Part shown: positions 1 to 64,000 of the stretch, piece by piece
How the letters are laid out: every line of letters begins with the position of its first letter
How positions within the stretch are numbered: position 1 is the stretch's first letter
Assembly: GCA_946415755.1 (NCBI GenBank)
Contig: CAMKTS010000005.1
Span: 1 to 64,000, forward strand
Reading direction: 5' to 3'
Source: an uncultured Prevotella sp.
GTDB taxonomy: Bacteria; Bacteroidota; Bacteroidia; Bacteroidales; Bacteroidaceae
DNA: 64,000 bases
Position numbers and translations under genes: made by a program
The notes under the pieces: model-generated
What the model was told of the DNA's origin: nothing
Databases searched by the model: none
Seen by the model: the letters and a program-made list of their open reading frames with translations, nothing else

Positions 1-49
1 AAAAAATAAAAATCTAAAAATCAATTTCAGTGTCTACTGAAAAGGGGCA

Positions 50-721
50 GTGCAGAAGGCTCTTTTTCATAGCGGTCATAAACGTGCAAAGCTCTATGAC
101 CAGAAGGAGTTTGAGCGTGGCGTAAAGGCCGTGCTGAAAGGTAAGTTCCTTGTGAAGGCAACCAATGAGGCCATTGAAATGTTCAAAGAGCAGCAGGCAC
201 TTCTGGACAACGTTCCCCTCGATGCAATGAGGAACAACAGTAACAAGCTCCTCAATCAGGACATGGACGTCGTGCCGTTGGAAAAGATGAACCAGACTGC
301 GGAGGATATTCTTCATCAGGTGGCCGGGAACATCTATGATTCCAGCCTCATGAAGCGTTACGTCAACGATCTGGACAAGGCTGAGCGTGAGAAGTGCACA
401 CTCTCTGAGATTGACAAGTCTAAGGTGGAAGGTGCAGACAAAGCTTGCAATTACATTGAGGCCAAAGCTGAGGAGCATCTCATCGGCCTGACCTCATGCA
501 TGGAGTGGTTCCCCGTCGCCTATCATCTGGCCGACAAGGTGGCACTGGTCGTCTTTCCAGTCCTTGGCTATTACACAGGCAAGTACCATCTGAACGACAC
601 CATGACGTTCCTATGGGCGATGGCCTTTATGCCGATCTTTGTCATGTCGGCCATCTGGGGAATCAATGAACTGACGGCGTACTTGGAACGCAGAAAGAAG
701 AAGCCGAAGTCACGACGATAA
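50..721 (+). CDS. Hypothetical protein with C-terminal membrane hairpin
   Basis: I do not recognise a family with confidence. The 223-residue product is highly charged and helical for its first 150 residues (many K, E and D, with repeated MNQTAEDILHQ-type helices). It ends with two hydrophobic segments at about 163-180 and 188-206 and a basic tail (RRKKKPKSRR), which fits a membrane-anchored cytoplasmic coiled protein. The start is GTG at 50. An in-frame stop lies at 38-40 and a purine-rich GAAAAGGGG just upstream could serve as ribosome binding site. The window begins 49 bases before, so a frameshifted larger gene cannot be excluded. The overall look recalls mobilisation-associated proteins of Bacteroides elements, but that is only an impression. 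A strong terminator follows. Confidence 0.6.
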   Translation: MQKALFHSGHKRAKLYDQKEFERGVKAVLKGKFLVKATNEAIEMFKEQQALLDNVPLDAMRNNSNKLLNQDMDVVPLEKMNQTAEDILHQVAGNIYDSSLMKRYVNDLDKAEREKCTLSEIDKSKVEGADKACNYIEAKAEEHLIGLTSCMEWFPVAYHLADKVALVVFPVLGYYTGKYHLNDTMTFLWAMAFMPIFVMSAIWGINELTAYLERRKKKPKSRR

Positions 722-748
722 TGCCCTCCTGCATCTAAATTCTCTGTA

Positions 749-783
749 AAGAAACGAGGGGCAAAACAAGCCTCTCGTTTCTT
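749..783. terminator. Bidirectional hairpin terminator
   Basis: AAGAAACGAG pairs with CTCGTTTCTT around a short GGGGC...GCC extension. It sits between the converging gene 50-721 and the ATPase gene ending at 791. The flanking A and T runs allow it to serve both strands. Confidence 0.7.
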
Positions 784-790
784 CCTGGCG

Positions 791-2227
791 CTACTTGAAC
801 AAGTCTTTCAGCGTTACCACATTTTGGAAAATACTACTATATTGATTGTTAGCAAGTCCGTATGTGGTAACAAGCACAGGATGAATCGCCTGACGGATTC
901 CATTGGTTGTTCGGAATGCTCGTACCCTACGCTCAATATCTTCATGATCCTTCTTCTTCATGACATAGTCACCATCATAGAATTTCATCTCGCAGACATT
1001 GATGACCTTATCAGCTCGTTTGATGATCAAGTCTATCTGTGCCTTTTCCTCTGCTGACTGTGGAGTCGTCCATGAATAAACCTTGGTGCTGATGACTGCT
1101 ATGCCCAAAGCCTGTTCTATCTGTTTGTGGTGGTTCAGACAGAGTTGTTCAAAGGCTAACCCTGCCCAAGTGTCGTGCTGACGGGTGCCAATTTGGAATT
1201 GCCAAAAGGGTTTGTCCGTCTTGCCGTTATTCTTGATAAACTTATAATAGAACAGGGAGAAAGGGTCTGTCAGTTGGTAGATGCTCATCTTTGATTTGTT
1301 GCCATAGCCCCTATAACATCGAATGAAATCACAATTTATGAGGTCTTGCAATATCGTTGTGAAATGACCATTACTTTCAAGTTTCGTTGCTTTTAGGATT
1401 TCATCGCGAGTTAAACCCTTGTTCTTTGTACTTAAGGCTTGGACAACTTTGATATAATTGTCCGACTTCTTAAACAAGGAGGTGTACAAGGCATTAAACT
1501 CGTCGTCAAGCCTCCCCTTGTCAGCAAAGAACATCTCGTCAACATTTTGGGAAAGACTGGCACCACGCCTAACGTTCTTCAGGTAGAAAGGGATGCCGCC
1601 CATTATCATATAGCATTCGGCAATATCCTTATCAGCCATAATGATGTCGCGACTCTTGAGATATTCCTTGCATTCTGCCAATGTGAACGGACGGATATAT
1701 ATCCTTTGTGTTACGCGGTTATGCAGTCCACCCCTGTTCTTCAGAATCTTCTTGGTGATCCATGATGTAGCCGAGCCACAAACAATTAGGATGATCTCGT
1801 TTTGTGTGACAGCCCAGTCGTTCCAGAAATGCTCCAAGGCAGAAACAAGGTTGCTCCCTCTGGAATCCATCCAAGGCAGTTCGTCAATGAAGACCACGTG
1901 CTTTCCCTTGACATGAACCTGCTCCAAAAGCGTACGAAGCATGTTAAAGGCCTCATACCATGTACGAGGTTTCTTGTATTTGGTGCCACCGCCATACCTG
2001 TTGAGGGAAACTGCGAAGTTTGCCAATTGTTCGCGCTTGCTTTTCTTGGCAAGTCCTGTCAATTTGAACGCATAGTTGTCGCTGAAGAAAGTATTGACAA
2101 GAAACGTCTTGCCGACACGTCTTCTGCCATAGACGACCACAAACTCTGCTTCCTTTGATTGTACGATGGACTCCAGATGTTTTTTTTCCGCATCACGTCC
2201 TATCAATATGTCCTGCTTCTGCTCCAT
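791..2227 (-). CDS. ATPase_2 / DUF234 family ATP-binding protein
   Basis: This 478-residue protein has the archaeal-type STAND-like ATPase architecture that is abundant in Bacteroidota. Walker A (GRRRVGKT) is at about residues 34-41 and Walker B (VVFIDELPW) at about 112-120. A winged-helix-like region (STKNKGLTRDEILKATKL) lies near 265-285. The C-terminal DUF234 segment contains IDLIIKRAD...CEMKF, the D...ExK pattern of PD-(D/E)xK nuclease folds. The family is known for this ATPase plus nuclease-like layout, but its cellular role is not established. It is transcribed alone from a canonical promoter at 2250-2280. Two palindromes lie just upstream of the -33 box, so autoregulation is possible (inference). 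The ATG at 2227 gives the full-length family N-terminus. Confidence 0.9.
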   Translation of the reverse strand: MEQKQDILIGRDAEKKHLESIVQSKEAEFVVVYGRRRVGKTFLVNTFFSDNYAFKLTGLAKKSKREQLANFAVSLNRYGGGTKYKKPRTWYEAFNMLRTLLEQVHVKGKHVVFIDELPWMDSRGSNLVSALEHFWNDWAVTQNEIILIVCGSATSWITKKILKNRGGLHNRVTQRIYIRPFTLAECKEYLKSRDIIMADKDIAECYMIMGGIPFYLKNVRRGASLSQNVDEMFFADKGRLDDEFNALYTSLFKKSDNYIKVVQALSTKNKGLTRDEILKATKLESNGHFTTILQDLINCDFIRCYRGYGNKSKMSIYQLTDPFSLFYYKFIKNNGKTDKPFWQFQIGTRQHDTWAGLAFEQLCLNHHKQIEQALGIAVISTKVYSWTTPQSAEEKAQIDLIIKRADKVINVCEMKFYDGDYVMKKKDHEDIERRVRAFRTTNGIRQAIHPVLVTTYGLANNQYSSIFQNVVTLKDLFK

Positions 2228-2249
2228 ACCTGTGATTATTTGTTTGGTG

Positions 2250-2280
2250 CAAAAGTAACAAGAATTTTTGAATCAGCAAA
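2250..2280 (-). promoter_or_regulatory. Bacteroidota promoter for the ATPase gene
   Basis: Reading the minus strand, TTTG (2277-2280) is followed after 19 nt by TACTTTTG (2250-2257), a match to the TTTG/TAnnTTTG consensus. It lies about 25 bp before the ATG. Confidence 0.65.
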
Positions 2281-2288
2281 AGAAAATA

Positions 2289-2342
2289 CATACTTTCGGG
2301 CCAAAAGTCTAATTTTTCTTTTGATTTGGCCCTAAAGTCTGC
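2289..2342. repeat. Imperfect palindrome, copy 1
   Basis: The left arm ACATACTTTCGGGCCAAA and the right arm TTTGGCCCTAAAGTCTGC are inverted complements at 15 of 18 positions, with an AT-rich 18-nt centre. It starts 9 bp upstream of the -33 box of the ATPase gene, where an operator or activator site would sit. A second copy lies 115 bp away. Confidence 0.75.
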
Positions 2343-2403
2343 AAAATATTGATGTTTTGATAAGAGATTAGAGCTATAATCTTATGATATATCACTAAAA
2401 AAT

Positions 2404-2458
2404 GCATACTTTCGGGCCAAATGCAGGTATTTTTATGAGATTTAGCCCCAAAGTCTGC
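2404..2458. repeat. Imperfect palindrome, copy 2
   Basis: GCATACTTTCGGGCCAAA pairs with TTTAGCCCCAAAGTCTGC (15 of 18). The left arm is identical to copy 1 from CATACTTTC onward, while the loop differs. The two copies are in the same orientation in an otherwise AT-rich 285-bp gap with no gene. Confidence 0.75.
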
Positions 2459-2512
2459 AAAAACTGCTGAGAAAGATAGTAATTAACGGCTATACTATAT
2501 CGATGAACGGCC

Positions 2513-3967
2513 TTGCGGCACTTCTGTTTCCACCGTGTTGCCTCTTTTCTCTGCCTCTTCCCGCATGATGCTGTAGGCGCAACCGCGTCAATGAATCAAT
2601 ATGTTTCATTCAATCTTTGTAGAGGCTTAAACACCATAGATGTAGAGAAAGGAAACACTGTTTTTGACTCCCGAGATAATTGCAATGCAATTATTAACAC
2701 AAAAGACAATGAGCTAATTCTAGGAAGTAAAAACACAGTAATCCCTAACAATTTGACGTCGATTGGTAATCATGCTTTCTATGGCTGCAGCGGCTTAACC
2801 TCCATCACCATTCCTAACAGCGTGACATCCATCGGACAGCATGCTTTCTATGGCTGTAGCGGCTTAACCTCTGTGACCATCCCCAACAGTGTGACATCCA
2901 TTGGCGATTATGTTTTCTATGGCGGCTGTAGCGGCTTAACCTCTGTGACCATCCCCAACAGCGTGACATCCATCGGCAAATCCGCTTTCAATGGCTGTAG
3001 CGGCTTAACCTCCATTACCATCCCCAACAGCGTGACATCAATTGGCGCTTTGGCTTTCAATGGCTGTAGAGGCTTAACCTCCGTAACCATTGGCAACGGA
3101 GTGACTAAAATTGGGTCTCAGGCATTCCAGGATTGCAACCGTCTTCAAAAGGTAATAGTTCCTGATATTACAGTTTGGTGCGGAATCACCTTTGATGACG
3201 ATGATGCGAATCCTTTGTATTATGCTCATCATTTGTATAGTAATGAAGACACTGAAATCACAGAACTCACTATTCCAGAAGGTGTGACATCTATCTGCAA
3301 TAATGCTTTCTTGGGCTGTAGCGGCTTAACCTCCGTGAGCATCGGCAACAGCGTGACATCAATCGAAGATGAGGCTTTCAGAGGCTGCAGCGGCTTAACC
3401 TCCGTAACCATCCCTAATAGCGTGACTTTAATCCGTCCTAATGCCTTCAGAGGCTGCAGAGGCTTAACCTACGTCAGCATTGGTAGCAGTGTAAAAAGAA
3501 TTGGTATGTATACGTTTTATAGTTGTTCAAATCTATCTGATGTTTACTGCTATGCTGATAATGTGCCAGAAGCTCAGGTCGCTTTCGATTTCTCTATTAT
3601 AAAGAATGTCACGCTACATGTTCCCACTGCTTCTATTGATGCTTATAAGGCAATGGGACCTTGGAGTTACTTCAAAGCTATTGTGGCCATAATGGATCCG
3701 TTTGTAGGCATCACCAAGGGTGATGCCAACGGCGACGGCACTGTGGACGTAGCTGACGTGGTGGCTATCGTGAATAAGATTCTGGAGAAGCCTGGTGATA
3801 ACTTTGATGAAAAAGCTGCCGACGTGAATGGCGACGGAGTGATAGATGTCAGTGACGTGGTAGCTGTGGTGAACATCATATTGAAAGACGGCAGTGCGAA
3901 CAGCCCAGAAGCGCAGGCTCGTGTACGAGCCTACCTCAAGAGTCACGGCTTCATCGTAAAAGAATAA
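2513..3967 (+). CDS. BspA-like LRR protein with dockerin-like tail, N-terminus damaged
   Basis: The 484-residue ORF carries about eight 23-residue BspA/TpLRR repeats (CSGLTSVTIPNSVTSIG type) between residues 75 and 345. A LRR_5-type closing segment follows (YCYADNVPEAQ...VPTASIDAYK). Residues 402-458 are a dockerin-like pair of EF-hand loops (GDANGDGTVDVADVV, DVNGDGVIDVSDVV). Such proteins are secreted or surface-bound in Prevotella and relatives. This one lacks a convincing signal peptide. The track start is TTG at 2513, the first in-frame ATG is 2591, and an ATG at 2503 is in another frame and stops after 21 codons. The repeat motif begins abruptly (IDVEKGNTVF), so I infer 5' loss. One repeat has an extra Gly codon (FYGGCSG). 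It may be a pseudogene. Confidence 0.7.
   Translation: MRHFCFHRVASFLCLFPHDAVGATASMNQYVSFNLCRGLNTIDVEKGNTVFDSRDNCNAIINTKDNELILGSKNTVIPNNLTSIGNHAFYGCSGLTSITIPNSVTSIGQHAFYGCSGLTSVTIPNSVTSIGDYVFYGGCSGLTSVTIPNSVTSIGKSAFNGCSGLTSITIPNSVTSIGALAFNGCRGLTSVTIGNGVTKIGSQAFQDCNRLQKVIVPDITVWCGITFDDDDANPLYYAHHLYSNEDTEITELTIPEGVTSICNNAFLGCSGLTSVSIGNSVTSIEDEAFRGCSGLTSVTIPNSVTLIRPNAFRGCRGLTYVSIGSSVKRIGMYTFYSCSNLSDVYCYADNVPEAQVAFDFSIIKNVTLHVPTASIDAYKAMGPWSYFKAIVAIMDPFVGITKGDANGDGTVDVADVVAIVNKILEKPGDNFDEKAADVNGDGVIDVSDVVAVVNIILKDGSANSPEAQARVRAYLKSHGFIVKE
2749..3480 (+). repeat. 69-bp LRR-coding tandem repeats
   Basis: Tandem units of about 69 bp encode the 23-residue LRR. All share GGCTGTAGCGGCTTAACCTC or a close variant. 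Two blocks (about 2770-3110 and 3300-3480) are separated by a diverged spacer. Near-identity between units makes the array prone to recombination. Confidence 0.85.
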
Positions 3968-3985
3968 ATCAGACTATCTTAACGG

Positions 3986-4029
3986 TATTCGCCAGCCTCC
4001 GTTTTTTCGAGGCTGGCGAATATTTTTTC
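3986..4029. terminator. Strong bidirectional terminator
   Basis: TATTCGCCAGCCTC pairs perfectly with GAGGCTGGCGAATA around a T-rich loop and is followed by TTTTTTC. It separates the plus-strand LRR gene from the end of the minus-strand HMA gene. Confidence 0.9.
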
Positions 4030-4093
4030 AGATATGTGAGGCTGTCCATGCTTGCTCTTGAACAGCCGTTGTTCAGATGTTTAGTGTTTAAGC

Positions 4094-4843
4094 CTACTTT
4101 TTCTCCTCATCGCACTCGTGGGGCTTGGGAACGACGGCGTTGATGCCCATCTTCTGGATTTCCTCCAGCAGCTTCTCGGCACTTACCTCTTCCTTGAAGT
4201 AGGTGACGGCCAGTGACTTGCGCTTCGCGTTGGCGTTGACATCCTCCACACCGTCCAGGGCCAGTATGCCGTCGAGCGTCTCCTGGGTGGCCTGCTCGGC
4301 AGGGATGTTGTAGTATGCCCATGCTATCTTGTCGCTGGTGTAGTAGTTGACGGGTGTGTAGCCTATCTTGTTGAGCAGGGCACGGATGTCAGCCTTGCAG
4401 GTGCGGTTGGCATCGTAGCGGATAAACATGTAGTGCTTGTCAAGATGGGGAGCCAGCGAGTCGATGCCCTCCATCTTGCCCAGACGCTCCATGATGCGGT
4501 CGGAGCATTTCTTGCAGTGCATGTCGTCGATGCGCTGGCCATAGCCTCTGCGGATGACATCGGTGGGACTGTATGCCGAAGCCTTGTAGCGACCGGTGGC
4601 TGCCAACCGTGCATTGATAGTGTCGGTACAGGTCTTGGCAGGGTCGTAGGCGATGGTGGCCGTGCGGCGCTCCAGGTTGAACTGGATGCCTCCCACACCG
4701 TCAATCTTCCGCAGGGCGGTCTTTACTTTGTGGGCGCACTCCTCGCAGCGCATACCCTTGATACGTACGGTCAGCGTGTCGCTGGCCTGTGCCGCGCCAC
4801 TGCACATGGCAGCGAGCAGCAAAGATAGAATCAGTTTCTTCAT
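4094..4843 (-). CDS. Periplasmic triple HMA-domain protein
   Basis: This secreted protein of about 249 residues has a signal peptide (MKKLILSLLLAAMCSGAAQAS) and three ferredoxin-like HMA folds. Domain 1 (about 25-95) has GMRCEEC and domain 2 (about 100-170) has DDMHCKKC, both CxxC metal-binding loops. Domain 3 (about 170-240) keeps the fold pattern but has no cysteines where the loop should be. HMA domains bind Cu(I) or other soft metals. A free-standing periplasmic triplet is unusual compared with P-type ATPases or small chaperones. The ATG at 4843 is preferred over the TTG at 4849 because it begins the n-region of the signal peptide. It is the last gene of the minus-strand run, 37 bp after the dockerin protein, which suggests a metal-related role for the operon (inference). 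Confidence 0.88.
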   Translation of the reverse strand: MKKLILSLLLAAMCSGAAQASDTLTVRIKGMRCEECAHKVKTALRKIDGVGGIQFNLERRTATIAYDPAKTCTDTINARLAATGRYKASAYSPTDVIRRGYGQRIDDMHCKKCSDRIMERLGKMEGIDSLAPHLDKHYMFIRYDANRTCKADIRALLNKIGYTPVNYYTSDKIAWAYYNIPAEQATQETLDGILALDGVEDVNANAKRKSLAVTYFKEEVSAEKLLEEIQKMGINAVVPKPHECDEEKK

Positions 4844-4880
4844 TCTCAATTTTTAATTTTTCATTTTTAATTTTCAATTT

Positions 4881-6083
4881 TCAATTCTTCAGGATGATAT
4901 TAACCACTGCCACCACGTCACCGACATCGATATTGCCGTCGCCATTCACGTCGGCAGCCTTCTCGTTGAAGTTGGCCGACGGCTTCTCGAGAATCTTGTT
5001 GACGATGGCCACCACGTCCGACACGTCGACCGTACCGTCGCCATTGGCATCGCCGACCATCACCGTGCCAGCACTATGGTTCTCAAAGTCCTCAATCTTC
5101 TTGCCTGCCCACGTGATCCACTTCTTGTCGGCGGTCTCCCACGCGTAGTTGCCGCCGAAGTGGGTATCGTTGTTGTTCACTTCCAGATAGATCTCATCTT
5201 TGGAGTCGAGGATGACGGTGCTGTTGTCATCGCTGTTGCGCTCGAAGCCGGTTTGGCTGCCGTTGCAAACAAAGCGGAACCACCATCGCTCATCTTTGTT
5301 TTTGGCGGTGCCGACATTCGTCCCGGCCTGTGTGCCACCTTTTAGTCCGTTGCTGTTGATTTGCTCGTAGTAGTCGGCACTCAGCACGAAGTCGTAGCTG
5401 CCGTCATAGGCCAGCAGCACCAGGGCAGTGCTCTTATTGATGACGTAGTCTTTCTCGGCACCGTCGTATTCTCCATAGTTAATGGATGCGCCCTTCGCCT
5501 TAGTATAATTAGAGTTGACGCGCGAGGCCACCATCTCCTTGGGAAGCAGATAAGAGGCTGGGAAGTGGAAGCCGCGCATGCCGTTCTTGATCTCTACCTT
5601 GAGGGCACCGTGCAGCTCACCAATCGAGAAGTGGTTGCCGCTGACCACGTCTTTCTCATAGTCTGTTGCGTACTGTGGATAGGTTGAGTTGCCGTGAGGA
5701 TGGCCTGTGGTGCCATAGTTGACGGAGAGGAGCAGGTCTTTTGTATTCGTCAGGTCGCTCATGTTCAGATCGCTCAGTATCTGGTAGCTATAGGCTACGA
5801 AGGTGTCTGTGGCATCGCCGAAGAGGGCCGCCATGTGCCTGACGGTCTTGCCGTTGCCATCCTCAGTGTCGGCATTATCGGTCTTCGTGCCGTCCTCGCC
5901 CAGTCCTTTCAGGTCGGCCTTCACCCATACGGTGTTCCCTGAGGCAGCCAGTGCCTCCTTCTGTGCGTTCAGCTCGCCGACGGTGTATGGATTTGCTTTC
6001 GTGCCGTCACCGGCCATCGCGTTGCTGCTCAACAGCATACCGGCACATACGGCCAGCATCTTGATTGTCGTAATCGTCTTCAT
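4881..6083 (-). CDS. Secreted DUF6359-like protein with dockerin-like tail
   Basis: This 400-residue protein has a signal peptide (MKTITTIKMLAVCAGMLLSSNAMA). Its N-terminal region (GTKANPYTVGELNAQ...NTVWVKADLKG) resembles DUF6359/OB-like domains of Bacteroidota secreted proteins. The middle region (about 130-335) I do not recognise. Residues about 342-400 are a dockerin-like double EF-hand module almost identical to those of the LRR proteins in this window. The short upstream and downstream spacers are A-rich tandem repeats (AAAATTAAAAATT on the coding strand) typical of this genome. The position suggests cotranscription with the TonB-receptor operon, but the 57-bp gap leaves room for a separate promoter. 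Confidence 0.8.
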   Translation of the reverse strand: MKTITTIKMLAVCAGMLLSSNAMAGDGTKANPYTVGELNAQKEALAASGNTVWVKADLKGLGEDGTKTDNADTEDGNGKTVRHMAALFGDATDTFVAYSYQILSDLNMSDLTNTKDLLLSVNYGTTGHPHGNSTYPQYATDYEKDVVSGNHFSIGELHGALKVEIKNGMRGFHFPASYLLPKEMVASRVNSNYTKAKGASINYGEYDGAEKDYVINKSTALVLLAYDGSYDFVLSADYYEQINSNGLKGGTQAGTNVGTAKNKDERWWFRFVCNGSQTGFERNSDDNSTVILDSKDEIYLEVNNNDTHFGGNYAWETADKKWITWAGKKIEDFENHSAGTVMVGDANGDGTVDVSDVVAIVNKILEKPSANFNEKAADVNGDGNIDVGDVVAVVNIILKN

Positions 6084-6139
6084 CCTTAATTTTTAATTCT
6101 TAATTTTTAATTTTTAATTTTCATTTTTCATCATCTTCT

Positions 6140-7684
6140 TCAGAAGTACATCCCAATGCTCATTCCTGCACAGCGGCCGTTGAGGCTGTTGTTGGTGCGC
6201 AGGTAGCTGCCATAGAGCTTGGCAAACCACAGGGTGCGTACCTTCTTGATGACCACTGGCAGCTGGTAGGCCACTTCCAGCCGTCCCTGCCAGTAGTTGG
6301 CACGATAATACTCCATATCAGGGAGCAGCACGTTGCAGGCATAGTCGCCAGTGGGGTCTGACAGCTGGAGGTCGGCCTGGTGGCTGATGTGGAAGTTGAT
6401 GTCGGCCTTTGCCCATAGTCGCTTTTTCAGGAATCCATAGCCGCCCTCCAAGCCGATGAGCGAGCTGCTGTATTTCAGCTGTGAGGTACGCAGCAGGTGC
6501 TTGTTCGACACCGTCTGCAGGGTATAGCTCATGCCAGCGTATGCTGCCACAGCGTCGTCGTCGGTCACCGTCAGCCGGTAGTGGATGTTCAGGTCGGTCT
6601 TCTTCAGCTGGTAGCGCTTCTCGTAGGTCATCTTGGTCTGCCAGTAGGTGGTGGTATAGGCTCCGTCGCGCACGGTGATCTGTTCCTGGTTGTACTGATC
6701 GGCATAGCCCTCTTCGTAGCAGGCCTTGATGTCGATGCTGTGCAGCAGCCGTCCGCTGCTGATGCGGTTCTGCGTTGTCAGTGCGTAGCGGTTGGTATAG
6801 TATCGTCCAGGCTCGTATTTGTACTGTCCGTAGGCATATTCCGTTCCGTGGTCGAAGGCCAGTGCCGTGACGCTGTGCCATGTGTTGCCCTTGTAGCCAT
6901 AGCTCAGTTCTCCTCCAAATTCGTGGTTGACGTATTCCCGCTGGTAGGCACTATAGCCGTTCACCGTGCCGCGTGCATATTCCAGTCCCGACATGACATA
7001 GTATTTCAGGTTGGGATTGTTCTGTACGGTGGTAAGTCCTGTCAGCTTCTCCTTGTAGCGGTGGTAGTGTGCCGACAGTCCGATGGTGTGTTGCCGGATG
7101 GAGTAGGTGGCCGATGGCGTCAGCGTATAGTCGGCCAGCCTGATGCGTGAGCGGGGGTCGCGCAGTCGGCTGAGGTCTCCCACCTGATAGCTCAGACTGG
7201 CTCCGTAGTGGAAGTGTCCCAGCTGTACGGTGGCCACCTTGGCCTGCAGCGTGAAGTTCTGGAAGTCGTAGCTGCCGAATACGGAGCTGCCCGAGATGAA
7301 GGGGTTGGCATTGTATGTGCGCAGCACGTCGCTCCATGCCCGCTGTTTGATGCGCCCCATGTCGAAGTCGAACGAGCCGTAGCCGTAGAGCCACTTGCCG
7401 ATCTTCTGATAGCGTTCTGTGAAGAAGCGCAGCTGGTTGGTCTGGTTGCCCTCCTGCACGCGGTGGTAGTCGCCGCTTTGGTGTCGCAGGTCGAAGAATG
7501 CCACGCCACGGTTGACTGCCGAGTCCTGGATCTCCATGTCGAGGGCGATGCCTGCCGCATTCTGGCTGTTGCGCCACAGTGCCTGCTCATCGGCCAGCTG
7601 GTATTTCTCCTGTGTGATATCTTGCGCCATAGCAGACAGGCTACCTACGGCGATGAAGGTGCATGCGATGATTCTTAGTTTCAT
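6140..7684 (-). CDS. DUF6850 family outer-membrane beta-barrel protein
   Basis: A product of about 514 residues with a signal peptide (MKLRIIACTFIAVGSLSAMAQ). Alternating amphipathic strands rich in Tyr, Arg and Gly run to a C-terminal aromatic residue (GMSIGMYF), as outer-membrane barrels do. The ORF track starts at 7723, but ATG 7684 overlaps the stop of the DUF4876 gene by 4 bp (ATGA), indicating translational coupling. The TonB receptor, DUF4876 and DUF6850 order is a recurring Bacteroidota arrangement, to my knowledge without a settled substrate. Uptake of a metal complex or other nutrient is plausible (inference). Confidence 0.85.
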   Translation of the reverse strand: MKLRIIACTFIAVGSLSAMAQDITQEKYQLADEQALWRNSQNAAGIALDMEIQDSAVNRGVAFFDLRHQSGDYHRVQEGNQTNQLRFFTERYQKIGKWLYGYGSFDFDMGRIKQRAWSDVLRTYNANPFISGSSVFGSYDFQNFTLQAKVATVQLGHFHYGASLSYQVGDLSRLRDPRSRIRLADYTLTPSATYSIRQHTIGLSAHYHRYKEKLTGLTTVQNNPNLKYYVMSGLEYARGTVNGYSAYQREYVNHEFGGELSYGYKGNTWHSVTALAFDHGTEYAYGQYKYEPGRYYTNRYALTTQNRISSGRLLHSIDIKACYEEGYADQYNQEQITVRDGAYTTTYWQTKMTYEKRYQLKKTDLNIHYRLTVTDDDAVAAYAGMSYTLQTVSNKHLLRTSQLKYSSSLIGLEGGYGFLKKRLWAKADINFHISHQADLQLSDPTGDYACNVLLPDMEYYRANYWQGRLEVAYQLPVVIKKVRTLWFAKLYGSYLRTNNSLNGRCAGMSIGMYF

Positions 7685-8892
7685 GGTTCCAAGTATTCTC
7701 TGGGGTTGATGTTGTCGTTGCATACGAAGTCGTTGGTAGAGTTGTTGGTGTCCTGCAGCACCTTGCGACCGTCGCTGGTGATGGATGCCGTCTTGCGAAC
7801 CAGTCGCTCGCCCGTCGTTCCCGTCGTACTTTCCACGTTGGTATAGCCGGCATCAATGTCTTGGAACAGTCGTTTGCTGTTGATGTCCACGCCCGTCTGT
7901 GCCTTGTTCTTCAGGATGTCCACGCCGTCGAGCACGTAGGAGGCAGGCATCGCCAGAAAGAGGGTGCCGCTGGTCTTTCCGTCGGCATAGACGGTGGGCC
8001 AGCTGGTCACATCCTCACCCGTTCTGAAGATGACCAGCGAGGAAGGTCCTCCCTGTGTGATGTTCATGTTTGAGACGTTTGACATATTGGTGTAAACCTG
8101 AAGCAGGGCAGGCACGTTCTCGTTGTTGGGCACCTTCTTGTTGATGTCTTTCGCCTCGAAGTCGGCCCCTGTCAGGTCGCGCTCGTAGTCGTTCTGTGTC
8201 GAGTGGTTGGTGGCACTGTTCACCAGTAGCAGCGTACCTCCCGGAGCCACGATGACGGGTGTGGTCTCTGGTATGCGGAACACCTGCTTCAGGTGTAGTA
8301 TGCCCGGTGTGGCAGCCTGTTCGTAGGGGTACACCTGGTAAGCGATGGTGCTGTTGCTCTCCAGCAGTCCGATGTAGAGTCCTGCGGCGTCTACCTCCTC
8401 GTCGCTGTTGTTGTACAGCTCGATATACTTTCCCGCGGAGTAGGCCGTATTGCCTCGGCTGTTGGAGGGGTAAACCTTTCCGATGATGAGCGACTGCTTG
8501 AGGAATACCGTCAGCGGCAGGCTGACGTGGGTGTCGTGCGACATGGTCTGCTGGTTCAGCGTACCCGTCAGTGTGAAGTGCTGCTTGCTGTCGGGTGTCA
8601 TCCCCGTGTATGCCTTGTATTGCTCGGCTGTCAGTTCTGTGGCCACGCTGATGTCGTAGACGTCGGGTGCCAGGTCGCTGAACACGGCCTTTCCGCTGGC
8701 ATCCGTCACAGCCGTTGCCGTCTCTGTTTCCGACTGTAGGGTGACGGTCATTCCCGCCATGTCGTTCATGTTGCTGAATCCGTCAGGTGCCAGCAGCTGT
8801 ATGGTGGCCGTAACGGGTTGTGTGGTGTCGTTCATATCCATGCAGCCCGTCAGCAGGCAGATGGTGGTGAACAATAGGAATATCTTCTTCAT
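7681..8892 (-). CDS. DUF4876 domain lipoprotein
   Basis: This 403-residue lipoprotein has a signal peptide and lipobox (CLLTGC, lipidated Cys about 17). An N-terminal carboxypeptidase-regulatory-like beta-sandwich (about 25-125: GMTVTLQSETETATAVTDASGKAVFSDL) is followed by a lamin-tail-like DUF4876 region with KYIELYNNSDEEVDAAGLYIG at about 170-195. It sits 9 bp after the TonB receptor and overlaps the DUF6850 gene by 4 bp. By analogy with SusD-like and other TonB-receptor partner lipoproteins it probably helps capture the ligand at the outer membrane (inference). Family membership rests on motif recognition. Confidence 0.87.
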   Translation of the reverse strand: MKKIFLLFTTICLLTGCMDMNDTTQPVTATIQLLAPDGFSNMNDMAGMTVTLQSETETATAVTDASGKAVFSDLAPDVYDISVATELTAEQYKAYTGMTPDSKQHFTLTGTLNQQTMSHDTHVSLPLTVFLKQSLIIGKVYPSNSRGNTAYSAGKYIELYNNSDEEVDAAGLYIGLLESNSTIAYQVYPYEQAATPGILHLKQVFRIPETTPVIVAPGGTLLLVNSATNHSTQNDYERDLTGADFEAKDINKKVPNNENVPALLQVYTNMSNVSNMNITQGGPSSLVIFRTGEDVTSWPTVYADGKTSGTLFLAMPASYVLDGVDILKNKAQTGVDINSKRLFQDIDAGYTNVESTTGTTGERLVRKTASITSDGRKVLQDTNNSTNDFVCNDNINPREYLEP

Positions 8893-8901
8893 AGCGTTGT
8901 G

Positions 8902-11643
8902 TTATAAGTTAAAGAACAGTTCCACGCCGAACGAGAAGCTGCTGGTGTTGCGCTGTGTCAGCGTACCGCTGGTGCTGCTGCTCATAAACGGCTCGTAGTA
9001 CAATACGTTGTTGGCATAGAACGACAGGCCAGCAAACTTGCCGAACTCCTTGGTCAGTCGTGCCGAGAGGTTCCACGTGATGGGTTCTTTCACAGGGTCG
9101 TTGTCGTTGGGTCTGCGCTTCTGTGCCTCCACGTCGATGCCCACGTTGGTGGCAGTAGGTGACCACTTTCCCTGGTTGTCTATCCAGATGGTGGTCATAT
9201 CGGGTGCGATGCGGTGCCACTGCAGGTCGGTGGTGATGAATGCATAGGGGTCTTTCGGTGCCGTATAGCTATAGGTCGAGCTGTGCCAGATGACCTGTCC
9301 TGTGAACGATGCCACCATGCGCAGTGCCGGTATGTTGGTGACGAGTCTGAGCGTATTGACGAATCGTCGGCTGCGGCTGTAGTCCAGTCCGCTGGGGAAT
9401 ACCAGTTTGATGGGTGTTGTCTTCGACGTATAGGGTGTTGGCAGACTTTCCGGATTGGCGGTGTTCAGACCCTCCGACCAGCTCTTGCTTTCCTGCCATG
9501 CTCCTGAGAAGTATATCGATGTGTTGAGGGGCTTGATGCGTCCGAGGTCGCAGTCGAACTCCACGCCACGGTTTTGCAGCACGTTGTCGTTGCCCACCAG
9601 TCCTGTCGTTGTCCAGTAGATGCTGGGCACGTTGGCTGCTGTTCGCTGCTCCCAGTCGGCCACGCTGGCATACTGCAGCGACTCGTAGGTGACGGGCCAG
9701 AGGTCGCTGCTGAATCCGTTGGGTGTACGGTCTTGGTAGGCGGTGATGCTCAGTTTGCGGTTGCCGGGCAGCTTGACATCAAGTCCTGCCTCTATCTTCG
9801 TGGTGGTGGCGTTCTTCAGGTTTCGCGAGTATTCCACCTGCTGTACGTAGGTGTGTACCACCACACGGCTCTGTGGGTAGAGCGTTGGGCTGGTATTGCC
9901 GTTGGCATACGATGCCAGAGCGATGTGGTCGTTATAGTTGTTGTCAGGATAGAGGTAGTTCAGTCCTGGTGTCTTCGAGTTAAGTCCGATGCCTCCTCTG
10001 ATGTTCAGCCACTTGGTGACTTCGAGTGTGAGGTTCAGTCGTGGCGAGAGGGCAAAGGTGCGTATGTCGCTGAAGGGCTGCATGGCAGTGAAGCGCGCTC
10101 CGGCCATCACGCGCAGGTGACGGCCCTTGGCATATTCCCAGCTGAGGTTGTCTTCCAGGTAGGCGGCTATCTGGTGCAGTCCCGGCACATCGCTGAATGC
10201 CCTGGGGCGACCGTTCTCGTTGGGTTGCAAGGGCAGTTGGTCGTCGGCGTTGTAGTAGCCCTTTCCGCTGTTCCAGTCGTAGTGGTAGTCGATGCCCATC
10301 TTGAATCGCTGGTTGACCTTTTTGCTTTTCAGGAAGAAGGCGTTGCTCACCTTTGCGAAGAGGTTGCCCGGCCGGCTTTCAGTATGTCCTGTAGCCTGGT
10401 ATTCCTTATCGAGCCAGGGTACCTCGTAGTACCCCGTCTGGCGTGCCGTGATGAGGTGTACCACCTTGTTGCTGGTGGGCACGAATTTGGTCTGGCTGTT
10501 GTCGATGGCTGTGAGCGACAGTCCTACGGTATAATTAATGGTACGCGAGAAGAGCCGGTCGACGCTGATTTTTCCATTATGTGTCAGCGAGAACTGCCGG
10601 TTGCTGTTCTTCGTCTCGTTGCCGTCTTGCTGTGCGTCGGGGTCATTGCCGTTCCAGTCTCTGGCATACAGGTAGCGCACCTTCGTGTCGGTATGCCAGC
10701 GTCTGGTGATGTCTATGCCGTAGCCTACCGACATGGTCAGTCGGTGGAACGAGCGTGTCTTCTCCCTGGGGTCTCCCCACGCCTGTGCATAGTCGGCGTT
10801 GAAGTTCAGCACGCCGTAGCGGTTCATCCTCAGTCCCTTTCCCAGCGAGTAGTTCATCAGTCCGGGGTTCACCTTTCCCTTGATTTGCCAGGGGGTGACG
10901 CCAATCTTCGAGCGTACCACCATGAGTCCGCTGGTCAGGTCGCCGTATTCTGCCGATGGGATGCCTCTTATCACCTCCACCTCGTCGATGTCGTCGGCCG
11001 AGAAGTTTCTGAGGTCCGTGCCGGTGAATGCCGTTGCCGAGAAGCTGCCCTGGTCTACGTTGCCATTGTTCGATACGGGCATGCCGTCGAGTATGACGCT
11101 CGATCCGAATGCCGCCGTGTTGTTGTTGGTCAGCGTGCGTATCTGCAGGTTCGACTGTGCCGTCAGGTCGGTGTTGGTCATCAGGTTGCCGGGTATGAGC
11201 TGCATGATGTCGGCGAGGCTTGATGCCTGCAGGTGGTCGATGGCCTGTCGGCCGATGATGCTGCTGGTGGCTGCTCCGCTGGCGTTCTGCTTGGCGGTGA
11301 CGTGTACCTCTCTTAGTGCGAGTGTGGTGGGTGTCAGCTGGCATTTCATGTGCAGCGGTTTGCTCACCCTGACCTGTGTGGTCTGCGGCTCATAGCCCAC
11401 GTAGGTGATCTGCAGCTGGTAGTTGCCTGCCGCTACGTTGCGCAGCGTGGCGTGTCCGTCGGCATTGGTGACGGCAATGATGCCTGCCGGCTGCAGCTGT
11501 ACGGTGGCCATGATGATGGGTTCCCGCGTGTCGCGGTCGGTCACCAGTACGTCGACGGTGTAGGCGGTGTGTGTGTCCTGCTGGGCGTGCATTGCTGTCG
11601 CCATGCAGATAAGTGCTGTCAATAGGTTTAGTCTGAATCTCAT
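8902..11643 (-). CDS. TonB-dependent outer-membrane receptor
   Basis: A receptor of about 913 residues with a signal peptide (MRFRLNLLTALICMATAMHAQ). A CarboxypepD_reg-like domain (about 25-105) is followed by a plug domain (about 115-230: SLADIMQLIPG...NFSADDIDEVEVIRGIPSAEYGD) and a 22-strand-type barrel ending in FGVELFFNL. No SusD homologue follows, so this is not a glycan SusCD pair. The partners are the DUF4876 lipoprotein and DUF6850 barrel. The start is ATG 11643, not the track start at 11850, because it begins the signal peptide and overlaps the DUF4435 stop (ATGA). That overlap puts receptor expression under the promoter of the ATPase/DUF4435 pair. Confidence 0.95.
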   Translation of the reverse strand: MRFRLNLLTALICMATAMHAQQDTHTAYTVDVLVTDRDTREPIIMATVQLQPAGIIAVTNADGHATLRNVAAGNYQLQITYVGYEPQTTQVRVSKPLHMKCQLTPTTLALREVHVTAKQNASGAATSSIIGRQAIDHLQASSLADIMQLIPGNLMTNTDLTAQSNLQIRTLTNNNTAAFGSSVILDGMPVSNNGNVDQGSFSATAFTGTDLRNFSADDIDEVEVIRGIPSAEYGDLTSGLMVVRSKIGVTPWQIKGKVNPGLMNYSLGKGLRMNRYGVLNFNADYAQAWGDPREKTRSFHRLTMSVGYGIDITRRWHTDTKVRYLYARDWNGNDPDAQQDGNETKNSNRQFSLTHNGKISVDRLFSRTINYTVGLSLTAIDNSQTKFVPTSNKVVHLITARQTGYYEVPWLDKEYQATGHTESRPGNLFAKVSNAFFLKSKKVNQRFKMGIDYHYDWNSGKGYYNADDQLPLQPNENGRPRAFSDVPGLHQIAAYLEDNLSWEYAKGRHLRVMAGARFTAMQPFSDIRTFALSPRLNLTLEVTKWLNIRGGIGLNSKTPGLNYLYPDNNYNDHIALASYANGNTSPTLYPQSRVVVHTYVQQVEYSRNLKNATTTKIEAGLDVKLPGNRKLSITAYQDRTPNGFSSDLWPVTYESLQYASVADWEQRTAANVPSIYWTTTGLVGNDNVLQNRGVEFDCDLGRIKPLNTSIYFSGAWQESKSWSEGLNTANPESLPTPYTSKTTPIKLVFPSGLDYSRSRRFVNTLRLVTNIPALRMVASFTGQVIWHSSTYSYTAPKDPYAFITTDLQWHRIAPDMTTIWIDNQGKWSPTATNVGIDVEAQKRRPNDNDPVKEPITWNLSARLTKEFGKFAGLSFYANNVLYYEPFMSSSTSGTLTQRNTSSFSFGVELFFNL

Positions 11644-12683
11644 TGCTGATGTAGTGTGTTGAGTCGTTCGTTCAGGTCGGCTGTTATTCTCTTGAAGGGT
11701 TCCGACTCCGTAAATGCGGTATTTTTTCTCAGTGTCTGTTTGATGTCCTGTTGCGAGTGTTCGTAGCACGCCATCTCGTTGCTTTTCTGCATGAAGTGTC
11801 GTGCCGTGCGTTCTATCTCCTGCTCTCGCTCCTGCCTCAGTTTGTTGCATACCTTGTTGAGGATGGGCACTACGACGTTGTCGAACAGCGAGTGGCCTTG
11901 AATGTACAGGTAGGCGGCACGTGCCGTGATGCCCAATGCGCGCAGGTCGTTCTTGGTCTTGAGATACTCATCCTTGTTGTTGGGAAATTCGGCCTGCAGC
12001 TGTTTCACCTTGGTATTCACCTTGTGTCGCAGGTGGTCGATGGATGTCTGCGGGTTCTCCAGGTTGAAGTTGCCAGGGTCGATGATGCGGTTCATGTCGA
12101 CGAGCGAGAACTTGTTGTGGCATCCCTTGCGGTAGGCCCATACCGACCAGGTGAGCAGTGGCGAGATGGCCTCGCTGTACTGGCTGAGGTAGTCTTCGAA
12201 GTCGAAGATGCGGTGGTCGTTCAGCGTGACGGCAACGCAGACGTCGTGCAGCGATGGTGCGTAGCATTGCATATTCTCGATGGCGTAGGCGTAGGTATGA
12301 AAGACGTAGGGGCTGTCGAGCACCATTCTCGACTGTTCCGTAGCCCTCTGCAGCAAGTAGTCGTAGTCGGCATCCACGCAGGCTATCATCGACGGCCCCA
12401 GCCTGTCGCCGCCGTCAGACTTCTCCCCTTTGGCGGACGGGAGAGGATTCAGGAAGTTCAGCAGCACGGCTTTCTTTCCTCTGTCCAGCTTCTTGTGCGA
12501 AGGCAGCATCACCTCGAAGTAGCGTGTCTCGTTCTCGAACTGTCTGAGCACGGTACGCCAGAAGAAGATGTCGTCGTAGCTCTCCACGTATGCCACGATG
12601 CGCCTTCTGGCCTGTTTGCTCTTCAGTGCATTCGCCGCCTCGAAGTATCTGCTGTTGAGATTATCCTTCAGCTGCTTCCCCAT
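11640..12683 (-). CDS. DUF4435 TOPRIM-like protein (AriB-like)
   Basis: This 347-residue DUF4435 protein has TOPRIM-type acidic motifs: YVESYDDIFFW (Glu about 33), ACVDADYDYLL (DxD about 102-104) and AYAIENMQCYA. DUF4435 is the nuclease (AriB) of the PARIS anti-phage system, where it works with an AAA ATPase (AriA). Here the ATPase gene ends 11 bp upstream, matching that layout. A short palindromic insertion (residues about 80-88, PLPSAKGEKSDGG) sits between the first two motifs without breaking the frame. The stop overlaps the TonB receptor start. A defence role is inferred from family and context. A housekeeping role linked to the transport operon remains possible. Confidence 0.85.
   Translation of the reverse strand: MGKQLKDNLNSRYFEAANALKSKQARRRIVAYVESYDDIFFWRTVLRQFENETRYFEVMLPSHKKLDRGKKAVLLNFLNPLPSAKGEKSDGGDRLGPSMIACVDADYDYLLQRATEQSRMVLDSPYVFHTYAYAIENMQCYAPSLHDVCVAVTLNDHRIFDFEDYLSQYSEAISPLLTWSVWAYRKGCHNKFSLVDMNRIIDPGNFNLENPQTSIDHLRHKVNTKVKQLQAEFPNNKDEYLKTKNDLRALGITARAAYLYIQGHSLFDNVVVPILNKVCNKLRQEREQEIERTARHFMQKSNEMACYEHSQQDIKQTLRKNTAFTESEPFKRITADLNERLNTLHQQ
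12420..12446. repeat. In-frame palindromic insertion in the DUF4435 gene
   Basis: CTTCTCCCC...GGGAGAG forms an imperfect hairpin of low-complexity sequence unlike the flanking codons. It encodes a Pro/Lys/Gly-rich loop (PLPSAKGEK). A related GGGGAG palindrome lies in the adhesin gene near 62040-62078. Confidence 0.5.
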
Positions 12684-12693
12684 TCCTCATTAC

Positions 12694-13515
12694 TCATTTC
12701 TCATTCCTCATTTCGACAGTGATGTCGCTCACTTCCGTCACGTGGTCGGCCCATCCGTTCATGATGACGGCAGGCGAGTGCGTGGTCAGTATCACCTGCA
12801 CGTTGGGGTTCAGCTCGGTGATGAGGTCTATCAGGCGCTTTTGCCATTCGATGTGCAGGCTCACCTCCGGCTCGTCCATGAAGAGCACGTGGGGCAGCTG
12901 GTTCTGCACGAGCACCGTGAGCAGTATCACCAGCATCTGCTTCTCTCCCGAACTGAGTTGGTAGGGCACCAGTGTCTCCCCCATCTGCGAGAACCGTATC
13001 TCGTTCTCCGTGCGTATCATCTTCTTTCCCGTGTCGTCGAACAGCTCGTCCACCATGTCCTGGAACCTCGTCTTGGCCTGCGACAGCTGCTGCGCAGCAT
13101 TGGCGTTGCCCTTTTGCAGTTCGGCGATGATGCGGTTGCCGATGTTCACCTGGTAGTCCAGGTATTTGCGTTGCAGGTGGTACAGCTCGAAGTCAAGTGC
13201 CGATGTGATGCGCGAGTCTACGAGGCTCATGGTGTCAGCGTCGAGCATGGGTGAGTCGAGCGAGCGTATGATGTCGAACCTCACGTGTGTGGCATCCTCC
13301 GGTTCTGCCGTGATGTGTACTCCCTTGAGCAGGTGGTTGATCAGGTCGCCGTTGGTGTTGATGCTCTTAAACACCTTGTTCAGGATGGTCGACTTTCCCA
13401 CCCCGTTGATGCCGCTGAGTATGTTTACGTGTGCATCCAGCGTCCATACGATGTGTTTCTTGCCGCTCCACAGTGCGTCAATCTCTATCTTCTTGATGTA
13501 GTCTGCATACTTCAT
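12694..13515 (-). CDS. AAA/ABC-type ATPase (AriA-like)
   Basis: This 273-residue cytoplasmic ATPase of the AAA_15/AAA_21 (RecF/OLD-like) class has Walker A INGVGKST at about 36-43, an ABC signature LSSGEKQML at about 187-195, Walker B VLFMDEP at about 210-216 and an H-loop TTHSPAVI at about 246-253. A short helical insertion (about 125-165) replaces the long coiled coil of SMC-like members, so it is compact but complete. It is followed after 10 bp by the DUF4435 protein, the gene pair seen in PARIS. Expression starts from a canonical promoter at 13538-13569. The ATG at 13515 gives the natural N-terminus with the beta-strand IEIDALWSGKK. Confidence 0.88.
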   Translation of the reverse strand: MKYADYIKKIEIDALWSGKKHIVWTLDAHVNILSGINGVGKSTILNKVFKSINTNGDLINHLLKGVHITAEPEDATHVRFDIIRSLDSPMLDADTMSLVDSRITSALDFELYHLQRKYLDYQVNIGNRIIAELQKGNANAAQQLSQAKTRFQDMVDELFDDTGKKMIRTENEIRFSQMGETLVPYQLSSGEKQMLVILLTVLVQNQLPHVLFMDEPEVSLHIEWQKRLIDLITELNPNVQVILTTHSPAVIMNGWADHVTEVSDITVEMRNEK

Positions 13516-13537
13516 GGTGCTCTGCTGTTTTGGGCTA

Positions 13538-13569
13538 CAAAGTTACTGATTCTTGAGCGAAAAACCAAA
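13538..13569 (-). promoter_or_regulatory. Promoter of the PARIS-like / TonB operon
   Basis: On the minus strand TTTG (13566-13569) precedes TAACTTTG (13538-13545) by 20 nt, a canonical Bacteroidota sigma-ABfr promoter. It lies about 23 bp upstream of the ATPase ATG. No comparable promoter is possible before the TonB receptor because its start overlaps the previous gene. Confidence 0.7.
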
Positions 13570-13602
13570 TATAATTGAGTGTTTTTACTTTCAAGTTTTT
13601 TG

Positions 13603-13965
13603 CTAATATCCCAACATGGCAGCTGGTGTTATTCCTAAAGTGGCACAAAGCAGACGGGCTATCTTCAGCGTAGGTTCTGCCCTACCTGAAACATAGTCGC
13701 TTATGCGTGAAGGACTGACACCAATCTCTGTAGCCAATTGTTTCTGGCTCATCTTCTTCTCATCCAGAGAAAGCTGTATCAGCTGGGCTACAGTAGGTTT
13801 TCCAATGGGATAGTACACCTTCTCGTAGTCTATTACGACATTCGACATCATTGTCAACTCTACCGCATTACGGTCGTTGGAAGGTGTGTTGTCATCCACC
13901 ATCGGCAACAGTTCTTCTATCCGTGCCAATGCAAATTCATATTGCTCTTTTGTAATCTTTGCCAT
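13603..13965 (-). CDS. higA: HigA-type antitoxin (XRE helix-turn-helix)
   Basis: This 120-residue protein has a HigA-like N-terminal extension and an XRE helix-turn-helix at about 65-110 (MSQKQLATEIGVSPSRISDYVSG). It follows the HigB toxin by 18 bp, giving the toxin-first order characteristic of higBA modules. HigA neutralises HigB and usually represses the operon through its HTH. It sits next to other accessory genes in the 11.6-18 kb zone. Confidence 0.92.
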   Translation of the reverse strand: MAKITKEQYEFALARIEELLPMVDDNTPSNDRNAVELTMMSNVVIDYEKVYYPIGKPTVAQLIQLSLDEKKMSQKQLATEIGVSPSRISDYVSGRAEPTLKIARLLCATLGITPAAMLGY

Positions 13966-13983
13966 ATTCGTACCTCCTTATAT

Positions 13984-14283
13984 TTATATCGTTGAAACGT
14001 CAATCTTGTCGTATTCACTATGAGTGCCCACAAATCGGATGAAGATATGTCCGATTGTGAACTTTACAACCACAACTAGACGATATTTGTTGCCCCTGAT
14101 GTCAAAGACATAATGTTGGTTCCCAACGTAGTCTGTCGATGGGAAGTCAGCCTTTATATCCGACAGGTTCTTCCACTCTGCCTTTTCTGCAATGTCATAC
14201 CATCGTTCAAGTGCAGCTTGAGCGTCTCCATGTCCTTTCGAACTATAGAACTCAACTAATCGTCTATGTGACACTATTCTCAT
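13984..14283 (-). CDS. higB: HigB-type mRNA interferase toxin
   Basis: A 99-residue RelE-superfamily HigB toxin with the family signature ADFPSTDYVGNQHYVFDIRGNKYRLVV and the C-terminal FIRFVGTHSEYDKID. HigB toxins cleave mRNA on the ribosome. The gene starts the higBA operon behind a canonical promoter at 14292-14321. Confidence 0.93.
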   Translation of the reverse strand: MRIVSHRRLVEFYSSKGHGDAQAALERWYDIAEKAEWKNLSDIKADFPSTDYVGNQHYVFDIRGNKYRLVVVVKFTIGHIFIRFVGTHSEYDKIDVSTI

Positions 14284-14291
14284 ATCGGGTG

Positions 14292-14321
14292 CAAAAATAC
14301 ATAATTATTTTGAATTGCAAA
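14292..14321 (-). promoter_or_regulatory. higBA promoter
   Basis: TTTG (14318-14321) and TATTTTTG (14292-14299) on the minus strand, 18 nt apart, directly before the higB ATG. Confidence 0.55.
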
Positions 14322-14483
14322 AGAATATCAATAGAAAATTCTGTTTTTTAGAACTTTTCCTTAGATTTTCTTTGTTGTCTCTTGATTAAAGAACACAGCG
14401 GAACCAACCCGTTTGTGTTCGCAATCCGTTTCTTCCTGCAAGTTTTTTTGCTAATTTCACATAAACTTTTGAGTCATTATAGC

Positions 14484-14512
14484 TTGTTTTTGAAATTAAT
14501 GTTGTAATTTTG
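14484..14512 (+). promoter_or_regulatory. Candidate promoter facing the IS-relic/ncRNA region
   Basis: TTG (14484-14486), 18 nt, then TAATTTTG (14505-14512). No intact gene follows, but a structured segment ending in a terminator-like hairpin does. Confidence 0.4.
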
Positions 14513-14611
14513 CAACTGCTAACTCACGCCGAGCCGCCTCGTAAGAGGTAGGGCGCGGCTATAGGTAGGGAGCACTACATATTGGAAATGCGTCGCTGAC
14601 GCTTTGTTTTT
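14513..14611 (+). ncRNA. Candidate structured small RNA or leader
   Basis: Just after a promoter-like site, GCCGAGCC (14528-14535) pairs with GGGCGCGGC (14551-14559). Inside it CCTC pairs with GAGG around a GTAA (GNRA-type) tetraloop. Downstream, GCGTC/GACGC (14590-14602) followed by TTTGTTTTT resembles an intrinsic terminator. No ORF of note fits. It could be a standalone small RNA or the left end of the adjacent IS relic. Confidence 0.3.
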
Positions 14612-14936
14612 GGCCGTATTGAAACTTCCACAATCAAATTTAGTAGTCAAGAACATTGCAGAGGTTGGTGCTGCGGGTAGGTATATAACCGTCCCGTCCG
14701 GCGTGACGAAGGCTAATCATGCCTTCATGCACGCTTTTCCGGGCGTACTATATATACCAACGGCGTGGGTATCAATTCTGTTCTGTTCACTCTACAGGCT
14801 TTCTCAGGGTCTCAACGGCGGACAGGCAGAAGCCAGATACCCCGCTTTTCTTTTGTAGTCACCGAAATAACAACTTTGCGCCATGTTCCCACGTAAGAAG
14901 AAAAACAGAACTGGCACCGTTAGTGTGAGTGGTTGA
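14612..14936 (+). mobile_element. Degenerate insertion-sequence relic
   Basis: At 14883 an ATG opens a 17-codon reading frame (MFPRKKKNRTGTVSVSG, then stop). This resembles the first residues of IS1634/IS4-like transposases of Bacteroidota, which begin with a basic RKKKNRSGT-type stretch. The upstream 250 bp, with no credible gene, would be the IS leader. ORFs called here (84, 70 and 69 aa) look spurious. Nothing of the catalytic domain remains. Assignment rests on one short motif. Confidence 0.35.
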
Positions 14937-14937
14937 C

Positions 14938-15013
14938 GATTCACGGAGCTGAGGAGCCTCTTCACGACCGTGAGTGGCCTCTTCACCGAGCTGAGTGGCC
15001 CACTCACGGAAAT
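14938..15013. repeat. 21-bp direct repeats, array 1
   Basis: Three 21-bp units and a partial fourth: GATTCACGGAGCTGAGGAGCC, TCTTCACGACCGTGAGTGGCC, TCTTCACCGAGCTGAGTGGCC, CACTCACGG. A diverged array of the same unit is at 17856-17928. Confidence 0.65.
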
Positions 15014-15126
15014 CCCGCACGCTGGGATTTTCCGTACCCATCAAATCATCATTTTTCAAAATGTCACTTTCGCTGATGTAACATTCTTTCGCGCACGCGC
15101 ATGTATATAGCGAAACGTCTTTTTAT

Positions 15127-15206
15127 GTGACCCTTCCGACCCTTCTGACCCGTAAAAGACTTTCGACAATATCCCGGTTACGGGTCAGAAGGGTCAGAAG
15201 GGTCAC
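15127..15206. repeat. Inverted repeat built of 9-bp units, hairpin 1
   Basis: A 28-bp arm (15127-15154, GTGACCCTTCCGACCCTTCT...) is inverted at 15179-15206 with 27 of 28 matches and a 24-nt loop. Each arm is itself made of GACCCTTCY 9-mers. A T-run follows. It is preceded by CGCACGCGC plus a TATATA-rich stretch (15092-15115). Confidence 0.85.
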
Positions 15207-15263
15207 GTTTTTTTGCGTTTGCCTACTACGTACGCACGCGCGTATATATGCGAAAGGCTAAAA

Positions 15264-15327
15264 CACGTGTCATACGTGTCCTACCCGTCCAATCCGTTAT
15301 GGACACATAGGACGGGTAGGACACATG
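15264..15327. repeat. Inverted repeat built of 9-bp units, hairpin 2
   Basis: ACGTGTCCTACCCGTCC (ending 15290) is inverted as GGACGGGTAGGACACATG (15310-15327). The 9-bp periodicity (ACGTGTCAT, ACGTGTCCT, ACCCGTCCA) mirrors hairpin 1 with different sequence. The same CGCACGCGC plus TATATA leader precedes it (15233-15254), so both hairpins belong to a unit of about 141 bp. Confidence 0.8.
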
Positions 15328-15659
15328 TTTTTGGCATATAGCAAGTATGTTATTTGCTTCTGCGAATGCACAGAACCGCCTAGTTTGTGTAACAAATTCC
15401 AACGTGGACTGGCAGAACAATTCTTCTCTCTATTCCGTGTCCTTTTCTCTTTAAAAACGGATCAGGGAACCGTCCCGCGATCACTCCGCGATCACTCAAC
15501 CAAAGGACTAAAGGCGGCTGTTCTTTTCGAGAAATAGCCGCTTGGTATATAATAATGTGTAACCCCTAAAAACGGAACTGCCTATGGGCTGAGATAATGT
15601 AACCAAAGGACATATAGGAAAAGCGTTAGCTTTTCATTCTGGTCTCTGAAAATCGGCAA

Positions 15660-15775
15660 ATTAGATGAGGCACCAAGAGTGAAAGTTAATGCTCACGTTG
15701 TAAGGCGTGGGCATTTTACTCGGATATGGTGGTGCATAGGTGTTTGCCGATACCTCAGAGACGTAGACGAAGTAA
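15660..15775 (+). other. Possible structured leader before the secreted protein gene
   Basis: AATGCTCACG (15688-15697) pairs with CGTGGGCATT (15706-15715) around TTGTAAGG, and smaller pairings follow (GGTGT/ATACC). The segment contains no convincing gene (the 71-aa minus ORF runs across the next gene's start). It lies 60-150 bp before the ATG at 15836 and could be a 5' regulatory element. Confidence 0.3.
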
Positions 15776-15835
15776 TTGTCCACGTTTTCTTTTTGTGTAT
15801 ATTCAATCAACATTAACAACAACTTAAACAAACTT

Positions 15836-16306
15836 ATGAAAAAAGTATTATTGTTGCTATTATTAGCGTTTCCCATGACACCAATTTATGCAGATTTTTA
15901 TCATGGTGTCGGTCGTGATTTGAATCTCACTGTATATCAATTTGACAATGAGAAGCTTTTTATTATTAAGTATGATTCAAAAGGAAAATATTTGGTTCGG
16001 GATAATACCATTATTAAACTTTTGCTCAAAAACGGAGAAGTTGTCAGACTGGAGGAGAATTCTAAAGTAGAGAATACGAAAAATAAATCTACAAGCTGGA
16101 TTTCTGGAATTGAAACGATAAAGAACCAGACAACGTATACTTTCTGTTTTGAAATCACGCCAGAAATCTTGAAAATTTTCGATATTGGAATAAAGAAAAT
16201 TGCTATTAACACACTACCAGAGGTTTTCATGTATGTAGGAGATGATTTGGAACGGGTTCATGAGGTGTTAAAAGAAGACTATGACAATTTGAAGGACGAA
16301 TTCTAG
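15836..16306 (+). CDS. Small secreted protein of unknown function
   Basis: 156 residues starting at MKK (15836), which begins a clean signal peptide (MKKVLLLLLLAFPMTPIYA). The upstream part of the track ORF is unlikely to be translated. The mature part is beta-rich with a charged C-terminus (ERVHEVLKEDYDNLKDEF). I recognise no family. Codon use is AT-rich compared with the GC-richer neighbours, in keeping with its place among mobile-element relics. It stands alone, with a structured region before it and a hairpin overlapping its stop. Confidence 0.7.
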   Translation: MKKVLLLLLLAFPMTPIYADFYHGVGRDLNLTVYQFDNEKLFIIKYDSKGKYLVRDNTIIKLLLKNGEVVRLEENSKVENTKNKSTSWISGIETIKNQTTYTFCFEITPEILKIFDIGIKKIAINTLPEVFMYVGDDLERVHEVLKEDYDNLKDEF

Positions 16307-16316
16307 ATTCGTCCTT
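16292..16316 (+). terminator. Hairpin overlapping the stop codon
   Basis: AAGGACGAAT pairs with ATTCGTCCTT, with the TAG stop in the loop. No strong U-tract follows, so it is a weak terminator or an mRNA-stabilising stem. Confidence 0.45.
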
Positions 16317-16466
16317 TAGCTGTAGCTATTTCTCCTTAAATTTCATGTCCCGTTTCCCTTCAGAGGGGGGGGCATGTTTTCTTTTGGGCACTATTACCCC
16401 TTGTGTGTTAATTTTCTCTGTAATTCCTTTGGGAGTTGCGGAGTTTTTTGTAATTTTGCCGTCGTA

Positions 16467-17486
16467 ATGAAACGTGAAGTTTACGAGAGCCAGAAGGCCT
16501 TTGCGGGCGAGAAGAAGCCCTCGATGCAGCGACGCTGTGTAGGTCACGACTACACGGAGCGCATGATGTATATGGTGACGATGGTGACCGAAGGCCGCCG
16601 TCCGCTCTTCGGGCAGGTGGTGGGAAACAGCGAAGAGCCTGAAGGCAGTCCTGATGCCCCACGCATAGTGCTAACGGAGCTGGGGCAGCGGGTGAGCGAT
16701 GAGTGGTGGGGCATTCCCCGTTATTACCCGCAGGTAGAAATCAAGGCTCTGCAGATGATGCCCGACCACTTGCATGGCATCATCTTTGTCAGAGAAGTGA
16801 TGGAGAAAGACCTCAGCCGCATCATTCGTGGTTTTAAGACCGGCTGCAATCACCATTACCGCGAGCTTTTCCCCTCCGTTCCGTATGTTGCGACTCAGTC
16901 GCAACAAACAGGACATTACGACCGCACCCACGGTCTTCTTTTTGCCCCGGGTTTCAACGACAAGCTGCTCCTGCGCCAGGGCCAGCTACAGCGATGGCTC
17001 GACTACCTGCGCGACAACCCGCGCCGTCTCCTGATGAAGCGCGAACATCCCGACCTCTTCCGCGTACAGCGAGGCCTCGTGGTGGCAGGCCGGCAGTTCT
17101 CTGCCATTGGCAACCGCTTCCTACTGCAACGTCCCGTGCGCCTGCAGGTGCAGTGCTCGCGCCGCCTCACCGATGAGGAGATAGCCGAGAAACAGGCGTG
17201 GTGGCTACAGCAGGCCCGCAGCGGTGCCGTGCTCGTCTCTCCCTGCATCTCCAAGGGCGAGAAACAGGTGATGCGCGCCGCCTTCAATGAGGATCTTCCG
17301 CTCATTGTACTTCAGGAGAACGGCTTTACTGACCTTGCCAAGCCCGGCGGTCAGCGCATGGAGGCCTGCGCCTGCGGCCAGCTGCTCCTACTTGCTCCCT
17401 GGGAGCACCATAATGAGCACCTCGCCATCCGTCGCGACCAGTGCCTAGCCCTGAACGACATGGCAAGAATAATTTGTGAAAGATAA
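16467..17486 (+). CDS. Y1 (HUH) transposase-like protein with DprA-like C-terminal domain
   Basis: A protein of about 339 residues. The N-terminal half matches the Y1/IS200-like REP-associated tyrosine transposase (RAYT) group: MMPDHLHGIIFV at about 93-104 holds the HUH-type HxH, and LQRWLDYLRDNPRRLL near 175-190 holds the Tyr of the catalytic helix. The C-terminal third (about 250-330: GAVLVSPCISKGEKQVMRAAF...LPLIVL) resembles the Rossmann-type nucleotide-binding fold of DprA/LOG proteins, which is not part of a normal RAYT. ATG 16467 is chosen because upstream codons are T-rich leader. RAYTs are usually single-copy host-domesticated genes near REP palindromes, and hairpins and repeats flank this one. 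Its action at these repeats is inference. Confidence 0.75.
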   Translation: MKREVYESQKAFAGEKKPSMQRRCVGHDYTERMMYMVTMVTEGRRPLFGQVVGNSEEPEGSPDAPRIVLTELGQRVSDEWWGIPRYYPQVEIKALQMMPDHLHGIIFVREVMEKDLSRIIRGFKTGCNHHYRELFPSVPYVATQSQQTGHYDRTHGLLFAPGFNDKLLLRQGQLQRWLDYLRDNPRRLLMKREHPDLFRVQRGLVVAGRQFSAIGNRFLLQRPVRLQVQCSRRLTDEEIAEKQAWWLQQARSGAVLVSPCISKGEKQVMRAAFNEDLPLIVLQENGFTDLAKPGGQRMEACACGQLLLLAPWEHHNEHLAIRRDQCLALNDMARIICER

Positions 17487-17517
17487 AAGGAGTGTCGCGT
17501 GGACGAAAAGATGAAAG

Positions 17518-17592
17518 TTATCTTAATTTTATTTCCGCATCAATAATAAAGATGTCTCCACTCTCGTCTTTCAGTACATTCCAGAGATGGTG
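17518..17592 (-). pseudogene. C-terminal gene fragment (relic)
   Basis: The minus strand reads HHLWNVLKDESGDIFIIDAEIKLR then stop, coherent protein-like sequence preceded by an in-frame stop. The DxxGDIFIIDAEIKL style resembles the C-terminus of kinase-like polyvalent proteins of mobile elements, but the fragment is too short to name. Confidence 0.25.
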
Positions 17593-17674
17593 GCTTCAAG
17601 AGTTGCAATAAAGGAGAAAAGGTTTGTAGAATCATGGTTTTATTATTTTGCCTCTACTAAAATTGAGGTAAATG

Positions 17675-17999
17675 CTTGTAAATATGTTGATTAGCGATAT
17701 TTTTGCCTCTACTTTGCTTCTACTTTGCCTCTACTAAAGTCCTGTTTGTGAGGGTGGGGTGTAGGTGAAAAATGATATGCTATGCGGGAGTTTCTCAATG
17801 AGATAAATTTGTAAAGCTATGCTTTAGGAAATTATCTGATAGAGTTACTGGAATAAAGAGGCAGTTTACTGAGCTAAAGTGCCTACTTGTGGAGCCGAAG
17901 AGGCTGTGGCATTCGTAAAGTGGCAGAGTTTGGTAGAAGCAAAGTAGAGGCAAAGTAGAAGCAAAGTAGAGGCAAATTTTTAGCAAGCTGATTTACAAG
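17675..17999. repeat. Large inverted repeat of 11-bp units enclosing 21-bp repeats
   Basis: The left arm has three TTTGCYTCTAC 11-mers (17702-17734) and the right arm four inverted GTAGARGCAAA 11-mers (17933-17976). Outer ends CTTGTAAAT (17675) and ATTTACAAG (17991) also pair. The 198-bp interior has no gene. A single extra 11-mer lies at 17647-17657. Confidence 0.85.
17856..17928. repeat. 21-bp direct repeats, array 2
   Basis: Units AAGAGGCAGTTTACTGAGCTA, AAGTGCCTACTTGTGGAGCCG, AAGAGGCTGTGGCATTCGTA and AAGTGGCAGAG. They share the RAGWGGC...GAGCT pattern with the array at 14938-15013 but are more diverged. Confidence 0.55.
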
Positions 18000-18174
18000 T
18001 GGCAGTAAATCAGCGTATTGCAAGTGCAAAGTGGGTAAATTAGTAGAGGGAAACTGAAAATTGAACTTTTTCTTGCTTGAAATTCATGAATTCTTCCTTC
18101 GTCATATGCAGTTTCCTTTATAGATACTAAAAAAAATCTCAAGATTTTTATGTAAAACCTTTGCAACATGATAA

Positions 18175-18182
18175 TAATTTTG
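18175..18182 (+). promoter_or_regulatory. -7 box of the LRR-dockerin gene
   Basis: TAATTTTG 65 bp before the ATG at 18247. No well-spaced -33 TTTG is visible, so only the -7 element is supported. Confidence 0.4.
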
Positions 18183-18246
18183 TAAATTTGCAGACGATTA
18201 GGGATGAACAAAATGATAAATGCTAAATATTAAAACTTAAAGACTT

Positions 18247-21042
18247 ATGAAAAACTTAAAACTTTTCTTTGCAGTATTGCTGACTGCAATCGTCCCCTTG
18301 ACCGCATTTGGGGGGGGTGGTTCTTCCGGCTATATCACGGACAGTGGTTCGGGCGTGGTCTATCTCTACGACGATAAGTTCGACACCATCTGCGTGGCTC
18401 CTGGAAAAAAGTATGAGTCGGATCTGCTACCACAGACATCCACTTACAAAAATACGATTGCCAACGAGGTGACTCTCTGGGAAACCGTTGAGTTAAATGG
18501 CAAGAAATACGATGTGACGGCTATTGGTGCAGTAGCCTTTGCCATGCTCTCTAACATCCGAACCATTACCATTCCCAAGACTATCCGATTCATTGGTGAC
18601 TATGCTTTTGCCAGTTGCAGCGGAGTGACCGATGTCTACTGCTATGCCAATCCCAATAAACTGACATGGACACCTACACCGCTTTCTTCAGGCTATATTG
18701 ATTTCATGCCCGGCCGTGTTACCCGCTGCCACGTCATCCGAGGCTATCTGGAGACCTACCAGGACAAGTTTGCAGACATGAACGTGGTCTTCGTGGGCGA
18801 CCTGGCTGGAGAGGTGGAGCCGGAGGCCACCATGGTATCCACCTTTAGCGGCTGGCAACAGGAGGAAATCATAGGAACCGTGAAAATTGGCACGCTGCTC
18901 TCGCAGGAGGGCCGTCGGTGGAAGACCTACTTCGAAGGCCCTGACGGTGCCAGTACTGATGTCGCTATGGAGACGCTGACATCACCTGACGGCAGCATAA
19001 ACATGATGCGACTGGGACAGGCCGGCACCGAGATGCACATCACCATGAGCAGCGCAGAGTTTGAGACATCGGGTACAATAAAGAGTATCATCGTGCGCGG
19101 GGGCGACGGACTCCGCTTTATCAAGGCCAGGGTGATTGACAGAAATACCGGGAACGTCATCAAGGACGTAGAGAAATACCTGCAAGCGTTGGATGGTTTT
19201 TATGTCGTGGACTTCGGCGATGATCCTACGGAGTATGAAAGCCTTACCATCGAACTGATCATGGAGGGCCTTGCTCCCGTCTACCTGCACAGCATCACCA
19301 TCGTACAGAAAGAAGAGCCGATAGAGAGCGGCCACTGCGGCGACAACCTGCAGTATACGCTGGAGGGACTGCCCTTTGCTGCCCGCTACTGGCGCAGCAG
19401 CGGCAACATACAAGCCATGAAACTGGCCATCACGGGTACGGGCGATATGTACGACTATAATTATGGAATCTTCAACAACGGGATACAAGAGACGACACCT
19501 TGGGAAAAGTACAAGGAGAACATCGTAGAGGCAGAAATCTCTGACGGCATTACGCACATCGGTCCCACAGCCTTCCAGCATTTAAGGGTCACGTGGCAGC
19601 GTCTGCCCAGTTCGTTGAAGAGTGTGGACGATAAAGCTTTCTATGGCTGTGGATTCAACAATGAACTGCGGTTGCCAGAGGGTCTGACCAGCATTGGCAC
19701 GGAGAGTTTCTTCGGCATCAGCGGCATCAAGGATCTGTACGTGCCGAAGAGCCTGACCGACATCGGCGAGCAGGCCCTGGCAGGTATCAGAAGCCTGGAG
19801 AACTTCCACGTGGATGCTGCCAACCCGAACTATAGCGACAAGGGCAACAGCATTATCAACAAAAACTCTCACCAGCTGATAGCCGCCTGTAAGAACACGG
19901 TCATCCCTGATGACGTCACCTCCATTGGCCGTACCGCTTTTTACGGACAGAGCATTGAAAGCATCAACCTGCCGAAGGGGCTCAAAACCATCATGATGCA
20001 GGCCTTCTCCCACTCCAAACTGAAAGAGGTGACCATTCCCGACCAGGTGAAGACCATCCACGATATGGCGTTCGACCATTGCACCGCCCTGCTCGCCGTG
20101 ACTATCGGCAGCAGCGTCGACTCCATTGGCCAAAATCCCTTCTACTACAGCAGTAACATCCTGGATGTCTACTGCTATGCTGATCCTGACAAGCTGAAAT
20201 GGAAAGAGGCATCAGCCTCCTACGAGAATAGCTCGTTCAAGGCCAACAAGATGACGCAGATGCACGTGCTTGAAGCAGACTTGACCAAGTGGCAGACGAA
20301 GTTTGGCTTCCTCAACGTCACCTTCGTGGGTGACCTGGGGTCGCACATCGTGCCCATTACCGAGGAGACCACCGTGACCGCCGAGGCCGTGAAGAGCGAA
20401 GACCTGACGGACAACAGCGTGGACAATGTCTACTACAACCTCGACGATACCAAGGGCTGTGGCTATGATGCCTCGCAAGGATGCCTGGTCATCGGTCAGA
20501 CCACCGACATGTCGGCTATCGGCAGCGGTGAGCCTGGCAGCAGCGACGTGCGCGACAACTTCAACGGCATGATCGTGAAGGTGGGGCCCGGCAAGGGTAC
20601 CATTGCCGTCGACCTGAAGTCCAGCGGTACGCTCCGGCTGGCTGTGCGTATCGGCAACGGCACACCAACCTATGCCGTTCGTAACGAGCGAGACCGTGTG
20701 TTCGTCAGCTACAACGTCACGGAGGAGACCTACGTCTATATCTACGCCGTCAGCGATGGCTCGCTGGCTCCCGCATTCGGTCGCCGTACCCTCGGAGAGG
20801 GTGAGGACGTACTGCTCATCTACGGCATCACCGTTACGCCCGCCTCGTCCGGCAACCTGCCTGGCGATGCCAACGGCGACGGTGTGGTGGATGTGGCCGA
20901 CGTGGTGGCCATTGTCAACAAGATTCTGGAAAAGCCTGCTGACAACTTCAACGAACAGGCTGCCGACGTGAACGGTGACGGTGTGATAGACGTCAGCGAT
21001 GTCGTGGGCGTGGTGAACATCATCCTGAAGGGGCAGGACTAA
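18247..21042 (+). CDS. BspA-like LRR surface protein with dockerin-like tail (copy A)
   Basis: 931 residues with a signal peptide (MKNLKLFFAVLLTAIVPLTAFG). BspA-like LRRs lie at about 75-130 and 435-640 (e.g. VPKSLTDIGEQALAGI, LPKGLKTIMMQAF). A beta-sandwich-like region runs from about 200 to 360. A further beta region runs from about 700 to 865 (YYNLDDTKGCGYDASQGCL...). Residues about 872-930 form a double EF-hand dockerin-like module (GDANGDGVVDVADVV / DVNGDGVIDVSDVV). BspA-type LRR proteins act in adhesion at the cell surface. It is followed after 49 bp by a paralogue with a nearly identical last 230 residues. The dockerin-like module suggests non-covalent assembly or calcium stabilisation, but no cohesin gene is visible here. 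Confidence 0.9.
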   Translation: MKNLKLFFAVLLTAIVPLTAFGGGGSSGYITDSGSGVVYLYDDKFDTICVAPGKKYESDLLPQTSTYKNTIANEVTLWETVELNGKKYDVTAIGAVAFAMLSNIRTITIPKTIRFIGDYAFASCSGVTDVYCYANPNKLTWTPTPLSSGYIDFMPGRVTRCHVIRGYLETYQDKFADMNVVFVGDLAGEVEPEATMVSTFSGWQQEEIIGTVKIGTLLSQEGRRWKTYFEGPDGASTDVAMETLTSPDGSINMMRLGQAGTEMHITMSSAEFETSGTIKSIIVRGGDGLRFIKARVIDRNTGNVIKDVEKYLQALDGFYVVDFGDDPTEYESLTIELIMEGLAPVYLHSITIVQKEEPIESGHCGDNLQYTLEGLPFAARYWRSSGNIQAMKLAITGTGDMYDYNYGIFNNGIQETTPWEKYKENIVEAEISDGITHIGPTAFQHLRVTWQRLPSSLKSVDDKAFYGCGFNNELRLPEGLTSIGTESFFGISGIKDLYVPKSLTDIGEQALAGIRSLENFHVDAANPNYSDKGNSIINKNSHQLIAACKNTVIPDDVTSIGRTAFYGQSIESINLPKGLKTIMMQAFSHSKLKEVTIPDQVKTIHDMAFDHCTALLAVTIGSSVDSIGQNPFYYSSNILDVYCYADPDKLKWKEASASYENSSFKANKMTQMHVLEADLTKWQTKFGFLNVTFVGDLGSHIVPITEETTVTAEAVKSEDLTDNSVDNVYYNLDDTKGCGYDASQGCLVIGQTTDMSAIGSGEPGSSDVRDNFNGMIVKVGPGKGTIAVDLKSSGTLRLAVRIGNGTPTYAVRNERDRVFVSYNVTEETYVYIYAVSDGSLAPAFGRRTLGEGEDVLLIYGITVTPASSGNLPGDANGDGVVDVADVVAIVNKILEKPADNFNEQAADVNGDGVIDVSDVVGVVNIILKGQD
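20361..21029 (+). repeat. Duplicated 3' gene segment, copy A
   Basis: About 670 bp closely repeated at 23104-23773, with long identical blocks such as GACCTGACGGACAACAGCGT. It covers the beta region and dockerin-like module, whereas the upstream parts of the two genes are much more diverged. Confidence 0.8.
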
Positions 21043-21091
21043 GTCATAAAAGGAACAAGCCGCGATTTTACAAATAATAAAAACGACCGAT

Positions 21092-23779
21092 ATGAGACAA
21101 TGTAAATGGTTCAGCGTATTGCTGGTATGGATGCTGCTGCCAATAGCCACACGGGCACAGACTGGCACCACAGAACTGATAGTCGTAAAGTCGACCTTTA
21201 CGGGCGTAAAGGATGTGAACTACCAGGAGTCGTATTCTACAGGAACGTTGGTGACGGATGAGGGCAACGACTGGAAATACATAGGGCCAGGAAACCCCAA
21301 CTGGCCCCGACTGGGAACTGCAGCGCTGGGGGGAGAGTCGTGCCTTTCCATGTCACTACATAGTACGGATCTCAGCATTGTCTCTGATGCCAAGCTTAAC
21401 GGCACCATCAGGAAAGTTACCGTCAGGGCCGGCGGCAATCTGGCGAGTATCAGTGTGATTACCAACGAGACGAAGGCGTTGGAAGCCAGCACCACCAGTA
21501 GCCTGCAGGACTATGTCTTCAATCTGGACAGCGAGGAAGGACGGCTGTACAATGACCCGGTGATGGTGAAGTTCACCCTCAAGGAGAAATCCTCCGTCAA
21601 TCCTGCCTACGTAAAGAGTGTCGTCATCGAGTATGAAGCGGCACCCACCTATGAGGGTAAGACCTCGACACTCATAGACTTTGACACCACGACGAAGACG
21701 CTGAAAGCGCAGGAAACCGACAGCGACTGGCTGCTGGAATGGCCCGACGACGGCACAACGGCCGAGGTGGCTGGCACAACCATTGACGGCGAAAGATATG
21801 TCTACATGCGACTGACCGGCGGCACTGCCAGCTACCCCATGCTGACGCTGACATCGGCATTCAACATCAAGGGAAAGGTAAAGAACATCGTGGTTCAGGC
21901 ACGTGGCGACATCCGCATGCTGTACTATTCGAATCCCTACGGTGCGAATTACATGAGCGAACAGGCTACCAGTACCGTGACCAACTTCCGCGATTTCGTG
22001 CTCGACTTCGGCGACGGCATCCAGGTGGACGGTCCACTCAGCTTTAACCTCTATGCGGGCAGGAATACCTGGGTGCGCAGCATCGTCGTCGTAATGGAAG
22101 AAGTGGAAGGCGGCGGCGAGGTGCTGCTCACCGGCAAGTGCGGCTACAGTCTGAATTACGAGGTGACACGCTTGACATACACCGTGGAGAAATTTGATAT
22201 GACGACTCAAGCATGGGTGACGGTGCCGGCCTGCAAACTCACTATTACCGGTGACGGTGAAATGTTCGACTACAACGACTATGACAGTCCGACACCCTGG
22301 AATGACTATCTGTCTGACATCACGGAGATAGAATTGCCGGAAGGCATCATCAGCATAGGCAGCAATGCGTTTGCTCTCATGAACAATGCCAATGTGAAAC
22401 TGCCGCTGCCCAACAGCCTGATTATCATCGGCGAGCGTGCATTCTTCAACGTGATGGGATGGAAGGACAAGGACCTGCGACTGCCCGGCAGACTGGAAGT
22501 CATCGGGGCTAGTGCGTTCGAATACTGCAGCGGTTTCAAAAACCTGTATTTGCCAGCCAGCGTGAGCTATCTCGGCAGCTTGGCACTAAACGGCATCTAT
22601 AGGTTGGAAAACTTCTATGTCGACGAGGCTAACACCACCTTCAAGGTGGAGAAGAACTGCATCATAGAGAAAGCCACCAACACGCTGATAGCTGCCAACA
22701 AGAACTCGGTTATCCCCAACGGTGTTGTTACCATCGGCGAAAATGCCTTCTATCAGGCTGATGTCACCGATGTCGTCATTCCCTCCAGCGTGCAGACCGT
22801 CAATAGCAATGCTTTTGCCAGCTGTAGCAAGCTGAAGACCATTACTGTCGGCAGCGGTGTCACTTCCATTGGCAGGTATGTGTTTAATGCCACCAAAAAC
22901 ATCACCGATGTCTACTGCTATGCCAATCCCGACAACCTGACATGGACTGCCGGCACCACGAGTGGTGAGAAGAACTCGTTCAAAGCCGACAAGGCAACGC
23001 TGATGCATGTGCTGGCTGCAGATGTGGACAAGTGGCAGGAAAAATTCGGGTTCCTCAACGTCACCTTCGTAGGCGACCTGGTATCGACCATTGAACCCAT
23101 CGTTGAGGAAACTACCGTCACCGCCGAGGCCGTAAAGGACGAAGACCTGACGGACAACAGCGTGGACAATGTCTACTACAACCTCGACGATACCAAGGGC
23201 TGCGGCTATGATGCCTCGCAGGGATGCCTGGTCATCGGACAGGCCACCGACATGTCGAAGATTGGCGATGGTGAGCCGGGCAGCAGCGACGTGCGCGACA
23301 ACTTCAACGGCATGATCGTGAAGGTAGGACCTGGCAAGGGTGTCATCACGCTTGACGTGAAATCCAGCGGCAAGATCCGACTGGCCGTGCGCATCGGTAA
23401 CGGCACACCCGCCTATGCCGTTCGTAACGAGCGCGGCAATGTCTCCGTCAGCTATAACGTCGCGGAGGAGACCTACGTCTATATCTACGCCGTCAGCGAT
23501 GGCTCGCTGGCTCCCGCATTCGGTCGCCGTACCCTTGCAGAGGGTGAGGACGTACTGCTCATCTACGGCATCACCGTTACGCCTGCCTCATCTGGTAACC
23601 TGCCTGGCGATGCCAACGGCGACGGCATGGTGGATGTGGCCGACGTGGTGGCCATCGTCAACAAGATATTGGAGAAGCCTGCCGACAACTTCAACGAGCA
23701 GGCTGCCGACGTGAACGGTGACGGCGTGATAGACGTCAGCGATGTCGTGGGCGTGGTGAACATTATCTTGGGGAAATGA
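21092..23779 (+). CDS. BspA-like LRR surface protein with dockerin-like tail (copy B)
   Basis: 895 residues, a paralogue of the preceding gene. The signal peptide is MRQCKWFSVLLVWMLLPIATRAQ. Two beta-sandwich-like domains (about 30-185 and 190-345) are followed by BspA LRRs (about 410-610: LPEGIISIGSNAF, IPSSVQTVNSNAF), the shared beta region (about 665-830) and the dockerin-like module (about 839-893). The track start (ATG 21092) is kept because it opens the signal peptide. Tandem arrangement with a 49-bp spacer implies cotranscription with copy A. The high 3' identity and low 5' identity point to gene conversion or selection to keep the C-terminal module constant. Confidence 0.9.
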   Translation: MRQCKWFSVLLVWMLLPIATRAQTGTTELIVVKSTFTGVKDVNYQESYSTGTLVTDEGNDWKYIGPGNPNWPRLGTAALGGESCLSMSLHSTDLSIVSDAKLNGTIRKVTVRAGGNLASISVITNETKALEASTTSSLQDYVFNLDSEEGRLYNDPVMVKFTLKEKSSVNPAYVKSVVIEYEAAPTYEGKTSTLIDFDTTTKTLKAQETDSDWLLEWPDDGTTAEVAGTTIDGERYVYMRLTGGTASYPMLTLTSAFNIKGKVKNIVVQARGDIRMLYYSNPYGANYMSEQATSTVTNFRDFVLDFGDGIQVDGPLSFNLYAGRNTWVRSIVVVMEEVEGGGEVLLTGKCGYSLNYEVTRLTYTVEKFDMTTQAWVTVPACKLTITGDGEMFDYNDYDSPTPWNDYLSDITEIELPEGIISIGSNAFALMNNANVKLPLPNSLIIIGERAFFNVMGWKDKDLRLPGRLEVIGASAFEYCSGFKNLYLPASVSYLGSLALNGIYRLENFYVDEANTTFKVEKNCIIEKATNTLIAANKNSVIPNGVVTIGENAFYQADVTDVVIPSSVQTVNSNAFASCSKLKTITVGSGVTSIGRYVFNATKNITDVYCYANPDNLTWTAGTTSGEKNSFKADKATLMHVLAADVDKWQEKFGFLNVTFVGDLVSTIEPIVEETTVTAEAVKDEDLTDNSVDNVYYNLDDTKGCGYDASQGCLVIGQATDMSKIGDGEPGSSDVRDNFNGMIVKVGPGKGVITLDVKSSGKIRLAVRIGNGTPAYAVRNERGNVSVSYNVAEETYVYIYAVSDGSLAPAFGRRTLAEGEDVLLIYGITVTPASSGNLPGDANGDGMVDVADVVAIVNKILEKPADNFNEQAADVNGDGVIDVSDVVGVVNIILGK
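23104..23773 (+). repeat. Duplicated 3' gene segment, copy B
   Basis: Partner of 20361-21029. Substitutions are mostly synonymous in the dockerin-like module. Confidence 0.8.
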
Positions 23780-23793
23780 GAGAATGACCTCCT

Positions 23794-24711
23794 TCAGGAT
23801 TTCTGCTCCATATCGCGGCGCGACTTGGACTTGGTGACCAGCCAGACACCACCGAAAACCAGCACGACGGCCAGCACATGCGTGGGCTTCAGCACGCCAA
23901 CACCCATCAGCAGCGAGGCCGCCACCGATACGATGGGCTGCACGTAATTGTATACTGATACTACGGTGGGACGCAGCGTGCGCTGACCTATCATGGTGAG
24001 GATATACCCCAGGAAGGTGCCCACCACTACCACGTAGGCCACCTCCCACCACGTACTGGCGGGGATGGGCTGGCTTACGGTATCCTTAACGTGGCTGAAC
24101 GTAAACGGTAACAGCAGCAGCGTGGCCCATGAGAACATGTACTTGTTGATGGTGAATACGTTGTAGCGGCGTATCAGCGGATTGAAGAGCGACAAGTAGA
24201 GTGCGAAGGAGAACTGCGCAAACAGGGCCAGCAGGTCGCCACGGATGTCGCCCACCTTGTCGCTGGCATGGGCGGCCGACGTGAGTATCAGGATGAGCGC
24301 CCCGCTGCAGCCCATCAGCACGCCCATCGCTTTCTTGCCTGTGATGGGTTCCTTTAGTATCAGGGCGGCCAGCAGCATGGCAAAGATGGGCATCGACGTG
24401 GTGACGATGGAGGCATTGATGGGCGACGTGATGCTCAGCCCCAGCGTGTAGCAGCATTGGTTGCACAGCAGTCCGAACACTGCCGCACCGATAAACATCA
24501 GCTTGTCCCTTGTGGGTACGTGCTCCTTCTTGGCTGCCAACGAGGCTAGCCAGAACAGCACACATGCACCAGCCACGCGGAATGTCACCAACGAGATGCC
24601 GTCGAAGCCATTCATCATGGCATCCTTGCCAATGGGAGCCATCAGCCCCCAACCGGCACAGGCACCAAACATACTCAGATGGGCTATCAGTGGCCGACGG
24701 CTGTTCGTCAT
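23794..24711 (-). CDS. EamA/DMT-family transporter
   Basis: 305 residues with ten predicted hydrophobic helices in two EamA repeats (about 10-145 and 165-295). Typical EamA features are visible: SPINASIVTTSMPIFAMLLAALILKEPIT at the end of repeat 1 and TVVSVYNYVQPIVSVAASLLMG in repeat 2. DMT proteins export metabolites such as amino acids or related compounds, and the substrate cannot be deduced. The gene follows the FKBP lipoprotein by 7 bp on the same strand and converges on the LRR gene with only a 14-bp gap and no obvious terminator. Confidence 0.93.
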   Translation of the reverse strand: MTNSRRPLIAHLSMFGACAGWGLMAPIGKDAMMNGFDGISLVTFRVAGACVLFWLASLAAKKEHVPTRDKLMFIGAAVFGLLCNQCCYTLGLSITSPINASIVTTSMPIFAMLLAALILKEPITGKKAMGVLMGCSGALILILTSAAHASDKVGDIRGDLLALFAQFSFALYLSLFNPLIRRYNVFTINKYMFSWATLLLLPFTFSHVKDTVSQPIPASTWWEVAYVVVVGTFLGYILTMIGQRTLRPTVVSVYNYVQPIVSVAASLLMGVGVLKPTHVLAVVLVFGGVWLVTKSKSRRDMEQKS

Positions 24712-24718
24712 ATTCAGA

Positions 24719-25378
24719 TCAGTCTTCGTCTCTATCGCCTCGGACTTTCCGCCAGAAGTCTACCAGCGTCACGTCGAAGATGAGCGTGCTGTAGGCAGGG
24801 ATGTTGGAGTAGTCGGTGGAGCCGTAGCCCAGCTGGTAGGGCACGTAGATGCGCCAGTAGTCGCCACGGTGCATGTAGAGCATGGCGGTGGCAAAGCCCT
24901 TGGTCATGTCTCCGACGGCAAACCTGACGGGCGACGATGCCTCTGCGTCGTAGGGCAGCTCGTAGCTGTAGTCGAAAATTTTGCCAGTGGCATAGCTCTC
25001 CGACGGCAGCAGGCGACCGATGTAATGCACTTCTACAGAGTCGGTAACGTAGGGGGTGTTGCCGGTGCCGATGTATGTGTTGGGTGTCAGCTCTTCGGCT
25101 ACCACATAGTCGTAATACTGGTAGACGTACTCCTGAGTGGGTTTGTTGAAGGCAGGCATCAGCTTCCATGTCGTGCTGCCGGCATTGATTTTGGCCGTGG
25201 CTTCCGACACCAGGTTGCTGAAATAGCTGTCGTTCTTGCTCTGCCAGTAGGGGTATTCCACCTTCTGGGTATCGTCTTCTTCCTTGCAGGAAGTGAATAA
25301 AGGCGAAAGGGCAAAAAGGTAAAAAGGTAAGACACCTGTTACCAGCCTTAGTACCCAACGATTACTTGCTTTTCTCAT
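24719..25378 (-). CDS. FKBP-type peptidyl-prolyl isomerase lipoprotein
   Basis: 219 residues. A lipoprotein signal with lipobox LFTSC (Cys about 31) is followed by an FKBP domain at about 110-210: VEVHYIGRLL, GKIFDYSY, FAVGDMTKGFATAMLYMHRGDYWRIYVPYQLGYG and STLIFDVTLVDF. FKBPs catalyse cis-trans isomerisation of X-Pro bonds, and this one would act in periplasmic or outer-membrane protein folding. The signal peptide core is encoded by a 9-bp simple repeat (CTTTTTACC-like) that continues in the spacer upstream. It lies between glyS and a DMT transporter on the same strand. Confidence 0.9.
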   Translation of the reverse strand: MRKASNRWVLRLVTGVLPFYLFALSPLFTSCKEEDDTQKVEYPYWQSKNDSYFSNLVSEATAKINAGSTTWKLMPAFNKPTQEYVYQYYDYVVAEELTPNTYIGTGNTPYVTDSVEVHYIGRLLPSESYATGKIFDYSYELPYDAEASSPVRFAVGDMTKGFATAMLYMHRGDYWRIYVPYQLGYGSTDYSNIPAYSTLIFDVTLVDFWRKVRGDRDED

Positions 25379-25385
25379 TGTTTTT

Positions 25386-25421
25386 TTGCTTTTTTGCTTT
25401 TTTACCTTTTTACCTTTTCTG
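25386..25421. repeat. Simple-sequence A/T-rich repeat spacer
   Basis: TTTTTTGCTTTTTTGCTTTTTTACCTTTTTACC forms a 9-10-bp near-tandem repeat between glyS and the FKBP gene. Related repeats encode parts of three lipoprotein signal peptides in this window. Confidence 0.55.
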
Positions 25422-26963
25422 TTACTGAAGTTTCTTCAGCAGGCTGGCAATGCTCACCTTGTCCTCGATGATGCTGTTGAGGTCGCTGATGTTCACGCGC
25501 TCCTGCTCCATCGTATCGCGGAAACGGAGTGTTACCTTGCCGTCGTTGAGCGAGTCGTGGTCAACAGTTACGCAGTAAGGAGTTCCAATGGCATCCTGAC
25601 GGCGGTAGCGCTTGCCGATAGAGTCCTTCTCGTCGTACTGACAGGTAAAGTGGTACTTGAGGCTGTCGATAATCTCGCGGGCCTTCTCAGGCAGACCGTC
25701 TTTCTTCACCAACGGCATGACGGCGCACTTCACAGGAGCAAGGGCGGCAGGCAGGCGCAGCACGGTGCGCGTCTCGCCATTCTCCAGCTTCTCCTCGTCG
25801 AAAGCGTGGCACATAATGCTCAGGAACATACGGTCAACACCGATTGATGTCTCGATGACATACGGCGTATAGCTCTCGCCGGTCTGCGGGTCGAAATATT
25901 TGATGCTCTTGCCGCTGTACTTCTCATGCTGCGAGAGGTCGAAGTTGGTACGAGAGTGGATGCCCTCTACCTCCTTGAAGCCGAATGGCATCTTGAACTC
26001 GATATCGGTAGCAGCGTTGGCATAGTGAGCCAGCTTGTCGTGATCGTGGAAACGATAGTTCTCAGCACCGAAGCCCAGCGCCTGGTGCCACTTCATACGT
26101 GTCTCCTTCCACTTGGGGAACCACTCCAACTCTGTGCCAGGCTGTACGAAGAACTGCATCTCCATCTGCTCGAACTCACGCATGCGGAAGATGAACTGAC
26201 GGGCCACGATCTCGTTACGGAAAGCCTTACCGATCTGGGCGATACCGAAAGGAATCTTCATGCGGCCCGTCTTCTGCACATTCAGGTAATTGACAAAAAT
26301 ACCCTGAGCGGTCTCAGGACGCAGGTAAACCTTCATGGAAGCATCAGCCGAGGCACCCATCTCGGTAGCGAACATCAGGTTGAACTGACGGACATCAGTC
26401 CAGTTCTTGGTACCGCTGATGGGGTCAACAATCTCCTCGTCGAGGATAATCTGCTTCAGTGCCTCCAAATCCGGACCCTGCATGGCCTCGGCATAACGGG
26501 CGTGCAGTGCGTCGCGCTTCTCCTTGGTATCCTTGACACGCTCGCTGGTCTCCATATATTTTGCCTCGTCGAAGCTGTCGCCAAAGCGCTTGCGGGCCTT
26601 CTCTACTTCCTTCTGAATCTTCTCGTCGTACTTGGCAATCTGATCCTCGATCAGCACGTCAGCACGATAGCGCTTCTTAGAGTCGCGGTTGTCAATCAAG
26701 GGGTCGTTGAAAGCATCAACGTGACCAGAAGCCTTCCATATCGTTGGGTGCATAAAGATGGCACTGTCGATACCCACGATGTTCTCGTGCAGCATCGTCA
26801 TAGCCTTCCACCAATACTGCTTAATGTTATTCTTCAACTCTACGCCGTTCTGTCCGTAGTCATACACGGCGCCCAAACCATCGTAAATCTCACTTGAGGG
26901 GAACACAAAGCCATACTCCTTACAGTGGCTCACGATTTTCTTAAATACATCTTCTTGTGCCAT
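25422..26963 (-). CDS. glyS: Glycyl-tRNA synthetase (single-chain, alpha2)
   Basis: 513 residues from ATG 26963 (MAQEDVFKKIVSHC). The track start at 27026 is rejected because it adds codons lying over the -7 box. It is a class II synthetase with motif 2 FRNEIVARQFIFRMREFEQMEMQFF near 225-250, motif 3 VIETSIGVDRMFLSIM near 385-400 and an anticodon-binding domain at the end. It charges tRNA-Gly. This eukaryote/Bacteroidota-type enzyme is a homodimer, unlike the alpha2beta2 form of many bacteria. It is divergent from tRNA-Val and parC. Confidence 0.97.
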   Translation of the reverse strand: MAQEDVFKKIVSHCKEYGFVFPSSEIYDGLGAVYDYGQNGVELKNNIKQYWWKAMTMLHENIVGIDSAIFMHPTIWKASGHVDAFNDPLIDNRDSKKRYRADVLIEDQIAKYDEKIQKEVEKARKRFGDSFDEAKYMETSERVKDTKEKRDALHARYAEAMQGPDLEALKQIILDEEIVDPISGTKNWTDVRQFNLMFATEMGASADASMKVYLRPETAQGIFVNYLNVQKTGRMKIPFGIAQIGKAFRNEIVARQFIFRMREFEQMEMQFFVQPGTELEWFPKWKETRMKWHQALGFGAENYRFHDHDKLAHYANAATDIEFKMPFGFKEVEGIHSRTNFDLSQHEKYSGKSIKYFDPQTGESYTPYVIETSIGVDRMFLSIMCHAFDEEKLENGETRTVLRLPAALAPVKCAVMPLVKKDGLPEKAREIIDSLKYHFTCQYDEKDSIGKRYRRQDAIGTPYCVTVDHDSLNDGKVTLRFRDTMEQERVNISDLNSIIEDKVSIASLLKKLQ

Positions 26964-27003
26964 ATTTGCTTGTAATTTTTGCTTTTTTTCGTCATTTTGG
27001 CTG

Positions 27004-27011
27004 CAAAGGTA
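27004..27011 (-). promoter_or_regulatory. glyS -7 box
   Basis: TACCTTTG on the minus strand, 41 bp before the glyS ATG. The -33 element is unclear. Confidence 0.5.
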
Positions 27012-27031
27012 CAAAATATTTCCCAAAAATC

Positions 27032-27062
27032 TTGCATAATTTAGAATTTATTAGTACCTTTG
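27032..27062 (+). promoter_or_regulatory. tRNA-Val promoter
   Basis: TTG (27032-27034), 20 nt, then TACCTTTG (27055-27062), ending 19 bp before the mature tRNA. Confidence 0.6.
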
Positions 27063-27081
27063 CATCCGCTTAACAAAAGTT

Positions 27082-27159
27082 AGGGGCGTAGCCCAGTTGG
27101 TTTAGAGCGCTGCAGTCACATTGCAGAGGTCATCGGTTCGAGCCCGATCGTCCCTACCA
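27082..27159 (+). tRNA. tRNA-Val (anticodon CAC)
   Basis: The acceptor stem AGGGGCG pairs with CGTCCCT. The D arm is GCCC...GAGC with one mismatch. The anticodon stem CTGCA/TGCAG encloses loop GTCACAT (U33, anticodon CAC, reads GUG). The T arm is ATCGG-TTCGAGC-CCGAT. The discriminator A and an encoded CCA end at 27159. An intrinsic terminator follows directly. Confidence 0.92.
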
Positions 27160-27166
27160 ACAAGGA

Positions 27167-27196
27167 AGAGCTGAGAGATTTCTCGGCTCTTTTTCT
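27167..27196 (+). terminator. tRNA-Val terminator
   Basis: AGAGCTGAGA pairs with TCTCGGCTCT (one G-U) around GATT, followed by TTTTTC. Confidence 0.85.
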
Positions 27197-27308
27197 TTGT
27201 CGTTTTTGTCTCTTTAAAGGCATTTCGCGATGAAAAAAAGAATTTTTTTTTGCTTTCTCGCTTTTTTTTCGTATTTTTGCAGGAAATTTGGAAATTACTA
27301 CATAATCT

Positions 27309-30053
27309 ATGGATGACGAGATAAAAGAAGACGGTGGTGTGTACCAACCGTCAGAGACCTTGGAGCAGGATGTTTCAGAAGAACAGAAGGGCAGTACGGA
27401 GGATGAAGAGTTGACGGCTGCAGAGGGACACTCTGACTACCAGCCCGTGAACCGGTTTGACGCTGCTGCCGTGCATCATCTGAGTGGGATGTATCAGAAC
27501 TGGTTCCTGGATTACGCCTCGTACGTAATCCTCGATCGTGCCGTGCCGCATATCGAGGACGGACTGAAACCTGTTCAGCGGCGCATCCTACACTCGATGA
27601 AGCGCATGGATGACGGCAGATATAATAAGGTGGCCAATATCGTGGGGCATACCATGCAGTTTCATCCACACGGAGATGCCTCCATCGGCGACGCACTGGT
27701 GCAGATGGGGCAGAAAGACCTGCTCATAGATACGCAGGGCAACTGGGGAAATATCCTCACGGGCAACAAGGCCGCAGCCCCCCGTTATATCGAGGCCCGA
27801 TTGTCTAAGTTTGCCTTAGACACCGTCTTCAATCCCAAGACCACCGAATGGCAGATGTCATACGACGGTCGTAACAAGGAACCGATCACGCTACCGGTGA
27901 AGTATCCGCTGCTGCTGGCACAGGGTGCCGACGGCATTGCCGTGGGACTGTCGACAAAGATACTGCCGCACAACTTCGTGGAAATCTGCGATGCCGCCAT
28001 AGCCTATCTGCATGGAGAGGATTTCCAGCTGTATCCTGACTTTCCCACAGGTGGCAGCATCGATGTCAGCAAGTATAACGACGGACAGCGTGGCGGGGTG
28101 CTGAAGGTAAGGGCCAAAATTGAGAAACAAGACCCCAAGACGCTGGTGATTCGTGAGATTCCTTTCTCGAAGACTACGGAGACCATCATAGACTCTATCC
28201 TGAAAGCCGTTGAGAAGGGGAAAATCAAGGCCCGCCATGTGGAGGATTTGACGGCTGCCAAGGTGGAGATACAGGTGCAGCTGGCACCTGGCGTTTCGTC
28301 GGACAAGACGCTTGATGCCCTCTACGCCTTCTCTGACTGTGAAATCAATATCTCGCCAAACTGTTGTGTTATCGAAGACAACAAACCCCAGTTCCTCACC
28401 ATCAGCGATGTGCTGCGCCACTCTACAGACCGCACCAAAGACCTGATACGGCAGGAGCTGGAAATCCGCAAGAACGAACTGCTTGAGCAATTGCATTTCT
28501 GCTCCTTGGAGAAGATATTTATCGAAGAGCGTATCTACAAGGATAAGAAGTTTGAGCAGGCACCAGATATCGACAGTGTCTGCGAGCATATCGACGACAG
28601 GCTGACACCCTACTATCCGCAGATGGTGCGTGAGGTGACGAAGGACGACATCCTGAAGCTGTTGGAAATAAAGATGCAGCGCATCCTGAAGTTCAACAAG
28701 GACAAGGCCGACGAGCTGATGGCACGCATTAAAGCCGAGATAGAACAGATTGACCGTGACCTGAATAACCTTGTGGAGGTGACGGCTGAGTGGTTCCAGT
28801 TCCTGAAGGATAAATACGGTAAAGACCATCCGCGCCTGACGGAAATCCGCAACTTCGACACCATCGAGGCTACGAAGGTGGTCGAGGCCAACCAGAAACT
28901 GTACATCAACCGGCAGGACGGATTCATCGGCACAGGTCTGAAGAAGGATGAGTTTGTATGCAACTGCTCGGATATCGATGACATCATCATCTTCTACAAG
29001 GACGGTAAATTCAAAGTGGTGCGTGTGGCCGACAAACTGTTCGTCGGCAAGAATGTGATGTGGCTCGGCGTGTTCAAGAAGAACGACCAGCGCACTATCT
29101 ACAATGCTGTCTATCGCGACGGCCGCAAGGGCTTCTACTATATCAAGCGCTTCAACGTGTCGGCTATCACCCGCGATCGCGAATACGACATCACGGCAGG
29201 TACGGAAGGCTCGCGCGTACTCTATTTTACTGCCAACCCCAACGGTGAGGCAGAAGTCATTAAGGTGACTCTTGACCCGGCTCCCAAGTTGAAACGCATC
29301 TTCTTTGACAAGGACTTCTCGGAGATTATGATCAAGGGACGTGCCGCCAAGGGTAACCTGCTGACGAAGTTCCAGGTGCATCGCATAGGACTGAAGAGTC
29401 ATGGGCATTCTACCTTGGGCGGTAGAAAGGTATGGTATGATCCAGACGTGAACCGTCTGAACTACGATGAGCACGGACGGCTGCTGGGCGAGTTCAACGA
29501 TGGCGACAGCATCCTGGTTATTCTGCAGAATGGCGACTATTACCTGACAGGCTTCGACCCCAATATCCACTTTGAGGACAACATCCTGCACATAGAGAAA
29601 TATGAGCTGGAGAAGGTGTGGAGCTGTGTGCTCTACGATGCCGATAATCAGGGATACCCCTACGTGAAACGCTTCCTCATGGAGGCCACGAAACGGAAGC
29701 AGAACTATCTGGGCGAGAACCCCAGTTCACAACAGCTGATACTTACTGATACCGTATATCCAAGGCTGTTGGTAACATATGGCGGACAGGACGAGTATCG
29801 AGGCAATGAAGAGGTAGACGTGGAACAGTTTATTACCGTCAAGGGATTCAAGGCAAAAGGTAAGCGGCTGACTACCTGGCAGATTGCCTCTATCGAGGAA
29901 CTGGAGCCTACATGCTTCCCGGAAATTCCAGAGAATCCGGAAAATACGGAAGAAGAGGAAGAGGAAAATCTGGACCCTGATGCCGGCAAGAGCCAGCAAC
30001 AGGTGTTTGATGAATTGACAGGACAATTAAATCTATTCCCCGATGAAATTTAA
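27309..30053 (+). CDS. parC: DNA topoisomerase IV subunit A
   Basis: 914 residues of the Bacteroidota ParC/GyrA-like type. The quinolone-resistance region HPHGDASIGDALVQMGQ lies near 118-134, and the catalytic Tyr160 in AAAPRYIEARLSKFA forms the transient 5'-phosphotyrosine link. The breakage-reunion core runs to about 480, then a beta-pinwheel C-terminal domain (about 520-870). An acidic tail (ENTEEEEEENLDPD) ends in GQLNLFPDEI. The acidic N-terminal extension of about 55 residues is unusual for E. coli ParC but seen in this phylum. It decatenates chromosomes with ParE, which is not in the window. The stop overlaps the DUF3316 start by 11 bp. Confidence 0.95.
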   Translation: MDDEIKEDGGVYQPSETLEQDVSEEQKGSTEDEELTAAEGHSDYQPVNRFDAAAVHHLSGMYQNWFLDYASYVILDRAVPHIEDGLKPVQRRILHSMKRMDDGRYNKVANIVGHTMQFHPHGDASIGDALVQMGQKDLLIDTQGNWGNILTGNKAAAPRYIEARLSKFALDTVFNPKTTEWQMSYDGRNKEPITLPVKYPLLLAQGADGIAVGLSTKILPHNFVEICDAAIAYLHGEDFQLYPDFPTGGSIDVSKYNDGQRGGVLKVRAKIEKQDPKTLVIREIPFSKTTETIIDSILKAVEKGKIKARHVEDLTAAKVEIQVQLAPGVSSDKTLDALYAFSDCEINISPNCCVIEDNKPQFLTISDVLRHSTDRTKDLIRQELEIRKNELLEQLHFCSLEKIFIEERIYKDKKFEQAPDIDSVCEHIDDRLTPYYPQMVREVTKDDILKLLEIKMQRILKFNKDKADELMARIKAEIEQIDRDLNNLVEVTAEWFQFLKDKYGKDHPRLTEIRNFDTIEATKVVEANQKLYINRQDGFIGTGLKKDEFVCNCSDIDDIIIFYKDGKFKVVRVADKLFVGKNVMWLGVFKKNDQRTIYNAVYRDGRKGFYYIKRFNVSAITRDREYDITAGTEGSRVLYFTANPNGEAEVIKVTLDPAPKLKRIFFDKDFSEIMIKGRAAKGNLLTKFQVHRIGLKSHGHSTLGGRKVWYDPDVNRLNYDEHGRLLGEFNDGDSILVILQNGDYYLTGFDPNIHFEDNILHIEKYELEKVWSCVLYDADNQGYPYVKRFLMEATKRKQNYLGENPSSQQLILTDTVYPRLLVTYGGQDEYRGNEEVDVEQFITVKGFKAKGKRLTTWQIASIEELEPTCFPEIPENPENTEEEEEENLDPDAGKSQQQVFDELTGQLNLFPDEI

Positions 30054-30840
30054 AGTCCTGTTCTTTGCCCTCATGTCTTGTGCCACGGCACAGGCACAGT
30101 CCGCAGACTCTGCCAAGGTAATCTACCGTAGTCACATGGTGGGTATTGGTGGTACGGATGTGCTTGACACCTATCTCTCGGAAGAGCATTTCAGAGGATG
30201 GGGTGTGTCTTTTCTAAGTACCGTAGAACGAAAACGGCCAGGACGACGGTGGTCGACACTGGTAGAACATGAAGCCAACCTCTCCGTAGCCAGTGACCGT
30301 GCCAACACCCATCGCGAAATGGAAGGTGCCTATAACTTCTACTGGGGAAGGCTGCGTGGCTGGAAATTCTTCAACGAGCGGCTTACACTACAGGCTGGTG
30401 CAGTAGGAACAGCCTCGCTGGGCTTTATATATCATGCCAGCAACGGCAACAACCCTGCACAAGGACGCTTCCACCTGAATGTGATGCCTACGGCCGTTGC
30501 TGCCTACCGTTTTAAGCTGTTTCGCAAGCCCTGCATGGCACGCTATGAGATCAACCTGCCGCTGGCAGGAGTGATGTTTTCGCCCAATTACGGACAGTCG
30601 TACTATGAAATCTTTTCACGTGGGAACTACGACCACAACATCGTGTTCACTACTTTCGTCTCAGCTCCGGAATGGCGACAAATGCTGACACTGGATGCTG
30701 CCCTTTCGCGCTCCTTTACGCTGCGAATCGGCTATCTGGGTAATATCCAACAGTCGAAGGTCAACAACCTGCGACAGCATATCTGGACACACCGGTTCCT
30801 GATTGGCATCACCAAACAGTTCTCTGTCGTTAGAAGGTAA
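30043..30840 (+). CDS. DUF3316 family secreted protein
   Basis: 265 residues with a signal peptide (MKFKVLFFALMSCATAQAQ). The rest is beta-rich with aromatic and Gly alternation (e.g. ERLTLQAGAVGTASLGFIYHASNG, MLTLDAALSRSFTLRIGYLGNI) and ends HRFLIGITKQFSVVRR, consistent with a small outer-membrane barrel. DUF3316 has no established function. It overlaps parC by 11 bp and lies 24 bp before the S41 protease, so the three are probably cotranscribed. Confidence 0.85.
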   Translation: MKFKVLFFALMSCATAQAQSADSAKVIYRSHMVGIGGTDVLDTYLSEEHFRGWGVSFLSTVERKRPGRRWSTLVEHEANLSVASDRANTHREMEGAYNFYWGRLRGWKFFNERLTLQAGAVGTASLGFIYHASNGNNPAQGRFHLNVMPTAVAAYRFKLFRKPCMARYEINLPLAGVMFSPNYGQSYYEIFSRGNYDHNIVFTTFVSAPEWRQMLTLDAALSRSFTLRIGYLGNIQQSKVNNLRQHIWTHRFLIGITKQFSVVRR

Positions 30841-30864
30841 GCAACATAAAAGTAAAAAAGAAAG

Positions 30865-31911
30865 ATGAAGAAAACAGATATGTCAATCATGATACAAAAG
30901 GTGAAGGCGACTGCTTTGTTGCCTTTTTGCCTTTTTGTTTTTTTTCTTTTACAAGCCTGTGTGAATACAGAGGAACGTGAGGACACACCGACGGGAAACT
31001 TTGAAGCACTATGGCATATCATTGACGAGCGATATTGCTTCTTCGACTATAAGCAGAAAGAGTACGGACTGGACTGGAATGCCGTCTATAATAAATATAA
31101 GGTACGCGTGAGCGACAAGATGACGGAAACGCAGCTTTTTGAGGTGATGTGTGACATGCTGGCAGAACTACGCGATGGTCACGTCAACCTTGTCAGTTCA
31201 TACGACTATGGAAGGTACTGGAAGTGGGAGGAGAACTACCCCAAGAATTTCAGTGATACGCTGTCACGGCGCTATATGGGTACTCATTACCAGATAGCCT
31301 CCAGCCTTTCATATCTCGTGTTTGATGACAATATCGGCTATCTGAGGTGTGCCACCTTTGAGAATCCCATCGGAGAAGGAAACCTGGATGAAGTCCTTTC
31401 TTACTTGTCTCTCTGCCGTGGACTCATTATCGACATCCGTAACAATGGCGGTGGCGACCTTACGATGGCAGAACGGTTGGCAGGACGATTTGTTCAGGAG
31501 AAGACCCTTGTGGGATATCTACAGCATAAGACGGGAACGGGACATCATGACTTTTCTGAGATGGACCCCATCTACTTGGAACCATCCAGCAATGTGCGGT
31601 GGCATAAACCTGTTTGTGTGCTTACCAACCGTTCGGTATACAGCGCTGCTAACGAGTTTGCAGTCATGATGCGTAGCCTGCCTCATGTCACTATTGTCGG
31701 TGACCATACCGGTGGTGGCAGTGGCATGCCGATGAGCAGCTCGCTACCCAACGGATGGAGCGTGCGTTATTCGGCCTGTCCCATGTATGATGCCCAGCGG
31801 CAGCATACAGAGTTTGGCATAGACCCAGATGTGAGGGCAGCACTGACAGATGAGGCTACTGCAAAGGGAATTGACCTTATTATAGAGAAAGCCCGCCAGT
31901 TGTTGAAATAA
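30865..31911 (+). CDS. S41 family peptidase lipoprotein
   Basis: 348 residues. A signal peptide with lipobox LLQAC (Cys about 32) precedes a helical N-domain (ALWHIIDERYCFFDYKQKEYGLDW) and the S41 core. RGLIIDIRNNGGGDL sits at about 187-201, and TNRSVYSAANEFAVMMRSLPHVTIVGDHTGGG at about 255-286 contains the nucleophile Ser in YSAANEF and the GDHTGGG strand. It resembles tail-specific/tricorn-type proteases acting on envelope proteins. A PDZ domain is not obvious. The signal core (LPFCLFVFFLL) is coded by a CTTTTTGCC repeat like that of the FKBP gene. Confidence 0.92.
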   Translation: MKKTDMSIMIQKVKATALLPFCLFVFFLLQACVNTEEREDTPTGNFEALWHIIDERYCFFDYKQKEYGLDWNAVYNKYKVRVSDKMTETQLFEVMCDMLAELRDGHVNLVSSYDYGRYWKWEENYPKNFSDTLSRRYMGTHYQIASSLSYLVFDDNIGYLRCATFENPIGEGNLDEVLSYLSLCRGLIIDIRNNGGGDLTMAERLAGRFVQEKTLVGYLQHKTGTGHHDFSEMDPIYLEPSSNVRWHKPVCVLTNRSVYSAANEFAVMMRSLPHVTIVGDHTGGGSGMPMSSSLPNGWSVRYSACPMYDAQRQHTEFGIDPDVRAALTDEATAKGIDLIIEKARQLLK

Positions 31912-31961
31912 AAACAAAGGTACCGTTGCTCGGCAACAAAAACAAAAAAGTGGTTTTTTGT

Positions 31962-31992
31962 TTTGTATTGTCCGTGCTTATTTGTACCTTTG
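31962..31992 (+). promoter_or_regulatory. glnS promoter
   Basis: TTTG (31962-31965), 19 nt, TACCTTTG (31985-31992), 27 bp before the ATG. Confidence 0.7.
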
Positions 31993-32019
31993 CAGGCATT
32001 AAAATAACAGCAAGAAAAT

Positions 32020-33783
32020 ATGGAAGAAAAGAACATGATGAAAAACGAGGAGAAGAGAACCGCGAGTGCTGTTCCTCAGAGCCTCAGTTTCGTAGAACAA
32101 TTCGTGAAGGAAGACTTGGAAGCAGGCAAGAACGGCGGTCGCCTACAAACTCGATTCCCACCAGAGCCCAACGGATATATTCACATCGGACACGCAAAGG
32201 CCATCTGCATGGACTTTGGTGTTGCAGAGGAGTTTGGGGGTATCTGTAACCTGCGCTTTGACGATACCAATCCCACCAAGGAGAATACGGAATACGTGGA
32301 GAACATTATGAGCGACATCAAGTGGCTGGGTTTCCATTGGGAGAACGTGTACTATGCCTCTGACTACTTTGAAAAGCTGTGGGACTTTGCCGTATGGCTT
32401 ATCAAGAAGGGCTTGGCATACGTTGATGAGCAGACTTCAGAACAGATTGCCGAACAGAAAGGTACGCCCACACAGCCCGGACGTCCCAGTCCGTTCCGTG
32501 ACCGCCCCGTCGAAGAGAATCTGTGTCTGTTTGAGCAGATGAACACTCCAGAAGCAGTGGAGGGAAGCATGGTGTTGCGTGCCAAGTTGGATATGGCTAA
32601 TCCTAATATGCACTTCCGCGACCCCATCATCTACCGCATTATACACATTCCACACCACCGTACAGGAACAAAATGGCACTGTTACCCGATGTACGACTTT
32701 GCCCACGGACAGAGCGACTACTTCGAGGGGGTGACACACAGCATCTGTACTTTGGAGTTTGTGCCTCACCGTCCGTTGTATGACAAGTTTGTAGACTTGC
32801 TGCGTGAATACATGGAAGAGCAGAAGGCCGAAGGCAAGGCCAATGAGTATAACCCCGACATCCTGGAGAAGTACGATGGTACACGACAGATAGAGTTCAA
32901 CCGCCTGAACCTGACCTATACCGTGATGTCGAAGCGCAAGCTGAAGGCACTGGTGGATGAAAAACTCGTCAGCGGTTGGGACGACCCCCGTATGCCGACA
33001 GTCTGTGGCATGCGTCGTCGTGGATACTCTTCGCAGAGTGTTCGCAATTTCATCGATTCCATCGGCTATACCAAGTTCGATGCCCTGAACGATTATGCCC
33101 TGTTGGAGGCCAGTGTTCGCGAGGACTTGAACAAGAAAGCCACCCGTGTATCGGCAGTGCTGAACCCCGTCAAGCTTATCATCACCAATTATCCTGAGGG
33201 GAAAACGGAGGAGATGGAGGCCGTGAATAATCCTGAGAACGAGGCCAACGGAACACATAAGATCACGTTCTCTCGTGAACTGTGGATAGAACGTGATGAC
33301 TTCATGGAGGTGGCTGAAAAGAAATTTATGCGACTGGCTCCAGGCAAGGAGGTGCGTCTGAAGAACGCATATATCATCAAGTGCGACGAGGAACATCCCT
33401 GTGACAAAGACAGCGAGGGCAACGTGACAACCATCTATGCCACCTATGACCCAGAAACCCGTAGCGGACTGCCTGGGGCTGACCGTAAAATTAAGGGAAA
33501 GACACTCCATTGGCTGAACAGTCAGGATGCGGTGAAGGCAGAGGTACGTCTGTACGACCGCCTGTTCAACATTGAGAATCCTGGTGCTGATGAGCGTGAC
33601 TTCCGTGAACTGCTGAATCCTGCTTCGCTGAGAGTGTTGGACAATTGCTTTGTCGAGCCTTATCTGAAAGAGAAGAAAGCAGGCGATTTCCTGCAGTTCC
33701 AGCGCATCGGATATTTTACGCCAGATCTTGATTCGACATCCGAACATCTGGTGTTTAACAAAACTGTGGGGCTGAAATCATAA
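32020..33783 (+). CDS. glnS: Glutaminyl-tRNA synthetase
   Basis: 587 residues, class I. The HIGH signature is in FPPEPNGYIHIGHAKAI near 46-62 and the KMSKS-equivalent VMSKRKL near 303-309. FDDTNPTKE and the C-terminal beta-barrel anticodon domains (from about 370) are characteristic of GlnRS. It charges tRNA-Gln directly. The N-terminus has two nearby ATGs (32020 and 32035). The first is kept, but either is possible. It probably forms a transcription unit with the following TPR and DedA genes (gaps of 20 and 4 bp). Confidence 0.97.
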   Translation: MEEKNMMKNEEKRTASAVPQSLSFVEQFVKEDLEAGKNGGRLQTRFPPEPNGYIHIGHAKAICMDFGVAEEFGGICNLRFDDTNPTKENTEYVENIMSDIKWLGFHWENVYYASDYFEKLWDFAVWLIKKGLAYVDEQTSEQIAEQKGTPTQPGRPSPFRDRPVEENLCLFEQMNTPEAVEGSMVLRAKLDMANPNMHFRDPIIYRIIHIPHHRTGTKWHCYPMYDFAHGQSDYFEGVTHSICTLEFVPHRPLYDKFVDLLREYMEEQKAEGKANEYNPDILEKYDGTRQIEFNRLNLTYTVMSKRKLKALVDEKLVSGWDDPRMPTVCGMRRRGYSSQSVRNFIDSIGYTKFDALNDYALLEASVREDLNKKATRVSAVLNPVKLIITNYPEGKTEEMEAVNNPENEANGTHKITFSRELWIERDDFMEVAEKKFMRLAPGKEVRLKNAYIIKCDEEHPCDKDSEGNVTTIYATYDPETRSGLPGADRKIKGKTLHWLNSQDAVKAEVRLYDRLFNIENPGADERDFRELLNPASLRVLDNCFVEPYLKEKKAGDFLQFQRIGYFTPDLDSTSEHLVFNKTVGLKS

Positions 33784-33803
33784 TATCAGGATTCTGCAAA
33801 GAA

Positions 33804-35231
33804 GTGGGGTACGACGAGGAGTATTTCAAAGGCGAAGAGTTTCAAGAACTGCTGGAAAGCTATGAGATGGCCGTCCAGTCGGGAGAGTTACCGTTTATGG
33901 ATGCCGACGACTTGGTGGACATTGCCGATTACTATAGCATGCAAGGGTCCCTTGAAGAGGCTATGAAGGCTGTTGACTATGCCCTCGACTTCTATCCAGG
34001 TGCCACATTGCCCAATGTGTTCAAAGCCCGAGAGGCCCTGATGGCAGATGACATCCCTACAGCCCACTTCTATGCAGATCAGATAGACGATCATGATGCC
34101 CCGGACTACCACTACCTGCAGGCAGAAATCTGGATTGCCGAGAACCGAATCGACGAGGCAGACAATTATCTGCGCCAATATGCCCATAGTGTTCCTCCTG
34201 ACGAATGCCAGGACTTTGTAAAAGACTGTGCCAACCTGTATATTAACTATGGTATCAGTGACAAGGCATACGAATGGCTCATGCGCAGCAAGGGTGATGA
34301 CAGCGATGACTATAAGGAACTGATGGCACACATCCTTTTCGGACTGGGTAAGTACAAGGATTCGGAACGTATCTTTAACGAGTTGATAGATCACGACCCT
34401 TATTCGAAATACTATTGGAACGCATTGGCCAACGCGCAATTTATGAATGAAGACTATGCCGGAGCCATCACCAGTAGCGAATATGCAATTGCCATCGACC
34501 CCAGTGACGCAGAAGGTATCATCAGTAAGGCCAATGGGCTGTTCAGGCTTGGCAACTACGAGGAAGCGCTCAAATACTATCGCCGCTATTCAGAAAATAT
34601 CCCTGATGACGAGGTGGCATTGTTGCATCAAGGTGTCTGCCTGGTCAACATTGAGCACACTGAGGAGGCATTGGACGTGCTGCAAGAGGCGTTGGAATTG
34701 GCGCTTCCCGACTCTGAGCACCTCGTGGCAATCTATCAGGAACTGGCATTCTGTTACAGCCACCTGAAACAGCCTGAGAAGGCCATGGAAATGATGGAGA
34801 AAACAGAGACCCTGCCCTGTGACCATATCGAGATGCTGGTGGTGAAGGGACATCTGCAATTGGAGAATGGACTTGTAGATGAAGCCTTGGAATGTTTCAA
34901 GAATGCTATCGTCCGCTCCGACAATATGCCTGCCGTCATCTTGCGTGTTATCGTCTCTCTTTACGACAACCATTATGTCAATGCATGCTATGAGATGTTC
35001 CAGCGTTTCTTCAGGTACGTGAGACAGACAGAACAGGACTACAATGAGGGCTATGCCTATATGGCTCTATGCTGCTATGACTTAGGACGTACCGCTGAGT
35101 TCCTGACTTATCTCAGAGAGGCCGCACGGCGCAATGCCTACGAAGCCCGGCTGGTGCTTGGTTTCTTGTTCCCGGATGGTATGGAACCGAAAGACTATTA
35201 TCAATACATGAAGGATAAACTGAATCAATAA
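33804..35231 (+). CDS. Tetratricopeptide-repeat protein
   Basis: 475 residues, almost entirely TPR-like helical hairpins from about 40 to 460 (e.g. SLEEAMKAVDYALDFYPG, DYAGAITSSEYAIAIDPSD, NYEEALKYYRRYSENIPDD, VDEALECFKNAI), with no signal peptide or membrane segment. TPR proteins are scaffolds for protein interactions. The partner is unknown. The start is a GTG at 33804, 20 bp after glnS, with no upstream in-frame ATG. This gene lies in the same order as glnS and dedA, so it is likely part of a conserved housekeeping block. Confidence 0.88.
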   Translation: MGYDEEYFKGEEFQELLESYEMAVQSGELPFMDADDLVDIADYYSMQGSLEEAMKAVDYALDFYPGATLPNVFKAREALMADDIPTAHFYADQIDDHDAPDYHYLQAEIWIAENRIDEADNYLRQYAHSVPPDECQDFVKDCANLYINYGISDKAYEWLMRSKGDDSDDYKELMAHILFGLGKYKDSERIFNELIDHDPYSKYYWNALANAQFMNEDYAGAITSSEYAIAIDPSDAEGIISKANGLFRLGNYEEALKYYRRYSENIPDDEVALLHQGVCLVNIEHTEEALDVLQEALELALPDSEHLVAIYQELAFCYSHLKQPEKAMEMMEKTETLPCDHIEMLVVKGHLQLENGLVDEALECFKNAIVRSDNMPAVILRVIVSLYDNHYVNACYEMFQRFFRYVRQTEQDYNEGYAYMALCCYDLGRTAEFLTYLREAARRNAYEARLVLGFLFPDGMEPKDYYQYMKDKLNQ

Positions 35232-35235
35232 AGAT

Positions 35236-35868
35236 ATGAATTTCATTACATCCCTACTCGGCAATCTCAACTACGGCACCATCTTGTTTCTGATGCTGTT
35301 GGAAAGTACCGTAGTGCCTGTACCCTCAGAATTTGTAGTAACCCCTGCTGCCTACCATGCAGCCAGCGGACAGCTTGACGTGTGGCTGGTCATCCTCTTT
35401 GCCACCATTGGTGCTGACCTCGGAGCCTCTATCAACTATGTTGTGGCACTATATGTAGGCCGTCCCGTCATTTATAAATTTGCCAACAGTCGATGGGGCA
35501 AGATGTGTCTGCTCAATCAGGAAAAGGTGGAGAAGAGTGAACGCTACTTTGACGACCACGGTGTGGCAGCCACCCTTACCGGACGTCTCATTCCCGGTAT
35601 CCGTCACCTTATCAGTATTCCTGCTGGACTGGCTCGTATGAACTATTGGAAATTCCTGCTATATACCACTCTTGGAGCTGGTGCATGGCACAGTATCCTG
35701 GCAGCCCTTGGCTGGTATCTGCACGCCATCGTTCCCGAAGACCAGTTAAACGACAAAATCGGTGAGTATGCTGAATATATCAAACTCGCCATCGTTGCTA
35801 TCGTCGTTATTGGCGTAGTCTGGTTTGTCATTAAGACCTGGCTGAAGAAAAAAGAAAAAACGGAATAG
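35236..35868 (+). CDS. DedA family inner-membrane protein
   Basis: 210 residues of the DedA/SNARE-associated (VTT) family. The family signature LLESTVVPVPSEFVVTPAAY lies in the first re-entrant region (about 20-40), and RLIPGIRHLISIPAGLARM (about 115-133) in the second, with the conserved Arg and Pro/Gly pattern. Several transmembrane helices follow and a basic tail (KKKEKTE). Bacterial DedA proteins act as flippases or transporters for undecaprenyl phosphate or phospholipids, with membrane potential links. It starts 4 bp after the TPR gene. Confidence 0.94.
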   Translation: MNFITSLLGNLNYGTILFLMLLESTVVPVPSEFVVTPAAYHAASGQLDVWLVILFATIGADLGASINYVVALYVGRPVIYKFANSRWGKMCLLNQEKVEKSERYFDDHGVAATLTGRLIPGIRHLISIPAGLARMNYWKFLLYTTLGAGAWHSILAALGWYLHAIVPEDQLNDKIGEYAEYIKLAIVAIVVIGVVWFVIKTWLKKKEKTE

Positions 35869-35900
35869 AAGTGGAATAAACAGATTATTTCCCAAATCAT

Positions 35901-35931
35901 TTTGCTATGTCAACGATTATTCGTATCTTTG
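35901..35931 (+). promoter_or_regulatory. Promoter of the GDP-fucose operon
   Basis: TTTG (35901-35904), 19 nt, TATCTTTG (35924-35931), 29 bp before the manC ATG. Confidence 0.75.
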
Positions 35932-35959
35932 CCGCATCATTATAGCTATTCATAACAAT

Positions 35960-37030
35960 ATGTCAAGAATTAACAACCATCTGGTCATCATGGCTGGCGG
36001 TGTGGGAAGCCGTTTCTGGCCTATGAGCACTACAGAGAGACCCAAGCAGTTTATAGATGTGCTGGGAACTGGCAAATCACTGCTGCAATTGACCGTTGAC
36101 CGGTTCCAATCCATTGTGGATAACCAGAATATTTGGGTGGTAACAAACCAGAAATATGCTGACATCGTGGCAAGTCAACTGCCCGACATGCCTCAAGATC
36201 ATATTCTCTGCGAACCGTGTCGTCGTAATACGGCTCCGTGTATAGCCTATGTGTCGTGGAAAATTAAGTCGAAAGACCCGAAAGCCAACATCGTCGTGAC
36301 TCCCAGCGATCATGTGGTGACCGATACTGTTGAGTTCCGGCGTGTCATCGGTGAATGCCTGAAGTTCACGGCAGACAGTGATGCCATCGTTACTCTGGGT
36401 ATGAAGCCTACTCGACCGGAAACCGGCTATGGATATATCGAGGCCAACCTCTCAGCAAATTCGCTGCGCAACAAGGAAATCTTCCGTGTAGATTCCTTCC
36501 GTGAGAAACCGGATATTGATACGGCCAAACAATACATTGCAAAGAACAACTACTATTGGAATGCAGGCATTTTCATCTGGAATGTCAGTACCATAGTCAA
36601 CGCTTTCCGCATCTACCAGCCGACAATGGCAAAATTGTTCGAGAGCTTGTTGCCGGTCTATGGTACCGAGCAAGAACAGGAACGCATCAACCTCTTGTTC
36701 CCGGAGTGTGAGAATATCAGTGTCGACTATGCTATTATGGAAAAAGCAGAGGAGATTTTTGTCTGTCCTGCTGACTTCGGGTGGAGCGACCTCGGAACAT
36801 GGGGCTCGCTGCAACAGCTTTCAAAGCATGACCTCTACGGCAATGCCTGCATCGGCCCGGACATCACTGCAGTTGAGTCACATAATTGCATTGTGCATAC
36901 CACTCAGGAGAAAAAGGTGGTCATTCAAGGATTAGACGGATATATTGTGGCTGAAAACGATGACACGTTGTTAATATGTAAGCTTTCAGAGGAACAACGT
37001 ATCAAACAGTTCTCAGGACAAGGCAAATAA
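35960..37030 (+). CDS. manC: Mannose-1-phosphate guanylyltransferase
   Basis: 356 residues. The nucleotidyltransferase signature [19 protein letters not shown] is at about 12-30, and the conserved FREKPD and WNAGIFIW segments are near 178-200. It makes GDP-mannose from mannose-1-phosphate and GTP. It lacks the C-terminal phosphomannose isomerase domain of bifunctional ManC. It is the first gene of manC-gmd-fcl, which together supply GDP-L-fucose for surface glycans or protein O-glycosylation as known in Bacteroides. Confidence 0.95.
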
Positions 37031-37088
37031 CAACGTCGATATCTCGAAATCCCCCAATCATATAATTCCGAAATTCCGAAAAAACAAT

Positions 37089-38183
37089 ATGAAAAAGATT
37101 GCTCTTATTACTGGTATTACAGGTCAGGACGGAAGCTATCTGGCAGAATTCCTGATAGAGAAAGGCTATGAAGTGCATGGACTGATGCGCCGTTCGTCTA
37201 GTTTTAATACAGGCCGTATTGAACACCTCTATTTGGATGAGTGGGTGCGCGACATGAAGAAGAAGCGCCTGGTGAACCTGCACTGGGCAGATATGACCGA
37301 TTCGTCGTCACTTATTCGCGTGATATCGAAAATTCGTCCTACAGAGATATATAACCTGGCAGCACAAAGTCACGTCAAGGTGTCTTTTGACGTTCCGGAA
37401 TATACGGCAGATACTGATGCCAATGGCGTACTTCGTCTATTGGAGGCGGTACGCATCTGTGGACTGGCAGACACCTGCCGCATTTATCAGGCCTCGACTT
37501 CGGAACTGTACGGTAAGGTGCAGGAGGTGCCACAGAGTGAGACGACTCCTTTCTACCCCCGCAGTCCGTATGCTGTTGCCAAGCTCTATGGTTTTTGGAT
37601 CATGAAGAACTATCGGGAGTCGTACAATATGTTTTGCTGCAACGGCATTCTCTTTAACCATGAGAGTGAGCGTCGTGGCGAGACCTTTGTAACCAGGAAG
37701 ATTACGCTGGCTGCTGCCCGTATTGCACAGGGCTATCAGGACAAGCTCTATCTGGGCAATCTGAACTCGCTGCGTGACTGGGGCTATGCCAAGGATTATA
37801 TCGAGTGCATGTGGCTCATTCTTCAGCAGCCAGAGCCTGATGACTTCGTAATAGCCACAGGAGAGTACCATACCGTTCGTGAGTTTGCCACCCTTGCCTT
37901 CAAAGAGGTGGGCATCGAACTGGAATGGCGTGGTGACGGAGTGGACGAGAAAGGTTACGACAAGACTACGGGTAAGTCACTTGTCGAGGTCGATCCCAAG
38001 TATTTCCGTCCTGCTGAAGTCGACCAGCTACTAGGTAACCCTGCCAAGGCAAAAGCCAAGCTGGGATGGAATCCGCAGAAGACCTCTTTCGAGGACCTCG
38101 TTAAGTTGATGGTTCGTCACGACATGAAGTTCGTGAAGAAACTATTCCTCAAAGCACAGATGGATAAAGAAGATGCTGAATAA
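37089..38183 (+). CDS. gmd: GDP-mannose 4,6-dehydratase
   Basis: 364 residues of the extended SDR family. The NADP-binding [12 protein letters not shown] lies at the N-terminus and the catalytic YxxxK in [13 protein letters not shown] near 155-167. [18 protein letters not shown] is a Gmd hallmark. It converts GDP-D-mannose to GDP-4-keto-6-deoxy-D-mannose, the substrate of the overlapping fcl gene. 58 bp separate it from manC. Confidence 0.97.
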
Positions 38184-39342
38184 AGACAGTAAGATATACA
38201 TAGCAGGGCACCGAGGACTCGTGGGTTCTGCTATTTGGAACAACCTGTTGCAGCGAGAGTATACCAACCTGAGAGGTAGAAGCCACAAGGAACTCGACCT
38301 TACAGACCAGGTGGCTGTCAGGAAGTTTTTCGACGAGGAACGGCCCAATGCTGTTGTGTTGGCTGCAGCTTTTGTAGGTGGTATCATGGCCAACTCGCTT
38401 TATCGTGCAGACTTTATCATGATGAACATGAAGATTCAGTGTAATGTCATCAGTGAAGCCTATGCACATGGAGTGGAGAAACTGTTATTCCTCGGCTCTA
38501 CCTGCATATATCCGAAGAATGCCCCCCAGCCGATGAAAGAAGACTGCTTGTTGACATCGCCCTTGGAATATACCAATGAAGAATATGCTATTGCGAAAAT
38601 TGCAGGACTGAAGATGTGCGAAAGCTACAATCTGCAATACGGTACTAACTACATTGCAGTGATGCCCACCAACCTCTATGGTCCTAACGACAATTTCCAT
38701 CTGGAGAATAGTCATGTGATGCCAGCCATGATGCGTAAGGTGTATCTCGCAAAACTCATCCACGACGGTGCCTGGGACAAGATAGCTGTTGACCTCAATA
38801 AGCGTCCTGTTGAGGGTGTCACAGGCGAGGCTGGCAGAAACGACATCCTTGCGGTATTACGAAAGTATGGTATCTCAGATAATAAGGTGGTGCTTTGGGG
38901 AACAGGCACCCCGCTGCGCGAGTTCCTGTGGAGTGAGGATATGGCCGATGCCAGTGTCCACGTACTGCTGAACGTCAACTTTAGCGACATCATAGGCATG
39001 GAGAAATATAGCAGTGTCCATTATGGAACGAAAGCCGATGGAGCTGTAGACCGTAACCACAGCACTGGTCGTGGTGGTGCTATTCCCTCCTTGGGAGAAA
39101 TACGTAACTGCCACATCAATGTGGGTACGGGAAAGGAACTTACCATTCGTCAACTTTCGGAACTGGTCGTCAAGGCTGTGGGCTTTGAAGGAACGGTAGA
39201 ATTCGATGATACTAAACCTGACGGTACCATGCGTAAGCTCATAGATGTATCCAAACTACATTCACTGGGGTGGAAACATAAGGTGGATATCAACGAGGGG
39301 GTTCTGCGCTTGTTCAAGTGGTATCAGTCGAGCCTGCAATAG
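38173..39342 (+). CDS. fcl: GDP-L-fucose synthase
   Basis: 389 residues, an SDR epimerase/reductase. It has [11 protein letters not shown] at the N-terminus, [17 protein letters not shown], the catalytic Tyr/Lys in [10 protein letters not shown], and [19 protein letters not shown]. It converts the Gmd product to GDP-L-fucose. It is longer than the enterobacterial enzyme because of an insertion at about 265-310 ([23 protein letters not shown] region), as in Bacteroidota homologues. The ATG at 38173 overlaps the gmd stop by 11 bp, so translation is coupled. Confidence 0.96.
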
Positions 39343-39392
39343 GGAGCCGCAGAGAACTCGATCAGTTGGGTGAATTGGTTTCTGAATAATAA

Positions 39393-39425
39393 AAGCCGTT
39401 GTCCCTGCAGACAACGGCCTTAATT
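39393..39425. terminator. Bidirectional terminator
   Basis: GCCGTTGTC (39395-39403) pairs with GACAACGGC (39410-39418), with A and T runs on both sides, between fcl and the convergent XRE gene. Confidence 0.8.
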
Positions 39426-39636
39426 ATTTAGTCTTGGGAAACACTTCTTCGGATAGTTCCTTGAAGAAGTCATATTCCAAAATGGCACTGATTCTCATCA
39501 GCAAACGCACGTCCAAACTTTTACGCTTGAAGATGTTGTAAACGTTTGTACGCTCACAAGGAATCTCTGATGCTAACCATGCAGCCGATTTCCCCTGCTT
39601 TCTCAAGATTTCTTCAATGTGCTTACCTATATTCAT
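39424..39636 (-). CDS. Small XRE-type DNA-binding protein
   Basis: 70 residues consisting of one helix-turn-helix of the XRE/Cro class (GKSAAWLASEIPCERTNVYNIFKRKSLDVRLLMRISAILEYDF) plus short tails. Such stand-alone small regulators are common in Bacteroidales. The target is unknown. It is transcribed alone, with a TAACTTTG -7 box at 39685-39692, between the fucose operon and the mannan cluster, so it could regulate either neighbour (inference). Confidence 0.8.
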   Translation of the reverse strand: MNIGKHIEEILRKQGKSAAWLASEIPCERTNVYNIFKRKSLDVRLLMRISAILEYDFFKELSEEVFPKTK

Positions 39637-39808
39637 ACGTCCTGCCAGTGTAAATAGTTTATACCACTCTATCTATTTCGGTTGCAAAGTTACACATTAA
39701 ATCTCAATATATCAGCACATTATTGTAGAAATTGTTTCGCCAACACTCATTTAAATGCACAACTGCCACTAAACAGGAGTTTGCTTGTTGAATGTTTTTG
39801 TATAAACG

Positions 39809-41104
39809 CTAACATTCCCGTTCCATTATCTCCATGCACATCCGTCCATTATGGTATGGACACTTCCAGAATCCAGCTTTGTCATCGGTGGTATTCAGCG
39901 TTCCATCAGGGTGGCGGCTCCAGAACCATTCACCATTTTGATAGTCTATTAGGTTGTCTTTGATGTACTGCCAGCATCGCTTTGCATTTACTAAAGCATC
40001 CTCATCATGGAAGTATTGGTAGAGATTTATCCAGCCGACAACATTCTCAGCCTGTACCCACCAATGCAAATCATCGTCAACATGTCCGGTGTCAAGATTT
40101 GCTTCGTGGATCATGGAGCCGTCGGTGCGTAGTCCTTTTTTACTGGCCTTGGCAACTATTCGGACGATAGGCTCTACCTTCTTCAATACGTCTTCATCGC
40201 CCAGCACCAGTGCAGCCTCATGCATCAACCACGAGCACTCAATGTCATGGCCGTAGCTTTCCAGCTGTCCGGCTCCTCGTGTCCAGTCCAAATCGAAGAA
40301 GAGGTCAAGATGATGAGTTTCAGGATTCAGAATCCTGTCTGTAAAGATGTCGATGAGATTGCGCAGGGAGGCTTCCACGCGTATGAGTGTCTCATAAGGT
40401 ACACTCACGCCGACAGGCAGCACTGAACCAATGGCTGGCACATAGTCACACGACTCCTGTGCATGCATCTCCTTCAGACATCTTAGCAGATTGGTGTAGG
40501 GTTCGATGATGTGCAGATGTGTGTTCTGTGACTTGGGATAATTGGCATCGAACTCCGAGAGTCGCATGTCAGCAATCTCTCCCCATTCTCGAGTACATGC
40601 TTCGATATAGCCATTAAATTTGCGGTCAAGGGCATGCTCCTCAATACAGTCATATAACTGTAGTGCATAGTCTAATGCCTCCCTGTCGCCCGTAGCACGT
40701 GCGTACTCCGTCAAGCCATAGATAGCGAAACCGATAGCATAGAACTGTTTCTTGGTGTCGAGTGGTCTGCCTTTATAGTCAACGCTCCAGTACACTCCAC
40801 CATATTCTTTGTCGATGAAGTGTTCCAAGATATATTCTTTGGCACGGGTTGCCATGTCTAGGTATTCAGAGAGGTGAGTAGTGGCAGGTGAGAGGTGGGA
40901 GAGCAACCGGTAGGCAGACGAAAACGTCCATAGGATACGGGCATTCAGGATGGCACCTTTCTCAGCCTCAGGATGCAGCATGCCACCGCCGTCCATGCGT
41001 CCGTAGAATCCGCCATTCTCACGGTCTATCATGTTGTCAATCCAGAAACGCAGGATGTTGTTTTCCAATACGTCTCGCATTTCACGTTTCATTTCTTGTA
41101 TCAT
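39809..41104 (-). CDS. AGE-family epimerase, probable cellobiose/mannobiose 2-epimerase
   Basis: 431 residues with the (alpha/alpha)6-barrel of the N-acylglucosamine 2-epimerase family: ENGGFYGRMDGGG near 35, GGVYWSVDYKGRPLDTKKQFYAIGFAIYGL near 105-135, HHLDLFFDLDW near 270 and HDIECSWLMHEAAL near 290. In the known Bacteroides mannan pathway this enzyme turns beta-1,4-mannobiose into mannosyl-glucose for the GH130 phosphorylase, and here it lies in the same cluster. ATG 41104 is preferred: it is 1 bp after the symporter stop, and the longer track start uses TTG. Confidence 0.9.
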   Translation of the reverse strand: MIQEMKREMRDVLENNILRFWIDNMIDRENGGFYGRMDGGGMLHPEAEKGAILNARILWTFSSAYRLLSHLSPATTHLSEYLDMATRAKEYILEHFIDKEYGGVYWSVDYKGRPLDTKKQFYAIGFAIYGLTEYARATGDREALDYALQLYDCIEEHALDRKFNGYIEACTREWGEIADMRLSEFDANYPKSQNTHLHIIEPYTNLLRCLKEMHAQESCDYVPAIGSVLPVGVSVPYETLIRVEASLRNLIDIFTDRILNPETHHLDLFFDLDWTRGAGQLESYGHDIECSWLMHEAALVLGDEDVLKKVEPIVRIVAKASKKGLRTDGSMIHEANLDTGHVDDDLHWWVQAENVVGWINLYQYFHDEDALVNAKRCWQYIKDNLIDYQNGEWFWSRHPDGTLNTTDDKAGFWKCPYHNGRMCMEIMEREC

Positions 41105-41105
41105 A

Positions 41106-42506
41106 TCAGTCTTCAACAGCTCGTATTTTCCTTAATTCTTCATTAATCTCCTTGATGCGCTCGGTGGTCAGGGGGTAGAACCATACGACACAAATAGATA
41201 GCAGGGCGACGCATGCTGGTATGAAGCTCATCAGCCACCACAAACAAGTCAATGCACTATCGGGCTGGACGACATTTCCTTGGGCCAACAGTTCTGGGTC
41301 GGTAACATAGCCAAATCCAGACAGCAGCCATAGGACAGCGGCACCACCGATGGCTCCGCCAAATTTCTGCGCCATCGATGATGACGAGAAGATGAGTCCC
41401 GTCGAAGCGGTCTTGAACTTCAGTTCAGCAAAGTCGGAAACGTCGGCATACATACTCCATACCAATGGTGACATGATACCTGTCAATATTGAAATCAGTA
41501 TCTGCGATATCAACATCAGCCAATAGCCTGTCGGCGTACAGGGAATGAAGAAAAACAACACGCTCAGCACCACCAGAGAGGCGTTGACGAGTATGAAGGT
41601 TGTCTTTTTGCCCAGATTGTTGGAGATGGGTACACATGAGGCTACGCCAACCATGTTGGAAACTTCTCCGATACCCAGGAACAGGCCAGCATAGAAGGCA
41701 AACATCATCCCAAAGAACACAAGACTGACGTGAGAACCGATAATGTCCTGGAAGAAATAGGCCACCGTAGCACCTCGAACGGTATTAAACAGGTTGAAAC
41801 AGAGTGCTGCTCCAATAAGCAGCCACCAAGGCTTGTTAGAAAGCAGGGCCTTGAAGTCACTGCCCACCGAAACGGTCGAGACGGTCTTTAGGTGCTCCTT
41901 GGTCATCGTGAAACAGAGAATAAACATCACGAAGCAGGCAGCAGCAATAGTCACCATGGCCCAAAACCATCCCCCTGGTGTGTTATATCCTCCCATCAGA
42001 TTGGTCAGAGGCTCCCATAGGAACAGCGAGATAAACGAACCGCCGTATGCAAAGAACATGCGGAACGACGAATAGACGGTTTTCTCATTGGAATCATCGG
42101 TCATGACACCGAGCATGGCACCATATGGTACATTGATGCCCGTATAGACGGTCATCATCAAAATATATGTAACATAGGCCCATATCAGCTTGCCTCCATA
42201 GTTCAGGTCAGGTGTGGTAAACAGCAGGATACCACAAATGCTGAAGAATGGAGCCACCCACAATAGGTAAGGACGGTACTTGCCCCATTTGGTATTGGTA
42301 CGGTCGGAAATAATACCCATCATAGGGTCTGAGACGGCATCCCAGATACGGGTGACGAGCACCAGTACGCCAGCATCCACCAGTGACAGGCCGAAGATAT
42401 TGCTATAGAAGAAGGGCAGGTAGTAGCTGAATATCTTCCAGAACATACTGGATGACATGTCGCCAAAGCCATAGCCGATTTTTTCTTTTAGGGTTGTTCT
42501 TGCCAT
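41106..42506 (-). CDS. GPH-family sugar:cation symporter
   Basis: 466 residues, 12 hydrophobic segments, of the glycoside-pentoside-hexuronide MFS group. The N-terminus LKEKIGYGFGDMSSSMFWKIFSYYLPFFY and RIWDAVSDPMMGIISDRTNTKWGKYRPYLLW in loop 2-3 are diagnostic. It imports oligosaccharides with H+ or Na+. In the mannan cluster the likely cargo is mannobiose. It stops 1 bp before the epimerase start, so the two are coupled. Confidence 0.94.
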   Translation of the reverse strand: MARTTLKEKIGYGFGDMSSSMFWKIFSYYLPFFYSNIFGLSLVDAGVLVLVTRIWDAVSDPMMGIISDRTNTKWGKYRPYLLWVAPFFSICGILLFTTPDLNYGGKLIWAYVTYILMMTVYTGINVPYGAMLGVMTDDSNEKTVYSSFRMFFAYGGSFISLFLWEPLTNLMGGYNTPGGWFWAMVTIAAACFVMFILCFTMTKEHLKTVSTVSVGSDFKALLSNKPWWLLIGAALCFNLFNTVRGATVAYFFQDIIGSHVSLVFFGMMFAFYAGLFLGIGEVSNMVGVASCVPISNNLGKKTTFILVNASLVVLSVLFFFIPCTPTGYWLMLISQILISILTGIMSPLVWSMYADVSDFAELKFKTASTGLIFSSSSMAQKFGGAIGGAAVLWLLSGFGYVTDPELLAQGNVVQPDSALTCLWWLMSFIPACVALLSICVVWFYPLTTERIKEINEELRKIRAVED

Positions 42507-42545
42507 AATAGAAGTATGATGAAGATTCTTTTAAGACCGGTAAGC

Positions 42546-43709
42546 CTACTTGCCGCGATTCTTGCGCACAAGTTTCTTGATGGTCTCGACCGAAGCAGCA
42601 GTGTAAAGACCGTCCTCCGGCGTGTTCATACAATAGTCCACCAACTTTTCAACTGTCGATGTAGCCACATGCATACGGGTATCGGCCGAGGCATAGTAGA
42701 TGAATACGCGTCCGTCATCATCAGCAATCCAGCCGTTGGCAAAAGCCACGTTCATAACATCCCCCAGGTACTCATCGCCTTCTGGCACCAGGAAGAAACC
42801 GCCAGGACGCGCAATAACCTTTGTGGGGTCGTCAAGTGCCGTCATGTACATATACAGCACATAGCGCAGGCCATCGGCCGTAGCCCTCACACCATGAGCC
42901 AGATGCAGCCATCCCTTGGCCGTCTTGATGGGGTGGGGGCCCTCACCGTTCTTCACCTCTGTTATGGTATGGTATTGGCGGGAGTAGATAATCTTTTCCT
43001 CTTTTATCTCGGCATGGGTGATGTCATCCACCAGTGCCCAACCGATACCGCCACCGCTTCCAGTATCAATAAACCCATCTTGCGGGCGTGTATAGAAAGC
43101 GTATTTCCCATCGACAAACTCTGGGTGTAGTACTACGTTGCGCTGTTGCGATTTCGTCTTCAGGTCGGGTAGGCGCTCCCAGGTCTTCAAGTCCTTAGTA
43201 CGGGCTATGGCTGCCGTAGCAGTGGCAGCACTGAGATTGCCAGGCTGTGAGTCGTCGTGACGCTCTGCACAGAATACGCCGTAGATCCAACCGTCTTCAT
43301 GGCGGGTGATACGCATGTCGTAGATGTTGGTGGCGGGAATCACATCATCGGGCATGGTGATAGGCTCCTCCCAGAAACGGAAGTTGTCCACACCGTTCGG
43401 ACTCTCTGCCACGGCAAAGAATGATTTGCGGTCGGCTCCCTCCACACGTACTACCAGCACGTATTTGCCATTCCATTTGATAGCTCCGCTGTTCAGCGTC
43501 GCATTCATCATGATACGCTGCATCAGGTAGGGATTGTCTTGCTCGTTGAAGTCGTATTTCCATTCCAGTGGCGTATGCTCGGCTGTCAGGATGGGGTTCT
43601 GATACTTCTCATAGATGCCGTTACCCCCTACTACGGGGTGATTCTTGCGCATCAGCAGTGCCTCGTGGCGAGCACGAAGTGCTTCTACTCTCTCTTGAAA
43701 ATTGCTCAT
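42546..43709 (-). CDS. GH130 4-O-beta-D-mannosyl-D-glucose phosphorylase
   Basis: 387 residues with a GH130 five-bladed propeller. ATNIYDMRITRHEDGWIYG near 125-143 contains the conserved catalytic Asp of the GH130_1 mannosylglucose phosphorylases. NVVLHPEFVDGKYAFYTRPQ and GEGPHPIKTAKGWLHLAHGV hold further conserved active-site residues. It phosphorolyses mannosyl-glucose to mannose-1-phosphate and glucose. The mannose-1-phosphate can feed glycolysis or GDP-mannose. It sits between symporter and mannanase, as in the Bacteroides cluster. Confidence 0.94.
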   Translation of the reverse strand: MSNFQERVEALRARHEALLMRKNHPVVGGNGIYEKYQNPILTAEHTPLEWKYDFNEQDNPYLMQRIMMNATLNSGAIKWNGKYVLVVRVEGADRKSFFAVAESPNGVDNFRFWEEPITMPDDVIPATNIYDMRITRHEDGWIYGVFCAERHDDSQPGNLSAATATAAIARTKDLKTWERLPDLKTKSQQRNVVLHPEFVDGKYAFYTRPQDGFIDTGSGGGIGWALVDDITHAEIKEEKIIYSRQYHTITEVKNGEGPHPIKTAKGWLHLAHGVRATADGLRYVLYMYMTALDDPTKVIARPGGFFLVPEGDEYLGDVMNVAFANGWIADDDGRVFIYYASADTRMHVATSTVEKLVDYCMNTPEDGLYTAASVETIKKLVRKNRGK

Positions 43710-43731
43710 AAATACTAATTGTTATTGCTTG

Positions 43732-44838
43732 TTATTCTTGTATGTCTTTTAGGAACAGGGTGTTCTCTGCCTCATATAGTTTCTTGAAGTCAGTAGCACA
43801 GGGCAACTCTGGAGAAGGAGCAAAATACTCCTCTTTATAGTTGCGCCATAGCAGGAAATAGCTGATAGGGTACTGGTCCATAATGGGTTTCAGTACGCGG
43901 GTGTACCATGTGGAGTCGGGCATGTTCTTCATTCCACACTCCGTGATGGCCAGCAGTTTTCCGTTTTTCTTGGCAAAGTCGCTGAGGAAAGCGAGGTCGG
44001 CCGTCAGCTGTGTCTTGAAGTCCTGCTCTGTGCCCCATTGGTATGAATCCTCGCCAATAAGTGTAACACGGTCATTGCCGGGATAACGTGCTATGAATCG
44101 CTCTTCCGTCCATTTTCCATCAAGGTTGGGTGAATAGCTCCACAGCAGGTTGTTGAGCTTGCGTGTCTTCAACTCGTCCTGCAGTAGATCCCATAGGCCA
44201 TGGAATTCATTGTCGCTGCAAAGTTTTTGTCCCCACCAGAACCACGAGCCGTTATTCTCATGCCAGGGACGGAAGATGATGGGTACGGGCTTGCCGTCTT
44301 CGGTCTTCAGTGTCAGCAGGAAGTCGCCCACCCTCTTCATCCACAGTTGGAACTTCTCAAACTGTGAGCCGCCAGGCAGAACGCTGGCCACCACCGTCGA
44401 GTCGGTGACATCCCAAGCTGTACCGCCAGTCAGCGGATTACGTGGATGCCAGCTGATAGTAACGATGCCGCCCCGCTTATGGTGGGCTATCAATTCGTCG
44501 TGAATACGTGTGAATGGCACGCTGTCGAGATTTTTCTCATCGCCCATCTCAATGCCTCCCAGGTCGAATCCCATTACGGCAGGATAGTCGCCAACGGTAG
44601 CCAGCACGTCGCTTTTCCCTAATTCTGGACGTTGCGGGTCTTCTATTCCCGACCATGTCACGCCATAGAACGGGTCATCCTGATGGCCTGCCATATAGCC
44701 TTTCTGCTGCAGTGCCTGCAAGCGCTCTGCCAGTTGCTCACTCGGTGTCTTCACCGTCTCACTCTTTTTTCCACAGGCTGCCATCATGATGGCTATACCT
44801 ATTATATAAATAACATGCTTCATATTCTCTTGTTTCAT
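43732..44838 (-). CDS. GH26 beta-mannanase lipoprotein
   Basis: 368 residues. The lipobox is MMAACG (Cys about 22). The GH26 barrel shows RPWHENNGSWFWWG near 198-211 with the acid/base Glu, and LLAITECGMKNMP near 302-314 with the nucleophile Glu. It cuts beta-1,4-mannan, releasing mannobiose for the downstream pathway. The lipid anchor places it at the periplasmic face or the cell surface. Two close ATGs exist (44838 and 44823) and the first is kept. Confidence 0.95.
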   Translation of the reverse strand: MKQENMKHVIYIIGIAIMMAACGKKSETVKTPSEQLAERLQALQQKGYMAGHQDDPFYGVTWSGIEDPQRPELGKSDVLATVGDYPAVMGFDLGGIEMGDEKNLDSVPFTRIHDELIAHHKRGGIVTISWHPRNPLTGGTAWDVTDSTVVASVLPGGSQFEKFQLWMKRVGDFLLTLKTEDGKPVPIIFRPWHENNGSWFWWGQKLCSDNEFHGLWDLLQDELKTRKLNNLLWSYSPNLDGKWTEERFIARYPGNDRVTLIGEDSYQWGTEQDFKTQLTADLAFLSDFAKKNGKLLAITECGMKNMPDSTWYTRVLKPIMDQYPISYFLLWRNYKEEYFAPSPELPCATDFKKLYEAENTLFLKDIQE

Positions 44839-44845
44839 GATTGTT

Positions 44846-46144
44846 TTACTCTTTTACTCCCAATTCCTTCAACAGCCAGTTCTCCCATTCGTCCCACTGC
44901 TCTTGAAACCAGAAATGCCAGGTGGCCTGATAGGGAGAGATGGCTTTGGGGCCTTTTACGGTATTATATGTGGCGTATGCCGTAGTAGGAGGTACCACGT
45001 CATCGTTATAGCCAAACGAGAACCACCCATGCTGTCGGTCTGTTATCAGTCTTGCAAAGTTGACTCCATCATAATAGCGAGACATTTCTATCTGTTTCTC
45101 CTGTCCCTTCCCTTTGTTCCAGTAGAAGTAGTGTGGCCATCCGCATGCCACCCCCTTGAGTGCAGCCGTGTAGTCGCACATGGCAGCATGCACGGCACCA
45201 TAGCACGTTATCCGCTTGTCGAGGCCAGCTGTTGCCAGAGACAGAAAACCTCCCTGACTCGATCCCGTAACCCCTAGTTCTTTGCCGTTCCATGGTGTGT
45301 ACTGCTCAATATAGTCAAGTGCGCGGATGCAGCCCAGTACCACCCGCTTGTAATAGTTCTTGTCACGGTCATCCATCCCCGTCTCCCAATAGCCCATCAA
45401 TGCTCCGTTAAAGATGTTGTCATAAACTTTCTGCTCCATGGTCACAGGTATGCCATGAATGCCAATCTCCAAAGTGATTGCTCCTTGCGAGGCTGTATAT
45501 ACATCGCCGCCATAAGGGCGCACACCGGCTCCTGGCACGCGTAGCAGGGCGGGATATTTCCCTTCCTTCACGGGTACACAGAGAATTCCAAAGGTGCGCC
45601 AGTTCTGCTGAATATTCTGGAACGACACCTCATAGACGTTGACATCTGCCGTGCAGCGCTCTGGCAGCAATCGCTTGGTCGGGTTAAGCACTGTCTTGCG
45701 TGCTTCTGCAATGGCATTGCTCCAGAATGACTCAAAGTCGGCAGGCATTACCGTCGTAGGTTGTAGCTGTTCCGGTGAGAAGGCTGCGGCACAGGCTCCT
45801 TTGTATTCCTTGCCGTTGACATAGGCTTTCACGTCAACACGGTAGAAGCCTGGTTTCGTCATCTTTCCCTTTATCGTCAGTGTGCCGTCCTTCAGTACCA
45901 CTCCTTGTTTCTTGACGTCCTGATACATCTCTGGTCCTGCCTGATAGTCGATGGTGACATTGTCCAGCAATGTCGATGACTTGGTAACACTCACTTTGAA
46001 TACAGCGGTCTGCCCTACCTCATAGTGCCAGTCTTGATGGTCTGGTACTACGTTTACCTGAATGCCGGTTCCGATAATCTGGGCGGCAACTGGGCACATG
46101 CTCTGTAAAGCTGTGAGCAGTAGGAAAATACAGAATTTCTTCAT
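44846..46144 (-). CDS. CE7 family acetyl esterase (acetylxylan esterase-like)
   Basis: 432 residues from ATG 46144 (MKKFCIFLLLTALQSMCPVAAQ signal peptide). An N-terminal Ig-like domain (about 30-120) is followed by a CE7 alpha/beta-hydrolase. It has PADFESFWSNAIAEA near 130, RVPGAGVRPYGGD, nucleophile motif GSSQGGFLSLA near 282-292, Asp in GYNDDVVPPTTAY and His in ATWHFWFQEQ. CE7 enzymes remove acetyl groups from oligosaccharides. Here it would deacetylate mannan or its fragments ahead of the mannanase and epimerase steps. It heads the five-gene minus-strand cluster, 7 bp before the mannanase. Confidence 0.9.
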   Translation of the reverse strand: MKKFCIFLLLTALQSMCPVAAQIIGTGIQVNVVPDHQDWHYEVGQTAVFKVSVTKSSTLLDNVTIDYQAGPEMYQDVKKQGVVLKDGTLTIKGKMTKPGFYRVDVKAYVNGKEYKGACAAAFSPEQLQPTTVMPADFESFWSNAIAEARKTVLNPTKRLLPERCTADVNVYEVSFQNIQQNWRTFGILCVPVKEGKYPALLRVPGAGVRPYGGDVYTASQGAITLEIGIHGIPVTMEQKVYDNIFNGALMGYWETGMDDRDKNYYKRVVLGCIRALDYIEQYTPWNGKELGVTGSSQGGFLSLATAGLDKRITCYGAVHAAMCDYTAALKGVACGWPHYFYWNKGKGQEKQIEMSRYYDGVNFARLITDRQHGWFSFGYNDDVVPPTTAYATYNTVKGPKAISPYQATWHFWFQEQWDEWENWLLKELGVKE

Positions 46145-46185
46145 ATTAGTATGGTTTTTAGTAATCATTCAGTTCAAAATCGTTG

Positions 46186-46193
46186 CAAAGTTA
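46186..46193 (-). promoter_or_regulatory. -7 box of the mannan cluster
   Basis: TAACTTTG on the minus strand 41 bp before the esterase ATG. A well-placed -33 TTTG is not seen, which would fit an activator-dependent promoter (inference). Confidence 0.45.
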
Positions 46194-46301
46194 GCACTAT
46201 TTTCTGAATTAATACGATACTATTTTGTCTAACTCATATACTTTTACAAAATGATATTTTTAAAAAAACTTAAAACACGCAGAATGCTTGTATAAAATAT
46301 G

Positions 46302-46309
46302 TATCTTTG
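46302..46309 (+). promoter_or_regulatory. -7 box before DUF6057 copy 1
   Basis: TATCTTTG lies inside the 5' end of the track ORF. Transcription would begin near 46316, so the real start codon is the ATG at 46327. Confidence 0.5.
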
Positions 46310-46326
46310 CAAAAAAATATAGAAGG

Positions 46327-47742
46327 ATGGATGAATATGTAAAGAGACCGGCACGATATGTTTTGCTATCATTGGGAGCACTATGGACAGTAGCCTGTTT
46401 TGCTTTCTATCAGTGGTGCTATCCCTACCATTTTTTCTATAAGGAACAGAACCAACTGTTTCTGTGGTCGTCTGATTACATAGCTTCTTACTTTCAGGAG
46501 TCAGCGTGGCTGTCCTCATTAGTGGGCGACTTCCTCACACAGTTTTATTATTATCTCTATGCAGGTGCTACAATCCTCACCCTCACATTGGTAATCGTGC
46601 TGTGGCTGACCTATATCGTGCTCCGACGATTCGGCATGGGGCGTTGGTGGGCCTTTGCCGTTGCCCTGCTGATAGCCACCGTGGAAGCCGTATTCCATTT
46701 GCGCTACGATTTCAAACTCTCAGCAACCATGTCACTCCTTGGGTGGCTCTGCTTGATAGGACTCTTAAGTTGCTGGGTGCAGAATCGCCGACGGCTATGG
46801 AGGACAGTGCTGGCATTGGCCGTTGCAGTTCCACTTGGTTTTTGGGTGTTTGGCATTCCTTCCTTTGGCCGGTTCACTCTGCCCAATTGGTATCTTGAAC
46901 GGCAGTTAGCCGTTGACAGCGAGTATTATTTCGGCAACTGGGACAAGGTGACCCAGATAGTGGAGGAGGATACAGGACGTACACCGGAGATGTTGTTCTT
47001 TTACAACCTTGTGAAGGCACAGCGTGGTCAGTTGCCCGATGTCCTGCTGAAATATACGCCCAACAATTTAGGTACCTTTTATCATATCGGACCGGAAACC
47101 CCCTTGCTCATTATTAAGAATATGAACGAGTTGTACTATGCCTTAGGCGACATGACCTTCACGGAGCGGGCTGCCTTGATGGCAAATGTGTTCTCCCCCG
47201 ACAACCGCAACAACCGCATGGTGAAACGACTTGCCGAGTGTGCCATTGTCAGCGGTGACTCCCTGGCGGCTTGTAAATTCCTGCGACAGCTGGAGCAGAC
47301 CTTCGTTTGGCGAGATTGGGCACGTAACGCCCCCTCTTCCGTGTACTATGCTGAGAAGGCCAGATACAACAACCGTCAGGATACCGTTTCCGTCAACGAT
47401 AATACCCACTTCATCATGGTGCAGCTGCTCGACTCCAATCCCGATAATGAGGTGGCTCTCGACTATATCCTGTGCAGCACGCTGCTGTTGAAGGATATTA
47501 CCAACTTCAAGCGCGACTACGATCGATATTGTTCAGCACGTCCGCGACTTAAAAAGCTCTATCAGGAAGCCCTCTGCATCTGGTTGGCAGGTACGAAAGC
47601 CTCTGAGGAGGAGTGGCTTCGCTATATCCGACAGAACGATGTCCTTCAACGCTTTGCACAGTATAACCAACAACGTGGCAGTGCTGCCTTCCGCGACACC
47701 TATTGGTACTATTTTGATACAGCTAAAGTTCCACAGCCATGA
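46327..47742 (+). CDS. DUF6057 family membrane protein, copy 1
   Basis: 471 residues. Six or so transmembrane helices occupy about 10-195. The conserved motif YKEQNQLFLWSSDYIASYF follows the first helix, and the same EQ-x-QLF motif recurs in copies 2 and 3. The C-terminal half (about 205-470) is a helical, TPR-like solenoid (SGDSLAACKFLRQLEQTFVWRDWARNA, NDNTHFIMVQLLDSNPDNEVALDYILC) predicted outside the membrane. The function is unknown. The ATG at 46327 is chosen because the -7 promoter box overlaps the longer track start. It overlaps the PD40 haem lipoprotein gene by 4 bp, so the products are probably made in fixed ratio and may form a complex. Confidence 0.85.
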   Translation: MDEYVKRPARYVLLSLGALWTVACFAFYQWCYPYHFFYKEQNQLFLWSSDYIASYFQESAWLSSLVGDFLTQFYYYLYAGATILTLTLVIVLWLTYIVLRRFGMGRWWAFAVALLIATVEAVFHLRYDFKLSATMSLLGWLCLIGLLSCWVQNRRRLWRTVLALAVAVPLGFWVFGIPSFGRFTLPNWYLERQLAVDSEYYFGNWDKVTQIVEEDTGRTPEMLFFYNLVKAQRGQLPDVLLKYTPNNLGTFYHIGPETPLLIIKNMNELYYALGDMTFTERAALMANVFSPDNRNNRMVKRLAECAIVSGDSLAACKFLRQLEQTFVWRDWARNAPSSVYYAEKARYNNRQDTVSVNDNTHFIMVQLLDSNPDNEVALDYILCSTLLLKDITNFKRDYDRYCSARPRLKKLYQEALCIWLAGTKASEEEWLRYIRQNDVLQRFAQYNQQRGSAAFRDTYWYYFDTAKVPQP

Positions 47743-49220
47743 GAATAATCCTGACATACCTGTACGTCCTTACCATCCTATTGGTGCTTTCTTCCTGTAC
47801 TCCAACTCCACAGGATGTGAAGAAGAGTAATCTGTTGCCTCCCATCTATCCCGACTACTGTGACGTCACCATTCCAGCCAATATTGCTCCGCTGAATTTT
47901 CTTGTCCGTGACGAGGCCATAGAGGCCGTGCAAGTTGATGTGGAACCAGAGGAACAGGGGAAGACTCCTTCCATGAGTGTCAATGCCAGGGGAAACAAGG
48001 TGGTTTTTGATATGGATGAGTGGAAACGCATGACCAGTCGTCAGGGTAGGGTAAAGGTCACAGTTACTGTACTGAAAGATGGCCAATGGACGGCATACCG
48101 CATCTTCCATTGGCAGATAGTGAGTGACTTGATTGATCCCTATCTCACCTATCGCCTCATAGAGCCTGACTATGAGATATGGAACCGTTTGCAAATCAGA
48201 CAGCGCTGTATAGAGAATTATGATGAGAAGACACTTAGCGACTATCAGCATGCCGACAACCAGTGCATGAACTGTCATACCACCGCCAGTCAGAATCCCA
48301 ACCTCTCCATGATGTATGTCAGAGGTCCAAGGGGTGGTGCCTTCCTCAACCAGCACGGCAAGCTGCGCAAACTGGCTCTCAAGGCCGATGATATGGTTAG
48401 TGGCTCTGTCTACTTCGGCTTTTCCCCGTCAGGGCGTTACATCACCTTCTCCACCAATGTCATCATTCCCGGTTTCCACTCCAAGGCCGGCAAGCGCTTA
48501 GAGGTGTACGACTCCAAGTCCGATGTCTACGTGGCCGACCTGCAGGAGCACCGTTTCATCCGCTCTCCGCTGCTCAGCGACAGCACCGTCCTCGAGACGT
48601 TCCCCACCTTCTCGCCCGACGGCAAGTACATCTATTATTGTGCTGCCCGCGCCGTTCGTCTGCCACAGGAGTTGAAGCAGCTACAGTATGCCTTGGTACG
48701 CATCCCCTTCGACGAGAAGACCGGCACCGTCGGCACCACCGTTGACACCCTGATACACCGTGCCGCCACTGCATCACAGCATACCAAGCAAAGTGTCTGC
48801 CACCCCCGAATATCTCCCGACGGGCACCATCTGCTGTTCACCGTACAGGCCTATGGCACCTTCCCCATCTGGCACCAAGAGTCAGACCTACGCATGATGG
48901 ACTTGCAGACGGGTGCTGTCGACTCGCTGACACTGGTGAATAGCGACAAGAGCGACACCTACCATTCCTGGTCAAGCAACAGCCGTTGGTTCGTCTTTGC
49001 CTCCAAGCGTGACGACGGGCTCTTTGGCAAGCCGTACTTCTGCTATGTCGACCGTAACGGAAAGGCTCACAAGCCGTTCTGTCTGCCACAGAAGTCTCCC
49101 ACTTTCTACGACAACACACTCAAGTCGTTCAATACGCCGGAACTGTCGAAAGGCGAGATACCCTTCGACGCTACAGACATCGAAAAAGCCCTGCGACAAG
49201 AAGCAGAGCCTTTTCAATGA
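47739..49220 (+). CDS. PD40 beta-propeller lipoprotein with CxxCH motif, copy 1
   Basis: 493 residues. The lipoprotein signal ends LSSC (Cys about 20). An N-terminal beta-sandwich (about 35-140: IYPDYCDVTIPANIAPLNF) is followed by a CMNCH haem-c motif at Cys176, then WD40-like PD40 blades (FGFSPSGRYITFSTN, FPTFSPDGKYIYYCAAR, HPRISPDGHHLLFTVQ, YHSWSSNSRWFVFASKRDDG). PD40 repeats recall TolB. The single CxxCH predicts covalent haem attached in the periplasm. The redox or sensing role is unknown. ATGA overlap with the upstream DUF6057 gene. Confidence 0.88.
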   Translation: MRIILTYLYVLTILLVLSSCTPTPQDVKKSNLLPPIYPDYCDVTIPANIAPLNFLVRDEAIEAVQVDVEPEEQGKTPSMSVNARGNKVVFDMDEWKRMTSRQGRVKVTVTVLKDGQWTAYRIFHWQIVSDLIDPYLTYRLIEPDYEIWNRLQIRQRCIENYDEKTLSDYQHADNQCMNCHTTASQNPNLSMMYVRGPRGGAFLNQHGKLRKLALKADDMVSGSVYFGFSPSGRYITFSTNVIIPGFHSKAGKRLEVYDSKSDVYVADLQEHRFIRSPLLSDSTVLETFPTFSPDGKYIYYCAARAVRLPQELKQLQYALVRIPFDEKTGTVGTTVDTLIHRAATASQHTKQSVCHPRISPDGHHLLFTVQAYGTFPIWHQESDLRMMDLQTGAVDSLTLVNSDKSDTYHSWSSNSRWFVFASKRDDGLFGKPYFCYVDRNGKAHKPFCLPQKSPTFYDNTLKSFNTPELSKGEIPFDATDIEKALRQEAEPFQ

Positions 49221-49229
49221 TTGAATGAT

Positions 49230-50723
49230 TTACTTCATTTTCGTTTCCACCCGCCTGTCACTCATCACCTCGCGGGCGGCAGCATGACTGTCAAACTCCA
49301 CCTTGCGTTTGGCAAAGTCGGGGGTGTTATAGGAATAGAGGCTGCGTTCGTAATACTCCTGCGGATTGCGCTGAGGCAGCATGAAGGGTTTCGAGAAACG
49401 GCCCTTGTCATCCACGCTGGCCATATACAGCCGTGAGTAGAGGCCGTCGTCGCGGCGACTGGTGAAGACTATCCAGTGGCTGTTGACATTCCAGTTATGA
49501 TAGCTGTCAGCCCTAGGACTGTTGATTTCCTTCACTTCCCGTGCCTCGCCGGTCTGCACATCGAGCAGCCACTGCTCGCTCTCCTCGTGCCAGATGGAGA
49601 AATAGCCGTAGTCCGTCAGCGTAAAGAGGATGTAGTGGCCGTCATAGGAGGGGCGCGGCCATGTCAGGCTCTTCCCCATAGCCACCGCGTTGAACACCGT
49701 GTCCACCCGCTCACCGAAGGTGCCTGTCTCCGGATTAAAGGCTATCTTGCAGAGGTTATACTTCTCGTCCTTGTAGTGGGCGGGATACTCCTGTTGCTTG
49801 CAGGTCATGTAGTAGAGCGTCTTGCCGTCGGGCGAGAACACCGGCGAGTTCTCCGACCAGTCGGCAGTCATCAGCAGCGAGTCGGTCAGCAGCTCATGGG
49901 TTACAGGATTATAGACGAATACGTCCGACGACAGGTCGAACACCTCTATCCTTTCGTCTTTCACCATGTGGAATCCCTGGCGCGTCTGGTTGGTCGAGAA
50001 GGCGCAGTATTTTCCTGACGGGTGCCAATACGGGTACACCATCGAACCGCCCAACAGGTCGTTTTTCGCCTTCAGCCACTCGCGCTTGCCATCCATCTGT
50101 ATCATCGTGGCACCGTGGGCGCCGCGCACATGGAACACAAAACGGCTGGGGTCGGTGCGGTTCGACATGTGGCAGTTCACACACTGTCCCGGTATCTGCA
50201 GGTTGTCGATGATGGCTGTCTCATCGAAGTTCGACAGGTCACGCTGGTAGAGTCCCATGTGGCTGTACACCTCATAGCCAGGAGCTATCCGGCGATAGGT
50301 CAGCCCCCACTCTTCCAGCTCATACGGACTGACAGCAATTTGGAAATCCTTGTATTGTATCCACCGGCCGTCCTTTCGTATACAGACGGTGAAAGTCAGC
50401 TGTCCACCCTTGTTCTGCTGTGTCAGGGCGTGCCACTCGTCCACGTCGAAGTCGGCCCACTCACTCTGTGCATGCAGGCTTCCACCCTCAGAACCCTTGA
50501 CCGTCACATCAACCACTTCAGCATCCTTCACGTTGAAGTCCAACGGTGCCACACCGGCAGGAATGGTCACGCCGATATAGTCGGGGTAAATAAGTGGCAG
50601 CTGGTCTGTCTTTTGCACATTCGTCGGCCCCGACGAGCAGGAAAGGTAAAGGGGTAAAAGGGTGAAAAGGTAAAGCATGACCTTCGCCCAAGCCTTTCTA
50701 TGGATATTTCTTGACGGTATCAT
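49230..50723 (-). CDS. PD40 beta-propeller lipoprotein with CxxCH motif, copy 2
   Basis: 497 residues, same architecture as copies 1 and 3. The lipobox is YLSC (Cys about 29), behind a signal core written by a GGTAAA-type simple repeat. IYPDYIGVTIPAGVAPLDF is near 45-63. CVNCH begins at Cys181, after LQIPGQ. The blades include YWHPSGKYCAFSTN, SPVFSPDGKTLYYMTC and YHNWNVNSHWIVFTSRRDDGLYS, and the conserved PFMLPQRNP...YNTPDFAKRKVEF ends it. It is closer to copy 3 than to copy 1. An alternative start at 50678 would leave a very short signal peptide. It converges on copy 1 with a 9-bp gap and no terminator. Confidence 0.88.
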   Translation of the reverse strand: MIPSRNIHRKAWAKVMLYLFTLLPLYLSCSSGPTNVQKTDQLPLIYPDYIGVTIPAGVAPLDFNVKDAEVVDVTVKGSEGGSLHAQSEWADFDVDEWHALTQQNKGGQLTFTVCIRKDGRWIQYKDFQIAVSPYELEEWGLTYRRIAPGYEVYSHMGLYQRDLSNFDETAIIDNLQIPGQCVNCHMSNRTDPSRFVFHVRGAHGATMIQMDGKREWLKAKNDLLGGSMVYPYWHPSGKYCAFSTNQTRQGFHMVKDERIEVFDLSSDVFVYNPVTHELLTDSLLMTADWSENSPVFSPDGKTLYYMTCKQQEYPAHYKDEKYNLCKIAFNPETGTFGERVDTVFNAVAMGKSLTWPRPSYDGHYILFTLTDYGYFSIWHEESEQWLLDVQTGEAREVKEINSPRADSYHNWNVNSHWIVFTSRRDDGLYSRLYMASVDDKGRFSKPFMLPQRNPQEYYERSLYSYNTPDFAKRKVEFDSHAAAREVMSDRRVETKMK

Positions 50724-50758
50724 CTCCGCGTTTTCGTTTTAGCTTTAACTCTTAATTT

Positions 50759-52519
50759 TTAATCTCCCACCATTAAGTAATACCATACCGTATTTCTGAA
50801 ACGCAACAGTTCCGGCGACAGCTTGCCTGCTTGCGAGAAGATGCGGGCAAACTCGCTGAAGCCGCTCATGGTCTGATGGCTGACATAGCCTGCCGGCAAC
50901 TGTCTGTTCTGCTGGGCATAGACCAGGGCGACAGCCTCCTGACAGATGCGAGGCCGATAGGCTGGCTGTATCTTTCCGACATAGGCCATATAGCTCATGA
51001 ACTTCTCCACGTCACGCTCCAGCAGCGGACTGAGCAGCAGGTACTGCATGGCTAACGGATTCTGCGGGTTGTGCATCAGCAGCTGACCGAACATCTTGTC
51101 TATCTCCACGTCGCTGAACAGGAAGTCGTCTGTCAGTCGCAGCTGGCGCAGCTTGCCATAGACGGGATGTGCCGCTATCTGCTGCTCATTGCCCAGCAGT
51201 GCCAACGTGCGACGGGCCCACTTGCGGTAGGCCATCGTCTTCTCCAGCATCTTCAGGTATTTCCTTGACACCTCGTACTGTCCGTTTACCAGGTTGGTCT
51301 CTGCCAGTCGCTTGACGACACGGCAGCTCTTGGCATAGTTAGGTATTGCCTCCATGCTCTCAAAGGCATAGCGCTGGGCGGTGTTCACCAGTCCCAACTG
51401 CCAGTAAGCCTCACCTGTCAACTGTAGCGTAGAGAAGTTTCGCTCAAAGGCAGGCAGCAGTCCCTGCATGCCGTTCTGGTAGAACTCAAAGGCGCGGTTG
51501 CCCAGTTCTCCTTTCATGCCCAGTGCCAGATTGGTGGCGCAAACCGTCATGGGCAGGTCGGGTGTCTTGTGCTCTGCCTTGCTGATGATGTCATCCCAGC
51601 GGTTACAGCGCACCAGGAAGTCATACTCCATCACCTCGTATTTGCGGGCATCATAGAACGTGGGCATCAGCAGCAGGAAGATCACAGCAAGCACCACCGC
51701 CTCGGCAAGTCCCATTGCTACTTGCCGACGGCATTTTGCCGTGGGTTGCCAGCAGGCGGCAAAAGGTGTCACAGCCCCCAGCAGCATCACCAGGGCCAGC
51801 ATCTGGAAATATACTTCAGAGAAGCGGTAGTAGTCTATTCCCTGGAAAAGTCTCTGCAAGGGATGCGGCAACACGGCTCCGCTGGCTACGACCAGTCCTA
51901 TGCTGTATGCCATCACGAGTAGTACGCTGGCAATGCCTTTCAGTTTTGAACCACCGCCCAATAGTCTCAGGGCGATATAGCCGGTCGTCATCAGTACGAC
52001 GGGGCCTGCAGCCCAGTACAGGACAGGCAGTGCCACGATGATAAAGGCGATGCGGAAGCGTTGTGCTGTCAGCTCGTAGAGCCACATCGTCAGCACTCCT
52101 GCCACGATGGCGATGGCGAATGTCATCAGCACGCTCTCGTCACCCATTGTCAGCCAGAGTACCAGCGATGGCAGAAAGCTCAGTGCATAGTGGATGGCGG
52201 CATGTTGCTGCTTGATGACCAGCATGACGCGCCATGTCAGCCGTTGCACCAGTACCAGTACGACTGCCACTATCAAGGCACCGACCGCCTGGTTGATGAA
52301 TGTCTGTGTCAGGTATTCACCGATGCAGCGGGCAACTCCGTCGGGCACACTGAGCAGCTGACCGATATACGTATTGTCAGCCTGAAACAACTGATACTGT
52401 TCGTGATACGACAGCATGGCGGGGCGTACCAGCCACCAGAACAGGAAAGCTGCCAAACCATACAACAGCGAGACGGCCAGTTTCCAGTATTTATTCAACA
52501 GGTTCATGTGTGTCGGCAT
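50759..52519 (-). CDS. DUF6057 family membrane protein, copy 2
   Basis: 586 residues. About ten hydrophobic segments run from about 15 to 290, longer than in copy 1. The conserved YHEQYQLFQADNTYIGQLL lies after the first helix. The C-terminal soluble helical region (about 310-580) has TPR-like pairs (FYQNGMQGLLPAFERNFSTLQLTGEAYWQLGLVNTAQRYAFESMEAIPNYAKSCRVVKRL). An ATG at 52507 (MNLLNKYWKL) is equally plausible. It overlaps the DUF4369 gene end and precedes PD40 copy 2 by 35 bp. Function unknown. Confidence 0.85.
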   Translation of the reverse strand: MPTHMNLLNKYWKLAVSLLYGLAAFLFWWLVRPAMLSYHEQYQLFQADNTYIGQLLSVPDGVARCIGEYLTQTFINQAVGALIVAVVLVLVQRLTWRVMLVIKQQHAAIHYALSFLPSLVLWLTMGDESVLMTFAIAIVAGVLTMWLYELTAQRFRIAFIIVALPVLYWAAGPVVLMTTGYIALRLLGGGSKLKGIASVLLVMAYSIGLVVASGAVLPHPLQRLFQGIDYYRFSEVYFQMLALVMLLGAVTPFAACWQPTAKCRRQVAMGLAEAVVLAVIFLLLMPTFYDARKYEVMEYDFLVRCNRWDDIISKAEHKTPDLPMTVCATNLALGMKGELGNRAFEFYQNGMQGLLPAFERNFSTLQLTGEAYWQLGLVNTAQRYAFESMEAIPNYAKSCRVVKRLAETNLVNGQYEVSRKYLKMLEKTMAYRKWARRTLALLGNEQQIAAHPVYGKLRQLRLTDDFLFSDVEIDKMFGQLLMHNPQNPLAMQYLLLSPLLERDVEKFMSYMAYVGKIQPAYRPRICQEAVALVYAQQNRQLPAGYVSHQTMSGFSEFARIFSQAGKLSPELLRFRNTVWYYLMVGD

Positions 52520-53117
52520 CCATCGTGACTATTGTGCCATCGGGCATCTTCTGCTTGTAAGTCTGCGGGAACATGTTGTTCAGGAAGTCGTGCAACAAGC
52601 CTTCCTGCATGTTGGCAGCCAGCTGTCGCGAGAATCGCTTGTATGCGATGTGCAAGCTGTCGGCTTCGGCCGTCTTCTTGACCCGGCGCAGCTGTCCCAT
52701 GACCCTGTTGTGCTGCTCGGTCGCATCCTTCCACTTCTGCAGCGAGTCGTTCTGGGGCGTTCCCTTGGCACTGCTGATGCTGTCGATGACGACCTCCACT
52801 TCACCGGGTTCTGTAATCACCAACAACTGTTGCACCCCCATCCGGTAGTGGTAGTCCATCAGTATCTTGGCCATCATCACCGTGTCTTTGGTAAACTCAA
52901 ACTGTCCGTCCTTCACTTCCATGGAGTCCACATACTCAGCAGTCTGCGGACCATAGAGCGGCACGAGGAAGATACGCTTGCCATTATAGTCGGCAGGAAT
53001 GGTTCCGCTGATGTGGCAAATGCCCTCCGGCAGTGTTCCCTTTCTGTTGCAACCGGCCAGTACGATACCTGCTACGGCCAGACAAACATACATTAGTTTT
53101 CTCATCTTATTTTTCAT
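52491..53117 (-). CDS. DUF4369 domain lipoprotein
   Basis: 208 residues. The lipobox is VLAGC (Cys about 22). A DUF4369-like beta domain (about 30-115: ICHISGTIPADYNGKRIFLVPLYGP...VDSMEVKDGQFEFT) is followed by a helical tail (about 120-205). DUF4369 normally precedes a thioredoxin domain in Bacteroidota thiol-disulphide proteins, but that domain is missing here. It lies between two DUF6057-PD40 pairs in the same operon and overlaps both neighbours slightly. A role in handling the cysteines of the CxxCH proteins is conceivable but unsupported without the thioredoxin fold. Start at 53117 or 53105. Confidence 0.8.
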   Translation of the reverse strand: MKNKMRKLMYVCLAVAGIVLAGCNRKGTLPEGICHISGTIPADYNGKRIFLVPLYGPQTAEYVDSMEVKDGQFEFTKDTVMMAKILMDYHYRMGVQQLLVITEPGEVEVVIDSISSAKGTPQNDSLQKWKDATEQHNRVMGQLRRVKKTAEADSLHIAYKRFSRQLAANMQEGLLHDFLNNMFPQTYKQKMPDGTIVTMDADTHEPVE

Positions 53118-54592
53118 TTTTCATTTTTAATTTCCACCTGCACCCGCTCGTCACGGAACACCTGCCGGTGAGCCTCCCGCGTGTCGAATTCAACTTTTCT
53201 CAGCGTGAAGTCAGGCACGTTGTACGACTGCATCATCTCCCGATAGAATTTCTGGGGATTGCGCTGCGGCAGCAGGAAGGGCTTGCTGACGCGGCCCTGT
53301 TCGTCGATGCTGGCCAGGAACAGCTGGGCATACATGCCGTCCTCCCGTTTCGAGGAGAACACAAACCAGTGGCTGTTGCTCGACCAGTTGTGGTAGCTGT
53401 CGGCAGCGTTGCTGTTAGCCTCCGCCAAGGCCCGCGTCTCACCCGTCTTCAGGTCCATCAGCCAGAGGTCGGCATCAGGCTGGAACACGGGGAAGTTGCT
53501 GCGGCTGGTAACGCAGTACATCAGCCATCGTCCGTCGTATGAGGGCCTGACCAGCGTATAGCTGCAACTGTCCTTCGGGCCGTTCAGCAGGGTGTCTACT
53601 GCCGTGCCGAAGCGTCCCGCTTTGGCATCGAAGGGAATGCGGCAGACGCTGCATTTCACCTGTTCGTATTCCGCCGGCACGCGGCAGGCCTTCGACGTGC
53701 TGTAGTAGAGCCATTGCCCATCGTGTGAGAAGGCGGGGAATATCTCCAGGTCGGTCGTCGTCATCAGCTCTGGTGTTAGTATCAGCTCATTGCTGCGGGT
53801 GTCAAGCACGACGATGTTGCTGAACTCATGGTAGGCCTCGATGCGCTGTCCTCGCCCCACGAAGAAGCTCTGGTGTACAGAGTTGGTGGCGTAGGCACAG
53901 TAGTCGCCGTCGGGATGCCAGTAGGCATACGAGCCTGCGGCCTTCGTCGAGTCGGTCTTGGTATTGAGCCATTGTTGTCTGCCATTCTTCTGTACCATCG
54001 TGCCGCCGCCTTCGCCACGAATCTGCAGCGTCAGCTGGTCGGGATTGGTGCGGTTGGGGGTGTGACAGTTCATGCAGCGTCCTGGCACCGACGACTCTGT
54101 CAGCATGGCATACTCCCGGAAGGTATGGATGTCGCGCTGATACAGACCGATGTCACCGCCCACCTCGTAGCCGGGGGCTATACGGCGGTAGGTGACTCCC
54201 CAGTCGTCGAGGACGTAGCGGCTGACGTAGATGGCAAAGGGCTTGTACTGTTTCCATTGGCCGTTGCTCCTGGCACAGACGGTAACCGTCAGTTGTCCGT
54301 CCTTGTTCTGTTGTGTCAGCCCGTGCCACTCGTCGATGTCGAAGTCGGCCCACTCGCCGTCGGCATGCAGGCTGCCGCCCTTGCTGCCCGTCACACGGAC
54401 GCAGACGGCATCGGCATCCGCCACATTGAAATTGAGCGGTGCCATGCCGGCAGGAATGGTCACACCGATGTAGTCGGGGTAGATGTCGGGCAATGCGTCG
54501 ACCTGCGTGACGTTCGTCGGCTCCGACGAACAGCCCGTCAAGGCCAGGAGCACCATCAGCCCTGCCAGTACGGTCATGAACCACGTCCTCAT
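53114..54592 (-). CDS. PD40 beta-propeller lipoprotein with CxxCH motif, copy 3
   Basis: 492 residues. The lipobox is LTGC (Cys about 21). IYPDYIGVTIPAGMAPLNF is followed by EWADFDIDEWHGLTQQNKDGQL, then CMNCH at Cys173 after VPGR. The PD40 blades include YWHPDGDYCAYATN, FPAFSHDGQWLYYSTSK and YHNWSSNSHWFVFSSKREDGMYA, and FLLPQRNPQKFY ends it. It is strongly similar to copy 2 across its whole length. It overlaps DUF6057 copy 3 by 4 bp upstream and touches the DUF4369 gene downstream. Confidence 0.88.
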   Translation of the reverse strand: MRTWFMTVLAGLMVLLALTGCSSEPTNVTQVDALPDIYPDYIGVTIPAGMAPLNFNVADADAVCVRVTGSKGGSLHADGEWADFDIDEWHGLTQQNKDGQLTVTVCARSNGQWKQYKPFAIYVSRYVLDDWGVTYRRIAPGYEVGGDIGLYQRDIHTFREYAMLTESSVPGRCMNCHTPNRTNPDQLTLQIRGEGGGTMVQKNGRQQWLNTKTDSTKAAGSYAYWHPDGDYCAYATNSVHQSFFVGRGQRIEAYHEFSNIVVLDTRSNELILTPELMTTTDLEIFPAFSHDGQWLYYSTSKACRVPAEYEQVKCSVCRIPFDAKAGRFGTAVDTLLNGPKDSCSYTLVRPSYDGRWLMYCVTSRSNFPVFQPDADLWLMDLKTGETRALAEANSNAADSYHNWSSNSHWFVFSSKREDGMYAQLFLASIDEQGRVSKPFLLPQRNPQKFYREMMQSYNVPDFTLRKVEFDTREAHRQVFRDERVQVEIKNEK

Positions 54593-56100
54593 GGCTTACC
54601 TCCTTTCTGCATCATCCGACGCACATAGGCACCATACTTAGACCCACTGGCCTGCCCATGACTCTGGATGCAGCGCATGGCATCCTGATAGCCGGCGGGC
54701 ATATAGCGATAGCCGCCGTACTGCTCTGCCCACTGCATCGACTGCATGACTGCCTGCACGTCGCCTCTCAGCAACAGCTCGGCAATGAAATAGTCCAGGG
54801 CCATCTTGTTATCGTGGTTGTCCATAAACAACAGTCCGAAAATCTTGTCTTTCTCACCATGGCTGTACAGGAAGTCGTTCTTAAATCGCAGCTGGCGCAG
54901 CCTTCCCCATACGGGATGGCTGTTGATGCGCTCCTCGCGGATTGCACTGTCGGCAGTCACCACGCGCTCTGCCTCCTCGGCCCACGAGCGGTAGAAGAGA
55001 CTCTTCTTCAGCAGGCTGATATGCTTCACGACCGGCTTATAGTGGCCGTTGATGAGCATACACTCCACGATGCGCTTGGTGCAGCGGCCGCTCTTCTTGG
55101 CATTCAGTATCGACTCCTGGATATCAAACATGTAGCGCTGGGCTGAGTTGACCAGCCCCAGACGGAAGAAAGCCTCTGCCGACGGGAGGTTGCTGGTCAT
55201 GTCGCGCACGCTGGGCATGATCAGCGCATCGTCGCCGCTTTGGTAGAAGTCAAACTGCCGTTCTGCCAACTGTCGTTTCTGCGACAGGGCCAGGTTGACA
55301 CAGTTCGACCAGAAGGGAGTCTCCACCACATGCTCTCCGGCACGTTCGATGATGTCGTCCCACCGCTCGTTCCGCACCATATAGTCCTGTCTGACCAGCT
55401 CGTAGATGTCTGCGTCGAAACCCTTCAGCTGCGGATACTGCATCGGTATGCGGTAGTAGGTGATGCCTGAGAGCATGACCGACTGCATCGGCCATTGTGG
55501 CAGCAGCCATACGGCGGCAGCCCACTGCACGACAGGCAGCCATACCGCCAGCCACAGCCACCGCCAGCCCCGCTGCACCACGCGCAGCAGTACATAAAGC
55601 CAGACCAGAGGACCGATGAGCCAGTAGCCGACGGGGACTATCAGCACGTCTGCCCATTGCCAACGTCCCTTCAAGGGAATGCTGGCCATGGCCAATGCCA
55701 GCATGACAGCAACAACAAACGACAGCAGCAGATTGATGTCACCCATCATCCACCACAGCACCACGACAGGCAGCAGGCTCAACAGGTGAGCGGCAAGGGG
55801 TGAGAGACGGGCGGTAAGGGCAAGGCACAGCCGATGGATGGCCACAAAGAGCAAGGCTAACAGCAAGGCGCCAAGCCACGGCCAGTAATAGAACTGCACG
55901 ATGAACTCTCCTATCCAGTCGGCCAGGCCGCCTGCCACGCTACAGCGTTCTATGAAGTAGTCGCCCGTCCACTGAAACAACTGATACTGTTCCTGGTACG
56001 ACAGCGCATGCGGAAAGCCGATGGCCCAAAACACCCACACGCCGACGAACAGCAGCAGCGAGAGTGCGATATGACCATATTGAATAACCAGCCGTTTCAT
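54589..56100 (-). CDS. DUF6057 family membrane protein, copy 3
   Basis: 503 residues from ATG 56100 (MKRLVIQYGHIALSLLLFV). The longer track start would cover the promoter. About ten hydrophobic segments run from 10 to 225, with the conserved YQEQYQLFQWTGDYFIERC after the first. A soluble helical C-terminal half follows (GDDALIMPSVRDMTSNLPSAEAFFRLGLVNSAQRYMFDIQESILNAKKSGRCTKRI). It is the first gene of the five-gene minus-strand operon, with a canonical promoter and a 4-bp overlap with PD40 copy 3. Confidence 0.86.
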   Translation of the reverse strand: MKRLVIQYGHIALSLLLFVGVWVFWAIGFPHALSYQEQYQLFQWTGDYFIERCSVAGGLADWIGEFIVQFYYWPWLGALLLALLFVAIHRLCLALTARLSPLAAHLLSLLPVVVLWWMMGDINLLLSFVVAVMLALAMASIPLKGRWQWADVLIVPVGYWLIGPLVWLYVLLRVVQRGWRWLWLAVWLPVVQWAAAVWLLPQWPMQSVMLSGITYYRIPMQYPQLKGFDADIYELVRQDYMVRNERWDDIIERAGEHVVETPFWSNCVNLALSQKRQLAERQFDFYQSGDDALIMPSVRDMTSNLPSAEAFFRLGLVNSAQRYMFDIQESILNAKKSGRCTKRIVECMLINGHYKPVVKHISLLKKSLFYRSWAEEAERVVTADSAIREERINSHPVWGRLRQLRFKNDFLYSHGEKDKIFGLLFMDNHDNKMALDYFIAELLLRGDVQAVMQSMQWAEQYGGYRYMPAGYQDAMRCIQSHGQASGSKYGAYVRRMMQKGGKP

Positions 56101-56109
56101 AAATCCTTG

Positions 56110-56141
56110 CAAAATTACTACAAAAATCGTAAACGGCCAAA
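56110..56141 (-). promoter_or_regulatory. Promoter of the five-gene DUF6057/PD40 operon
   Basis: TTTG (56138-56141), 20 nt, TAATTTTG (56110-56117) on the minus strand, 10 bp before the ATG, implying a very short leader. Confidence 0.65.
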
Positions 56142-56206
56142 TTATTACGGAAAAAAGCTTGGATTCCGCTATTGTGCCTCGGCAAAAGCAGGCTCCAAGG
56201 GGCTTC

Positions 56207-57319
56207 TCATTGCAGGAAAAGCGGCTCGAAGGGGAGTCCGAAGACATCGGCAACGGCTTTGAAGACCACCTTCCCCTCTACGATATTCAAGCCTTTTGCC
56301 AGAGCGGCATCGTCCTTGCAGGCTTGCTGCCAGCCCTTGTCGGCCAGGGCGATGGCATAGCGCAGCGTGGCGTTGGTCAGCGCCAGTGTCGAGGTATTGG
56401 GAACGGCCCCGGGGATGTTGGCTACACAATAGTGTACGATGCCCTCTACCGTATAGACGGGGTCGCTGTGTGTGGTGGGCCTTGAAGTCTCAAAGCATCC
56501 GCCTTGGTCGATGGCTACGTCGACGAGCACGGTGCCCGGCTCCATCAGTTTCAGCATGTCACGGGTAATCAGGTGGGGGGCTTTGTCGCCCGGTACAAGT
56601 ACGGAGCCAACGACGATGTCCACTGTTGGCAACTGCTGGCGAATGTTATGCTCCGATGAATAGAGCGTATGCACATTGGCAGGTGTTTCGATGTCGAGCT
56701 GGCGCAGACGGGGCAGTGACACATCCGCAATGGTTACCTCGGCCCCCATGCCGGCAGCCATCCGTGCGGCAGCCTCTCCGACGACACCACCGCCCAGCAC
56801 CAGCACGCGCGTTGGCGATACGCCAGGTACGCCACTGATGAGCTTGCCCTTGCCGCCCTTCGTTTTTTGCAGGTAATACGCACCATTCAGCGTGGCCATG
56901 CGTCCGGCCACCTCACTCATCGGCTGCAACAGCGGCAGTGAGCCGTTAGGCAGCTGCACTGTCTCGTAGGCCAGACAGACGGCCCCGCTCTTCAGCATGG
57001 CATCCGTCAGTTCCCTCTCGCATGCGAAATGGAAATAGGTGAACACCAGCTGTCCCTTTCTCACCAGTGCATATTCTGGCTCGATAGGCTCCTTCACCTT
57101 TACAATCATGTCGGCCTCGCGGTACACGCTTTCGATGGCAGGCAGTATCTTGGCTCCGGCCTTCACGTAGTCATCGTCGCTGAATCCGCTGCCTTCGCCA
57201 GCCGTATGCTGTACGAACACCTCATGTCCGCGACGCGTCAGTTCTGCTACTCCCGCAGGGGTCATACCCACGCGGTTCTCGTTGTTCTTAATCTCCTTGG
57301 GAATACCTACCTTACACAT
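56207..57319 (-). CDS. ald: Alanine dehydrogenase
   Basis: 370 residues, the usual length. The N-terminal substrate domain shows GIPKEIKNNENRVGMTPAGV (2-21) and FTYFHFA with the catalytic His near 96. The NAD-binding Rossmann motif is VLVLGGGVVGEAAARMAAGMGAEV near 170-193, and SVLVPGDKAPHLIT is also conserved. It interconverts L-alanine and pyruvate with NAD(H) and ammonia in the cytoplasm. It is 24 bp after the aldolase gene on the same strand. Confidence 0.96.
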   Translation of the reverse strand: MCKVGIPKEIKNNENRVGMTPAGVAELTRRGHEVFVQHTAGEGSGFSDDDYVKAGAKILPAIESVYREADMIVKVKEPIEPEYALVRKGQLVFTYFHFACERELTDAMLKSGAVCLAYETVQLPNGSLPLLQPMSEVAGRMATLNGAYYLQKTKGGKGKLISGVPGVSPTRVLVLGGGVVGEAAARMAAGMGAEVTIADVSLPRLRQLDIETPANVHTLYSSEHNIRQQLPTVDIVVGSVLVPGDKAPHLITRDMLKLMEPGTVLVDVAIDQGGCFETSRPTTHSDPVYTVEGIVHYCVANIPGAVPNTSTLALTNATLRYAIALADKGWQQACKDDAALAKGLNIVEGKVVFKAVADVFGLPFEPLFLQ

Positions 57320-57343
57320 AATCTGTTGGTTTTTAGTTACTAA

Positions 57344-58369
57344 CTATATGAGACGCTTCAGTTCGTCGATGTCTTCTTCTGTCGTGGCCCATGAGGTGAC
57401 GAAGCGGCAGATGGTGCGGTGCCCCTCTGCTTGTCCCCAGTGGGTGAACTCCATCTTCCCTGCCAGCTCGTCCACCTTGGCATCGGGCAGGATGATAAAC
57501 TGCTGGTTGGTGGGCGAGTCAAGCCAGAACGGGTAGCCCTTCTCCCTGAATACCTGCTTCATCCTCATCGCCATGTCGATGGCGTGGCGAGCCAGCTGGA
57601 AGTAGAGGTCATCGGTAAACAGTGCTTCAAACTGCAAACCGATGAGTGCCCCCTTGGCGATGACCGCCCCGTGCTGCTTCTGTATGCTGAAGAAGTGCTT
57701 GTGGGCCTGGCGGTTGGTAAACACCACCGCCTCGCCGCACAGCGCACCAATCTTAGTGCCGCCGATGTAGAACACGTCGCAGTGGTGGGCCAGATAGGGT
57801 AGGGTGACATCGCATCCGTCGGCCATTAGTCCGTAGCCCAGTCGCGCACCATCTATATAAAGAGGTATCTCGTAGCGTAGACATACCTGGTACAGGTCGT
57901 CCAGTTCCTTGGCGCTATAGAGGGTTCCCAACTCCGTGGGGAAGGTGATGTACACCAGTCCGGGATGTACGGCATGGTCTTTGTTGCCGTCGTGCATAAA
58001 GTCGTTCAGGTATTTGTCGAGCGTCTTGGCCTCCATCTTCCCCATGTTGTCAGGGATGGTGATGATTTTATGCTCCGTAAACTCCACGGCACCGGCCTCA
58101 TGCACGTTGATATGTCCGCTGCCTACGCAGATCACCCCCTCATACTGGTAGAGCATCGAGTCGATGGTGGTAGCGTTGGTCTGCGTGCCGCCTGTCAGAA
58201 AGAAGATCTGGGCATCGGGCATGCCGCAGGCCTTGCGTATCAGCTGTTTGGCGCGCTCGCTGTATTCATCGAAGCCGTAGGGCGTGGGCTTGGCATCGTT
58301 ATGGCGCACCAGGTTCTCCAGCACCTTGGGGTGTGCCCCGTTGTTATAGTCGCATTCAAATGATATCAT
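57344..58369 (-). CDS. ltaE: Low-specificity L-threonine aldolase family
   Basis: 341 residues from ATG 58369 (MISFECDYNNGAHPKVLENL). The track extension to 58528 crosses a -7 box. It is a fold-type I PLP enzyme. It has FLTGGTQTNATTIDSML near 65, GHINVHEAGAVEF, LYIDGARLGYGL near 165-176 and the PLP lysine in DVFYIGGTKIGALCGEA near 195-211. It cleaves threonine or allo-threonine to glycine and acetaldehyde. It is probably cotranscribed with ald, a small amino-acid catabolism unit. Confidence 0.94.
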   Translation of the reverse strand: MISFECDYNNGAHPKVLENLVRHNDAKPTPYGFDEYSERAKQLIRKACGMPDAQIFFLTGGTQTNATTIDSMLYQYEGVICVGSGHINVHEAGAVEFTEHKIITIPDNMGKMEAKTLDKYLNDFMHDGNKDHAVHPGLVYITFPTELGTLYSAKELDDLYQVCLRYEIPLYIDGARLGYGLMADGCDVTLPYLAHHCDVFYIGGTKIGALCGEAVVFTNRQAHKHFFSIQKQHGAVIAKGALIGLQFEALFTDDLYFQLARHAIDMAMRMKQVFREKGYPFWLDSPTNQQFIILPDAKVDELAGKMEFTHWGQAEGHRTICRFVTSWATTEEDIDELKRLI

Positions 58370-58395
58370 AGCGTGGCTTTTTTTTGTTCTGCAGG

Positions 58396-58403
58396 CAAAG
58401 ATA
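58396..58403 (-). promoter_or_regulatory. -7 box of ltaE-ald
   Basis: TATCTTTG on the minus strand, 26 bp before the ltaE ATG. No clear -33 element. Confidence 0.5.
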
Positions 58404-58500
58404 GCAAAAAAATCTGATAATGCGAAGAGAAAACAGATAAATTTGCCCCCTTGGACGAAAAAAAGTAGGGAGAGGGCACGGTACTTTGCTGATTTTTCAT

Positions 58501-58508
58501 TATCTTTG
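58501..58508 (+). promoter_or_regulatory. -7 box of the carboxylesterase gene
   Basis: TATCTTTG, 66 bp before the ATG at 58575. It argues against the track start at 58443. Confidence 0.5.
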
Positions 58509-58574
58509 CATCGTACAATAACTATCATTGAAAACCTACCCGACAGAGTCGGCTTTGAAATCAGATTGATTCGT

Positions 58575-60143
58575 ATGAAAAGACTTCAGGCATTCTTGTT
58601 GATGGTTTGCGCCATCATGCTGGCAGCAGACGTGCAGGGGCAGCCGCTCCTGAAGACCCATGTGGAAACTGGCGACGTAGAGGGCATCCTCGACGGACAG
58701 CTGGCCGTGTATAAAGCCATTCCCTATGCAGCACCGCCCGTGGGAGAGTTGCGTTGGCGGGAGCCGCAGCCTGCAAAAGCATGGGAGGGCGTGCTCAAGG
58801 CCGACGACTTCGGTCCGATGCCGCCGCAGCCTACGCGGCCGGGACGTACCGCCGATATGATGAGCGAAGACTGTCTCTATCTGGGTATCGCCACACCCGC
58901 CAAGAGTATCGCCGATTGTCTGCCTGTCATGGTATGGATTCATGGCGGCGGCTTCCAGACGGAGTGGTATGGCGGCGACCTCTGGACCTGTCTGGCCTCT
59001 CGTGGTGTCGTCATCGTCAGCGTGGAGTATCGCACGGGAGCCCTCGGATTCATGGCCCATCCCGAACTGACAAAGGAGTCGGCAGGCGGGCATTCCGGCA
59101 ATTATGGCATTCTTGACCAGATTTTCGCCCTCAAGTGGGTGCAGCGTAACATCGCCCAGTTCGGCGGCGACCCCTCGAATGTCACCATCTTCGGTGAGAG
59201 TGCAGGAGCCATCAGCTGTAGCATCCTCTGTGCTTCGCCTCTGGCCAAAGGACTCTTCCACCGTTGTATCAGTCAGAGCGGAGGCTCGTTTGCTCCTTGG
59301 AGAGACCAGCCGCGCACGTTGGGCATGGATGCCTCGCAGAAGGGTGCCGAGATGCAGGGCATTGCCTTCCAGCAGCATCTGAAGAAAAAGAATATCAAGC
59401 AGCTGCGCAAGATGGGTGCAATGGAGCTTTGCGACGGTGATGTGGGCTTTGCCGGCTTCTGGCCTTGTGTCGACGGTTATGTCATCAAGGACGACCAATA
59501 CCGTCTCTACGAGCGTGGCGAATATAACGATGTGCCCGTCATCGCGATGACCAACAGCGATGAGGGCGCGCTCTTCGCACCAGCCAATATCCAGCCCGAG
59601 GAATATCGGAAAATGGTGGACGGCATCTTTGGTTCCTTTGCCGATGAGGCCCTGAAGGTGTATCCCGGCAGCACAGCCGACGAGGCGTGGCACGGCTTTG
59701 GCGATGCTTTCCGCGACATGGGTTTCGCCTGGCCGTCGTTTGCCTGGGTCAGTCTGCAGGCCAAGACGGGCAAGAGTGGTGCCTACGCAGCCTATCTCGC
59801 CCAACCCTCTACCGTCAGCTTCTCACAGGATCCGCGCCGTCGGGGTGTCGCTCATGCCGATGATGTGATGTATCTGAACAGCACCTTCCTCGGTCAGTCC
59901 GAAAAGTATCCTCACGAGGCGGCTGTTGCCGAGATGATACAGCAATATTGGGTGAACTTTGCCCGGACAGGCAACCCCAACGGCAAGGGGCTGCCCTACT
60001 GGCCTACCTTCGACGATGCGAGGCCCACCACGATGCAGTTCTCTAACGGTGCCTCTCTTGTCATGCGCCCCCATCGCGAGCAGCTGGATTTCGTAGATCG
60101 CTTCTACAGAGCCAAGCGCGAAGAAACGGAGCGTGAGCATTAG
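58575..60143 (+). CDS. Type-B carboxylesterase
   Basis: 522 residues with a signal peptide (MKRLQAFLLMVCAIMLAADVQG). The alpha/beta-hydrolase core has the oxyanion HGGGF motif near 124-128, SEDCLYLGI near 95-103, and the nucleophile GESAGA near 210-215, with acidic and His partners further on (SDEGALF; a late His in GVAHADDVMYL). It is of the cholinesterase/PnbA family and would hydrolyse esters in the periplasm or outside. The substrate is unknown, and feruloyl or acyl groups on plant glycans are possible. It is monocistronic, with a terminator after it. Confidence 0.93.
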   Translation: MKRLQAFLLMVCAIMLAADVQGQPLLKTHVETGDVEGILDGQLAVYKAIPYAAPPVGELRWREPQPAKAWEGVLKADDFGPMPPQPTRPGRTADMMSEDCLYLGIATPAKSIADCLPVMVWIHGGGFQTEWYGGDLWTCLASRGVVIVSVEYRTGALGFMAHPELTKESAGGHSGNYGILDQIFALKWVQRNIAQFGGDPSNVTIFGESAGAISCSILCASPLAKGLFHRCISQSGGSFAPWRDQPRTLGMDASQKGAEMQGIAFQQHLKKKNIKQLRKMGAMELCDGDVGFAGFWPCVDGYVIKDDQYRLYERGEYNDVPVIAMTNSDEGALFAPANIQPEEYRKMVDGIFGSFADEALKVYPGSTADEAWHGFGDAFRDMGFAWPSFAWVSLQAKTGKSGAYAAYLAQPSTVSFSQDPRRRGVAHADDVMYLNSTFLGQSEKYPHEAAVAEMIQQYWVNFARTGNPNGKGLPYWPTFDDARPTTMQFSNGASLVMRPHREQLDFVDRFYRAKREETEREH

Positions 60144-60190
60144 ATTTTTCTATCCGTGTCTTCACGGCTTAACTTAAGACTTGGAATGAA

Positions 60191-60233
60191 TACGTGGAGG
60201 CCACACATTGCGTGACCTCCACGTATTTCTTTG
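60191..60233. terminator. Bidirectional terminator
   Basis: TACGTGGAGG (60191-60200) pairs with CCTCCACGTA (60216-60225), followed by TTTCTTT. It lies between the esterase and the convergent small-peptide relic. Confidence 0.8.
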
Positions 60234-60256
60234 GTTGTTCGAAGGATTACTTCGAC

Positions 60257-60479
60257 TTAGTTGTCGTCATCGTCTAAGCCATTAGTCCAAACAAAGCCAT
60301 CGTCATTAGTGAGACTGCGGGCACCAGCGTCTGGGCTCATGGAGCTGCCGGAGTTATCCGAGATCGTAGGGAAATTCAGGATTGGTACTTCCATACGGAT
60401 TGGGACTGGCGCAAAGTATCTGCGACGGCTTGATGTCGTAAACCTGCGACTCGGGCTTGATATATTGTTTCTTTTTCAT
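60257..60479 (-). pseudogene. Frameshifted small acidic-tail peptide gene
   Basis: ATG 60479 opens MKKKQYIKPESQVYDIKPSQILCAS... and stops at codon 42 (60354-60356). A shift of reading frame near 60360 restores a coherent tail (ISDNSGSSMSPDAG...TNGLDDDDN) ending at 60257. The combined product looks like the 70-80-residue Bacteroidota peptides with a KPxxxxxxxxxxILxxS start and an acidic tail found beside secreted adhesins. Either a real frameshift, a sequencing error or programmed shifting could explain it. It lies 14 bp after the adhesin gene ending at 60493. No ORF-track entry covers it. Confidence 0.5.
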
Positions 60480-60492
60480 ATTTTTCTTTTTA

Positions 60493-61905
60493 TTATGGTT
60501 GCACGGTGTAGGTCTGCTGGCTGTTGGCCTTCACGGTGACGGCCTCGCCGCCAAGGTCGAAGGTCATCTGCGTGGCAGTGGGCATGAAGAGGTAGGGCGT
60601 GTGCGCCTGCAGCGAGCCACTGACGCGGTTCACCTCCTGCATCACCACTTCCCACTCTGCACCGCTCTTATCCACGCCGATGAAGCTGTAGAATGTGCCG
60701 CCACTGACTTTCGACACAGCAATATCGAAGGGCAGCATAATGGTAGCCGCCTTGCCCACGGTGAAGGTGCGCTCCATGGTGATGCTGTTCACGTCGATGT
60801 CGGCCGGGATGCTGATGTCGTCAGTCGCCGTGCCGTCGCTCTCGCCGATGGTGAGGCTGGCGTCGGTGGCCGAGGTGGTGGTCACGGCGAGACATCCGTA
60901 GTTGACGGTGGCGGCATTGATGGTGGCTGTGCCTGCCAGGGTGGAGGCGATGTCAGTGTGGTTCTGATCAGCGTCGACACGGTAATAGACGTCGTAGGAG
61001 CCTGTGGCGGTGGCGGTGGGCACGTCAGCGCTCCACGTCGTGCCGCCGTCGATGGAGTACATCAGCGTGCCGCCCGTACAGGTAGCCCCACTGCAGAGGG
61101 GCTGTGCCGTGCCGTTATAGTCAACAGTGGCCGGTGTCGGCGCAGTCACGGTGGCTGCCACCTTATTGATGGTGAAATCTACGGTCTTAGTGCCGGTGTA
61201 GTCGCCCTGTCCCGTCAGCGTCACGGTGGCGGTACCGGCATTGGTGTTGTTCTGGTAACTGACGGTGTAGTCGCTACTCGACAGAGAGATAGCAGGCGTC
61301 GTGCCGTTGTTGAGCGTCACACTGCTGATGGCAGGCGTGATGGCACTGCCCGTATAGTCGTAACTGTCGGCGATGCCGCTGACGGTGGCATTGGCTATGT
61401 CGAGCACGGGCTTCGTATCGCTCAGCGTCACGTCAATCTTATAGACATTCCAAAACTTATCGATCTGCACGGAACATGACTTCGTATTGTTGTCGGCATC
61501 CTGCTCCCAATTGTAATCAGTCCATGTCCAATATACCTTGACATGGCTGATGTACTTGCTGGCGCTGAACGACAGAGTGAAGGGGAAATTTTGGTTGAGC
61601 TGGTATCTGTACCCGTCAGCGAATGCTTTATGGCTGTTGGACATCTCGACCACAGCGCCATAAGCCGAGGGGCTATAGTCTATCGTCACTGTCATGCCGC
61701 CCACCGTGGTGGTTGCAGTGGTGAACGTGTCTGTGTTGTCGGCGTTCAACTTGTAGTTGGTGCCGCTATAGACAAGATAGGAATTATAATAATAGTTTTC
61801 GTAGGCCCTAAGGAACGTAAACGTGACGGTCTCGTCGGCCCATGCCGTGATGTTGCCCACGAGCATGAGGGCAAGGATGATGAACTGTTTGATATTGTGT
61901 CTCAT
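60493..61905 (-). CDS. Secreted MBG-like repeat protein, C-terminus apparently short
   Basis: 470 residues with a signal peptide (MRHNIKQFIILALMLVGNITAWA). An N-terminal beta-sandwich (about 25-160) resembles those of Bacteroidota surface proteins. One or two MBG/YDG-like repeats follow (about 170-320: YDYTGSAITPAISSVTLNNGTT, KVAATVTAPTPATVDYNGTAQPL). The closing domain (about 330-470) holds ERTFTVGKAATIMLPFDIAVSKV. It ends at QQTYTVQP without the further tail (EPGWTFVGTYK...KGLYINKGKKVVIK) that closes the upstream gene, so it may be truncated. Probably surface or extracellular. 18 bp after the previous gene. Confidence 0.8.
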   Translation of the reverse strand: MRHNIKQFIILALMLVGNITAWADETVTFTFLRAYENYYYNSYLVYSGTNYKLNADNTDTFTTATTTVGGMTVTIDYSPSAYGAVVEMSNSHKAFADGYRYQLNQNFPFTLSFSASKYISHVKVYWTWTDYNWEQDADNNTKSCSVQIDKFWNVYKIDVTLSDTKPVLDIANATVSGIADSYDYTGSAITPAISSVTLNNGTTPAISLSSSDYTVSYQNNTNAGTATVTLTGQGDYTGTKTVDFTINKVAATVTAPTPATVDYNGTAQPLCSGATCTGGTLMYSIDGGTTWSADVPTATATGSYDVYYRVDADQNHTDIASTLAGTATINAATVNYGCLAVTTTSATDASLTIGESDGTATDDISIPADIDVNSITMERTFTVGKAATIMLPFDIAVSKVSGGTFYSFIGVDKSGAEWEVVMQEVNRVSGSLQAHTPYLFMPTATQMTFDLGGEAVTVKANSQQTYTVQP

Positions 61906-61923
61906 TGTTGTGTCCTCCTTCCT

Positions 61924-64000
61924 TTACTTAATAACGACTTTCTTACCTTTATTAATATACAATCCCTTCTGCGTCGGCTCGCCCTGTAGCTTCCGTCCAT
62001 CGAGGGTATACCAAACCCCATCCAAACCTTCGCGAGGGAAGGCTTCTGTACCCTCCCCATCGGGGGAGATGGAGAGGGGTATGATACCAGTAGTTACTCC
62101 GTCCGTTCCTATCAGCCTAACCTTCAGCGTTGTCGGAGCGTTTTCGCCCGCACGTCGTGCAGGAGCAGCCTTCGGTGTGCCGCCGGGAGCCACGAGGTAT
62201 GCCCTCATGGGTTTTACGCGGACGTAGCCGCCCACCTGTACGAAGGTGCCCAGTTCGGTGCCAGTGCCTTCCGTGCCCACGAAACCATAGTATTTGGTGT
62301 CAGCAGCTGTGAAGTTCTGCGTCTTGTAGGTGCCTACGAATGTCCAGCCCGGCTCAATGATGCCCGCGAATGCCACCACATTGACGGCAGAGGCGGGCAT
62401 GGTGAACGTATAGCTGCCGTTACCAAGGTCGGTCAGGGCTACGGTATGGCTGTTGGCATCGGTCACGGTGATGCTACCCGTCAGCGTGTAGCCGCTCTTA
62501 ATGGTCAGCGTCACCGTCTGGCCCATGGTGGCAGTGGTGGCAGCACTGCCGCCCACGGTAACCTCGAAGCTTGCAGGTGCAGTGATGGTAAACGGTGTCA
62601 GAGTCCACTTGGCGTAGAGCGTCAGAGCAGTGATCACTGGCGTTGAGAAGTCGTAGGCCGTGCCGTCGGTGCAATCGCTGACGGTAAACCATCCGCCGAA
62701 GGTATAGCCCGTACGGGTGGGAGCTGTCGGCTCGGTGGCTGTGCTGTTGTTCTCAATATATTGAGTCGATACCCAGCTGCCACCCTGCGAGTTGAAGACG
62801 ACGGTCCATTTACCGCCTGATCCTGGTATCAGCTTCTGGCCATTCATGTTATTCTGGGAAGCTATGACCTCGTGATTGCTGTCGAGCACGAAATCTTTGG
62901 TGAATGTCACTGTGCCGTTGTAACTGCTGGCCTGAATGAAGTCTGTCGTGGCGTTCTTCCATCCGAGACTGATGGTAGAGGCGGAATTATCATGTCCTGA
63001 ACCGATGCCGTAGCAGCCTTCTCCGCTTGAGAATGCTGTGGCAGTCATCTGACCACCGTTGATGATGACCGTTCCTGCACCATTATTGCCACCGCCTATC
63101 GCAGCAGCATTCATTCCGCCCGTGGCATTCACCACGCCGCCATTGATAGTGACGGTGCCGCCACTCCTCCAAATTGTTCCACCGATGCCAGCTGCATATT
63201 TTCCACCTTGAGCTGTAATCATGCCACCGTTGATGGTAATGGTGCCGCAGTCGTTGTGATATGTTGTATAGTTGGCGTAGGTGGTATTTGCGCCGATGCC
63301 AGCACATTCCATAGGGGTGTTCGTTGCTTGAAGCGCACCTGTTCCTGCCGTCTGACCATAGATATTGAGCGTATTCCCGCCGTTGACGACGATTCTGCTA
63401 TTCATCGTCGTGCCGTCGGCAAGTATCAGGTGTGCCGTACCGCTGACGGCGGGTGGCGTACTGAAGGAGACGTTGTCAGCTACGAGATACCAACCAGTCA
63501 GTGTTCCAGGCAGGTCATCGCGAGTGGTGAGGAGCGTGAGATCGTCCAGCGTCTTTGTCCGCGTCACACCATTTTCGTCAACATATTCCAGCGTACCGAC
63601 GAGGAAGTGGTATGTCTTGGTAAAGCTGTAGCTGCCCTTGCCTGTGACAGTGACCGAATAGACGCCCTTGTCCCTGACAACAGTGGGACTGAAGGTCAGG
63701 TCGTAGTCAGTACCGCTGGTCAGCGTCTTGTTCTGGTCGGCATCCCTGACGGTCGGATTAACGTTAATCACACTGCCTGTGTATGCGTATAATTTTTCCA
63801 CGCTGACACGGATAGGGTCGGCCTTCATTCTGACGTTGAGCGTAAGGGCTCCACAAATTCCATTGTGAGAGCATGTAATCGTCAGGCTGCTGCCCGACGT
63901 AGTCGTCTCATTGATGGTTGTGTTATTATTTCCACTGTACTTGGTGGTTGCGCCTTCTTTAATTGAGTATGAACAGTCCAAACTGGAAGCGGAGCCGTTA
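61924..64000 (-). CDS. Large secreted adhesin-like protein, 5' end beyond the window
   Basis: At least 690 residues. The reading frame stays open to the window edge (NGSASSLDCSYS...), so the TTG start at 63981 in the track is not real. From the visible N-terminus the features are an MBG-like repeat, a hydrophobic-strand region, and a stretch of right-handed beta-helix-like repeats (GTITINGGMITAQGGKYAAGIGG, GTVTINGGVVNATGG, GTVIINGGQMTA). An InlB/Listeria-Bacteroides repeat (GYTFGGWFTVSD...LTLYAKWT) follows, then an Ig-like segment and a C-terminal domain ending LYINKGKKVVIK. The tail (WYTLDGRKLQGEPTQKGLYINKGKKVVIK) is a Por-type sorting-like end seen in Prevotella. A palindromic insertion codes for part of it (62024-62078). 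Confidence 0.85.
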   Translation of the reverse strand, partial: NGSASSLDCSYSIKEGATTKYSGNNNTTINETTTSGSSLTITCSHNGICGALTLNVRMKADPIRVSVEKLYAYTGSVINVNPTVRDADQNKTLTSGTDYDLTFSPTVVRDKGVYSVTVTGKGSYSFTKTYHFLVGTLEYVDENGVTRTKTLDDLTLLTTRDDLPGTLTGWYLVADNVSFSTPPAVSGTAHLILADGTTMNSRIVVNGGNTLNIYGQTAGTGALQATNTPMECAGIGANTTYANYTTYHNDCGTITINGGMITAQGGKYAAGIGGTIWRSGGTVTINGGVVNATGGMNAAAIGGGNNGAGTVIINGGQMTATAFSSGEGCYGIGSGHDNSASTISLGWKNATTDFIQASSYNGTVTFTKDFVLDSNHEVIASQNNMNGQKLIPGSGGKWTVVFNSQGGSWVSTQYIENNSTATEPTAPTRTGYTFGGWFTVSDCTDGTAYDFSTPVITALTLYAKWTLTPFTITAPASFEVTVGGSAATTATMGQTVTLTIKSGYTLTGSITVTDANSHTVALTDLGNGSYTFTMPASAVNVVAFAGIIEPGWTFVGTYKTQNFTAADTKYYGFVGTEGTGTELGTFVQVGGYVRVKPMRAYLVAPGGTPKAAPARRAGENAPTTLKVRLIGTDGVTTGIIPLSISPDGEGTEAFPREGLDGVWYTLDGRKLQGEPTQKGLYINKGKKVVIK
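62024..62078. repeat. Palindromic insertion in the adhesin gene
   Basis: CCTTCGCGAGGGAAGG and CTCCCCATCGGGGGAG are adjacent small palindromes within the coding sequence. They encode ISPDGEGTEAFPREGLDG between the conserved end of the beta domain and the WYTLDGRKL tail. Confidence 0.5.

Follow-up and report, generated by a model that had tools for sequence, protein, structure and literature searches.

A PARIS-type ATPase and Toprim nuclease pair is a vertically inherited core chromosomal locus of Bacteroidaceae

The window analyzed here, a stretch of 64,000 nucleotides from an uncultured Prevotella sp. (contig CAMKTS010000005.1), harbors a run of five genes on the minus strand, all of them present where the original prediction had placed them. 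The run opens with an ariA-like gene (positions 12694 to 13515) encoding a compact ABC/AAA_21 ATPase of 273 amino acids, which matched Pfam AAA_21 (E = 3.8e-20) and, over the full model length, the PADLOC AriA model PDLC04164 (E = 1.1e-57), and which carries a Walker A motif (GINGVGKST), a signature motif (LSSGEKQ), a Walker B motif (LFMDEPE), and a THSP switch. The ariB-like gene that follows (11640 to 12683) encodes a predicted DUF4435 Toprim nuclease of 347 amino acids, matching PF14491 (E = 2.5e-54) and the PADLOC AriB model PDLC02983 (E = 1.3e-62). The E and DxD motifs predicted for this protein were found as E34 and D104-A-D106, the catalytic acids assigned by sequence being E34, D38, D104, D106, and E136. 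Behind it lie the genes for a TonB-dependent receptor (8902 to 11643), a DUF4876 protein (7681 to 8892; E = 2.7e-26), and a DUF6850 outer-membrane protein (6140 to approximately 7684, the start being set at the signal peptide; E = 1.2e-87). The proposed coupling of the receptor start to the DUF4435 stop was borne out by a 4-nt ATGA overlap, and the start of the DUF6850 gene likewise overlaps the DUF4876 stop.

Promoters were sought by scanning for the Bacteroidetes -7 box, in place of a sigma-70 scan, which is uninformative for the Bacteroidota. Between positions 6000 and 13600, the gene strand contained only two TAnnTTTG boxes, beginning at 13573 and 13545, both just ahead of the ATPase gene, and none ahead of the receptor, in agreement with the claim that the sole visible promoter of the gene run precedes the ATPase. 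The box at 13538 to 13545 on the minus strand, TAACTTTG, has a TTTG upstream. Across Prevotella, a -7 box precedes ariA in 47/80 loci, versus 11/80 control stretches within ariB. In the source genome, the receptor operon behind ariB is probably driven from the ariA promoter.

The ATGA overlap and the single visible promoter in the window are consistent with AriAB and the receptor forming one module, which would either guard a phage entry point or control nutrient uptake. This we consider very unlikely, and as a general arrangement it is already refuted. The TonB-DUF4876-DUF6850 operon is present in 35 of 150 congeners, and the receptor-DUF4876 pairing is kept in 29 receptor loci other than ours, yet AriAB adjoined the receptor operon in none of these 29; conversely, no such receptor stood next to AriAB in 80 named Prevotella AriAB loci or in 20 further AriAB regions. 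In one genome (G233), AriAB and the receptor are about 440 kb apart, and another (G163) has the receptor but lacks AriAB. Among the loci compared, the adjacency is therefore confined to the source Prevotella genome, and the order ATPase-DUF4435-TonB receptor-DUF4876-DUF6850, whose conservation had been named beforehand as the check, was seen in the window only. AriAB-receptor synteny was accordingly rejected as a module, which leaves the functional tie to an outer-membrane receptor suggested by the original prediction unsupported. The receptor, DUF4876, and DUF6850 genes make up a separate operon that probably came to sit after ariB through rearrangement; its position is incidental, and the functional unit is ariA-ariB alone. 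HigBA, located upstream, was also rejected as a component of the system, being absent in 80/80 Prevotella loci.

The assignment of the pair to the AriA-AriB (PARIS) family held, for AriA by sequence and predicted fold and for AriB by predicted fold and PADLOC profile. The published detection rule, an AAA_15 or AAA_21 ATPase (32 and 27 bits, respectively) beside a DUF4435 protein (27 bits) (PMC9122126), was satisfied by the two adjacent genes with scores of 62.2 bits for AAA_15, 73.6 bits for AAA_21, and 185 bits for DUF4435. Compared with PARIS of the E. coli B185 type, a class 4 OLD system (PDB 8ux9 and 8v45 to 8v49), the best PDB matches to the predicted AriA fold were PARIS AriA (8v45, E = 1.9e-12), with Septu and retron PtuA coming close behind, and the profile match to 8ux9_B reached an E value of 4.3e-20. 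For AriB, sequence comparison with solved structures gave no significant match and a plain Foldseek search returned nothing under 0.001; a second look with VIA gave PARIS AriB (8v46_D and 8ux9_A) as the best matches, with a moderate Z score of 9.6 over 236 residues to 8v46_D and 5.4 for the next unrelated entry. The two-gene order, ABC ATPase and then Toprim nuclease, is identical to that of PARIS, the ATPase and Toprim residues are intact, and E34 of the Prevotella AriB aligns with the catalytic E26 (aligned ranges 25 to 17). The Prevotella AriA, however, has 273 residues versus 464, the middle between the ATPase halves being about 180 residues shorter; it lacks the long insert of PARIS AriA and fits the compact PADLOC AriA model (253 positions). 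Judged from sequence, the short AriA would mark a variant and need not exclude PARIS membership.

Compact AriA directly followed by AriB is also the layout of the pairs recognized by the PADLOC models PDLC04164 and PDLC04165, of which a Klebsiella example has an AriA of 325 amino acids on a 4.4-kb Col plasmid (NZ_CP141665.1). The Klebsiella pair is mobile cargo on a tiny plasmid and its AriB is only about 22% identical, whereas the Bacteroidaceae pair forms its own separate clade.

PARIS is rare and mobile, occurring in 5.2% of genomes (PMC9122126), while the Bacteroidaceae pair is core and vertical rather than accessory, sporadic, or mobile. AriB was found in 285/301 Bacteroidaceae genomes and 28/30 genera, almost always in single copy (for comparison, hsdR was found in 83/201 genomes), and AriA adjoined AriB at every Bacteroidaceae locus checked. 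The AriB and rpoB trees have 17 of 23 splits in common (r = 0.80), and the Bacteroidaceae AriA and AriB sequences each form one clade. AriAB is a vertically inherited core chromosomal pair and, on the reading favored here, predates the Bacteroidaceae radiation. Omega was about 0.13 for ariA and for ariB, indicating purifying selection on both genes, and the catalytic acids of AriB and the ATPase motifs of AriA were invariant across genera. A mobile element or defence island was rejected as the setting: the phage records searched contained no match to the pair, the neighbors in 20 AriAB regions, named by eye from sequence, were variable and resembled ordinary transport and metabolic genes, and of two Bacteroidales plasmid matches, one is unannotated, while the other, with meaB and alpha-2-macroglobulin genes, looks chromosomal in origin. 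Our literature search found no paper in which either DUF4435 or PARIS is described as belonging to the core genome of Bacteroidales.

Within Bacteroidaceae, AriA and AriB are retained jointly and disappear jointly; four genomes that form one clade have neither, so the pair is dispensable there, which counts against a chromosomal role. The same can be said of evolutionary rate: the median end branch is 0.44 for AriB versus 0.066 for rpoB, a far higher rate that would suit a protein engaged in an arms race. Joint retention and loss, the fast evolution of AriB, and the full-length homology to PARIS AriA and AriB that satisfies the detection rule all speak for the main rival reading, which we hold possible if somewhat doubtful, namely, that an ancestral abortive-infection pair was made permanent in Bacteroidaceae by a trigger that is always around. 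AriA would then sense a phage protein, and AriB, released or activated, would cleave tRNA as in E. coli; the triggers of anti-phage activity in PARIS are anti-restriction proteins. A PARIS call made by DefenseFinder is transcribed in B. thetaiotaomicron jmh43 (PMC12135933), in what may or may not be the same locus. The near-universal, single-copy, vertical occurrence of the pair outside any phage or island context argues against permanent immunity, as does the shortened middle of AriA.

A further point against it comes from a second Bacteroidales family (f113), which differs from PARIS in keeping AriB without AriA. AriB was present in all 47 good genomes of this family and AriA in only 11; in two genera (g347 and g353), AriA is present but unlinked from AriB. 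Mapped on the AriB tree, the unlinking of AriA and its loss are each a single event, and AriB persists in about 10 AriA-free genera, with the five catalytic acids intact in 18/18 AriA-free members. No neighbor was constant across 14 AriA-free loci, so that a substitute partner of AriB was rejected at this level; an unseen ATPase could stand in for AriA in these genera. The same history bears on the idea of an addiction unit, in which AriB would act as the toxin and AriA as the antitoxin, maintained by post-segregational killing instead of benefit. AriA has been described as an antitoxin sequestering AriB (PMC11455837), and the joint losses in Bacteroidaceae would agree with addiction, but the second family unlinked and then lost AriA while AriB stayed, the opposite of what addiction predicts, and ariA deletion was reported to be nontoxic in E. 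coli (PMC9122126). We thus regard such a unit as improbable.

The single loss of AriA in the second family, with a catalytically intact AriB kept across some 10 genera, is the strongest reason for a non-defence reading, and the near-universal vertical pair in Bacteroidaceae together with an AriB kept alone elsewhere makes an everyday chromosomal job probable. We therefore favor, with a probability of roughly 0.55, the reading of AriAB as a resident pair of PARIS type, with a chromosomal, probably RNA-related role for its Toprim nuclease. The non-defence use raised in the original prediction is strengthened to this extent, as that of a core chromosomal gene and not of a nutrient-uptake regulator. 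AriB would be a metal-dependent Toprim endonuclease whose substrate, by analogy, is most likely tRNA or another structured RNA; AriA, when present, would bind AriB and gate its activity with ATP. Rather than making up a mobile cassette for abortive infection, the pair may have a standing chromosomal role, either in processing RNA or in braking translation when stress sets in. More broadly, we give an even chance to DUF4435/AriB being a Bacteroidales housekeeping Toprim ribonuclease that belongs to the core genome of at least two families and has AriA for an optional regulator. Mobile PARIS would then comprise weaponized relatives, or AriB would be a PARIS tamed long ago.

Applied to this locus alone, the published rule would make nearly every Bacteroidaceae genome PARIS positive, which would distort defence-system counts in dominant gut bacteria. 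If the housekeeping reading is true, Bacteroides and Prevotella PARIS calls resting on the AriAB locus are misread as defence. A pair that proved to be core cellular machinery would illustrate how abortive-infection and housekeeping nucleases turn into one another. The AriA-free clade offers a natural experiment, a PARIS-type nuclease without its keeper.

RNase M5, for which we know of no ATPase partner, is a housekeeping rRNA-maturation Toprim enzyme of like chemistry. Its likeness to our protein runs via E. coli AriB only, the catalytic site of which superposes on that of RNase M5 (PMC12409363). Cran1 and related OLD-family ATPases of the Sulfolobales provide a defence-type ATPase-Toprim enzyme that is conserved in a lineage and has a non-defence role (PMC12796447). 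Cran1 is a single-chain archaeal OLD enzyme, a DNA nickase, and essential, whereas the Bacteroidaceae pair is encoded by two genes and was lost in one clade.

All five genes of the original prediction were located on the minus strand between positions 6140 and 13515, on contig 5 of the source genome (a Bacteroidaceae genome of 81% completeness): an ABC ATPase (12694-13515; PADLOC AriA, E 1.1e-57), a DUF4435 protein (11640-12683; PADLOC AriB, E 1.3e-62), a TonB-dependent receptor (8902-11643), a DUF4876 protein (7681-8892) and a DUF6850 protein (6140 to about 7684). The noted overlap of the receptor start with the DUF4435 stop was confirmed as a shared ATGA at the junction. The claim of a sole promoter before the ATPase also held, Bacteroidetes -7 boxes beginning only at 13573 and 13545 when the minus strand was scanned from 6000 to 13600. 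Such a box was found ahead of ariA in 47 of 80 named Prevotella loci versus 11 of 80 control stretches.

The AlphaFold models of AriA and AriB (pLDDT 86 and 82) were nearest to PARIS AriA (8v45, E 1.9e-12) and PARIS AriB (Z 9.6 and 9.5, the next entry having Z 5.4). AriAB is of a known kind, a PARIS-type (class 4 OLD) ATPase-Toprim pair of the compact AriA variant. By the ranges over which model and chain align (25 to 17), E34 of AriB would occupy the position of catalytic E26 in E. coli AriB. The AriB of E. coli is held by AriA and, on release or activation, cuts tRNA-Lys along with certain other tRNAs (PMC11455837, PMC12409363). Between its ATPase halves the window AriA lacks about 180 residues relative to E. 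coli PARIS AriA, so trigger sensing, if any, is likely to differ.

ariAB is a vertically inherited core gene pair of the Bacteroidaceae. A search with the AriB of the window matched 285 of 301 genomes of the family, nearly always in one copy (161/168 among high-quality genomes; 28/30 by genus), and AriA lay directly upstream of AriB in every locus examined. For hsdR, a type I restriction gene taken for comparison, 83 of 201 Bacteroidaceae genomes were above the cut-off, often with multiple copies; the published figure for ariAB is 5.2% of prokaryotic genomes (PMC9122126). In a comparison of 26 genomes from 12 genera, 17 of 23 splits were common to the AriB and rpoB trees (distance correlation 0.80), and the AriA tree agreed with rpoB in 13 splits and with AriB in 18. 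In trees that included compact pairs from Klebsiella, another class and other families, the Bacteroidaceae AriA sequences formed a single clade, as did the AriB sequences (SH-aLRT 98). Median omega was 0.13 for both genes in close Prevotella pairs, and AriB acids E34, D38, D104, D106 and E136 and the ATPase motifs of AriA were invariant. Six Bacteroidaceae genomes without AriB (each at least 96% complete) were missing AriA too, and four of these make up a single clade of an rpoB tree; loss in the family is rare, joint and clade-wise.

A profile built from Bacteroidaceae AriB matched 16 of 244 Bacteroidales genomes outside the family and a single genome of the 293 in the phylum sample. The sole AriAB match outside Bacteroidaceae in that sample, from another class (L152 in genome G969; AriB 302 bits), represents either a transfer or an older branch. 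No match to AriB was found in phage records; of two matches on Bacteroidales plasmids, the annotated one resembles a chromosomal contig and the other is unannotated. The 4.4-kb Klebsiella pneumoniae Col plasmid NZ_CP141665.1 carries as its principal cargo a compact AriA-AriB pair (L259:1-1948), a very small mobile PARIS-like unit.

In a second Bacteroidales family, f113, AriB was present in 75 of 81 genomes (47/47 high-quality; 21/22 genera) and AriA in 26 of 81 (11/47 high-quality, one of these 11 matches, at E 3.9e-14, probably being a generic ATPase). Three AriA states map onto the f113 AriB tree with the minimum number of changes: adjacent to AriB, at another locus (genera g347 and g353; about 153 kb from AriB in genome G1007), and gone (about ten genera). 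In the AriA-free clade, the five catalytic acids were intact in 18 of 18, and the one member tested still scored as AriB/DUF4435. Once its keeper is gone, a PARIS toxin should be lost or become inactive; that intact AriB has instead persisted through the origin of about ten AriA-free genera is our chief argument for a function other than abortive infection. An unseen substitute ATPase may have replaced AriA in these genera; no constant new neighbor of AriB was found in 14 AriA-free loci. In two genomes with unlinked AriA (L324:1374-7070 and L326:1906-7034, from g347 and g353), AriB comes after ybeY, mnmG and an acyltransferase-like gene, all in the same orientation. YbeY is an rRNA maturation RNase and MnmG modifies tRNA U34, a setting that is suggestive of an RNA role.

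The pair most likely serves as a resident RNA nuclease and its ATPase regulator; RNA is proposed as the substrate solely by analogy with AriB and RNase M5. A precedent for an OLD-family enzyme outside defense is archaeal Cran1, which has an essential non-defense role (PMC12796447). A fixed anti-phage PARIS is the serious rival; B. thetaiotaomicron jmh43 has a transcribed DefenseFinder PARIS call (PMC12135933), possibly the ariAB locus. What is new is the inherited core status of AriAB in Bacteroidaceae, and that of AriB alone in most of f113; among the open-access journal papers searched, none presents DUF4435 or PARIS as core to the Bacteroidales.

The receptor operon stands as an independent unit. 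The receptor was found at E below 1e-150 in 35 of 150 congeners, and in all 29 other receptor loci examined DUF4876 comes next, in many cases with a detectable DUF6850 as well. A heavy-metal-associated (HMA) protein directly preceded it in nine of these (L097, L099, L106-L108, L110, L113, L115 and L121), which hints that the operon handles a metal or metallophore. In the window, an HMA (CopZ-like) protein lies at 4094-4849 (minus strand), at the far end of the run. The synteny of AriAB and receptor, checked from both sides in other genomes, was confined to the window: AriAB was beside none of the 29 other receptors, and the receptor was beside AriAB in 0/29 other Bacteroidaceae genomes, 0/20 larger regions and 0/80 named Prevotella loci. 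The two are about 440 kb apart in genome G233, and genome G163 has the receptor without AriAB. Since they are neighbors in no other genome compared, their adjacency in the window is a local rearrangement; the join may instead be a misassembly, although ariB and the receptor gene are both complete up to it.

Repetitive simple linkers, GAGGAATGAGAAATGAG- and AAAATTAAAAATT-like, lie between genes on the minus strand at about 12690-12720 (the ariA-ariB gap), 6084-6140 and 4850-4885, and might favor recombination. Just upstream of ariA is a HigB/HigA toxin-antitoxin pair (13603-14283, minus strand) with its own -7 box at 14299, scored by PADLOC as PD-Lambda-2 A/B parts and missing from all 80 Prevotella AriAB loci compared. 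A few kilobases upstream of the run, a REP-associated tyrosine transposase (NF047646) gave a weak match, below cut-off, at 16374-17486 (plus strand). Very similar type I dockerin domains end two unrelated proteins, at 2513-3967 (plus strand) and 4881-6083 (minus strand), namely, a BspA-type leucine-rich repeat protein and an unknown secreted protein.
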